A stretch of 36,853 nt of DNA from Myxococcota bacterium (lineage in GTDB: Bacteria; Myxococcota_A; UBA9160; SMWR01): positions 1 through 36,853 of the forward strand of contig JBCCEW010000040.1 in NCBI GenBank assembly GCA_039030075.1, written 5' to 3'. Under the pieces are notes generated by a model. It was not told the DNA's origin, did not search any database, and saw only the letters and a list, made by a program, of their open reading frames with translations. Shown here piece after piece: positions 1-36,853 of the stretch. Made by a program: the position numbers and the translations under genes. The first letter of the stretch is position 1. Each line of letters opens with the position of its first letter.

Positions 1-548
1 ATCGGTAGCTCGCTCTGCCAGTTCACGTAGTCCGTGACGCGCCGCTCGGCCGTGCGGCGGTCGAAGATCTCGAGACGCACGGGGATGCGCGCCTCGTCCT
101 GGGTCACCCACAGCTCCCGGCGACCGGCCCCGTCGGTGATGCGCAGGACCACCGCGGGCCTCCCGATCAGCTGCTCTTCGCGGACCACCTCGGCGCCCTG
201 CTCGACGAGGATCGCGTACTCGTTGCCGAAGGGTCGGCGATCGGTCCGGTCTTCGGCCACGACGGCGGGCTCGCGCTCGATCGCCAGCCCTTCGAGGGTG
301 AGTCCGTCGTAGGCGTAGTACTTCTCACCGTTCACGATGGTGATGATCTTGTGGCCGGCCACGACGGTCTCGGCCCGCAACTTCGACCCCTTCGACCAGA
401 AGTGGGAGACGTTGAGGCCCGCGCCGCCCCGCGCGAGAGCCTGGGCGTACCAGGTGTGGAGCGTCTCTTCTTCCTCCGCGAGCGCGGGCGGCGCGACGAG
501 GAGCAAGACCATCGGGAGGAGCGCAAAGAGCGTACGAGGTCGGGGCAT
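1..548 (-). CDS. LolA-like outer-membrane lipoprotein-sorting family protein (3' end cut by window)
   Basis: The reading frame starts at ATG 546-548 on the minus strand and stays open to the window edge, so about 182 residues are visible and the C-terminus is missing. The first 22 or so residues form a Sec signal peptide (basic MPRPRT start, Leu/Val-rich core, ALA-E cleavage site). The mature part looks like a LolA/LolB-type half-barrel: short beta-strand stretches such as KLRAETVVAGHKIITIVNGEKYY, followed by VLRITDGAGRRELWVTQDEA and a VRLEIFDRRT strand. Proteins of this fold bind lipid or lipoprotein acyl chains in the periplasm. It is divergent from the membrane-protein gene starting at 602, with 53 bp between the starts. 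The family call is by pattern only; a DUF4412-type relative is also possible. Confidence 0.6.
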   Translation of the reverse strand, partial: MPRPRTLFALLPMVLLLVAPPALAEEEETLHTWYAQALARGGAGLNVSHFWSKGSKLRAETVVAGHKIITIVNGEKYYAYDGLTLEGLAIEREPAVVAEDRTDRRPFGNEYAILVEQGAEVVREEQLIGRPAVVLRITDGAGRRELWVTQDEARIPVRLEIFDRRTAERRVTDYVNWQSELP

Positions 549-601
549 CGGTCCGAGACTAGCCCGAGGCGGGGTTCCGTTCCCTGCTAGCCTGTGCAGG
601 A

Positions 602-1648
602 ATGAGCGAGACTGCAGTCGCAGGCCGTCTCTGGTCGGACGGCTTCTACGGGCGCATTCCGCTGCCGCCGCTCGCGGTCGGGGCGCTTTGTGCAGCGCTG
701 CTGGTCGGGATCCTCACGCTCGCGGCCGAATGGAGCGGCGCCTTCGAGGTGCTCGCGTCGCGTGGGCTCTCCTGGTGGCAGCACCGGGACGGTCGCATCG
801 CCGTGCTCCTGGCGCTGCTCGCCGTCACCACGCCGACCGCGCTTCGATACCACGAACTCGGTACGCGGCGGAACCTCGACGCGCTCGCGGCCTCGGACCT
901 GTGGCCCGAGGGCTTCCCGACCGAGGTGTGGCGAGAGGGCGCCCCGGATCTCCAGCGCGCGCTGTTCTTCGGCCTGACCGGCTTCGCGCTCGTCCCCTTC
1001 GTCGCATCGCTCGTCGACGGCAATCCGAGCATCTACTTCGGTCCCGACTACTGGGGCATCTGGCAGGCGTGGCACTGGGTGACCGGCGCGTTCGCCGCGT
1101 TCTGGGGCGGTGTCTTGATCTACCGGGTCCAGGCCGACGCGCGCACCTTCGCCGCGCTGGCGGGCTCGGTGGAACGGGTCGACCTGCTGCGACGGGAGTC
1201 CTGGCTGCCGTTCACCCGCCAGGGCCTTCGCTCGACGGTTCCGGGCGCCATCTTCGTCACCTTCCTCGCGCTGAATCTCGTCGACGCCGACTTCTGGATC
1301 GCGATCGCGGTGCTGGGCACCGTGGTCGTCGTCCAGAACCTCACCCTGCTGCTGCGGCCCCTGCGCGGGATCCGGGATCGACTGCGCGAGGCGAAGCGCG
1401 CCGAGCTGGGGCGGGTGGACGCCGCGATCCGCGGCGAAGCGGGCGCCCTCGACGGCTCGCTGATCGGTGCGCGCGAGGCCCCGGGCCTCGCGGATCTGCT
1501 GGCCTGGCGGCGCTTCGTCGAGGCGGTCCCCGAGTGGCCGATCGACGCATCGACCCTCGGGCGCCTGGCGCTCTACGTCGGGATCCCGCTCTTCTCCTGG
1601 GTGGGCGCGGCTCTCGTCGAGCGCATGCTGGACGCCGTCATCGACTAG
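602..1648 (+). CDS. Multi-spanning membrane protein of unknown function
   Basis: A 348-residue integral membrane protein starting at ATG 602. Hydrophobic segments lie at roughly residues 20-42, 60-76, 120-138, 155-178, 215-255 (probably two helices) and 325-345, giving about six helices. A charged cytosolic-looking stretch with many Arg and Glu (about 256-300) precedes the last helix. The C-terminal part (ADLLAWRRFVEAVPEWPID followed by a helix ending SWVGAALVERML) resembles the end of conserved hypothetical membrane proteins found in several phyla, for which I know no function. The thiD start lies 39 bp downstream on the same strand, so the two may be cotranscribed, though nothing ties their functions together. 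Confidence 0.75.
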   Translation: MSETAVAGRLWSDGFYGRIPLPPLAVGALCAALLVGILTLAAEWSGAFEVLASRGLSWWQHRDGRIAVLLALLAVTTPTALRYHELGTRRNLDALAASDLWPEGFPTEVWREGAPDLQRALFFGLTGFALVPFVASLVDGNPSIYFGPDYWGIWQAWHWVTGAFAAFWGGVLIYRVQADARTFAALAGSVERVDLLRRESWLPFTRQGLRSTVPGAIFVTFLALNLVDADFWIAIAVLGTVVVVQNLTLLLRPLRGIRDRLREAKRAELGRVDAAIRGEAGALDGSLIGAREAPGLADLLAWRRFVEAVPEWPIDASTLGRLALYVGIPLFSWVGAALVERMLDAVID

Positions 1649-1687
1649 CGCGTCGTCGGGCGCAGACGTTGCGATAGTCTCCGCGCC

Positions 1688-2461
1688 ATGCAGAAAGCAC
1701 TCAGCATCGCCGGCTCCGACCCGACGGGGGGCGCCGGGTTGCAAGCCGACCTCCAGGTCTTCCGCGCAAACGGTGTCCACGGTATGGCGGTGGTCACGGC
1801 CCTGACCGTCCAAGACCCGACGAAGGTGCACCAGATGTTGCCGGCGTTTCCGAACGTCGTGCTCGATCAGCTGCGCGCGCTGCTGAGGAGCGTGCCCCCG
1901 GATGCCGTCAAGATCGGCGCACTCGCGACGGACGACGTCGCGCGCAGCGTCGATCTGGGGATGGACCTGCTCGATCCCGAGAAGCGCACGCCGATCGTGA
2001 TCGACCCCGTGCTCTTCGCGAGCGACGGCAGCGCGTTGCTCGAGCGCCGAGCCTACGGGACGCTGCAGGACCTGATCGGCCGCGCGCATCTCGTGACGCC
2101 GAACCTGCCGGAAGCTGCGACGCTCACGGGCAGCGACGTCTCCACCCGCGAGGGGGTCGAGGCCGCGGCCGCCGCGCTCGTGACGGGGATGGGCGCTGGC
2201 GCTGCCCTGGTGAAGGGCGGCCACCGCGACGGTAGCCCGGACGACCTGCTCGCTCTGCGCAGCGGCGGCAGCGTCAGCTTCCATTGGCTCGACGGCGAAC
2301 GCGTCGAGACGGGCCCGGTGCACGGCACGGGGTGTTCGCTCGCGTCGGCGATCACGGCCTTGCTCGCACGTGGCGTTGCACTTCCCGAGGCCGTCGAGGG
2401 CGGCCGGCGCTTCGTGCAGAAGGCGCTCCGCAACGCCCAGGAGCACTTCCTGGTCTACTAG
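1688..2461 (+). CDS. thiD: Hydroxymethylpyrimidine/phosphomethylpyrimidine kinase
   Basis: ThiD phosphorylates 4-amino-5-hydroxymethyl-2-methylpyrimidine and then its monophosphate, giving HMP-PP for thiamine synthesis in the cytoplasm. The 257-residue length is normal for a stand-alone ThiD. Ribokinase-fold landmarks are present: SIAGSDPTGGAGLQADL near the N-terminus (residues 6-22), the central VIDPVLFASDGSALL (104-118), VTPNLPEAATLTG (136-148), KGGHRDG (176-182) and the anion-hole/catalytic loop HGTGCSLASAI (212-222) with Cys216. No ThiE or ThiM domain is fused and no TPP riboswitch fits in the 39 bp upstream. The stop overlaps the stop of the convergent membrane-protein gene by 4 bp. Confidence 0.95.
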   Translation: MQKALSIAGSDPTGGAGLQADLQVFRANGVHGMAVVTALTVQDPTKVHQMLPAFPNVVLDQLRALLRSVPPDAVKIGALATDDVARSVDLGMDLLDPEKRTPIVIDPVLFASDGSALLERRAYGTLQDLIGRAHLVTPNLPEAATLTGSDVSTREGVEAAAAALVTGMGAGAALVKGGHRDGSPDDLLALRSGGSVSFHWLDGERVETGPVHGTGCSLASAITALLARGVALPEAVEGGRRFVQKALRNAQEHFLVY

Positions 2462-3126
2462 CGGGCGGGGTAGAAGGTCCGACGCGATCGGGGCCGCGGT
2501 GTCGGGTAGAGACCGGCCGCGCGGAAGAGTTCGGCTGTCTCGTCCCTCGAGAGTCCCGCGAAGAAACGCAGGGCGAACCAGGGGAAGAGGAGCGAGATCA
2601 CCGCTCCCAGGAAGAAGCCGAAGGCGCCGACGAGGCCCGTCCAGACGTCCGCCTGCGCCAGCGTCAGGCCGAATCGGGCCTGGATCGCTTCACTCATCCA
2701 CGGCGGCGAGCCCAGGGTCGCCATGGTCGCGAGGAGTGCCCCGAGTGGAGCGGCACCCGCGAGCGCGAAACCGAACCGACGTCGATCCCACCAGAAGAAG
2801 TTCGCGACGGAGGGGTCCTTCCGCGAGAACACGAACTCCTCGACGTTCGCCAGGCTCAGGGCGGACCACACGATCCCGAATTGGAGCACCAGGATCTCGG
2901 CTTGCTCGGAGGCTTCGAAGGCCTCGAACCCGTAGCTGAGGCCCGCCACCCATCCGACGACCGACAGCAGGTGGGCGATCTGGGCCACCTGCAGGCGCCG
3001 GGAATAGAGCGCGCGGGCGGGCCTGGGCTTGAGGCGGATCGGCGTTCGCACCCAGCGCGCCAGGGCCACCGTGCCCAGAAACTGGAGCAGCGCGGCCAGC
3101 GTCCCGAGAATCGCTCCGGCGGCCAT
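2458..3126 (-). CDS. Small membrane protein of unknown function
   Basis: A 222-residue membrane protein starting at ATG 3126. Hydrophobic stretches at about residues 3-25, 46-68 (LQVAQIAHLLSVVGWVAGLSY), 80-95 (weak), 122-145 (GAAPLGALLATMATLG) and 163-190 (TGLVGAFGFFLGAVISLLFPWFAL) suggest four to five helices, with a basic C-terminal tail (RPRSRRTFYPAR). It follows mpl on the same strand with a 46 bp gap and may be the last gene of that operon; its 3' end overlaps thiD tail-to-tail by 4 bp. I do not recognise the family. Confidence 0.7.
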   Translation of the reverse strand: MAAGAILGTLAALLQFLGTVALARWVRTPIRLKPRPARALYSRRLQVAQIAHLLSVVGWVAGLSYGFEAFEASEQAEILVLQFGIVWSALSLANVEEFVFSRKDPSVANFFWWDRRRFGFALAGAAPLGALLATMATLGSPPWMSEAIQARFGLTLAQADVWTGLVGAFGFFLGAVISLLFPWFALRFFAGLSRDETAELFRAAGLYPTPRPRSRRTFYPAR

Positions 3127-3172
3127 GTTCGTGCTTCGACGGGCCGCAGCGCGGGCTTGACTCGACTTCGGC

Positions 3173-4603
3173 TCAGGCCTCGAGGGCGGCGAGCAGCTTC
3201 TCCCAGATGCCGTCGAAGGCGCCGTTGCTCATGACGACGGCGACGTCGCCGGGAGCGGCTTCGGCTACGACGTGGTCCACGATCGCGTCGACGTCGGAGA
3301 TGGCCTCGGCCACGAGCTCTCGGTCTTCGAGATCGGCTGCCAGCTGTGCGGCCGAAAACTTCTCCGTCACCTCGCCAGTTGCGCTGTAGATCGGCGTGTC
3401 CGGGACCTCGCGGATCACGATGCGATCGGCGGCGTCGAAGGCCTCGGCGTACTGCTGCTGGAACACCTTGCGGCGGCTGGTGTTCGTGCGCGGTTCGAAG
3501 ATCGCCACGATGCGACGGCCGGGGTAGCGGGCGCGCACGGCGGTGAGCGTCGCGGCGACGGCCGTCGGATGGTGGGCGAAGTCATCGAGCACGGTCACGC
3601 CCGCCGCCTCGCCGCGCACCTCGAGTCGACGTCGTACGCCGCGAAACCCCATCAGCGCGGCCATCGCCCCCTCGAAGGGGACGCCGAGCTCCGTGGCGAC
3701 GGCCACGGCGGCGACTGCGTTCTCGAGGTTGTGATCCCCGTAGAGCGGGACCAGAGACGCTGTGCCCGGCTGGCCCGGGCGCCGGAGCTGGAAGCGGGTG
3801 CCTTCTTCGGTGGCTTCGAGGTCGGTGGCGGCGTAGTCGAGGGAGCGGTTCGCCCCGACGCCGTAGCCCACGACGCGGCAGCGCGCGTCGCGCACGACGT
3901 CGGCGACCCCCTCGTGACCCACCGCTGCGATCACCGTGCCGTCTTCGGGCATCTGGCGCAGCAGGGTGCGGAAGGCGTCCTTCACGTGGTCGAGGTCGCG
4001 ATAGATGTCGGCGTGGTCGAACTCGACCGACGTGATCACCAGCGTCTGCGGGTGGTAGTGGAGGAACTTCGGCGTCTTGTCGAAGAAGGCGGTGTCGTAT
4101 TCGTCGCCTTCGACGACGAAGTGTTCGCCGTCGCCCTCGCGGAAGGAACCGCCGAAGTCGAGGGCGTGGCCGCCCACGAGCAGCGACGGATCGCAGCCGG
4201 TGCGCATCAGGACCGAGCCCACCAGGCTGGTGGTCGTGGTCTTGCCGTGGGTGCCGGTCACGACCACCGAGTGCTTTCCGGCGATCGCCAGTTCGTAGAG
4301 GGCGTCCGAGAAAGACCGGTAGGGCAGGCCCTCGTCGAGCACGGCCTTCGCCTCCGGGTTGTCCGGCCGCACCGCGTTGCCGATCACCACGAGGTCGGGA
4401 TCCTCGGCGGCGACGTTCTCGGCGCGAAATCCCTCGTGGACCCGAATGCCCCAGCCTTCGAGCAGCGTGCTCATCGGCGGGTAGAGCTGGTCGTCGGATC
4501 CCGTGACGCGCAGGCCGCGCGCATGGAGCAGGCCCGCGAGGCTCCCCATGCCCGTACCGCCGATGGCGACGAAGTGAACGCTGCGCGGCGCTTCGTTCTT
4601 CAC
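3173..4603 (-). CDS. mpl: UDP-N-acetylmuramate:L-alanyl-gamma-D-glutamyl-meso-diaminopimelate ligase
   Basis: Mpl is a cytoplasmic Mur ligase that joins the recycled tripeptide L-Ala-gamma-D-Glu-meso-Dap to UDP-MurNAc, returning cell-wall peptide to the precursor pool. The order of parts is that of Mpl: an N-terminal Rossmann motif FVAIGGTGMGSLAGLL, the ATP-binding GTHGKTTTT (about residues 117-125), the central EYDTAFFDKTPKFLHY stretch, and the Mpl-typical LDDFAHHPTAVAATL. I place the start at GTG 4603 because GGAG lies just upstream; an in-frame GTG at 4621 would add six residues. The serine hydrolase upstream stops 28 bp before this start, on the same strand. Confidence 0.92.
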   Translation of the reverse strand: MKNEAPRSVHFVAIGGTGMGSLAGLLHARGLRVTGSDDQLYPPMSTLLEGWGIRVHEGFRAENVAAEDPDLVVIGNAVRPDNPEAKAVLDEGLPYRSFSDALYELAIAGKHSVVVTGTHGKTTTTSLVGSVLMRTGCDPSLLVGGHALDFGGSFREGDGEHFVVEGDEYDTAFFDKTPKFLHYHPQTLVITSVEFDHADIYRDLDHVKDAFRTLLRQMPEDGTVIAAVGHEGVADVVRDARCRVVGYGVGANRSLDYAATDLEATEEGTRFQLRRPGQPGTASLVPLYGDHNLENAVAAVAVATELGVPFEGAMAALMGFRGVRRRLEVRGEAAGVTVLDDFAHHPTAVAATLTAVRARYPGRRIVAIFEPRTNTSRRKVFQQQYAEAFDAADRIVIREVPDTPIYSATGEVTEKFSAAQLAADLEDRELVAEAISDVDAIVDHVVAEAAPGDVAVVMSNGAFDGIWEKLLAALEA

Positions 4604-4631
4604 GCGATCTCCACGACCCACTCGCGGGAAC

Positions 4632-5786
4632 TCACTCGGCGAGGAAGCCTTCCATGATCAGGTCGTGCACGATCGGACGCAGCTCGAAGCGGCTCTTCTT
4701 CGCGACCTGGTGCACCCGATTGGTGAGCATGACGATGATGGCCTCGCGCTCGAGGTCGATCCAGAGTGACGTCCCCGTGAAGCCCAGGTGCCCGATCGAC
4801 TGAACCGAGAAGTGCTTCCCCGACGACGACTGGCCTTCGGTGGGGGTGTCCCAACCGAGGGCCCAGTCCGATCCTTTCGGCAGCTGCTGGCGTTCGCTGA
4901 AGGCGCGGACCGCCTCCTGCGGTAGGACATCGCTGCGCCCGTGCCAGACGTCGAGCCAGGCCTGGGCGAAGCGCATCACCGCGTCGGCCGGAGCGAAGAG
5001 GCCGGCGTGGCCGGCCACGCCGCCCATCGACCAGGCGTTGGGGTCGTGGACTTCCCCCCAGAGGATGCGCTCCCGCCACGCGCAGTTCTCTGTGGCGGCG
5101 ACCCGGCGTCGCAGGGGGTCGGGCAGCTCGGATCCCTCTTCGAGGGGGATGAAGAAGGTGTCGCTGAGACCGAGGGGCTCGGCCACGCACTCGCGGAACA
5201 CGTCGTCGAGGCGCTGTTGGGTGACGGCTTCGACGACGGCGCCCAGGGTGATGAAGTCGAGGTCGCCGTAGACCGCGGCGGCTCCGGGCTCGTGGACCAG
5301 TCCGGAGCGCACGATGCGCTCGATCACGAACTCGCGCCCCGTCGCGGTGCCGAGCCAGCGTTCTCCGGTCTTTTGCTCGCGTTCGACGAGGAGCTCGTGA
5401 AACGCGCGCCAGGGCTTCAGCCCCGCGCTGTGGGTCAGGAGGTGGCGGATCGTGACCGCTTCCTTGTCACGCTCGGCGAAGGTCGGCAGGAATTTCGCGA
5501 CCGGAGCGTCCAGGTCGACGCTGCCCTCGTGCACCAGCTGCATCAGGGTGGTCGTCGTGACCAGTGGCTTCGTGAGCGAGGCGAGATCGAAGATCGTCTC
5601 GCGGCTCATCGGAATGCGCTCCGGGCGTACCACGGCCAGGCCGCGGACCGAGACGTGCTCGATGACCTCGCCCTCGCGCGGCATGCGTGCGAGGACGACG
5701 GCCCCCGGAATCTCGGCGCGTCCGATGGCCTTGTCGATGGCACGGTCGACACGCTCGAGCTTGCGACGAATCAGACTCCACTTCAC
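4632..5786 (-). CDS. Serine hydrolase of the beta-lactamase class C / penicillin-binding-protein-like family
   Basis: A 384-residue protein read from GTG 5786, which follows a G-rich run about 10 bases upstream; the frame is open further upstream, but only as antisense to dnaB. Motifs of the class C serine beta-lactamase/esterase fold are visible: nucleophile motif S70-L-T-K73 in FDLASLTKP, Y173-G-D175 in place of the usual YxN, and H333-LGFTGTS in place of KTG, plus HLLTHSAGL typical of the family. No signal peptide is seen, so the protein is probably cytoplasmic and not a resistance enzyme. Its place directly before mpl suggests a part in peptidoglycan recycling or peptide trimming; that role is inferred from context only. 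A carboxylesterase is an alternative. Confidence 0.82.
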   Translation of the reverse strand: MKWSLIRRKLERVDRAIDKAIGRAEIPGAVVLARMPREGEVIEHVSVRGLAVVRPERIPMSRETIFDLASLTKPLVTTTTLMQLVHEGSVDLDAPVAKFLPTFAERDKEAVTIRHLLTHSAGLKPWRAFHELLVEREQKTGERWLGTATGREFVIERIVRSGLVHEPGAAAVYGDLDFITLGAVVEAVTQQRLDDVFRECVAEPLGLSDTFFIPLEEGSELPDPLRRRVAATENCAWRERILWGEVHDPNAWSMGGVAGHAGLFAPADAVMRFAQAWLDVWHGRSDVLPQEAVRAFSERQQLPKGSDWALGWDTPTEGQSSSGKHFSVQSIGHLGFTGTSLWIDLEREAIIVMLTNRVHQVAKKSRFELRPIVHDLIMEGFLAE

Positions 5787-5902
5787 GTGTATCGAAACCC
5801 CCCGACGGTGGATGGTAGCGCCGCCGTTGCGCTGTGGGGCGCTCCGAGGACCGCTCTTCGAAGGCGGAGGCGCGTCGCGCGGCTCGCTGCTCGGGCGGAG
5901 AC

Positions 5903-7420
5903 TCAATACTCGAAGTCGTCCCCCGCCGGCCCGCCGATGAAGTCGGCGTCCGGGTCGACGACGAAGCTGCCGCCGGCCTCGGGCTGCGGGGCTTCGTCGC
6001 CGCCGAAGCCCGGCGTCTCGGGCAAGCCCATTTCGCTGCGTCGCTGGTCGGTGAGGTCGCTGAACTTCGCGTACTGACCGTCGAATTGGAGTCGGATCGT
6101 GCCCGTCGGCCCGTTGCGCTGCTTCGCGATGATCAGCTCGGCCAGACCGTGGTTCTCTTCGGTCGGGTTGTAGACCTCGTCGCGATAGATGAACGCGATG
6201 ACGTCTGCGTCCTGCTCGATCGCACCCGATTCCCGCAGGTCGCCCATGTTCGGGCGGCGCTTGTCCGGGTCGCGCTGTTCCGGGCCCCGGTTGAGCTGGG
6301 AGAGCGCGATCACCGGGACGTCGAGCTCCTTCGCCAGTGCTTTGAGCCCGTGGCTGATCTCGGCGATCTCGAGGTCCTTGCGCTGGGTGGGCGTGTTGCC
6401 GTGGGCGAGCTGGAGGTAGTCGACCATCACGAGGTCGAGGCCGTGCTCGGAATGCAGCCGGCGGCACTTCGCCTTGATCTCGAGGATCGTGATCGTGCCG
6501 CTGTCGTCCATCCAGATGTTCGCGTTCGACAGCTTGTTCGCTGCCTGCTGGATGCGCTTGTAGGCATCGGCATTGCCGTAGCCCTTGCGGAAGTTGGTGA
6601 AGTTGACGCGCGCTTCCGAGGCCAGCAGTCGCAGGATCAGCGAGCGCTTCGTCATCTCGAGCGAGAAGACCGCGACCTTGCGGCTGTGGTCGAGCGCCGC
6701 GTTGCGCGCCAGGTTCAACGCCAGGGCGGTCTTTCCCATACTGGGCCGCGCCGCGACGATGATCAGTTCGCCGGGCTGGAGCCCGCCGGTGTCGGCGTCG
6801 AGGTCCGAATACCCCGTCGGGACGCCGGTGAGCTCGCCGCTGCTGCGCATCAGCATGTCGACGTGGTCCATCGCGTCGTGGAGGCCCGAGTCGAGGGACG
6901 TGAAGGTGGTGCGCGCCTCGGCCTGGCCGAGCTCGAAGATCTTCGACTCGGCGGCGTCGAGGAGCGTCTCAGCGCGGCCGTCCTCCTCGAAGCTGGATTC
7001 GGTGATCTCGCTGGCGACGCGGATCAGATTCCGCTTGATCGCCTTGTCGCGGACGATGCGCGCGTGGTGCACGACGTTCGCGGCGGTCGCTTCGTAGTCG
7101 GAGAGCTCGGACAGGTAGACGAGACCGCCCACGTGATCGAGCTTCTTCGCCGCGTTCAGGTAGTCCGAGAGCGTGTGCAGATCGACGGGCTCGTTCTCGT
7201 CCTGGAGCGCGAGCATTGCCTTGTAGATCTGCTGGTGGGACGGGTGATAGAAGTCGTCCGGCGCCACTTCGTTCAGCACGACGTGGATCGCGGTGTTCTC
7301 GATGAGCAGCGCGGACAGGACCGCCTTCTCGGCTTCGAGATCGTGCGGCGGAACGCGTCCGATGTCGGCGCGTGCGTTCGTGCGCGGCTCGACCAGATCC
7401 GGTCCGATGGACTCGGCCAC
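5903..7420 (-). CDS. dnaB: Replicative DNA helicase DnaB
   Basis: The hexameric 5'-3' helicase of the replication fork. At 505 residues it has normal length and no intein. The N-terminal primase-interacting domain (PPHDLEAEKAVLSALLIE, from residue 24) is followed by a linker and a RecA-like motor: Walker A ARPSMGKT (224-231), FSLEM (252-256), Walker B VMVDYLQL (331-338) and ALSQLNRGPEQR (372-383) with the arginine-finger region and DLRESGAIEQDAD (394-405). The last 35 residues are Gly/Pro/Asp-rich. The start is GTG 7420, preceded by a G-rich stretch (GGGGGGA, about 7 bases). It follows rplI by 77 bp on the same strand, the common rpsF-rplI-dnaB arrangement. Confidence 0.96.
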   Translation of the reverse strand: MAESIGPDLVEPRTNARADIGRVPPHDLEAEKAVLSALLIENTAIHVVLNEVAPDDFYHPSHQQIYKAMLALQDENEPVDLHTLSDYLNAAKKLDHVGGLVYLSELSDYEATAANVVHHARIVRDKAIKRNLIRVASEITESSFEEDGRAETLLDAAESKIFELGQAEARTTFTSLDSGLHDAMDHVDMLMRSSGELTGVPTGYSDLDADTGGLQPGELIIVAARPSMGKTALALNLARNAALDHSRKVAVFSLEMTKRSLILRLLASEARVNFTNFRKGYGNADAYKRIQQAANKLSNANIWMDDSGTITILEIKAKCRRLHSEHGLDLVMVDYLQLAHGNTPTQRKDLEIAEISHGLKALAKELDVPVIALSQLNRGPEQRDPDKRRPNMGDLRESGAIEQDADVIAFIYRDEVYNPTEENHGLAELIIAKQRNGPTGTIRLQFDGQYAKFSDLTDQRRSEMGLPETPGFGGDEAPQPEAGGSFVVDPDADFIGGPAGDDFEY

Positions 7421-7497
7421 GAAAAGTCCCCCCTACCGCTCGGTTCTCGTGCCGAACGGAGAGAGATCTTACCAAGCCTGCTCGCGGGCGGGGGCCG

Positions 7498-8100
7498 CTA
7501 TCCCGCGTCGGAAGCGGCGTCTCCGTCGGACGCAGCGTCGGAAGACGCCGTTTCTTCCTGGGCGTCCGCCTCGGCGTCCTCGTCTTGCTCGCGACGGCGC
7601 GAGCGGTCGTCGAAGTCCTCGACATCGTCGTCGTCGATGGCGGGACCGCCTTCGCCGATCACCTTGACCGTCAGCTCGGCCGAGAGCTCGCGGAGCAGCT
7701 TGACCGTGACCTTGTGCTCGCCGACTTCCTTGATCGGGTCACGCAGGTCGATGCGACGCCGGTCGATCGGAATGCCCGCTTCTTCGACCTTCTCGGCGAT
7801 GTTGGCGGCCGTCACCGAACCGAAGAGCTTGCCGCCATCGCCAGCACGCGCGCCGATCTGGAGATCGAGGCCCTCGAGCTGCTTCTTCACGGCCTTCAGG
7901 CTCGTGAGCTCGCGGGCCGCCTTCTCCTCGGCGATGCGCTTGTTGTGTTCGAGTTCCTGCACCCTGCCGGCCGTCGCGAGGATGGCCTTGCCCTGGGGGA
8001 GGAGATAGTTGCGGGCGAACCCGGGCTTCACCTTCACGAGGTCGCCGGCTTCACCGAGGTTGTGGATGGACTCGACCAGGATGAGCTGCACCTGGCTCAC
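7498..8100 (-). CDS. rplI: 50S ribosomal protein L9
   Basis: L9 binds 23S rRNA near the base of the L1 stalk and helps maintain reading-frame fidelity. The N-terminal domain is clear: VQLILVESIHNLGEAGDLV then VKPGFARNYLLPQGKAI (residues 4-37), followed by the long connecting helix and a C-terminal domain with KLFGSVTAANIAEKV and IDRRRIDLRDPIKEVGEHKV. At 200 residues it is about 50 longer than the usual protein; the excess is an acidic, Asp/Glu/Ala/Ser-rich tail from about residue 162. It overlaps the end of rpsF by 4 bp (translational coupling), leaving no room for the rpsR gene normally found between them. Confidence 0.96.
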   Translation of the reverse strand: MSQVQLILVESIHNLGEAGDLVKVKPGFARNYLLPQGKAILATAGRVQELEHNKRIAEEKAARELTSLKAVKKQLEGLDLQIGARAGDGGKLFGSVTAANIAEKVEEAGIPIDRRRIDLRDPIKEVGEHKVTVKLLRELSAELTVKVIGEGGPAIDDDDVEDFDDRSRRREQDEDAEADAQEETASSDAASDGDAASDAG

Positions 8101-8672
8101 GACGTGGTCTCATCTTCGGCCGGGGCGCTCTCGGCGGCCGGCTCGGCAGCGGCTTCCGCCGGTGCCTCTTCAGCGGCCGGAGCCTCCTCGGCAGCGGGCT
8201 CGGGAGCGGGTTCGGCGGCGGGCTCGGGAGCCGGCGCTGCTTCCGCAGCCTTCGCGGCGGCGGCGGCCTCTTCGGCGGCCCGGGCGGCTTCCTCGGCGTC
8301 TCGGGCAGCCTTCTCGGCGGCGCGCTTGACCCGGTCTTCCTCGAACCCCACGGCTTCGGCGCGGCGGGCATCGAGGTCGGCGACGTCCTCGCTCGCCAGC
8401 ACGGTCAGGAACCGGAGGATCGAGTCGTCGAGCCGCGCGACGCGCTCGAGCGCAGGCACCACGGCGCCTTCCGACAGGAAGTGCAGCACCTGGTAGTGGC
8501 CCTTCTGGAAGTTCTGGATCTCGTAGGCCAGTCGGCGGCGGCCCCAATCCTCGTAGAAGAGCTTCTCCGAGTCGTTCTCGGCGAGGATGCCCTCGAAGCG
8601 CTGGTTGATCGCCTCGATCCCCTCGTCGGAAATCTCGGGCTGAACGACGAACGTGAACTCGTACTCGCGCAC
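8097..8672 (-). CDS. rpsF: 30S ribosomal protein S6 with long Ala/Glu/Pro tail
   Basis: S6 sits on the platform of the 30S subunit and pairs with S18. The start is taken as GTG 8672, which has AGGAGG four bases upstream; an in-frame GTG at 8693 would lie upstream of that site. Residues 1-95 are the normal S6 fold: YEFTFVVQPEISDEGIEAI, the WGRRRLAYEIQNFQKGHY core and LDDSILRFLTVLA. After about residue 105 comes an 85-residue low-complexity tail almost entirely of Ala, Glu and Pro. In some bacteria S6 receives Glu tails after translation (RimK); here an acidic tail is encoded. The gene is first in a unit with rplI, to which it is joined by a 4 bp overlap. Confidence 0.95.
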   Translation of the reverse strand: MREYEFTFVVQPEISDEGIEAINQRFEGILAENDSEKLFYEDWGRRRLAYEIQNFQKGHYQVLHFLSEGAVVPALERVARLDDSILRFLTVLASEDVADLDARRAEAVGFEEDRVKRAAEKAARDAEEAARAAEEAAAAAKAAEAAPAPEPAAEPAPEPAAEEAPAAEEAPAEAAAEPAAESAPAEDETTS

Positions 8673-8753
8673 GATCCCTCCTGGACGGAGCACCGGGGGT
8701 GCCGGCTCCGGGCCCGGATGGCCAGCGCGCTGCGCGGGAGGACCGGGCCGAGG

Positions 8754-8782
8754 AAAAAAGGGGCAGACCTCGCGTCCGCCCC
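8754..8782 (-). terminator. Rho-independent terminator after pdxT
   Basis: Read on the minus strand, a 9-bp stem (arms 8782-8774 and 8768-8760, one A/C mismatch, loop of 5 bases) is followed directly by six T (8759-8754). It begins 13 bases after the pdxT stop and so ends the pdxR-pdxS-pdxT unit before rpsF. It is the clearest intrinsic terminator in the window. Confidence 0.88.
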
Positions 8783-8795
8783 GGGGGCCGAAGGG

Positions 8796-9383
8796 TTAGC
8801 AGAGGTCCAGAGCGGCGTCGACCAGCGCCTGGTGGACGCGGGTCTCGGCGGTGAGCTCCGGGTGGAAGGTCGTGGCCCAGACGTTCCCCTGGCGGATCGC
8901 GACCGGGGCACCGTCGACCCGGGCCAGAACCTCGACGCCCTCGCCCGGACGCCGCAGCTGGGGCGCTCGGATGAAGACGCAGCGCATGCCGTCCCAGGGC
9001 CCGCCCTCGGCGGGCGCCGCGAACGAGTCGACCTGGGTGCCATACGCGTTGCGGGCGGCCACTACGTCGAGCAGGCCGAGGCTGCGGACCGGGTGGTTTT
9101 CGACCTCCCGGGCCAGGAGGACCGCGCCGGCACAGGTGCCGAGTACGGGGCGACCGCTCTCGGCGAAGGCCTGGAGCGGCTCGTAGAGCCCGAGCCGGTC
9201 GAGGCCCTTCGAGATGGTGGTGGACTCGCCCCCGGGCAGGATCAGCGCGTCGATCCCGTCGAGGGCCTTCGCGCCACGCACCGGGACGGCTTCGGCCCTG
9301 ACCCGCGCGACCGCCTGGGCGTGGGCCTCGACGTCGCCCTGGACCGCGAGGATGCCGATGCGTTTCGTCGCTGTTCGCGTCAT
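8796..9383 (-). CDS. pdxT: Pyridoxal 5'-phosphate synthase glutaminase subunit
   Basis: PdxT hydrolyses glutamine and channels the ammonia to PdxS, together making pyridoxal 5'-phosphate by the DXP-independent route. The 195-residue protein has all class I glutaminase features: IGILAVQGDVEAH at the start, PGGESTT (50-56), nucleophile Cys84 in VLGTCAGAVLLA, and the His174/Glu176 pair in TTFHPEL. It starts at ATG 9383, 71 bp after pdxS on the same strand, and is followed by a strong terminator. Confidence 0.96.
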   Translation of the reverse strand: MTRTATKRIGILAVQGDVEAHAQAVARVRAEAVPVRGAKALDGIDALILPGGESTTISKGLDRLGLYEPLQAFAESGRPVLGTCAGAVLLAREVENHPVRSLGLLDVVAARNAYGTQVDSFAAPAEGGPWDGMRCVFIRAPQLRRPGEGVEVLARVDGAPVAIRQGNVWATTFHPELTAETRVHQALVDAALDLC

Positions 9384-9454
9384 GTCTCGTCGTTCGTTCG
9401 TCCCGGAGATGCCGTGCCGGCGCGGCGGCGCCGAAGCACCGCCGCGCGCAACCG

Positions 9455-10369
9455 CTACCAGCCCCGGTTCGCCAGCCGCTCGTGCTCGGCGAGGGTTTCC
9501 ATCTCGATACCGGGCATGGCGTCCTTCAGGCCCCGGCTCGCGGCGAGCACCTCTTCCGGCTCCTGCCAGTGGGTGGTCGCCCGCACGACGGCGCGGGCGC
9601 GGGCCGCCGGGTCGTCGCTCTTGAAGATGCCCGATCCGACGAACACGGCCTCGGCGCCCAGCGACATGCAGAGCGCCGCGTCGGCCGGCGTCGCGATGCC
9701 GCCCGCCGCGAAGTTGGGGACCGGCAGTCGTCCCTCACGGGCGACGCGGGTCACCAGCTCCACCGGCGCTTGCAGCTCCTTCGCGCGCGTATTCAGCTCT
9801 TCGGGTCGCAGCGCACCGAGGGCGCGAATCTCGCCCATCACCGAGCGCAGGTGACGCACGGCTTCCACGATGTTGCCGCTGCCGGCCTCGCCCTTGGTGC
9901 GGATCATGGCCGCCCCTTCGCCGATGCGGCGCAGCGCTTCGCCGAGGTTCCGCGCACCACACACGAAGGGCGAGCGGAACTCGTGCTTCGAGACGTGGTG
10001 CTCCTCGTCGGCCGGCGTGAGGACTTCGCTCTCGTCGATGAAGTCGACGCCGAGGGTCTCGAGCACGCGGGCTTCGAGCAGGTGGCCGATGCGGACCTTC
10101 GCCATCACCGGGATCGACACCGAACGCTGGATGCCCTCGATCACCTCGATGCTGCACATGCGGGCGACGCCGCCTTCCTTGCGAATGTCGGCGGGCACGC
10201 GTTCCAGGGCCATCACCGCGGCGGCGCCGGCCTCTTCGGCGATCTTCGCCTGGTCCGGGTTGGTGACGTCCATGATGACGCCTCCCTTGAGCATCTCGGC
10301 CAGGCCGACCTTGATCTCGAAGGACTGGGCGTCGCGGCGGTCGTTTCCGCTGCCGTTCTCTTGGGACAT
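9455..10369 (-). CDS. pdxS: Pyridoxal 5'-phosphate synthase lyase subunit
   Basis: PdxS condenses ribose 5-phosphate, glyceraldehyde 3-phosphate and PdxT-derived ammonia into PLP. The 304-residue protein starts at ATG 10369, with AGGAG seven bases upstream; the open frame continues upstream only as antisense to the pdxR 3' part. Conserved stretches are [15 protein letters not shown], the signature [12 protein letters not shown], the lysine-containing [11 protein letters not shown], and the phosphate-binding [17 protein letters not shown] and AVFVGSGIF near the end. The motif [14 protein letters not shown] is slightly unusual, since the family mostly has a Ser/Ala-Asp-Pro there. pdxR precedes and pdxT follows, all on one strand. 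Confidence 0.96.
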
Positions 10370-10430
10370 GTCGTGTCTCCTGTGGGTGCCTGGGGTCAGG
10401 CGTTGGGTTCGTGGAAGGAAGGCCGGTCGT

Positions 10431-11912
10431 TCAGACCGGTGCGTTCGCGGTGGCATTGCCGCCGCGGCGATGGGCATCGAGGACGCGAGCGAGGCGTTCG
10501 ACTCCCGCCTCCAGGCGCTTCTCGTCGGCCATCGCGAAGGTGAGGCGCATGCCGCTCGAGCGCCTACCGTCGTGATGGAACTGGGCTCCCGGCGCAAAGA
10601 GCACGCCGGCCGCGACCGCGTCGGCGAGCAGGTCGCGGGTGTCGAGGTCTCCGCCGAGCTCCACCCAGACCTGGTAGCCGCCTTCGGGCTCGGTCCAGCG
10701 CGAGCCTTCGGGGAGGTACTTCGCCAGCGCTTCGAGCAGAGCGTCGCGACGTTGGCGCAAGACGGGGCGCAGTCGACCGAGGTGCCGGTCGTACTCGCCG
10801 CAGCCGACGAACTCGGCGAGGGCCGCCTGCAGCGGCAGCGCGTCCGAGAGATCGCTGGCCTGCTTGAGGGCGAGGAGCGCGTCGCGCAGACGCCCGCGGG
10901 CCGAGATCGCGCCCACCCGTGCACCGGGGAAGAGCGACTTCGAGAACGAGAAGAGGTGGACGACGCTGCCGCTCGGGTCGAGGCCTGCGAGCGGCGAAGC
11001 CGCCTGGCCGGCGAAGCGCAGGTCCATCTCGTAGCCGTCTTCGATGACGGGGACCTTCGTCTGCTGGGCGATGTCGAGCAGACGGCGCCGATGGGCGAGC
11101 GACGTCGTCGTGCCCAGCGGGTTGTGGAAGGTCGGCATCGTGTAGAACGCCTTGACCTCGGGGCGCGCCAACGTGGCTTCGAGGGCCGCGAGGTCCACGC
11201 CGTCGTCGCGCATCGGTACCGGGGTCGTGCGCAGCCCGAGGGCCAGGGCCGCGCCGAGCACGTTGTTGTAGGTGGGCTCCTCTAGGGCGACGACGTCCCC
11301 GGGCGCGCAGAACAAACGCAGTGCGAGGGCGATGCCCTGGCTGGCACCGTGGCAGAGCACGAGATCTTCGGCCGACACCGGGAGCGAGGCGGCGGTCATG
11401 CGCGCCGCCAGGGTCTCGCGCAGGCCGGGGTGTCCTTCCGGGCTTCCGTAGAGCAAGAGCTCCGGACCGCCCTGGACGAGCGCGCGGTTGAACGCCTTCC
11501 GGAAGGCGTCGGCCGGATACAGGGAGGGGTCGGGAACCAGGGCGTGGAGTGCGATGGCGTCGCGGGCGATGCCGAAGCGCGGCCGCGCGCGCTCGAAGGC
11601 CATCAGCCGTTCGACCGCCGGCGCCAGGACCGGCGTGAACGAGGTGGCGGTGGACGACTCGAGGCCGGCGTCGGCGACGAAGGTGCCGCGCCCCACGGCG
11701 GATTCGATGACGCCCTCCGAAGCGAGGGATTCGTAGGCGGTGGCAATCGTGTCGCGGTGGACCCCGAGCTGGCTCGCCAGGTCGCGGATGGTGGGCAGCC
11801 GGTGCCCGGATCCCAGCCCCTGGCTGGCGATCGCTTCGCGCACCGCGCCCGCGATCTGCTGGTAGACCGGAAGACCGCCGGACGATTCGCCCTTTTGCCA
11901 GTCGATTCGCAC
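10431..11912 (-). CDS. pdxR: MocR/PdxR-type regulator: GntR DNA-binding domain fused to an aminotransferase-fold domain
   Basis: A 493-residue fusion. Residues 12-80 are a GntR winged helix ([41 protein letters not shown]). Residues 110-480 are a type I aminotransferase-like domain that still carries the PLP site: [11 protein letters not shown] (155-165), N264 in HNPLG, D292/Y294 in IEDGYEMDL and the Schiff-base lysine K325 in [12 protein letters not shown]. Such MocR proteins use PLP as effector, and the PdxR branch controls pdxST. The gene lies directly before pdxS-pdxT on the same strand, 61 bp apart, which fits that role and suggests autoregulation of the whole unit. The start is GTG 11912. 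The symbol is assigned from context as much as from sequence. Confidence 0.85.
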
Positions 11913-11944
11913 GCTCCGCAGGCTAGCGGGCTGCTATCGACCTG

Positions 11945-12003
11945 CCAATCCTCCAATTGGCCGCAAGAATCAGGTCAATTTCGGCGATTGTCGACCGGAC
12001 AAT
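11945..12003 (-). promoter_or_regulatory. Candidate operator region upstream of pdxR
   Basis: In the 130 bp between nhaA and pdxR three ordered elements are visible. A direct repeat ATTGG-AGG-ATTGG (minus strand, 11957-11945) overlaps the palindrome CCAATTGG (11953-11960). An inverted repeat ATTGTC-N5-GACAAT lies at 11987-12003. A TTGACC hexamer (minus strand, 11979-11974) could be a -35 element, but no good -10 follows. MocR regulators usually bind direct repeats, so the ATTGG pair is the better candidate; the inverted repeat could instead be a hairpin at the end of nhaA. Confidence 0.4.
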
Positions 12004-12042
12004 CCGCGGATCCGCCTCCGCGGCAGCCGGGATTCTTCGGGG

Positions 12043-13305
12043 CTACTTCCGGTTCTCGCGGGGCCCGAGCAGGACCCCGCCGATCGCCAGGGCGGTGATC
12101 CCCACGAAGCCCGTGAAGAGCGCGCCCATCTTCCCCTGGCCGAGCAGCACCGGGTCGGTGAAGGCGGCCGAGGCCACGAAGAGCGCGACCGTCAACCCGA
12201 GCGCGGCGATGTAGCCGGCCATGATCAGCTCGCGGTAGCCCATCCGGTCGGGCAAGGGGAAGCCCAGCATCACGCCGGCCCAGCCGAAGAAGGTGATGCC
12301 GATGGTCTTGCCGACCACCAGCGATCCCAGGATCAACCAGGTCATCGGGCCGATGTCGGCAAACGCGACCCCCGCCTGGCTGAAGGCGAAGAAGAACAGC
12401 CCGAAGTCGACGAACAGCTTGAGCTGGTGCTCGAAGTTGTGGAGCGCCGAGTGGTCCATGTGGAGATCGTGGGCCAGCTCCTCGCCCATTTTGTCGATCT
12501 CGTCCTCCTCGGTGAACATGCCGAGGTCGCGCCGCGGTCCGGGCAGGAAGGGCACGATGAAGCAGAGCGCGAGCGCCGGGTGCAGATGGGCCAGGATCAA
12601 CCCGGACCACGAGAGCGGTCCGGCGATCGCGATGTAGGGGATCCAGTTGTTCACGCCCATGCGCCGCAGCACGAAGGCGACGGCCATGCCGAGCAGCACC
12701 AGGCCCAGGAACTCGGGAGCTGCGGGGTTGTTCGGATCGCCGTAGAAGATCGCGATGATCACGAGGCCGATCGCGTCGTCGGCCACCGCCAGGAGCAGCA
12801 GGAAGTTCACGGCGGGGTGCCCGGTGCCGAAGACGGCGCGGGCCACCAACCAGGCGAGGGCGATATCGGTTGCGGTCGGAACCCCCCAGCCCCGGGCCAG
12901 CGTCGCGTAGTCGTCGACGCCCGTCTCGTAGACGCCTGCCGCGAAGAGCAGGGACAGCCCGAGGAAGAACACGCCCACCGGCCCGAAGACGCCGCCCAGG
13001 GTGGCGATCAGCGGGTTCATGGCCTTCGCCGGTGGGTTCAGGTCACCGCCGGGTAGACACGCTTCGGTGATTTCCTTCGCTGCGATACCGAAGAAGAACA
13101 CCATGAAGATGTCGTTCACGATGAAATGCAGATCGAGAACGTGGTTGAAGATCGCCAGGTCGCCGAAGGGCTTCCAGTGAACCGCGTGGTGGTACCAGTC
13201 CGGCGCCGTATTCGCGGCGATCATCGCCACGGCGACACCCGCCAGGAGCGGGATCGAGAATTCTTGCAGCAGGTTGACGAAACCGCGTCGCGGGGTGTCA
13301 CTCAT
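12043..13305 (-). CDS. nhaA: Na+/H+ antiporter NhaA
   Basis: NhaA exports Na+ (or Li+) in exchange for two protons across the inner membrane. The 420-residue, 11-12 helix protein shows the family's ion-binding residues: D147 in VPTATDIALAW and the D176-D177 pair in LLAVADDAIGLVII, with a lysine in LVVGKTIGITFFGW matching the family's conserved helix-10 lysine. The N-terminal IPLLAGVAVAMIAANT and FIVNDIFMVFFFGIAAKEI are also typical. A hydrophilic loop rich in Asp/Glu/His (about residues 255-290) is longer than in the enterobacterial protein. The start is ATG 13305, 35 bp after the pth stop on the same strand. Confidence 0.94.
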   Translation of the reverse strand: MSDTPRRGFVNLLQEFSIPLLAGVAVAMIAANTAPDWYHHAVHWKPFGDLAIFNHVLDLHFIVNDIFMVFFFGIAAKEITEACLPGGDLNPPAKAMNPLIATLGGVFGPVGVFFLGLSLLFAAGVYETGVDDYATLARGWGVPTATDIALAWLVARAVFGTGHPAVNFLLLLAVADDAIGLVIIAIFYGDPNNPAAPEFLGLVLLGMAVAFVLRRMGVNNWIPYIAIAGPLSWSGLILAHLHPALALCFIVPFLPGPRRDLGMFTEEDEIDKMGEELAHDLHMDHSALHNFEHQLKLFVDFGLFFFAFSQAGVAFADIGPMTWLILGSLVVGKTIGITFFGWAGVMLGFPLPDRMGYRELIMAGYIAALGLTVALFVASAAFTDPVLLGQGKMGALFTGFVGITALAIGGVLLGPRENRK

Positions 13306-13340
13306 GGTCGCTCAGACTACTCCGGAAAGGGTTCGGGCGT

Positions 13341-14021
13341 TCAAGCAACTTCGTCCGCCTTGTGCTCTCGATTGAACCGATTCATCGCTGCGGTGACGCC
13401 CTGATGAAGTGCGACATCGAGCGCCTCCGCCGCGACGTCCAGTCGATGACCCAGCTGCGCCGATTCGGGCTGGGTAAAAGAGCCGAGCACGTGATCGGCG
13501 GTGGAGATTCCCTCCGGCGGACGCCCGACGCCGAAGCGCAGGCGCGGCAGATCGCTCCGACCGAGGCGATCGAAGATGTCCACCAGTCCGCGGTGGCCGC
13601 CGGCTCCGCCGCGCGGCCGCAATCGCAGGCGTCCCAGAGGCAGGTCGACGTCGTCGTAGACGAGCAGGACGTCTCTGGAGACGTCCTCGATGTCGAGCGC
13701 TTCGAGCGCCAGGACGACCGCTTCACCGGACCGGTTCATGTAGGTCTGGGGCAACAGGGCCGCGGCACACAGGGGTGCCGACGAATCCCCTTCGTCAACG
13801 GGGGGCTGGATCCAGCCCGCGCCGTAACGAGAACGGAATCGCGTTTCCTCCGCAGACCAGCCGGCCCGCGCGGACCAGTGCTCGAGGACTCGGAAGCCGA
13901 CGTTGTGGCGCGTGTCGACATACTCGGAGCCTGGGTTGCCGAGCCCGACGACGAGTTTGGACGGCGGCGGCAGCGCGGGCCCGCGCCTGCGCTCTCGCCA
14001 ACGCGCGAACCAGCCCTTCAC
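13341..14021 (-). CDS. pth: Peptidyl-tRNA hydrolase
   Basis: Pth releases tRNA from peptidyl-tRNAs that drop off the ribosome, especially after very short reading frames. From GTG 14021 it is 226 residues. The family core is intact: KLVVGLGNPGSEYVDTRHNVGF (22-43) with Asn29 and catalytic His39, the YMNRSGEAV helix, VYDDVDLPLGRLRLRPRGGAGGHRGL with the catalytic Asp, and FGVGRP. About 20 basic/aromatic residues precede the usual start. GTG 14021 overlaps the stop of a short upstream frame (GTGA) and has no ribosome site of its own; an alternative GTG at 14051 would add ten residues and also lacks one. rplY precedes and nhaA follows on the same strand. Confidence 0.93.
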   Translation of the reverse strand: MKGWFARWRERRRGPALPPPSKLVVGLGNPGSEYVDTRHNVGFRVLEHWSARAGWSAEETRFRSRYGAGWIQPPVDEGDSSAPLCAAALLPQTYMNRSGEAVVLALEALDIEDVSRDVLLVYDDVDLPLGRLRLRPRGGAGGHRGLVDIFDRLGRSDLPRLRFGVGRPPEGISTADHVLGSFTQPESAQLGHRLDVAAEALDVALHQGVTAAMNRFNREHKADEVA

Positions 14022-14080
14022 GATCGCGAGGGGCGGATGTCCCGCTCCCACGACTCGGTGATTCCCGAGCGCGCTCGCAT
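14018..14080 (-). CDS. Candidate 20-residue leader peptide (minigene) upstream of pth
   Basis: On the minus strand an ATG at 14080 has a strong ribosome site, GGGAGG (14093-14088), seven bases upstream. It opens a frame encoding MRARSGITESWERDIRPSRS. Its TGA (14020-14018) overlaps the GTG start of pth in a GTGA junction, in a different frame. Since pth lacks its own Shine-Dalgarno sequence, this looks like a coupling or leader reading frame. There is no evidence of conservation from this window alone, so it may be chance in GC-rich DNA. Confidence 0.4.
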   Translation of the reverse strand: MRARSGITESWERDIRPSRS

Positions 14081-14096
14081 GGCTTCGCCTCCCGGC

Positions 14097-14114
14097 GGCG
14101 GGAGATTTCCCGCC
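14097..14114 (-). other. Hairpin between rplY and pth
   Basis: A perfect 7-bp inverted repeat, GGCGGGA-GATT-TCCCGCC, lies 6 bases past the rplY stop and just before the ribosome site of the short frame upstream of pth. No T tract follows on the minus strand, so it is unlikely to be a full terminator. It could protect or separate the rplY message, or modulate read-through into pth. Confidence 0.45.
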
Positions 14115-14120
14115 ACTCCG

Positions 14121-14795
14121 CTAGGAGTCGTCGCCGCCTTCGCTCTTCTCTCCGCCGCCTTCGGCCGGCGCCGCCGCTTCGGCGCCCGCCTCGTCCTCGG
14201 CGATTTCTTCCGCAGCCGCTTCGGACTCGGCCTTTGCCGGCGCCGCCACGGAGACCACGGTGAGATCGGGGTCCGAGACGAGCTCGATGCCCTCGGGCAG
14301 CGGGATGTCGCGGATGTGGATGGAGTCGCCGAGAGCGAGCTCGGTGACGTCGACCGGAAGCTCCTCCGGAATCGCCCGCGGCAAGCAGTTCACCTCGATC
14401 TCGCGGAGCACCATGTCGAGGATGCCGCCGTCGAGCGCGACGCCCGTCGCCGTGCCGGTCACCTGCACCCGCACCGACACCTGAATGGCTTTGTTCACGT
14501 CGATCGCGTAGAGGTCGGCGTGGAGCAGATCGCCGCGCACCGGGTCGCGCTGCAGCTCCTTCACGAGCACCACCTGTCCGTCGAGGCCGCCCCCCGAGAG
14601 GTCGATCAGGGTGTTCAGGCCGGCCGCGCTCTTGCGCAGCATGGTCTCGAGCACCGTCGGATCGAACTCGATCGACGTGGCTTCTTGGGTGGGGCTGTAG
14701 CAGACGCCCGGTACCCGGCCGCTGGCGCGCAGCTTGCGCGTGTATCCCTTGCCGGTACTCGTTCGAGACTCGACGGCGAGCTGAAAATCGGACAC
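14121..14795 (-). CDS. rplY: 50S ribosomal protein L25, long (CTC) form
   Basis: L25/CTC binds 5S rRNA. The 224-residue protein has the N-terminal L25 beta-barrel (LAVESRTSTGKGYTRKLRASG and VPGVCYSPTQ), followed by the second TL5/CTC domain with AGLNTLIDLSGGG, VKELQRDPVRGDLLHADLY and LPRAIPEELPVDVTELALGDSIHIRDIPLPEGI. The last 40 residues are an Ala/Glu/Gly-rich acidic tail, common in this form. The start is GTG 14795 with AGGAG seven bases upstream. It lies between prs and pth on the same strand, a widely conserved order. Confidence 0.95.
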   Translation of the reverse strand: MSDFQLAVESRTSTGKGYTRKLRASGRVPGVCYSPTQEATSIEFDPTVLETMLRKSAAGLNTLIDLSGGGLDGQVVLVKELQRDPVRGDLLHADLYAIDVNKAIQVSVRVQVTGTATGVALDGGILDMVLREIEVNCLPRAIPEELPVDVTELALGDSIHIRDIPLPEGIELVSDPDLTVVSVAAPAKAESEAAAEEIAEDEAGAEAAAPAEGGGEKSEGGDDS

Positions 14796-14856
14796 GGATC
14801 TTCTCCTGCTGACGGCACGCGGTGCGCGCGGCCGGACGCGGCGTTCGGGCCGCGGC

Positions 14857-15798
14857 TCAGACGAACAGAGAGCTGACGCTCTCCTCGTTGTTGATGCGTC
14901 GGATGGCTTCCGACATGAGGTGCGCGATGCTGACGACGCGGATCTGCTCGCAGTCCTTCGCTTCCGCGCCGAGCGGCACGGAGTCGGTGATCACGAGCTC
15001 GGTGAGCGAAGAATCGCGAATCCGGCTGATGGCCGGACCCGAGAGCACCGGGTGCGTGATCGCCGCTGACACCATCTCGGCGCCGGCGTCTTTCAGGGCA
15101 CCGGCGGCTTCGGTGAGCGTGCCGGCGGTGTCGACGATGTCGTCGACGATGACGCAGGTCCGTCCCTCGACGTCGCCGATGATGTTCATGACCTGCGACA
15201 CGTTGGCGGCTTCGCGCCGCTTGTCGATGATCGCCAGATTGGCGTTCAGTCGCTTCGCGTAGGCGCGGGCGCGCTCCACACCGCCCGCGTCGGGCGAGAT
15301 GATGGTCAGCGGCTGGTCCCCGTAGCGATCGCGGATCGCCTCGAGCAGCACCGGCGTCGCGAACAGGTTGTCCACCGGGATGTTGAAGAAGCCCTGGATC
15401 TGTCCAGCGTGGAGGTCGATGCAGAGCAGCCGGTGGGTACCGGCCGTACTGATCAGGTCGGCGACCAGCTTCGCGGAGATCGGCAGGCGCGGGCGCACCT
15501 TCCGATCCTGACGCGCGTAACCGTAGTAGGGGAGCACCGCCGTGATGCGCCGGGCCGAGGAGCGGCTCAGCGCGTCGACCATGATGAGCAGCTCCATCAG
15601 GTGCGTATTCGCTGGCGCGCAGGTGGACTGCATCACGAAGCAGTCGCAGCCGCGGACGTTCTCTTGGATCTCCACGTTGACTTCGCCATCGCTGAAGGTG
15701 CCGACGAGCGCCTTCCCCAGGTCGATGTCGAGATAGCGTGCCACCGCCGTGGCGAGATCCGGATTGGCGTTGCCCGTGAAGAGCTTGAGGTCGTTCAT
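14857..15798 (-). CDS. prs: Ribose-phosphate pyrophosphokinase (PRPP synthetase)
   Basis: Prs makes PRPP from ribose 5-phosphate and ATP for nucleotide, histidine, tryptophan and NAD synthesis. The 313-residue class I enzyme starts at ATG 15798 ([16 protein letters not shown]). Landmarks are [58 protein letters not shown] with the metal and ATP contacts, [17 protein letters not shown], and the PRPP loop [13 protein letters not shown]. The open frame upstream of this ATG overlaps the tRNA-Gln gene and is not coding. No strong ribosome site is seen. Confidence 0.96.
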
Positions 15799-15872
15799 GC
15801 GGTGGGTCTCGGGGGTCGGCCCGACGTCGAATCGGAGCGGGCTTTCGGGTGAGGAAACGGAAGCGGGCCGCT

Positions 15873-15948
<76 letters not shown>

Positions 15949-16073
15949 TCGAAGGGGAATTCAGGGGAAACGTGGAGGAAGCTTCGGAGCGGCAGCCTCG
16001 TGGTGACCGGTTCGCCCCGATCGCCGCACTCTGGTCGCTCCCAGGCCCGTGCCCACCCAAAAGGAATGCCCCG

Positions 16074-16089
16074 CGGTGGGGCCCCACCG
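16074..16089 (-). terminator. Perfect 16-bp palindrome downstream of ispE, possible weak terminator
   Basis: CGGTGGGGCCCCACCG is a perfect palindrome, able to form a 6-bp stem with a GGCC loop. On the minus strand it lies 49 bases after the ispE stop and is followed about 10 bases later by a CCTTTTGG run, which is short for an intrinsic terminator. The rest of the 190 bp between ispE and the tRNA shows nothing I can name; a tRNA promoter must lie within it. Confidence 0.3.
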
Positions 16090-16138
16090 GGGGCAAGGCC
16101 GGGGCGGCCGGGCGCCTCCCCAGCGCTGCAGATTATCC

Positions 16139-17014
16139 TCAATCCCGGGTTGCCGCGACCCGCTGCCAGCCCTGCTCGGGCCCTTCGAGGCGCTCCGCGG
16201 CGGCCGCGGCCGCGCTGCGATCGCGGAAGATGGCGAACAGCGTCGCGCCGCTGCCCGACATCCCGACCGCGCGCGGCTCGAGCGCCTCGAGCTCGGAGCG
16301 CAGGCGCCCGATCGGGGGGCACAGCCGAACGGCCGGCGCCTCGAGATCATTGTGGAGCAGCGCCTGGAGCGCCCCAGCGTCCCCGACGGTCTGGGCGAGG
16401 TCGGCGGGCCGCGGTGGGCACGCGCCGGGCTTCTCGAGCGCGTCGTAGGCGCGATAGACCTCGGCGGTGGCCAGAGCCTCGCCCGGGTTGGCGAGCAGCA
16501 GACCCAGCGGTGGGAGATCCCCCACAGGTTCCCGCACCTCGCCGATCCCCGAGACCCAGGCGGGTTCCGGGCGCAGGAAGTAGGGCACGTCTGCACCCAG
16601 TGAGAGGGCCAGGCTCTCGAGGACCGCGGGTTCCAGCGCGTCCGGGTAGGCGCGCCGCAGGCCGCGCAACACCGTCGCCGCGTCGCTGGAGCCGCCGCCG
16701 AGACCGGCTGCCACGGGGATGTGCTTCGTCAGACCGATCTCGACGTGGGCGTCGATCTGCGCCCGCTCGAGAAAAGAGCGCGCGGCGCGGGCCGCCAGGT
16801 TGTCTCCGCCGACGGGCGTCCCGTCGGCTTCTCCCACGACCCGCAACGAGACCTCGACGCGTGCGGCGGGCTCGACCTGGAGTGCGATGCCGTCGGCGAG
16901 ATCGAGCGGCACGAACAGGCTCTCGAGTTCGTGATAGCCGTCGTCGCGCGTCGCGACGATCCGCAGCCCGAGATTGATCTTCGCCGGTGCGTCGAGATGA
17001 AAGGAAGGGGACAC
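16139..17014 (-). CDS. ispE: 4-(cytidine 5'-diphospho)-2-C-methyl-D-erythritol kinase
   Basis: IspE phosphorylates CDP-methylerythritol in the MEP pathway to isoprenoids. The 291-residue GHMP kinase has APAKINLGLRIVATRDDGYHEL (residues 9-30), the ATP loop KHIPVAAGLGGGSSDAATVL, LGADVPYFL, and the C-terminal GHMP motif AVGMSGSGATLFAIF. The start is GTG 17014, ten bases after the DUF1844 stop, so the two are probably cotranscribed. With ispG (31444-33456) it is one of two MEP-pathway genes in the window. Confidence 0.95.
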   Translation of the reverse strand: MSPSFHLDAPAKINLGLRIVATRDDGYHELESLFVPLDLADGIALQVEPAARVEVSLRVVGEADGTPVGGDNLAARAARSFLERAQIDAHVEIGLTKHIPVAAGLGGGSSDAATVLRGLRRAYPDALEPAVLESLALSLGADVPYFLRPEPAWVSGIGEVREPVGDLPPLGLLLANPGEALATAEVYRAYDALEKPGACPPRPADLAQTVGDAGALQALLHNDLEAPAVRLCPPIGRLRSELEALEPRAVGMSGSGATLFAIFRDRSAAAAAAERLEGPEQGWQRVAATRD

Positions 17015-17024
17015 GGAGCGGCTT

Positions 17025-17336
17025 TCAGCCCTTCGCGCGCACGAAGCCCATGCGCAGCTCGTACAAGACGCTCTGCAGCAGCTTCGCCTCTTCGTCCGAG
17101 AGGTTCCCCTGGGTCTTCGCCTGCATCATCTCGAGGGTGTCGATGGTGTGCTGGGCCAAGGGGAGGTTCGGCGGCGGAGGCTCGCTGCCGTCGGGATTCG
17201 GTGCCTGGCCCAGATGGACCATGGCCGAGGTGGCCAGCGACAGCACGAAGGTCGAGAAGTCGATCTTCGGCAGCTCGCCCTCTTCGCCGGCGTCCTGCAC
17301 GGTGAAGCCGGCCTTGTTCGGATCCGAATCGCTCAT
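17025..17336 (-). CDS. DUF1844 family protein
   Basis: A 103-residue protein with the conserved DUF1844 pattern: IDFSTFVLSLATSAMVHLG (about residues 25-43), LPLAQHTIDTLEMMQAKTQGNLSDEE and LLQSVLYELRMGFV near the end. Members are small, probably soluble helical proteins of unknown function, frequent in deltaproteobacteria, Acidobacteria and related groups. Its ATG overlaps the stop of the phosphatidyltransferase gene by 4 bp, and ispE follows within 11 bp, so it is translated as part of that unit. The pairing with lipid-related genes may point to an envelope role, but that is only context. Confidence 0.88.
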   Translation of the reverse strand: MSDSDPNKAGFTVQDAGEEGELPKIDFSTFVLSLATSAMVHLGQAPNPDGSEPPPPNLPLAQHTIDTLEMMQAKTQGNLSDEEAKLLQSVLYELRMGFVRAKG

Positions 17337-17992
17337 GTCGCGGGCTCCTGGTCGACGCCCACGGCGGTCTCGGAAGCCGCGGGTTGCGCCGGGGCTCCGG
17401 ACGCCTCGACGTCGAGTTTCGCCATCTCGCGTCGGGCGTGGTCGATCCGCTGCCAGGCGGTCACCAGGCTCCCGAGCGCGATGGCCCAGACCGCCCAGGG
17501 TAGGAAACCGAGGATGGCGCCGGCGGCCAGCAGGCCGATGCGCTCACCGCGCTCCATCCAGCCGATCTCGAAACTGGGCAGCTCGAGCTCGGCCCGGGCC
17601 TTCGAGTACGAGACCAACACCATCGCCGCCATGGCGAGTCCGCAGCCGGCCACGTGTATGAGCGCATCCTCGCGCGCGAAGTGCACGCTGGCGCCCGCCA
17701 TCAGCACCATGTCGACCCAGCGATCGAGGGTGGAATCGAGGAACCCGCCGAAGCGCGTGGAGATGCCCCGGTGTCTCGCGACCACGCCGTCGGTGAGGTC
17801 GAAGAAGCCGCCAACGAGGATCAGGATCCCCCCCAGCACGAGCGATCCCATCGCGAGCGCCGCGGCGGCGCCCGTCGACACGAGCGCACCGGTGACCGTC
17901 AGCGTGTTCGGATCGAGCCGTCCCCAGAAGAGAAAGGGAAACAGCCGGTGGATCAGCGCATCGAGGTTCTGTCCGACCGTCGATTTGATCAA
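17333..17992 (-). CDS. CDP-alcohol phosphatidyltransferase family membrane protein
   Basis: A 219-residue integral membrane enzyme that joins a CDP-activated lipid to an alcohol. The catalytic signature D-x2-D-G-x2-A-R-x8-G-x3-D-x3-D is complete in FDLTDGVVARHRGISTRFGGFLDSTLD (about residues 64-90). About six hydrophobic helices follow the family layout, and LDPNTLTVTG near residue 27 is the usual lead-in. The last 30 residues are a Pro/Ala/Glu-rich tail. Which alcohol is used (glycerol phosphate, inositol phosphate or other) cannot be read from the sequence. The start is TTG 17992, with no clear ribosome site; it is followed by DUF1844 with a 4 bp overlap. Confidence 0.88.
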   Translation of the reverse strand: MIKSTVGQNLDALIHRLFPFLFWGRLDPNTLTVTGALVSTGAAAALAMGSLVLGGILILVGGFFDLTDGVVARHRGISTRFGGFLDSTLDRWVDMVLMAGASVHFAREDALIHVAGCGLAMAAMVLVSYSKARAELELPSFEIGWMERGERIGLLAAGAILGFLPWAVWAIALGSLVTAWQRIDHARREMAKLDVEASGAPAQPAASETAVGVDQEPAT

Positions 17993-18031
17993 GGCGATCC
18001 CGGGGCGGAGCCCCTCGCGGGGCGGCCGGCG

Positions 18032-18229
18032 CTAGGAGAGCGGTGCCTGGGGAACCGCCGGAGCCTCTTCCTCTGCGGGGTCGTCAGTCGCGTCGCCGAG
18101 CGTCATGCTCTTGGCGCCGACGTCGGGCAGGCCCTCGAGCAGCTGGCCGCGCTCGTCGGCGGTCATCCAGCCACGGCGGTTCAAGAGGCGTCGGTCGTTG
18201 CGGAGGTCGGCAAGGGCCTTGCGGTTCAT
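18032..18229 (-). CDS. Small hypothetical protein, 65 residues
   Basis: ATG 18229 is preceded by AAAGGAC about ten bases upstream. The N-terminal half is very basic and structured-looking (MNRKALADLRNDRRLLNRRG then WMTADERGQLLEGLPDVGAK), the C-terminal half acidic and Pro/Ala-rich (DDPAEEEAPAVPQAP). The pattern with Asn-Asp-Arg-Arg then GW-x5-E and LPDV resembles short conserved proteins I associate with deltaproteobacteria, without known function. It precedes the phosphatidyltransferase gene by 39 bp on the same strand and is divergent from the BamD-like gene. Confidence 0.6.
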   Translation of the reverse strand: MNRKALADLRNDRRLLNRRGWMTADERGQLLEGLPDVGAKSMTLGDATDDPAEEEAPAVPQAPLS

Positions 18230-18389
18230 CGAATGAGGTCCTTTTCAAGCGGGGGCGGCAGTGGGTGCCCGTTCGGGCATCGCGCTTCGAGGCGCTCCCG
18301 GGGGCTCCGAGCGGGATCGGCTCTGGCGCCCCGTCCGCTCGAAGGCCGCGGAATCTAGCAGATTGACGCATTTCGGAAGGGTCGATAGC

Positions 18390-19196
18390 TTGCGAAACGC
18401 CTGCCCCGGGGGTCACTTGCGCACGGTTCGAATCGCAGTCGCGACGCTCGTCTGCTGTGCGCTGGCGGGCTGCCAGACCGACGACGCGCTCTTCGAGGAG
18501 GTCCCGCCGGCCGAGGAACTCTGGGCCCAGGGCGAGGAGGAGCTCGAGGGCTTCTCCGTCCTCGGATTCTTCGACTACGTCGACTATCAGGCCGCCATCG
18601 ACACCTTCCAGTCGATCGTCGACAACTACCCGTCGAGCACCTACGCCGTGCAGGCGGAGCTGAAGATCGCCGACGCCTACTTCGCGGACGACAAGTTCGA
18701 AGAGGCCCTTTCCTACTACCGGGACTTCGGTGACTTGCACCCGGACCACCCCCAGGTGCCGTACACGATCTGGCGGTCGGCGCTCTGCCACGAGCGGCGG
18801 CGCCTGGAGCCGAGTCGCGATCAGGGTGCCACGCGCGATGCGCTCGTGTTCCTCGACCGACTTCTGATGCAGTACCCGTTCTCCGAGTACGCGGTCGAAG
18901 CGGAGGTGCTCTGGCGCGAGCTGCAGACCGTGCTGGCGGAGAACGTCGAGGTGATCGCCGACTTCTACTTCGAGCGAGGCGAGTACGAGGCGTCCGCCGA
19001 GCGCTACCGCGCGCTGCTGAACGAGTACCCCGGGCTCGGCCTCGACCCGCGGGTGCTCTACAAGCTCGGCGCCTGCTACGCCGAGTTGCGACGCGTCGAC
19101 GAAGCCGATCGGATCTTTCGCACCGTCGTCACCCACTACGGCGAGAGCGAGTACGCGTTCCTGGCACGGGAACGCTTGGCGACCAACCTACCGTGA
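18390..19196 (+). CDS. bamD: BamD-like outer-membrane assembly lipoprotein
   Basis: BamD is the essential lipoprotein of the BAM complex that inserts beta-barrel proteins. The protein has a lipoprotein signal with lipobox LAGC (VRIAVATLVCCALAGC), then TPR-like helical repeats: YQAAIDTFQSIVDNYPSSTYAVQAELKIADAYF, a second FEEALSYYRDFGDLHPDHPQVPYTIWRSAL with the family's HP-x4-PY pattern, and a third near YEASAERYRALLNEYPGLG. I chose TTG 18390 because GGAAGGG stands nine bases upstream; TTG 18417 would give a shorter, more canonical signal peptide but a weaker ribosome site. A TTGACG hexamer at 18363 could belong to its promoter. The TPR gene follows 7 bp later. Confidence 0.85.
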   Translation: MRNACPGGHLRTVRIAVATLVCCALAGCQTDDALFEEVPPAEELWAQGEEELEGFSVLGFFDYVDYQAAIDTFQSIVDNYPSSTYAVQAELKIADAYFADDKFEEALSYYRDFGDLHPDHPQVPYTIWRSALCHERRRLEPSRDQGATRDALVFLDRLLMQYPFSEYAVEAEVLWRELQTVLAENVEVIADFYFERGEYEASAERYRALLNEYPGLGLDPRVLYKLGACYAELRRVDEADRIFRTVVTHYGESEYAFLARERLATNLP

Positions 19197-19203
19197 GCCG
19201 GAC

Positions 19204-19977
19204 ATGAAACGGGTCGACGACTCCCACGACGCTCCCCCCGCCGCCGTGACGCCGGCGCTGACTCCCTCGGAACGGCACGACTACGAGATCGGCCGAAGAC
19301 GCTACGAGCGCGGGGACTGGGACGGGGCGTTGGAGTCGCTGCGTCGCTTCCTCGAGACGCGTCAGGAGTTCGCGGACGTCCACTACATGGTCGGCACCCT
19401 GCTCGAGCACGAAGACGATCTGGGTGGTGCCGCGGACAGCTTGCGCGAGGCATTGCGCTTGAACCCGGTGTACACCGAGGCGATGGTCGCGCTCGCCAGC
19501 ATCTACGAGCGCAGCGGCGAGTTCGCACGCTCGCGTGCGCTCGCCGAGCGGGTCGCTGAGCTCGCCCTGCCTTCGGCCGGGGCCCTCGATGCGACGACCC
19601 GCGGCAAACTCTCGAACCTCGAGGCGGAGCTCGGTGACGCCTATCGCGACGCCGGCCAGAAGAAGGATGCCATCGAGGCCTACCGTAAGGCCCTCGATCG
19701 CTGCCCGACCTTCCACGACATCCGCTACCGGCTCGGCATCACCCTGCGCGAGGCCGGCTTTCCGGATCGCGCGCTCGCCGAGTTCGCTCGGGTGCGCCGC
19801 GGCAACCCGGGCTTCCTCGACGCGATCGTGCAGACCGGCGTGACGCTCTACACGCTCGGGCGTACCGACGAGGCGATCCGCGAATGGCGGGGCGTCCTCG
19901 AGCGCGACGCCGAGCGCGCCGACGCGCGGATGTACCTCCGCATGGTGGCGCGCGATCGCCCAACGGAGGGCTCCTGA
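19204..19977 (+). CDS. Tetratricopeptide-repeat protein
   Basis: A 257-residue protein made of TPR helix pairs. Repeats are recognisable near YEIGRRRYERGDWDGALESLRRFLE, VHYMVGTLLEHEDDLGGAADSLREAL, AMVALASIYERSGEFARSRALAERV, LEAELGDAYRDAGQKKDAIEAYRKAL, IRYRLGITLREAGFPDRALAEFARV and AIVQTGVTLYTLGRTDEAIREWRGVL, so about six to seven units fill the chain. No signal peptide is seen, so it is probably a cytoplasmic scaffold. It starts 7 bp after the BamD-like gene and is likely coupled to it; the partner is unknown. The 247 bp after it hold no gene I can support. Confidence 0.87.
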   Translation: MKRVDDSHDAPPAAVTPALTPSERHDYEIGRRRYERGDWDGALESLRRFLETRQEFADVHYMVGTLLEHEDDLGGAADSLREALRLNPVYTEAMVALASIYERSGEFARSRALAERVAELALPSAGALDATTRGKLSNLEAELGDAYRDAGQKKDAIEAYRKALDRCPTFHDIRYRLGITLREAGFPDRALAEFARVRRGNPGFLDAIVQTGVTLYTLGRTDEAIREWRGVLERDAERADARMYLRMVARDRPTEGS

Positions 19978-20224
19978 GCCCACAGCGCTCCCCAGCGCCC
20001 CTTGGGGGCGCGTCGCGTGCTTCGGTGACCGGAATCGCTTCCCTCGCCGCGCGATTCGTGATTCGATGCAGGGGACGCAAGCGAAGCCCCGGCGGTCGGG
20101 GCGCTGGGGCGTTCGCCCACCCACCCCGACGCGAAACCGCCGCCCCCGCTCGCTCTCCGTCCGACACGGTCTCGGCCGTGACGCGGCGGTCGCGTGTGGA
20201 TGTCGGCTCGGTGAGGAGGCTCCG

Positions 20225-20659
20225 ATGCACACCCTCCGTCACGTGATCCACCGGCTCAACCTGATTCACGCCACACCAGAGATGAGTGTCCTCGATGTGG
20301 CGACGGTCATGAGCGAGGGGCGCGTCGGCGCGATCGCGGTCCTCGATCATGGCCATCTGGTCGGCATCTTCACCGAGCGCGACCTGATGACGCGGGTCGT
20401 CGTCGCGGGGCGCGATCCTGCGACCACGTGCGTCGAAGACGTCATGACCCACGAGGTGGTGACGGCCGGCTTGGACGACACCGTCGAGCGCAGCATCGAC
20501 AAGATGCGCTCCAACGGCTGCCGACACCTCCCGGTGATTCACACCGGACGCGTGGTGACCATGCTCTCGATGCGTCACCTGCTGCGGGACGAGGTGGAGG
20601 AGCAGGTCGAGGAGATCCGCACGCTGCGGGCGACGCTGACCCACACGATGCCGAGCTAG
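20225..20659 (+). CDS. CBS-domain pair protein
   Basis: ATG 20225 has GAGGAGG five bases upstream; the frame open before it carries no recognisable sequence. The 144-residue protein is a tandem CBS (Bateman) module: MSVLDVATVMSEGRVGAIAVLD-GHLVGIFTERDLMTRVV, then CVEDVMTHEVVTAGLDDTVERSIDKMRSNGCRHLPVI-GRVVTMLSMRHLL. Such modules bind adenosine nucleotides or S-adenosyl compounds and act as energy or ligand sensors. A charged helix (VEEQVEEIRTLRATL) closes the chain and may dimerise it. No catalytic domain is attached, so what it regulates is unknown. It converges on the CpxP-like gene with 19 bp between stops. Confidence 0.88.
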   Translation: MHTLRHVIHRLNLIHATPEMSVLDVATVMSEGRVGAIAVLDHGHLVGIFTERDLMTRVVVAGRDPATTCVEDVMTHEVVTAGLDDTVERSIDKMRSNGCRHLPVIHTGRVVTMLSMRHLLRDEVEEQVEEIRTLRATLTHTMPS

Positions 20660-20678
20660 CCGCTCCTCGCGCCGGAGT

Positions 20679-21245
20679 TCAGCGCGGCCCGAAGCCGCGC
20701 CGCTCTCGCTTCTTCTCGCGCCGTTCTTTGTGGATCTCGACGAGTTCGTCGAGCTGTTCGCGCGTGAGCAGCGCTCGGATGCGCAGCATGCTGCGCAGGC
20801 GACTCTTCTCGAGCTCGGTCTCCGCGGCGCCGATCTTCTCGGCCTGCTGCATGACCGCCGCTTCGTCGGGACGCGCAGTCGACAGCAGGCCGCGCATCCC
20901 GTCGTGCAGACTCTTCAGTTCCGTCTGCAGCGCCGCGCGTTGGTCTCGACTCTCGAGGGCGATTGCGTCGATGGCGTCCCGGGTCTCGGCGTCGAGTGCG
21001 AGACGATCCGAGTGGCGCTCGAGCACGCGCTCCAGAGGCGGCGGCCCCCTGCGCTTGCCCGGCGGCCCGCCATGCGGCGGTGGGCCTCCGGCATGGGGCG
21101 GCGGTCCGTGCGGTCGGTCGAACCCGCCGCCGGGCGGTCCAGGTCCACCTCCCGGCTGGCCGGCCGCGGGAATCGCGAACGCGAGGCAGATCGCCAGCAC
21201 CCCTCCGAGGAGGGCGAGGCGGGTGTTTCGTCCGACGTCACCCAT
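20679..21245 (-). CDS. CpxP/Spy/CnrX-like periplasmic protein B
   Basis: A 188-residue exported protein: signal peptide to about residue 29 (LLGGVLAICLAFAIPAAG), a Gly/Pro/His-rich linker (about 30-70, with repeats of HGGPP type), then a long helical domain with paired coiled-coil helices and LTREQLDELVEIHKERR, a variant of the LTxxQ motif. The family includes periplasmic chaperones and metal sensors (CpxP, Spy, CnrX/ZraP). The His-rich linker could bind metal. It overlaps the anti-sigma gene upstream by 8 bp, so it is the third gene of the sigma operon, and it is a paralogue of the protein at 22384-22836. Confidence 0.75.
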   Translation of the reverse strand: MGDVGRNTRLALLGGVLAICLAFAIPAAGQPGGGPGPPGGGFDRPHGPPPHAGGPPPHGGPPGKRRGPPPLERVLERHSDRLALDAETRDAIDAIALESRDQRAALQTELKSLHDGMRGLLSTARPDEAAVMQQAEKIGAAETELEKSRLRSMLRIRALLTREQLDELVEIHKERREKKRERRGFGPR

Positions 21246-21678
21246 CGAGGATCAGGCTCGCGATCGCTGCATAGTCGTCGGGCAGCGTGTCGTCGTCGCT
21301 GGGGAGGTCGGACTCCTCGGCCTCGGCGAGGGAGAGCAGGGCCTCGACCGGTGTCGTCGTCGCGGGCGCGGTTTCGATGACGCGCGGCGCGGGAGTCGTC
21401 TCGGCCACGCGCGGGGACTCGATGTCGTCGCTCGGCGGTCGCGCGTCCGGCCCGGCGAAGAGGGCCAACGCCACCGCCGCGCCGACGGCCACCATTCCAG
21501 CGAGGGCCGGAAGCCAACCCGCGGAGCGCCGGGCAGCGACGCGCCGATCCACGTCCTCGGAAAAGGCGACGCGCTGGGCCGCGGTCATCTCGGGCGCGCG
21601 CGTGAGGGACTCGATCTCGCGCACGAAGGCAGCGTCTCGGGGAGAGAGCTCGGGTCGATCGGCGTTTCGGGTCGTCAT
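21238..21678 (-). CDS. Membrane-bound anti-sigma factor candidate
   Basis: A 146-residue protein whose ATG 21678 overlaps the sigma-factor stop by 4 bp. The N-terminal 50 residues are charged and predicted cytosolic (LSPRDAAFVREIESLTRAPEMT), one membrane helix follows (about 54-75, GWLPALAGMVAVGAAVALALF), then a Pro/Thr-rich periplasmic part ending in an acidic segment. That topology and the overlap with an ECF sigma gene mark it as the cognate anti-sigma factor. No zinc-binding HxxxCxxC motif is present, so it is not a ZAS-type protein. The role is inferred from position and topology. Confidence 0.7.
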   Translation of the reverse strand: MTTRNADRPELSPRDAAFVREIESLTRAPEMTAAQRVAFSEDVDRRVAARRSAGWLPALAGMVAVGAAVALALFAGPDARPPSDDIESPRVAETTPAPRVIETAPATTTPVEALLSLAEAEESDLPSDDDTLPDDYAAIASLILDG

Positions 21679-22241
21679 TCGGCGCGCTCCGGGCTCGGGT
21701 CGAGGTCCGCGAGCTGTTCCCGCAGGCTCTTCAGCGCGCGGTGGAGGTGGGACTTGATGGTACCCGTCGCGCGTCCCGTGATCTCGGCGGTCTCCGCGAC
21801 GGTGAATCCCTCGAGGTGGATCAGTACGAAGCACTCGCGCTGTCCCCGGGACAGGCGCGACAGCGCCTCCACGACGCGCGCACGGAGCGCAGGGTCGCCG
21901 GGCGGCGGGGTGCGGGTGTCCTCGGTTTCCGGGAACTCTTCGGGGGAGCGACGGCGTACCCACGCGAAGCGGTGATGCCGGTTCGCTTCGTTGACGAGGA
22001 TCCGATAGAACCAGGTCGAGAGCTGGGCGTCGCCGCGAAAGCGCGCCAACCCCCGATACGCTCTCGCGAACGCTTCTTGCGCGACGTCCTCGGCGACGGC
22101 GGCGTCGCCCCCGACCAGTCGATAGGCCATGCCCACCGCGCGGTCGCGGTGGTCGGACACGAAAGCGGCGAAGCGACGCTCCTGGTCGAGATCCAGCGTC
22201 GTCACCCGTTCTCCCCAGGTGTGGGCGGTGGCGTGGGACAT
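21675..22241 (-). CDS. ECF-type RNA polymerase sigma factor
   Basis: A 188-residue sigma-70 family protein with only regions 2 and 4. Region 2 runs from FAAFVSDHRDRAVGMAYRLVGG through VAQEAFARAYRGLARFRGDAQLSTWFYRILVNEA. Region 4 is LSRLSRGQRECFVLIHLEGFTVAETAEITGRATGTIKSHLHRALKSLRE, an HTH that reads the -35 element. The start is ATG 22241 with GAGGAAG about eight bases upstream; GTG 22205 is an alternative. The anti-sigma gene overlaps its stop. With CpxP-like genes on both sides it resembles the CnrYXH/RpoE-CpxP type of envelope or metal stress module. The 142 bp upstream would hold its promoter; I see no clear ECF promoter there. Confidence 0.92.
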   Translation of the reverse strand: MSHATAHTWGERVTTLDLDQERRFAAFVSDHRDRAVGMAYRLVGGDAAVAEDVAQEAFARAYRGLARFRGDAQLSTWFYRILVNEANRHHRFAWVRRRSPEEFPETEDTRTPPPGDPALRARVVEALSRLSRGQRECFVLIHLEGFTVAETAEITGRATGTIKSHLHRALKSLREQLADLDPSPERAE

Positions 22242-22383
22242 GGCGGGGCTTCCTCGAAGGTCTCGGGGGGACCTCTCCGCCGCCGTCGGTGTACAACAGC
22301 TGCGGGCCTCGCGACGAGGGGCAGCTCCTCCGGACCCCGGGGCCGGGCGCCGAAGGAACTGCCCACTCGTGCCGCGACGGGGC

Positions 22384-22836
22384 TCAGTCGCTGCGCCCGC
22401 GGTTGCCGCGGCGCTGCGGGCGGAGTTCCTGCCACTGTTCGGTGGTCAGCAGTTCGCGCAGTTCGAGCATGGTGCGAAGCCGGGCCTTGTGGCGTTCGAG
22501 CTCGAGGGCGTGCACCGCCTCGACCTGGGCCATCACCGCCGGCTCCTCGACTTCGGTCTGCGACATCAGCTCGCGCATGGTGTCGCGTGCCTCCCGCAGC
22601 TCGGGCGCGAAGGCACGCCGATCGGCGCGGGCGCGGTCGAGCACGGCGAAGGCGGCGTCGCGGGTCTCGGCGTCCAGGTCCAGGCGTTCGAGCTTGCGCT
22701 CCAGCTTTTCGAGGCCTGCCCGTTTGCCGGATCCATCCGGACGGGCGAGGGCGGAGCCTCCGAGGACGAGGCTGGTCGTGATGGCGGCGGCCGCTGCGAG
22801 GCGGCCCCAGCGGCTACGCGGGATGAGAGTTCGCAT
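22384..22836 (-). CDS. CpxP/Spy-like periplasmic protein A
   Basis: ATG 22836 has GGAGG eight bases upstream; a GTG at 22860 in frame would precede that site. The 150-residue protein has a twin-arginine-like but probably Sec signal (RSRWGRLAAAAAITTSLVLGGSALA), then a helical hairpin domain: LERKLERLDLDAETRDAAFAVLDRARADRRAF and MAQVEAVHALELERHKARLRTMLELRELLTTEQWQEL, the LTTEQ being the family's LTxxQ motif. It shares layout and motifs (LALDAETRDA/LDLDAETRDA, LRTMLELRELLT/LRSMLRIRALLT) with the protein at 20679-21245. It lies upstream of the sigma gene on the same strand, 142 bp apart. The C-terminus is basic (RRGNRGRSD). Confidence 0.78.
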   Translation of the reverse strand: MRTLIPRSRWGRLAAAAAITTSLVLGGSALARPDGSGKRAGLEKLERKLERLDLDAETRDAAFAVLDRARADRRAFAPELREARDTMRELMSQTEVEEPAVMAQVEAVHALELERHKARLRTMLELRELLTTEQWQELRPQRRGNRGRSD

Positions 22837-22960
22837 GATTCGATCCTCCGATGTGGGCACTCGGACCGCGGGGGTCCAGTGGGTTCGGAGGTCAGACCTG
22901 CGAGTGGTCAGGACGGTTTACGGATCCCCTCGGGGATTCGGGGCTGGCGGGGCCTGGCGC

Positions 22961-24544
22961 TCAGCGGGATTGGCGCAAGATCTCCCGGGCTGCGTTCCGC
23001 CCGCAGGCGCCCATCACGCCGCCGCCCGGGTGGGTCCCCGCACCGCAGAGATAGAGATCCTGGATGGGGGTCGCGTAGCGAGCCCAGCCCGGGATCGGTC
23101 GCATCGAGAGCAGCCGATCCGGGGTCATCGCGCCGTGGAAGAGGTTCCCACCGGTCAGCCCGAAGATCCGCTCCAGGTCGGGGGGCGCCAGCACTTCCCG
23201 GTGGATCACGCTGTCGCTGAAGCCCGGCGCCACATCATCGATCAGCGCGCAGGCGCGGTCGGCGAGAGGGTCGCGCAGGGTGTCCCAGGCTTCGGCCGAG
23301 GCGTCGCACGGTCCCCACTGGACGAAGAGCGAGGCGATGTGGTGACCCGACGGCGCGAGGCTGGCGTCGAGTGCCGTCGGCAGGGTCAGCTCGACGATCG
23401 GACGCTCGGGGAGACGCCCGGCCTGCGCTTCCTGAAACGCGCGCTCGAGGTCGTCGAGGGTGGTGGCGCCGACGTGGATGGTGCCGTGATGTTCCGGGGC
23501 GACGCCATCCTGTGTACTTCCGCGAAACCGTGGCAGTCGGTCCAAGGCCAGGTTGACCTTGACGCTGCCGCTGCGGAAATCGAGCCCGGCGACTTCGCGC
23601 GCGAACGTTTCGGGGAGGGCGCCGGGGCCCACCCAATCGACGAAGGTGCGCTTCGGGTCGGCTCCCGACACCACGCAGCGCGCTTCGATCGAGGTGCCGT
23701 CGGACAGCGTGACGCCGCGCGCAGCGCCGCCGTCGACGTCGATGCGGGCGACCTCCGATTCGAGCCGGATCTCGACCCCTGCTTCCCGCGCCGCGCTCGC
23801 GATCGCTTCCGAGAAGCGTCCCATGCCGCCTTCGACGTAGGCCCAAACGCCGCGGGCGCCGCCGGTCTCCCCCATCACGTGATGGAAGAGCACGTAACCC
23901 GTTCCCGGAGCCGAGGGAGGAGCCCAGGCGCCGATCACCGCGTCGGTCGCGAGGGTCGCCCGGAGCGGTTCGCTCTCGAACCAGCGTTCGAGCTCCGGGC
24001 GGGCGGGGCCCAGCAAGAGGGCGAGGGCGCGCGGCAGCTCACGACCCAAGCGGAGGGCTCCCACCCCCAGGCGCCCCAGGAGTGCGAGGTCACGCGCGTG
24101 CAGCCGACCCGGGTCGGGCGCCGGTGCGTCGAGCGACGGCTCGATCCAGCGGGCGAAGCGATCGAGCATTGCTTCGTAGCGCGGGTAGCGATCGGCGTCG
24201 GAGCGCGAGAACGCGGCGATCGAGGCATGGGTCTCGGCCTCGCTCCCTCCGAGAAGGAGACCGCGTCCGTCGGGCAGCGGCGTGAAGGAGGATGGTGAAC
24301 GGCGCAGGAAGCGCAGGCCGTGGCGGGCGAGGTCGAGTTCCTTCGACACGACGGGTCGCACGAGTCCGGCCACGTACGCGGCCCGCGAGACGCGGTAGCC
24401 GGGCCAGCGTTCTTCGGTGACGCAGGCGCCGCCCACGCGATCGCGTCGTTCCAACACCACGACCCGTCGTCCTGCGCGCGCCAACAACGCCGCCGCGACC
24501 AGACCGTTGTGTCCCGCGCCGATGACGGCGACGTCCCACCCCAC
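22961..24544 (-). CDS. FAD-dependent oxidoreductase, PYROXD2 / phytoene-desaturase-like
   Basis: A 527-residue flavoprotein from GTG 24544. The N-terminus is a dinucleotide-binding fold, VAVIGAGHNGLVAAALLARAG, followed by VVVLERRDRVGGACVTEE, the GG motif of the amine-oxidase/carotenoid-desaturase superfamily. Later landmarks are FHHVMGETGGARGVWAYVEGGMGRFSEAIASAA, VVSGADPKRTFVDWVG, and the C-terminal FAD-contacting LYLCGAGTHPGGGVMGACGRNAA, which is typical of PYROXD2-like proteins. Substrates of the bacterial members are not known; some relatives act on carotenoids or retinoids. GTG 24568 would add eight residues. It is divergent from the CvpA gene, with 71 bp between starts. Confidence 0.87.
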   Translation of the reverse strand: MGWDVAVIGAGHNGLVAAALLARAGRRVVVLERRDRVGGACVTEERWPGYRVSRAAYVAGLVRPVVSKELDLARHGLRFLRRSPSSFTPLPDGRGLLLGGSEAETHASIAAFSRSDADRYPRYEAMLDRFARWIEPSLDAPAPDPGRLHARDLALLGRLGVGALRLGRELPRALALLLGPARPELERWFESEPLRATLATDAVIGAWAPPSAPGTGYVLFHHVMGETGGARGVWAYVEGGMGRFSEAIASAAREAGVEIRLESEVARIDVDGGAARGVTLSDGTSIEARCVVSGADPKRTFVDWVGPGALPETFAREVAGLDFRSGSVKVNLALDRLPRFRGSTQDGVAPEHHGTIHVGATTLDDLERAFQEAQAGRLPERPIVELTLPTALDASLAPSGHHIASLFVQWGPCDASAEAWDTLRDPLADRACALIDDVAPGFSDSVIHREVLAPPDLERIFGLTGGNLFHGAMTPDRLLSMRPIPGWARYATPIQDLYLCGAGTHPGGGVMGACGRNAAREILRQSR

Positions 24545-24615
24545 ACGCGCAGTGTAGGCGAGCTGCACACACAGCGAAGGCTCGCGGACGGCGCGCGTCT
24601 CCTACACTCGCGTCC

Positions 24616-25125
24616 GTGGAACCGCTCGCTCCCGTCGATCTCGTGGTGGCCGCGATCCTGGGGATCGCACTCTTGCGCGGGCTCTTCCTGGGCCTCATCC
24701 GCGAGGCCTTCTCGATCGGTGCGCTGGCCGCGGCCGTGCTCGCCGTGCGTCTGTTCCTCGACCCGGCGACCGCGTGGTTGGATGGCTGGGACTTCGAATG
24801 GCTACCCGCCGTCGCAACGCCCTGGGTGGCTGGAGCCGGGCTCGCACTCGCTGCGCTGGTGGCGGTCAACTGGGCGGGCGCGGTGATCCGAAAGGGCGCG
24901 CGCGCGGTGGGACTGGGTTGGGCCGACCGGCTGGGTGGCGCGGCGCTCGGGTTCGCCGAAGGCGCCATCGTCGCCGGCGTCCTGCTGGTGGTGCTCGGCA
25001 GCTTCTTCGGGCGCGATCACCAGTTCCTTGCCCGTTCCCAGAGCCTGGCCTGGTTGGAACAGCTCGAAGGCGCCACGGGCAATGGAGCGAGCGGCGCCGA
25101 CGTGGCAGCACCCCCGCGCGGCTGA
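24616..25125 (+). CDS. CvpA family membrane protein
   Basis: A 169-residue inner-membrane protein from GTG 24616. The CvpA pattern is visible: APVDLVVAAILGIALLRGLFLGLIREAFSIGALAAAVLAVR at the N-terminus, a second helix pair near VAGAGLALAALVAVNWAGAVIRKG, and LGWADRLGGAALGFAEGAIVAGVLLVVL, matching the family's DR-x2-G-x3-G-x3-G stretch. CvpA proteins are linked to colicin V production and, in enterics, to envelope stress resistance; the molecular job is unsettled. The soluble tail is short. The stop faces the permease stop at 10 bp. Confidence 0.87.
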   Translation: MEPLAPVDLVVAAILGIALLRGLFLGLIREAFSIGALAAAVLAVRLFLDPATAWLDGWDFEWLPAVATPWVAGAGLALAALVAVNWAGAVIRKGARAVGLGWADRLGGAALGFAEGAIVAGVLLVVLGSFFGRDHQFLARSQSLAWLEQLEGATGNGASGADVAAPPRG

Positions 25126-25134
25126 CGCGTCCCG

Positions 25135-26454
25135 TTAGGCGTCGGGCGCCGCCGCGCGTCGGCGCGCCCAGAAGAAGAGCGGAATCCCCAGCGAGACCGT
25201 GCCGAGGGAGAGCAACGCCTCCACGGGCCGTTCGACTGCGGCATAGGACGCGGTCCACAGGGACGCAGCGACGAACGCGATTGGCACCCAGGGGTATCCC
25301 GGGGTGCGGAACGGTCGCTCCAGCGCGGGTTCGCCGCGCCGCAGGGCGGGGACGCACGCGACGGCGAGGGCGCCAAAGATCGCGAGGGCGACGCCGGCGT
25401 ACACGACGATCTGTTCGAAGGTGCCCGTGAACAGGAGCAGCGTGACCCAGACGCTCTGGAGGAGCGTTGCCACGAGCGGCGCACCGCCCGACGTCGTGCC
25501 ACCGAGCGACGCGGGCAGCGCCCCGTCCTCGGCCATCGCCAGGGTGACGCGCGGACCAGCCCAGACCATGCTGCTCACCGAGCCCGCGATCGAGACGCAC
25601 AAGACCGCGACGACGACGCGCGCGGCGTCGCCCCCGAAAAGGGCGCGGGCCGATTTCTCGGCCACCGGGAGCACGGGGTCTGCGCCGAGGGCCGAGACCG
25701 GCAACGCCGCGAAGTACACGACGTTCACGGCCAGGTAGAGCGCGGTCACGAACACCGTGCCCCCGACCAGAGCGAGCGGGAGCGAACGCGCCGGATCGCG
25801 CATCTCGCCCGCGATGTAACTCGCCGCGTTCCAGCCCGAGAACGAGTAGAGCACGAACACCAACCCGACGGCGGCCGCGCCGAACCGGGGTTCGGCAGTG
25901 GCGAGCCCGGGGGTCTCGGCGGTGTCGCCGCCGACCACGAAGGCGAGACCGACGCCCACCAGGATCGGGGCGATCTTCAACACGGTGACCGCGCGTTGGA
26001 AGCGACCGCTCGCCTCGACGCCGAGCAGGTGGACCGCCGTGATGCTCCATACGAGGACGACGCCGATCCAGGCGGCGTCCCACTCGGCGAGTGTCGGCGC
26101 GAGTCGCTGCAGGTAGGCGGCGAACGCGGCGGCCGACGCGGCGATCGCGCCACCGAAGCCGAGGGCGAAGGAAGTCCAGCCGCTGAGGAAACCGGCGAGC
26201 GGACCGAAGGCGCGCCGCAGATAGACGTATTCACCACCGACCCGCGGCAGCGCCGCACCCAACTCGGCATAGGAGAGGGCACCGGCCAGCGCGAGCACGC
26301 CGCCGAGCAGCCAGAGACCGAGGATCCAGGCTTCCGAGCCCAGGTCTCGCGCCAGGAAGCCGGTGGTGGTGAAGATCCCGCTGCCCACCGCGTTCGAGAC
26401 GAGCAGACACGCGGCGGTGAAGGCGCCGACGCGGGCGAGGTCGCTGCCGGTCAT
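25135..26454 (-). CDS. APC-family amino-acid/polyamine permease
   Basis: A 439-residue transporter with about 12 membrane helices. The start is ATG 26454, overlapping the methyltransferase stop by 4 bp (ATGA); the frame open upstream of it is antisense-like. The APC substrate motif NAVGSGIFTTTGFLARDLG opens helix 1, followed by LALAGALSYAELGAALPRVGGEYVYLRRAFG in helix 2, the family's most conserved segment, and YSFSGWNAASYIAGEMRDPARSLPLAL in helix 6. The substrate is not readable; the overall pattern is closer to the LAT/basic-APC type than to gamma-aminobutyrate transporters. It is the last gene of the operon that starts with the TetR regulator. Confidence 0.9.
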   Translation of the reverse strand: MTGSDLARVGAFTAACLLVSNAVGSGIFTTTGFLARDLGSEAWILGLWLLGGVLALAGALSYAELGAALPRVGGEYVYLRRAFGPLAGFLSGWTSFALGFGGAIAASAAAFAAYLQRLAPTLAEWDAAWIGVVLVWSITAVHLLGVEASGRFQRAVTVLKIAPILVGVGLAFVVGGDTAETPGLATAEPRFGAAAVGLVFVLYSFSGWNAASYIAGEMRDPARSLPLALVGGTVFVTALYLAVNVVYFAALPVSALGADPVLPVAEKSARALFGGDAARVVVAVLCVSIAGSVSSMVWAGPRVTLAMAEDGALPASLGGTTSGGAPLVATLLQSVWVTLLLFTGTFEQIVVYAGVALAIFGALAVACVPALRRGEPALERPFRTPGYPWVPIAFVAASLWTASYAAVERPVEALLSLGTVSLGIPLFFWARRRAAAPDA

Positions 26455-27128
26455 TCTCGGCTTTGGGCACGCTCGGTGCGCGCATCGGCCGGATTCTCGA
26501 GAGGTGCGAACACCTCGAAGATCTGCACCGGAAGGAAATCGTGGCTCGTCGTGTGTTGGAAGCCGGCGGCCTGGAGAGCGTCGACGACATCGGCGCTTCG
26601 GCTCCAGTGCCCTGCGTTCTGGAACAGGCTGAGCACGCCGCCCAGGTCCTGGTTCGGCTCGAGGATCGCGACCCGTCCCGACGGCCGGAGATCTCGTTCC
26701 CGCAGCCGCGCGAAGTAAGGTGCCTGGTCTTCGATGTGGTGGAAGGTGTTCACGGTGAAGAGCACGTCGATCGCGCCGTCGGGCAGCATGGGATCCTCGA
26801 ACTCTCCGCGCACGACCTGAACGTTCTCGAGACCCGCGTCGGCGACGAAGCGCTCGAGCTCTTGGACCAGCTCGGCGTCGACCTCGACGGCGTAGACCTT
26901 GCCGTTCGCACCGACGGCGTTCGAGAGGTAGGGCAGGAAGTATCCCTCGCCAGCGCCCAGGTCGGCCACCGTCTGGCCGGGTTCGAGCGCGAGCACGTCC
27001 ACCACCCGTTCGGGGTGCTGCCACGCGGCGCGGCTTCCGAGGCGGCTGAACTCGAGCTTCGACACGTTCTGGCAGCCGAGCAGACCGAACAGGACGAACC
27101 CGACGAGGCTGACCCGCGTGGCCCGCAT
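26451..27128 (-). CDS. Class I methyltransferase-fold protein with a lipoprotein signal
   Basis: From ATG 27128, whose A and TG share bases with the rhodanese stop (TGATG), 225 residues. Residues 1-19 read as a lipoprotein signal: MRATRVSLVGFVLFGLLGC with lipobox LLGC. After about 20 residues the SAM-binding fold begins: motif I VADLGAGEGYFLPYL (54-68), VYAVEVD as the acidic end of strand 2, VLFTVNTFHHIED and VAILEPNQD. A SAM-dependent methyltransferase on the outside of the inner membrane would lack SAM, so either the signal is not used or the domain binds something else. Cotranslated with rhodanese upstream and permease downstream. Confidence 0.82.
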   Translation of the reverse strand: MRATRVSLVGFVLFGLLGCQNVSKLEFSRLGSRAAWQHPERVVDVLALEPGQTVADLGAGEGYFLPYLSNAVGANGKVYAVEVDAELVQELERFVADAGLENVQVVRGEFEDPMLPDGAIDVLFTVNTFHHIEDQAPYFARLRERDLRPSGRVAILEPNQDLGGVLSLFQNAGHWSRSADVVDALQAAGFQHTTSHDFLPVQIFEVFAPLENPADARTERAQSRE

Positions 27129-27571
27129 CACGAGCGCACTCCGGCGGTCAGGCGCGCGACGGTGCGCCCGGCCCGGATCCAGCCCGCGAGGCCTTCGGGC
27201 AGCACGGAAACGTCGTGGTAGCCGGCGTCGCGGGCCTTGCGCGCGGCCTCGGTCGCCGATGTACACCAGGCGTTGTAACAGTAGAAGACGAGCGGGGTGA
27301 AACGGTCGGCCGGAAGCTCCCGCTCGGGGTCGTAGTCGCGGTAGCTCGTGAGGAGCCGCGCACCCGGGATCACGCCGTTCTTCTCGCGGGTGTCCGCGCT
27401 GTTCGCGTCGACCAACACCGGCGGGCGCTGTGGATCGTCGAGACGCTGCACCAGTTCGGGGACGTCCAACACGCCCAGTCCTTCGTGGCTCGGGAGCGCG
27501 ATCCACGCGGTGAGCGCCACGCTGCCGAGGAGGATCGGAGCGGCGATCGGAAGTAGACGTCGGGTCTTCAT
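27128..27571 (-). CDS. Exported or membrane-anchored rhodanese-like protein
   Basis: A 147-residue single-domain rhodanese. ATG 27571 has AGGAG about eight bases upstream. Residues 5-26 are a hydrophobic signal or anchor (LLPIAAPILLGSVALTAWIAL). The rhodanese fold follows: LDVPELVQRLDDPQRPPVLVDANSADTREKNGVIPGA (the family's D-x-R-x4-H-I-P-G-A site, here without the His) and the active loop VFYCYNAWCTSATEAARKARDAGY, with the nucleophile most likely the first Cys and a second Cys five residues on. Such proteins move sulfane sulfur or bind oxidised thiols. It lies 34 bp after tetR and 1 bp over the methyltransferase start. Confidence 0.83.
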   Translation of the reverse strand: MKTRRLLPIAAPILLGSVALTAWIALPSHEGLGVLDVPELVQRLDDPQRPPVLVDANSADTREKNGVIPGARLLTSYRDYDPERELPADRFTPLVFYCYNAWCTSATEAARKARDAGYHDVSVLPEGLAGWIRAGRTVARLTAGVRS

Positions 27572-27605
27572 CGAAGGGTCTCCTGAGGGTTGGGGGGGAG
27601 GGAAC

Positions 27606-28307
27606 TCAGTCGGGCGGCAAGAGCGCCGCGAGCAACATTTGGATCGCGGTTTCCTCGGCCACCGCCGGAGGGATCTCCTGCGGTGCCGGGTCCCAATGGA
27701 TGTGCACGGCCCAGGTGGTCAGCGACTCGGAGACGAACCGCGCGGCGACGAGTGGGTCGGGGTAGCGGCGAAACGCGCCTTGCTGGGCGCCCGCGTCGAG
27801 CACGTTCGCGAGGGCCGCGACCAGGGCAGCGCGACCGTCGCGGTAGAAGGTCTGGCCGAGCTCGGTCGATTCGAGCTCACAGCGGTCGATCAGCTTGATC
27901 GCGGTCCGGAAGCGGCTGAGCAGACCGAAGACGTCGCGCAGGATGGTCTCGAGGCAGGCCCGTGCGGTCTTGGGGCCGAGTCGTTCGGGCAGTCCCGAGG
28001 CCAGAGAGTCCGGCATGCCGGCCTCGGCGAGCACCCGCTCGAGGTCGCGCTGCAGGGCGTCGGGCGGTCGGGTCGCGAGCGGGAGGGGGAGGGCGTCCGG
28101 GTCTGCGAGTTCGCCGGCCGCGTAGCGGATCGCGTGGTCGAAGAGCGCCTCCTTGCTCTCGACGTAGAGGTAGAGCGTGCCCTTCGCGACCCCGAGCTCC
28201 TGGGCGACGTCGGCCATCTGGGCCCGCCGATACCCCTGCCGGATGAAGACCCGGGTCGCGGCTTCGAGGAGGTCACGGATACGGTTCGGCGGGGTCTGGC
28301 GGGGCAC
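27606..28307 (-). CDS. TetR-family transcriptional regulator
   Basis: A 233-residue regulator. The N-terminal HTH is standard for TetR: RIRDLLEAATRVFIRQGYRRAQMADVAQELGVAKGTLYLYVESKEALFDHAI (residues 9-60). The rest is a helical ligand-binding domain without recognisable specificity. The start is GTG 28307, which stands only 8 bases after the -10 box of the promoter at 28315-28342, so the message is probably leaderless. A palindrome of TetR type lies within that promoter, so it most likely represses itself and the rhodanese, methyltransferase and permease genes downstream on the same strand. Confidence 0.92.
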   Translation of the reverse strand: MPRQTPPNRIRDLLEAATRVFIRQGYRRAQMADVAQELGVAKGTLYLYVESKEALFDHAIRYAAGELADPDALPLPLATRPPDALQRDLERVLAEAGMPDSLASGLPERLGPKTARACLETILRDVFGLLSRFRTAIKLIDRCELESTELGQTFYRDGRAALVAALANVLDAGAQQGAFRRYPDPLVAARFVSESLTTWAVHIHWDPAPQEIPPAVAEETAIQMLLAALLPPD

Positions 28308-28314
28308 GTTCGGG

Positions 28315-28342
28315 AGTATAAATGACCGAATAGGTCAGTCAA
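28315..28342 (-). promoter_or_regulatory. Promoter with embedded TetR-type operator
   Basis: Minus strand: -35 TTGACT (28342-28337), 16-bp spacer, -10 TATACT (28320-28315), both near the sigma-70 consensus. The spacer holds the inverted repeat TGACC-TATTC-GGTCA (28337-28323), overlapping the last base of the -35. A bound repressor would block polymerase. The expected start of transcription (about 28308) is next to the GTG of the regulator. This is the best promoter in the window. Confidence 0.78.
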
Positions 28343-28368
28343 TATCGGATGCAGCGACAGCCCTCCCT

Positions 28369-28396
28369 AGCCCTCCCTGTCTCAAGAGGGAGGGCT
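28369..28396 (-). terminator. Strong hairpin at the end of the PEP-CTERM gene
   Basis: A perfect 10-bp inverted repeat, AGCCCTCCCT and AGGGAGGGCT around an 8-base loop, begins in the last base of the stop codon of the PEP-CTERM gene. A second direct copy of AGCCCTCCCT lies at 28359-28368 and could form the alternative stem. No T tract follows, so it may act as an mRNA-stabilising or Rho-assisted terminator. It separates that gene from the tetR promoter 27 bp further on. Confidence 0.55.
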
Positions 28397-29982
28397 TACC
28401 TGCGGCGGCGGGCGCGGGGCAGAACGAGGAGCACCGCTGCCACCATCCACCGGAGGCCAGAGGGCTCGGGCAGCAGCAGCGCCGGACTGAACTCGCTGGT
28501 GTTGAATGCGCCATCCGTCGCCGTGGCCACGATTTCGGTCCCAGGTCCCAGTGGCAGCGAGGGAGTGAAACTCACCTTGCGGAAGTTCAGCTGCGACGCC
28601 AGCGGGTAGCTGTCCGAGCCGAGCCAGATCCGCCCTTCATCCCCCTCGGCGAGGTAGAAGTCGACCGTGAACGGGAAGGGCGCCTCGGTTGCGGCGCTAT
28701 CGACGAGGTAGCGAACCGTCAGCGTATCCGTGGCGGTGTCGTACTCGGTCTGGGTGGAGTCGAACTCCGGAAAGTTCATCCGGCGGTTCGCGCCGCCGTC
28801 GATGTCGAGAGAGTCGTTGGCGGTCGCACCGTCGGCGCCCAGGTCGATACCGAGCCCCGAGTTTCCCCGCATCGAGTTGCCGCGAACGAGATTGTTCTCC
28901 CCCGCGAGCACCGAGACGCCCGTCGTCGCGTTGAAAGCGATGGTGTTGAACGCGGCGCCCACGTCCCCCACCCGCGTCAGCGTCGTCGTGATGAAGACGC
29001 CGCTGCCGCCGTTGCCGAGCGGAGAGGTCTCCGAGACGTCGGTTCCGATCGCGTTCGCGACCACGTCGGTCTGACTGCTCCCCACGAACACGCCGCCGAG
29101 CTGGTTGCCCGAGATCAGGTTTCCGGCGCGCACCGGAATGGTGCTCGAGCCGGTGAAGAAGCCCCCGACGTCTCCGACCGAGTTCAAGCCCGAAGTGGTG
29201 ACGTACACGCCGAACCCCAGGTTCGGGACGGCCTGGGTGCCCGTGACGTCCGTGCCGATCCGGTTACCCGAAAGGATGTTGTTGTCGCCGCGGATCTCGA
29301 CCCCGTCATCGCCGTTTCCGGAGATGACGTTGCCTTTGCCCGTGCAGCCGGTGACCTGGTTGCAGGTGCGTCCGACGACGACGTGGTCCGCAAACTCCTC
29401 GATCTGGAGTCCGAAGCCGCCGTTGCCTGCACCGACGGAGCCAAGGTCGATGCCGAGATGGCAGCCCTCGACGGTGACATCCTGGTTGCCCTGCGTGATG
29501 CGCAGGCCCGTGCCGGGGAATTCGATGATCGTGAGGCCCCGGACGGTCGATCCTGCGCTTCCCGAGATGAGGGTGAGGCCACTGCCACTCGCCAACGCGG
29601 ATCCGTCGAGGACGATGACCGGGAGCGCCCACGGGTCGGCGGTTCCGTAGCCCGGTGCGGTGTAGCCGTCGATCACGATCTCGTTTCCGAGGGGTGGATA
29701 GGGGGTTTGAGGGGCGAGGACGACCTGGCCGTTCGCATCCGGAGTCAAAGAGGTGGACGAGAACGCGATCGTGTCGCCGTTGCTCGCCTCTTCGAGGGCC
29801 GCGCGGAACGTGCACTCGGGAAACGGGAAGGGGCCGATGAACACCACGCCACCCGTGTTGCAAGTGCCGTCGACGGGGTTGGTATCCCCACTGTCGCCTG
29901 CCGAGTTCACGGTGAGGGTGACGCCGGCCACGGGAGCGCCGAGCGCGAAGACCAGGACGAGGGCGACGCCTGCGATTCGCAT
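28396..29982 (-). CDS. CSLREA-type parallel beta-helix surface protein with PEP-CTERM sorting signal
   Basis: A 528-residue secreted protein. ATG 29982 has GAGG about five bases upstream. Residues 1-20 are a signal peptide (IAGVALVLVFALGAPVAG). Next is a CSLREA-like module: LTVNSAGDSGDTNPVDGTCNTG then CTFRAALEEASNGDTIAF. The middle is a right-handed beta-helix with repeated coils such as GNVISGNGDDGVEI, NILSGNRIGTDVTG, GNLISGNQLGGVFV and VVANAIGTDVSE. A beta-sandwich-like part follows (VRYLVDSAATEAPFPFTVDFYL). The C-terminus, PEPSGLRWMVAAVLLVLPRARRRR, is a PEP-CTERM signal, recognised and cut by an exosortase, so the protein should be processed to the cell surface or matrix. No exosortase gene is in the window. 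Confidence 0.88.
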   Translation of the reverse strand: MRIAGVALVLVFALGAPVAGVTLTVNSAGDSGDTNPVDGTCNTGGVVFIGPFPFPECTFRAALEEASNGDTIAFSSTSLTPDANGQVVLAPQTPYPPLGNEIVIDGYTAPGYGTADPWALPVIVLDGSALASGSGLTLISGSAGSTVRGLTIIEFPGTGLRITQGNQDVTVEGCHLGIDLGSVGAGNGGFGLQIEEFADHVVVGRTCNQVTGCTGKGNVISGNGDDGVEIRGDNNILSGNRIGTDVTGTQAVPNLGFGVYVTTSGLNSVGDVGGFFTGSSTIPVRAGNLISGNQLGGVFVGSSQTDVVANAIGTDVSETSPLGNGGSGVFITTTLTRVGDVGAAFNTIAFNATTGVSVLAGENNLVRGNSMRGNSGLGIDLGADGATANDSLDIDGGANRRMNFPEFDSTQTEYDTATDTLTVRYLVDSAATEAPFPFTVDFYLAEGDEGRIWLGSDSYPLASQLNFRKVSFTPSLPLGPGTEIVATATDGAFNTSEFSPALLLPEPSGLRWMVAAVLLVLPRARRRR

Positions 29983-30071
29983 GGGGACCTCGCGATAGCG
30001 GGTCCACGGGCACCCGCGGTTGGATCCAGATCGGTGACGATCCAGGTGCGTCGAGCATACGCCCGTCGGCG

Positions 30072-30698
30072 TTACGGGTGTCGCTCCTGCGGGACGCTCA
30101 GGTACTCGGCGAGAGCCTCGGTGACCCGCCCGGTTTCTCGCTGCCAGGCGAGGCGCGCGAGCATGCGGGCCAGCGTTCCATCGACGCGCCCTTCCGCGCG
30201 GTAGCGGACGCGCGTCCGACTCTCGTCGAGGGCTTCGACTCGCCACTCGCTGCGGAAGTCCTCGAGCCGCACGACCTCGGGGGGCGCCTCGGGGGCGGCT
30301 CCGGGGAGGCCAAGGGCCTCGAGCACGAAGAGCCCCGGGGCGTTCCGCCAGCGATAGCGCGCGACGTAGTCACGGTCGCTCGCCGGCCAGGGGAACTCCT
30401 GGCGGCCGTAGACGCGGGCCTCCGCCTCGGCGCGGGAGAGCACGCGCCACTCGACGACGGTGGGAAACCAAGCACCGAACCTCTCGAGATCCAGCAGGGC
30501 CGCCCGGACTCCTTCGAGTGGCTGCTCCAGCACGGTTTGCGCCTCGGCGTGCAGCCAGTCGGTTTCGCTCTCGCCACCCGCCGGGCGGGCCACGAACGCG
30601 ACCACCACCGCGAGGGACACGCCCAACCCGACCCAGGAACGGGCCCATCCGGACCCGAAAGAACGCCGCTCGCGAAACCGACGGTCGTCCACCGTCAT
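30072..30698 (-). CDS. START/SRPBCC-like lipid-binding domain protein, exported
   Basis: From ATG 30698 it has 208 residues; a TTG at 30719 would add seven. A basic start is followed by a signal or anchor helix (VGLGVSLAVVVAFVARPAGG). The rest reads as a START/SRPBCC domain: TVLEQPLEGVRAALLDLERFGAWFPTVVEWRVLSR, then EFPWPASDRDYVARYRWR and FRSEWRVEALDESRTRVRYRAEGRVDG, with the family's long C-terminal helix (LARMLARLAWQRETGRVTEALAEYL). Such domains bind lipids or other hydrophobic ligands. The start lies only 10 bp from that of the divergent plsC, so their promoters must overlap the coding regions. Confidence 0.78.
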   Translation of the reverse strand: MTVDDRRFRERRSFGSGWARSWVGLGVSLAVVVAFVARPAGGESETDWLHAEAQTVLEQPLEGVRAALLDLERFGAWFPTVVEWRVLSRAEAEARVYGRQEFPWPASDRDYVARYRWRNAPGLFVLEALGLPGAAPEAPPEVVRLEDFRSEWRVEALDESRTRVRYRAEGRVDGTLARMLARLAWQRETGRVTEALAEYLSVPQERHP

Positions 30699-30708
30699 CC
30701 GAGGTCGC

Positions 30709-31437
30709 GTGATCTCCAAGCTTCGCTCCGCCTATGCCTGGGTTCTGCTCTCGGTCCTGATGCTCGCGCTGTTCCCAGCGGCGCGCTGCTACGCGGCCTG
30801 GAACCGCCACCGCGATCCTCGGGGTGACGGGCTGCGACGCTTCTGTGCCCGCTGGATCGCGCTCTACGGTCACTGGACGCCGCTCTATCGCTTCGAGGTC
30901 GAAGGCCGCGAGCATCTCCCGTCGCAGGGGCCCTTCGTGTTGGTGGCCAACCACGAGTCCGGGCTGGACGTTCTGTGCCTACAGATGCTCGGGACCACGG
31001 CGCGTTTCCTCGCCGAGCACTGGCTCTTCGACATCCCGCTCTCGGGCCCCCTGTTTCGCCGCGCCGGACACATCCCGGTCGAGGTCGGGAACCGCGAGAG
31101 CGGTCGTGCCGCGCTCGAAACGGCCGCCGATGCATTGGTGGAGGGAACCCCGGTGGCGGTCTTCCCAGAAGGCCAGCTTCGCCCGGATGGGCTCTCCGAT
31201 TTCAAGCCGGGTGCCTTCGTGTTGGCGCAGCGTGCCGGCGTTCCCCTGGTCCCGGTGCGGATCGTGGGCGCGGGCGACGCCTGGCGTCCCGGCACCCTGG
31301 TCGTTCGGGGGAAGCACGTGATCCGCATCCGGGTGCTCGAGCCCGTCGCGCCGGAAGCCCTGGGCGACGATCCGAAGCCGCTCTCCGATCGGGTGCACGA
31401 GCGCCTGCGGCGCGCCGAGTTCGACGCGGAGGCGTGA
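30709..31437 (+). CDS. plsC: 1-acyl-sn-glycerol-3-phosphate acyltransferase
   Basis: PlsC acylates lysophosphatidic acid to phosphatidic acid at the inner membrane. The 242-residue protein from GTG 30709 (GAGG four bases upstream) has one N-terminal membrane helix (AYAWVLLSVLMLALFPA), the catalytic HX4D motif H82-ESGL-D87, ARFLAEHWLFDIPLSG with the usual basic/hydrophobic groove, and VAVFPEGQLRPDG (149-161), where the family normally has FPEGTRS. The loss of the Thr-Arg pair is worth noting but occurs in some members. The neighbouring START-like gene suggests a lipid theme. The stop faces the ispG stop at 6 bp. Confidence 0.9.
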   Translation: MISKLRSAYAWVLLSVLMLALFPAARCYAAWNRHRDPRGDGLRRFCARWIALYGHWTPLYRFEVEGREHLPSQGPFVLVANHESGLDVLCLQMLGTTARFLAEHWLFDIPLSGPLFRRAGHIPVEVGNRESGRAALETAADALVEGTPVAVFPEGQLRPDGLSDFKPGAFVLAQRAGVPLVPVRIVGAGDAWRPGTLVVRGKHVIRIRVLEPVAPEALGDDPKPLSDRVHERLRRAEFDAEA

Positions 31438-31443
31438 AGTCGG

Positions 31444-33456
31444 TCAGGCGGGCGGGTCGACCCAGCGTCCGTGGGAGCGAATCAGCTCGACCAGCCGATC
31501 CGTCGCCTCTTCGGTCGGAACGTGGCGCTCGATGCAGTCGTGCCCGACGAAGAGGTTGACCGTTCCGGGGCCGGACCCGACGTAGCCGAAGTCGGCGTCG
31601 GCCATTTCTCCGGGGCCGTTCACGATGCAGCCCATGACGGCGATCTTGACGCCCTTCAGGTGGCCGGTGCGCGCCTTGATGCGCGCGGTGGTCTCTTCGA
31701 GATCGAAGAGGGTGCGGCCGCACGACGGGCAGGAGATGAACTCGGTGCGCGTTGTGCGGCGCCGAGCTCCCTGAAGGATGCGGTAGGCGAGGTCCGTGGC
31801 GCGACCGGGGTCGTCGAAGCCGCGCAGCACGATCGCATCGCCGATCCCGTCGCAGAGGGGCGCGCCGAGCTCGACCGCTGCGTCGAGGAGATCCGATGCA
31901 AGATCCGCGTCGGCGCGGCGCTGGTGGCGCAACACGATCGGCACGTCGGCGGCGCCGCGCGCCCGCAGCTGCGCCGCCACCGCGCGCACGCCGTGCACCT
32001 TGCGCTCGCAGTCCACCGAGATGGCGATGTCGTCGAGCCCGGCGCGTGCGCTCGCTTCCAGGGCCCGGTCGAGCAGCGGCGGAATCTCGCGCAAGGGGCC
32101 CCGCAGCTCCCACTCCACCGGCAGGTTGCGCCCGGCCGCGGCGTTCGCGACGGCGTCGAGTTCGTCGTCCTCGATCAGGCTGCCGGCCGCGACGACCAGC
32201 CGCGACGCGAAACCGACGCTCTCCTGGGCGGCGCGCGCCTCGGCGCGGATCGCCAGCGGGAGGTCGCGCCCCACGCGGCCCAGGGCAGCGTGGAGTGACG
32301 CCAGTCGCTCGCCGTCGGGAGAGTCGTGGACCTCGACGCAGAGGCCTTCGCAGGCGACGTCGGGCTGGGCCGCCAGAGAGCGGGCGAGCGCTGCAACCGC
32401 TTGCTCCGGGTCGGCCGGCACGGCTCCGAGCGAGAGCTCGACGCGCACCGGATTCGAGCCGCCCAGGTGCCCGAGCGAACGCGTGCTGCGTTGGCGGTGG
32501 CGGTAGGGGTCGTCGACGAAGGGCGCGCCGGGATCGGCCGGCGGTGCCTCGGGTCGCGCCCAGGCGGCTTCGGCGCGGCGCGCGAGCGCCCGTGCGACCG
32601 GGATCTCCTTCAGCGGGTCTTCGGTGAGCGACACGCGGATGGTGTCGCCCAGTCCGTCTTCGAGCAGCGCGCCGATGCCGATCGCGCTCTTGATGCGACC
32701 GTCTTCGGCGTCGCCGGCCTCGGTGACGCCGACGTGGAAGGGGTAGCCAGCTGCGTTCGGAGCGCGCTCGGCGAGTCGAGCCGCGAGGAGCCTGTAGGCC
32801 TGGATCGCGACCTGGGCGTTGCTCGCCTTCATGCTGAAGATCACGTCGTGGTAGGACTCGTCTTCGCAGACGTCGAGGAACTCGAGGGCGCTCTCCACCA
32901 TGCCCGCGGGCGTGTCGCCGAAGCGGTTCAGGATGCGATCCGCCAGCGAGCCGTGGTTCGTGCCGATGCGCATCGCGCGCCCGAGTTCCTTCATGCGCCG
33001 CACGAGCGGGCGGAAACGCTCGGCGGCGCGTTCGACTTCCTCGGCGTACTGGGCGTCGGTGTAGTCGCGGACTTCGAACTTCTTCTTGTCGGCGTAGTTG
33101 CCCGGGTTCACCCGGACCTTCTCGACGTGCTCGGCGGCGATCATCGCGGCGCCGGGCGTGTAGTGGATGTCGGCCACGAGAGGGACGTGTACGCCGCGCC
33201 GACGCAGCTCAGCGGCAATCTCGGCGAGGTTCTCGGCTTCCTTCTTCGAGGGCGCGGTGATCCGCACGATCTCGCAGCCGACTCCCGCGAGGCGCTCGGC
33301 CTGGTCGACGGTGCCCTGGGTGTCGAGGCTGTCCGTCGTCGTCATGGACTGCACGCGGATCGGTTCGTCGCCTCCGATCCCGATGTCGCCGACGCGGACG
33401 ACGCGGGTGGCCCGTCGGCGCGGGGCGTAGACGTTCTCGACGTAGGGCCGGCTCAC
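31444..33456 (-). CDS. ispG: 4-hydroxy-3-methylbut-2-enyl diphosphate synthase, long form
   Basis: IspG (GcpE) reduces methylerythritol cyclodiphosphate to HMBPP in the MEP pathway, using a 4Fe-4S cluster. The N-terminal TIM barrel is clear: EPIRVQSMTTTDSLDT, VADIHYTPGAAMIAAEHVEKVRVNPGNY, GTNHGSLADRIL and VTEAGDAEDGRIKSAIGIG. The C-terminal cluster domain has C576-x2-C579 (CPSCGRTLFDL), C610 (MGCIVNGPGE) and E617. At 670 residues it carries a large insert between them (about 310-565), as in the long form known from plants, Chlamydiae, Bacteroidetes and some others; the short form is about 370. GTG 33456 overlaps the alaS stop by 4 bp. Confidence 0.95.
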   Translation of the reverse strand: MSRPYVENVYAPRRRATRVVRVGDIGIGGDEPIRVQSMTTTDSLDTQGTVDQAERLAGVGCEIVRITAPSKKEAENLAEIAAELRRRGVHVPLVADIHYTPGAAMIAAEHVEKVRVNPGNYADKKKFEVRDYTDAQYAEEVERAAERFRPLVRRMKELGRAMRIGTNHGSLADRILNRFGDTPAGMVESALEFLDVCEDESYHDVIFSMKASNAQVAIQAYRLLAARLAERAPNAAGYPFHVGVTEAGDAEDGRIKSAIGIGALLEDGLGDTIRVSLTEDPLKEIPVARALARRAEAAWARPEAPPADPGAPFVDDPYRHRQRSTRSLGHLGGSNPVRVELSLGAVPADPEQAVAALARSLAAQPDVACEGLCVEVHDSPDGERLASLHAALGRVGRDLPLAIRAEARAAQESVGFASRLVVAAGSLIEDDELDAVANAAAGRNLPVEWELRGPLREIPPLLDRALEASARAGLDDIAISVDCERKVHGVRAVAAQLRARGAADVPIVLRHQRRADADLASDLLDAAVELGAPLCDGIGDAIVLRGFDDPGRATDLAYRILQGARRRTTRTEFISCPSCGRTLFDLEETTARIKARTGHLKGVKIAVMGCIVNGPGEMADADFGYVGSGPGTVNLFVGHDCIERHVPTEEATDRLVELIRSHGRWVDPPA

Positions 33457-36092
33457 CCCGCGCTCGCCGAGATCAGCGCGTCGAGCTTCGCCAGGGCGGC
33501 GTCGACCTGATCGGGTTGGTTGCCGCCGGCCTGGGCGAAATCCGGGCGGCCTCCGCCCTTGCCCCCGACGACTCCCGCAATCTCGCGCACCAGGTCGCCC
33601 GCCTTGAAACGGTCGACGAGGTCCGAGGTCACGCCGAGCGCGAGACTCACCTTGTCGCCGTCGACGGCCACCAGCAACACGACGCCGCTGCCGATCTTGC
33701 CGCGCAGGTCGTCGATCATGCCGCGGAGCTCCTTGCCGGACGCTCCCTCGACACGCTCGCGGAGCACCTTCACCCCGCCGATCTCCTGGATCTGGGACGA
33801 CAGGTCGGCCGACGCGGCACCGCGCTGGGCCGCTCGGAGCTTCTCGATCTCCTGCTCGGCCGCGCGCCGCTCTTCGAGCAGCTTCTCGACCCGGGCCGGC
33901 AGCTCACCCGCCGGGGTCTTCAAGAGCTCGGAGAGCTGGCCCAGGGTGCGTTCCTGGGATCGCAGGTGGGCGAGGGCGCCCTGTCCGGTGAGGGCTTCGA
34001 TGCGGCGCACGCCGGCGGCGATCCCCGACTCGGCCACGATCTTCAAGAGGCCGATGTCGCCGGTGGCGCGCGCGTGGGTGCCGCCGCAGAGCTCGGTCGA
34101 GAAGTCGCCGAAGCGGATCACACGCACCTCGTCGCCATACTTCTCTTCGAAGATCGCGATGGCGCCGGCCTCGATCGCATCGGGGTAGGACATCTCCCGC
34201 ACCTCGGCGGGTGCGTTCGTCTCGATCCACTCGTTCGCGAGATCCTCGATGCGCGCCAGCTCGGCTTCGCTCACGGGCGCATCGTGGGTGAAGTCGAAGC
34301 GCAGCCGGTCGGGCGAGACGAGCGATCCCTTCTGCATCGCCTCGGGCCCGATCACCGCGCGCAGCGCGGCGTGAAGCAGGTGGGTGCCCGAGTGGTTGCG
34401 CACGGTGGCGGCGCGCGCCTCGGCATCGACCTGCAGGTCCGCCGTTTCGTCGACCCGGATGCTCCCACGCGTCACGCGGCCCCGGTGCACCACGAGCTCG
34501 CCGGAGGGCCGCTGGGTATCCGATATCTCGACGACGCCGTCGTCGGTTTGCAGCAAGCCGCGATCGCCGACCTGGCCACCGCTCTCGGCATAGAAGGGCG
34601 TTTCCTCGACGACGACCTCGACGCTCTGGCCCTCGTCGGCCGACTCGGCGGCCGCGCCGTCGACGAGCAGGGCGCGGATCGGCGAGCGCAGCTCGAGATG
34701 GTCGTAGCCGACGAAGGTCGTGCGGTGATCCGACGCGAGTGCACCGTAGACGGCGCTGGTGCCGGCGTCGCCGCTGCCCTTCCAGGCAGCCCGGGCACGT
34801 TCGCGCTGTTCGCCCATCGCCGTGTCGAACCCGGCTTGATCGAGGCCGAGACCGCGACCGCGCAGGATGTCTTCGGTGAGGTCGACCGGGAAGCCGTAGG
34901 TGTCGTAGAGCTTGAACACGACGTCACCGGGCAGCGTCTTCGCTCCGCTCTCGTCGAGCTTCGCGATCTCGTCTTCGAGGAGCCCCAGCCCGTGAGTGAG
35001 GGTCTCGAGGAAGCGCTCTTCCTCGCGCTTGATGCGGACCGTGATGTAGGCCCGGCGCTCGGACAGCTCCGGGTAGGCCGGCGCCATGTCGTCGATCACC
35101 GCATCGGCCACCCGGTGGAGGAAGGGCTCTTCCTTGCCGAGCAGGACGCCGTGGCGCGCCGCGCGTCGCAGGATCCGGCGCAAGACGTAGCCGCGCCCCT
35201 CGTTCGAGGGGAGCACGCCGTCGCCGATCAGGAAGGTCAGCGCGCGGGCGTGGTCGGCCACCACGTTGAGCGAGACGTCCTTCTCCGGGTCCTCGCCGCG
35301 GGTGACGCCCGTCTCTTCCTGGGCACGCGCGAGGATGCCGGTGAAGAGGTCCGTGCCGTAGTTCGAGGGAACCCCCTGGATCACCGCCGCCAGTCGTTCG
35401 AGGCCGGCGCCCGTGTCGATCGACGGACGGGGCAGCGGAGTCATCGTGCCCGCCGCGTCGCGGTCGAACTGCATGAAGACGAGATTCCAGATCTCGAGGA
35501 AGCGTCCCGTTTCGCTCGACGGGTCGTCCTGGTCGTAGGGCTCGTCGGGGCGGAAGTCGAAGTGGATCTCCGAGCAGGGCCCACACGGCCCGGTGTCGCC
35601 CATCGACCAGAAGTTCTCGTCTTCGTCGAGGCGGTAGATCTTCTCTTCGGGGACGCCGATCTCGTCGCGCCAGATCGCGAACGCCTCGTCGTCCTCGCGG
35701 AACACCGAGACGACGAGGTTCTCCGCCGCGATTCCGTACCCCTGCGTCAGCAGCTCCCAGGCGTGGGCGCAGGCCTCGCTCTTGAAGTAGTCGCCGAAGG
35801 AGAAGTTCCCCAGCATCTCGAAGAAGGTGTGGTGCCGGGGGGTGCGGCCCACGTTTTCGAGGTCGTTGTGCTTTCCCGAGACGCGCATGCATTTCTGGGA
35901 GGTGGTCGCGGTCTTGTAGTCGCGGGCCTCCTCGCCAAGGAAGGTCTGCTTGAACTGGACCATCCCCGCGTTCACGAAGAGAAGGGTGGGATCGCCTTCC
36001 GGAACGAGGGCGGAGCTGGCCACGCGGCGGTGCCCACGGCTCTCGAAGAACCGCAGGAACTCCTCGCGAATTTCCGCTGCACCCAACGACAT
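33453..36092 (-). CDS. alaS: Alanyl-tRNA synthetase
   Basis: AlaRS charges tRNA-Ala and edits Ser/Gly errors. The 879-residue enzyme starts at ATG 36092 with GGAGG close upstream (four bases). Landmarks are IREEFLRFFESRGHRRVASSALVPEGDPTLLFVNAGMVQFKQ, HHTFFEMLGNFSFGDYFK, WSMGDTGPCGPCSEIHFD, then the editing domain with the metal-binding HSGTHLLH and CGGTHARATGDIG, and a C-terminal DHHA1 domain ending GGKGGGRPDFAQAGG. All key parts are complete. ispG is joined by a 4 bp overlap. The frame extends to 36458 upstream of the ATG, but that part has no recognisable sequence. Confidence 0.97.
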   Translation of the reverse strand: MSLGAAEIREEFLRFFESRGHRRVASSALVPEGDPTLLFVNAGMVQFKQTFLGEEARDYKTATTSQKCMRVSGKHNDLENVGRTPRHHTFFEMLGNFSFGDYFKSEACAHAWELLTQGYGIAAENLVVSVFREDDEAFAIWRDEIGVPEEKIYRLDEDENFWSMGDTGPCGPCSEIHFDFRPDEPYDQDDPSSETGRFLEIWNLVFMQFDRDAAGTMTPLPRPSIDTGAGLERLAAVIQGVPSNYGTDLFTGILARAQEETGVTRGEDPEKDVSLNVVADHARALTFLIGDGVLPSNEGRGYVLRRILRRAARHGVLLGKEEPFLHRVADAVIDDMAPAYPELSERRAYITVRIKREEERFLETLTHGLGLLEDEIAKLDESGAKTLPGDVVFKLYDTYGFPVDLTEDILRGRGLGLDQAGFDTAMGEQRERARAAWKGSGDAGTSAVYGALASDHRTTFVGYDHLELRSPIRALLVDGAAAESADEGQSVEVVVEETPFYAESGGQVGDRGLLQTDDGVVEISDTQRPSGELVVHRGRVTRGSIRVDETADLQVDAEARAATVRNHSGTHLLHAALRAVIGPEAMQKGSLVSPDRLRFDFTHDAPVSEAELARIEDLANEWIETNAPAEVREMSYPDAIEAGAIAIFEEKYGDEVRVIRFGDFSTELCGGTHARATGDIGLLKIVAESGIAAGVRRIEALTGQGALAHLRSQERTLGQLSELLKTPAGELPARVEKLLEERRAAEQEIEKLRAAQRGAASADLSSQIQEIGGVKVLRERVEGASGKELRGMIDDLRGKIGSGVVLLVAVDGDKVSLALGVTSDLVDRFKAGDLVREIAGVVGGKGGGRPDFAQAGGNQPDQVDAALAKLDALISASAG

Positions 36093-36288
36093 GTCGCCTC
36101 CAGCCAGCCAAAAAGCATAGCGGAGTCGCGGGAGTCGCCCCTTGGGGAGGGCGCCGGGCGCGGGCTTCGGAGCGCCTCCTGTCCCACGGCTACTCGGCGT
36201 GAACCAGGTCATAGGGGAGGGCGCGGCCCCGGGCGATGTTGCCGGGGTCGCGCGGCGCTCCCGCCGCGCCCGCTCGCAGGAAGCCCCG

Positions 36289-36853
36289 ATGCTCTTCGAG
36301 ATCCATCTCCAGTCGATGTCCTTCATTGCCCGCGCTTCGCGCTCGAATCCAGATCGCACTGCCCGCCGCGGTCTCGCGCTGGCGGCCGCTCTGTTGGTTG
36401 GTGCAACACTGACGGGCTGGGCCGCGCCGGCGCGTGGGGCCGGCTGCGAGGACGACACCGAGATGCTGCGGTTGGTGAGCGGGCTCCGCGCCCGGGGGAC
36501 CTCGGCCTCCGACGCCCTCTCGGATCTCGTCTACGCACGCACGCCGCTCGCCGACGCCCGGCGCCTGTTGTCCGAAGCGGGGTATTCGCCCAGCGAGCGC
36601 GGTCAGGCCCTCTCCGATGCGCTGGGCCTCGAGGCCGCGGCATTCGAACTGGCGGGCGCGGGGTTCTCCCCGAACGAGGTCTATTTCGAGATCAGTGCCT
36701 GGTCCGCTTCCACAGCCGAAGCCGCGGCTGCCGCGGCTGCTGCGCTGGGAACCGACGAGGCAGAGGCGATCGCCGACGCGATGCTCGATGACGCGGCCGC
36801 CGAAGAAGACGTGGCGCTCTTCTTGATAGGAGAAGGCTGGTCGATCGGTGCGA
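36289..36853 (+). CDS. Secreted protein of ~28-residue helical repeats (3' end cut by window)
   Basis: ATG 36289 has AGGAAG seven bases upstream; the second ATG (36316) lacks one. The frame runs open to the window end, 188 residues visible. A long signal or anchor (ARRGLALAAALLVGATLTGWAA, ending near residue 51) precedes a repeat region. Short motifs of the form G-[T/Y/F/W]-[S/D]-x-x-[D/E] recur with G at residues 70, 98, 125, 154 and 183, a spacing of 28, 27, 29 and 29, each followed by a helix-like stretch (ALSDLVYARTP, QALSDALGLEAA, YFEISAWSAST, AIADAMLDDAA). This looks like an alpha-helical solenoid of unknown kind; I recognise no family. It diverges from alaS with 196 bp between starts. 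Confidence 0.7.
   Translation, partial: MLFEIHLQSMSFIARASRSNPDRTARRGLALAAALLVGATLTGWAAPARGAGCEDDTEMLRLVSGLRARGTSASDALSDLVYARTPLADARRLLSEAGYSPSERGQALSDALGLEAAAFELAGAGFSPNEVYFEISAWSASTAEAAAAAAAALGTDEAEAIADAMLDDAAAEEDVALFLIGEGWSIGA

Follow-up and report, generated by a model that had tools for sequence, protein, structure and literature searches.

Autoregulated operons in which a TetR-family repressor gene lies right before its targets, with the operator over the promoter, have been described (PMC3511530). The same arrangement is found in the window, the whole stretch of 36,853 nucleotides analysed here, but the cargo in the window consists of an exported lipoprotein with a methyltransferase fold, a rhodanese and a LAT-type exchanger, and the regulator message is apparently leaderless. 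BasC, a bacterial Ala/Ser/Cys exchanger of the LAT family (PMC6472337), has the TM1 glycine motif in common with the window permease. However, the two are only distantly related in sequence, and the window permease, a putative amino-acid exchanger, sits in a TetR/methyltransferase operon. The best match to the window methyltransferase, in sequence and in fold, is the SAM-dependent methyltransferase of Aquifex aeolicus (3dh0); the window protein bears a lipoprotein signal. The periplasmic PQQ-associated (TIGR03865) and other exported single-domain rhodaneses resemble the window rhodanese in the exported domain and the two cysteines of the active-site loop, but no PQQ enzymes were seen near the window locus. 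Assignment to the PQQ-associated CXXCW rhodaneses was rejected, the match to TIGR03865 being 28.4 bits against a cut-off of 128.05.

Nothing relevant turned up in the literature searched, whether on methyltransferases that are periplasmic or lipoproteins or on the four-gene set. A preliminary description of this DNA had recognised no named system with such gene content, and none was found in that literature. To our knowledge, no described TetR regulon has such cargo.

Organisation of the operon and its products

The four genes lie head to tail on the minus strand in the order TetR, rhodanese, lipoprotein methyltransferase and LAT-type permease (Table 1). Rechecking of coordinates, strand and junctions gave a 34-bp gap between the TetR and rhodanese genes, a 1-bp overlap between the rhodanese and methyltransferase genes and a 4-bp ATGA overlap between the methyltransferase and permease genes, exactly as first described. 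TetR genes no more than 35 bp from their neighbour have been treated as co-transcribed (PMC3511530). Only 9 bp separate the end of the permease gene from a convergent CvpA-like gene, which bounds the operon on that side. The four genes apparently form one transcription unit and, within this Myxococcota-related order, one lineage's own version of a modular cassette.

Table 1. Genes and regulatory elements of the operon and its upstream border, with positions in the window
Feature	Position	Strand	Details
APC-superfamily LAT-type amino-acid exchanger gene	25135..26454	-	439 aa; K160, Y240 = BasC K154, Y236
Lipoprotein class-I SAM-methyltransferase-fold gene	26451..27128	-	225 aa; lipobox LLGC(19); motif I VADLGAGEGYF
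Single-domain rhodanese gene, predicted exported, accessory member	27128..27571	-	147 aa; FYC(98)-x4-C(103) motif
Shine-Dalgarno AGGAGA of rhodanese gene	27579..27584	-	Sequence
TetR/AcrR-family autoregulator gene (predicted), AefR-like C-terminal domain	27606..28307	-	233 aa; GTG start 7 nt past -10 box
Sigma-70-like promoter TTGACT-N16-TATACT	28315..28342	-	Promoter scan, operator matrix
Putative TetR operator TGACTGACCTATTCGGTCA, palindrome in promoter spacer	28323..28341	.	Phylogenetic footprinting
Inverted repeat AGCCCTCCCT/AGGGAGGGCT	28359..28396	.	Between upstream minus-strand gene and operon

All products exceed the gathering cut-offs of their Pfam models (TetR_N and TetR_C_7; Rhodanese; Methyltransf_25/11/31; AA_permease_2). 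The scores of the regulator, 56 bits for TetR_N and 25.6 bits for TetR_C_7, place it in the AefR-like TetR family. The rhodanese has the PF00581 domain and C98 within FYCYNAWC, taken as the active-site cysteine from its position in the loop; its N-terminus resembles a signal peptide or membrane anchor and is without a lipobox.

The third product combines the Rossmann-like fold and the G-x-G-x-G motif I of class-I methyltransferases, and its AlphaFold model (pLDDT 88.8) has 3dh0 as the nearest solved fold. The SAM motif is near-invariant across 34 sequences from many phyla. The lipobox is kept among the orthologues. In the TetR-linked group, two loci of which (L047 and L049) lack TetR, all 13 methyltransferases have it when scored by regular expression and hydrophobicity, as do 22 of 27 methyltransferase paralogues of the order. 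Among the matches listed, which cover at least 80 loci from a named genome collection and many phyla, a lipobox is present in 21 of 80 relatives and a hydrophobic N-terminus in a further 50, 71 in all. Two exported products had been proposed in the preliminary description, and these features of the methyltransferase and rhodanese N-termini are consistent with that prediction. A search of plasmids yielded distant methyltransferases only.

A link between the methyltransferase family and RND efflux was considered and dropped: among the matches listed, ten loci shared a neighbour cluster of RND type, mostly distant or unrelated on inspection. A close arrangement is confined to the Nitrospira loci L161 and L147, with L158 partial. 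In both, the lipoprotein methyltransferase homologue is encoded on the same strand as an RND pump gene and 3' of it, close by in L161, where an apparent membrane-fusion gene precedes the pump gene; L147 has a second, broken methyltransferase copy.

The permease has a full-length AA_permease_2 fold and its best matches are to LATs, though its match to TIGR00911 falls under the curated cut-off (207 against 701.8 bits). The best solved relative is BasC (6f2g; full-length match, E 1e-47), and cystine/glutamate exchangers are also among the matches. A lysine in TM5 and a tyrosine in TM7, K154 and Y236 in BasC, are reported to be fully conserved in LATs (PMC6472337), and the window permease has both (Table 1). 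The earlier assignment to an amino-acid-type permease is thereby borne out.

Upstream of the operon, the inverted repeat in Table 1 has no T run and is possibly the terminator of the upstream minus-strand gene, an ORF at 28396-30246 (616 aa) encoding a right-handed beta-helix repeat protein (PF13229). A minus-strand ORF at 31444-33456 (670 aa) has a start that by eye is like IspG/GcpE, the length suggesting the long form. On the other side, positions 22961-24568 encode a FAD-dependent protein like carotenoid ketolases and desaturases, with 257 bits for the CrtO model, far under the cut-off of 1000.

Promoter, operator and start of the message

The promoter is the sole sigma-70-like match in 25000-28500, where shuffled sequences give 0.0 ± 0.1 matches. 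The palindrome filling its spacer follows a consensus, TGACYGAMnnnnTCRGTYA, that is kept in relatives across families. Against an operator matrix built from 17 sites, all from outside the window, it scores 39.2 bits, compared with 3.8-11.2 for shuffled windows; the next matches in the window are the same palindrome reversed or shifted, followed by 5.6 bits. Among 15 control loci without a TetR-methyltransferase pair, 14 score below 4 bits and one 11.6, and the matrix scan of these loci found no operator beside methyltransferase paralogues that lack TetR. Eight TetR loci outside the matrix were also scored: L053, L058, L111, L110 and L121 reach 29-44 (the operator of L110 is identical to that of L131, a matrix member), L120 and L115 about 15, and L122 10. 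The operator occurs in about 20 other loci, 5' of whichever gene leads, be it TetR, the methyltransferase or a cytosolic methyltransferase with an MFS-type transporter.

Apart from the window operator, no place in the 5.76-Mb genome fits the consensus without a mismatch, and the regulator therefore appears to be local. Judged by perfect sites, a wider regulon was rejected, as there is no second one; sites with one mismatch are few, and sites with two mismatches arise by chance according to a reversed-pattern control.

In 9 of 10 TetR-first loci, the window included (28307), the start codon lies 6-7 nt past the -10 box. A leaderless message is therefore predicted for the autoregulator, with transcription starting at about the TetR start codon. 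In most loci led by another gene the leader is longer and has a purine-rich ribosome site. Given the junctions, the promoter match and the conserved palindrome, the single operon with an operator embedded in one promoter that was first proposed is upheld, and we consider it highly probable that the four genes form an operon autoregulated by its own TetR.

Recurrence and exchange of cargo

The comparison set of 79 genomes, including the window genome, holds one congener and otherwise members of the family and order. The relatives are mostly draft metagenome genomes, and absence from one of them may reflect a gap. TetR adjoins the lipoprotein methyltransferase in 16 of the 79 genomes, from four families. 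The pair is near full-length in G000, G013, G005, G067, G050, G044, G071, G024, G065, G074, G072 and G038, and broken in G045, G052, G076 and G077. In seven of them the unit continues with a LAT-type permease (G000, G013, G065, G074, G052, G076 and G077), and some loci have TetR and methyltransferase without a transporter. In G024 and G038 the operator is found some 2 kb upstream, before a cytosolic methyltransferase, an MFS-type transporter, the lipoprotein methyltransferase and TetR in that order; the first two were recognised visually and from their resemblance to L131.

In several loci (L119, L120, L121, L122, L046 and L116) frameshifts or internal deletions affect the methyltransferase and TetR genes beside an often intact permease, which may be decay or assembly error. 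In G013 the permease is the damaged gene, and in G076 the methyltransferase and TetR fragments are fused into one frame.

The transporters of the unit belong to three lineages: LAT clade A (window, G013, G017), LAT clade B (G065, G074, G052, G076, G077) and MFS type (G024, G038). The window permease groups only with those of G017 and G036 (100/100) and is separate from the operon permeases of clade B in the tree. Permeases of two LAT clades thus occupy the unit, possibly through independent recruitment or replacement. The window methyltransferase groups with G013, G067, G008 and G036 (98/91) and the window TetR with G051 and G013 (96/92).

The TetR of G051 leads an acyltransferase-3 operon. 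Six TetR paralogues (L129-L134) all have an operator of the same type, and in five (L129-L132 and L134) an acyltransferase-3 homologue follows; Pfam, run on L129, gave an Acyl_transf_3 match. The TetR/acyltransferase-3 genes of L131 are followed by DUF2147 and a cytosolic methyltransferase. Because the same operator type precedes differing genes, the repressor cassette appears to swap cargo. At its core, the system thus appears to be an autoregulating TetR cassette that can carry different envelope cargo: the lipoprotein methyltransferase, acyltransferase-3, and MFS or LAT transporters.

The rhodanese is the rarest member. Close relatives (47-49% identity) were found in only two other genomes of the 79, G071 and G017, and in G071 the gene is on another contig than the TetR-methyltransferase pair. 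Sampling of 282 genomes throughout the phylum yielded more rhodanese homologues, none with other operon genes within about 1.5 kb. In L179 (Archangium) a rhodanese and a methyltransferase gene lie 3.4 kb apart on opposite strands, which was taken as coincidence. Within the 79 genomes, the rhodanese accompanies other operon genes only in the window genome and in G017.

The G017 locus (L116; one contig, genome rated 68% complete) has on one strand TTGACTGACTGAATCAGTCGGTTAT, a start codon, a TetR-like stretch, the rhodanese, a methyltransferase fragment and the permease, in the order of the window. The TetR-like stretch matches only residues 133-143 (8 of 11 identical, E 0.11), which is weak by itself. 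The rhodanese is interrupted by an internal TAG, the fragment matches the C-terminal part of the methyltransferase (47% over 45 aa), and the permease match is nearly full-length (65% identity). The locus is apparently a decayed four-gene operon, the decay being possibly an assembly artefact.

The preliminary description had suggested a search for the four-gene set elsewhere, with separation of the genes in close relatives as evidence for a chance cluster. The set does recur in the same order in another family, though apparently decayed. It is labile, since no rhodanese and no close permease homologue were detected in the one congener compared (G001), and in G036 the permease, the methyltransferase and a TetR paralogue are on three contigs. 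The TetR-methyltransferase core has withstood the comparison.

Possible functions of the cassette

Our best overall explanation, held at a little under even confidence, is an autoregulated operon for inducible handling in the envelope. From the position of the palindrome we infer that the AefR-type TetR would bind in the spacer of its own promoter, shutting off itself and the downstream genes, and that a small ligand would lift the repression. The core cargo would be a lipoprotein of the envelope whose SAM-methyltransferase fold is intact, frequently accompanied by an inner-membrane transporter, here a LAT-type exchanger. The lipoprotein would modify or bind a compound outside, the exchanger would move that compound or its amino-acid counterpart over the inner membrane, and in the window lineage a periplasmic rhodanese would add a sulfur-transfer step. 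That the operon serves to handle or detoxify a small compound, amino-acid-like or thiol-bearing, is its most likely role but a more tentative suggestion, and confidence in the chemistry is low to moderate. The cargo is so varied (acyltransferase-3, MFS, none) that a common substrate would be hypothetical.

A sulfane-sulfur or thiol theme, as first envisaged, fares less well, since TetR, the methyltransferase and often a transporter persist without the rhodanese in the 79 relatives. The rarity of the rhodanese beside the other genes demotes sulfur handling from the core function. As a full periplasmic sulfur system, the permease would move cysteine or cystine, the rhodanese transfer sulfane sulfur, the methyltransferase methylate a thiol or sulfide, and TetR sense a sulfur compound. 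Cysteine uptake is conceivable because BasC is an Ala/Ser/Cys exchanger, and cystine/glutamate exchangers match too; the rhodanese and LAT clade A co-occur in both the window and G017, and the G071 rhodanese homologue has a lipobox-like FAGC. However, no other TetR-methyltransferase locus has a rhodanese, that of G017 lacks the first of the two CxxxxC loop cysteines and has an internal stop codon, and the methyltransferase was close to no characterised thiol methyltransferase in the searches made. We regard such a system as rather improbable.

The acyltransferase-3 genes behind TetR paralogues with the same operator, some followed by DUF2147 and a cytosolic methyltransferase, would also suit envelope remodelling, in which TetR would respond to a compound that is membrane-active or lipid-like by driving whichever envelope enzyme the cassette carries, with permease and rhodanese as passengers. 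A cytosolic methyltransferase of this type also heads two lipoprotein-methyltransferase operons. Two LAT clades in the cassette make it hard to call the permeases passengers, though, and no lipid-modifying motif was seen in the lipoprotein; remodelling is conceivable but unlikely. The four genes being apart or missing in the congener and G036 might even suggest a chance cluster or an assembly-level coincidence without functional unity. Yet start and stop codons overlap, there is a single conserved promoter-operator, three of the genes recur in several families and all four in G017; the conserved operator and the recurrence leave this reading next to no probability, and it was dismissed.

Within the preferred explanation of inducible envelope handling, catalysis by the exported methyltransferase remains putative, as we know of no source of SAM in the periplasm. 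SAM is itself an alpha-amino acid. It is a very speculative thought that the lipoprotein is a working extracytoplasmic methyltransferase supplied by the LAT-type exchanger through SAM/SAH exchange over the inner membrane; if true, the operon would encode an inducible system for methylation outside the cytoplasm. Exported proteins that keep the SAM-methyltransferase fold intact occur widely, and no paper on their function was found in the literature searched. In this order some of them come with their own repressor, one conserved operator and, in many cases, a neighbouring transporter, so that the role of exported methyltransferases and the access of SAM to the periplasm can be tested directly in a small genetic unit.
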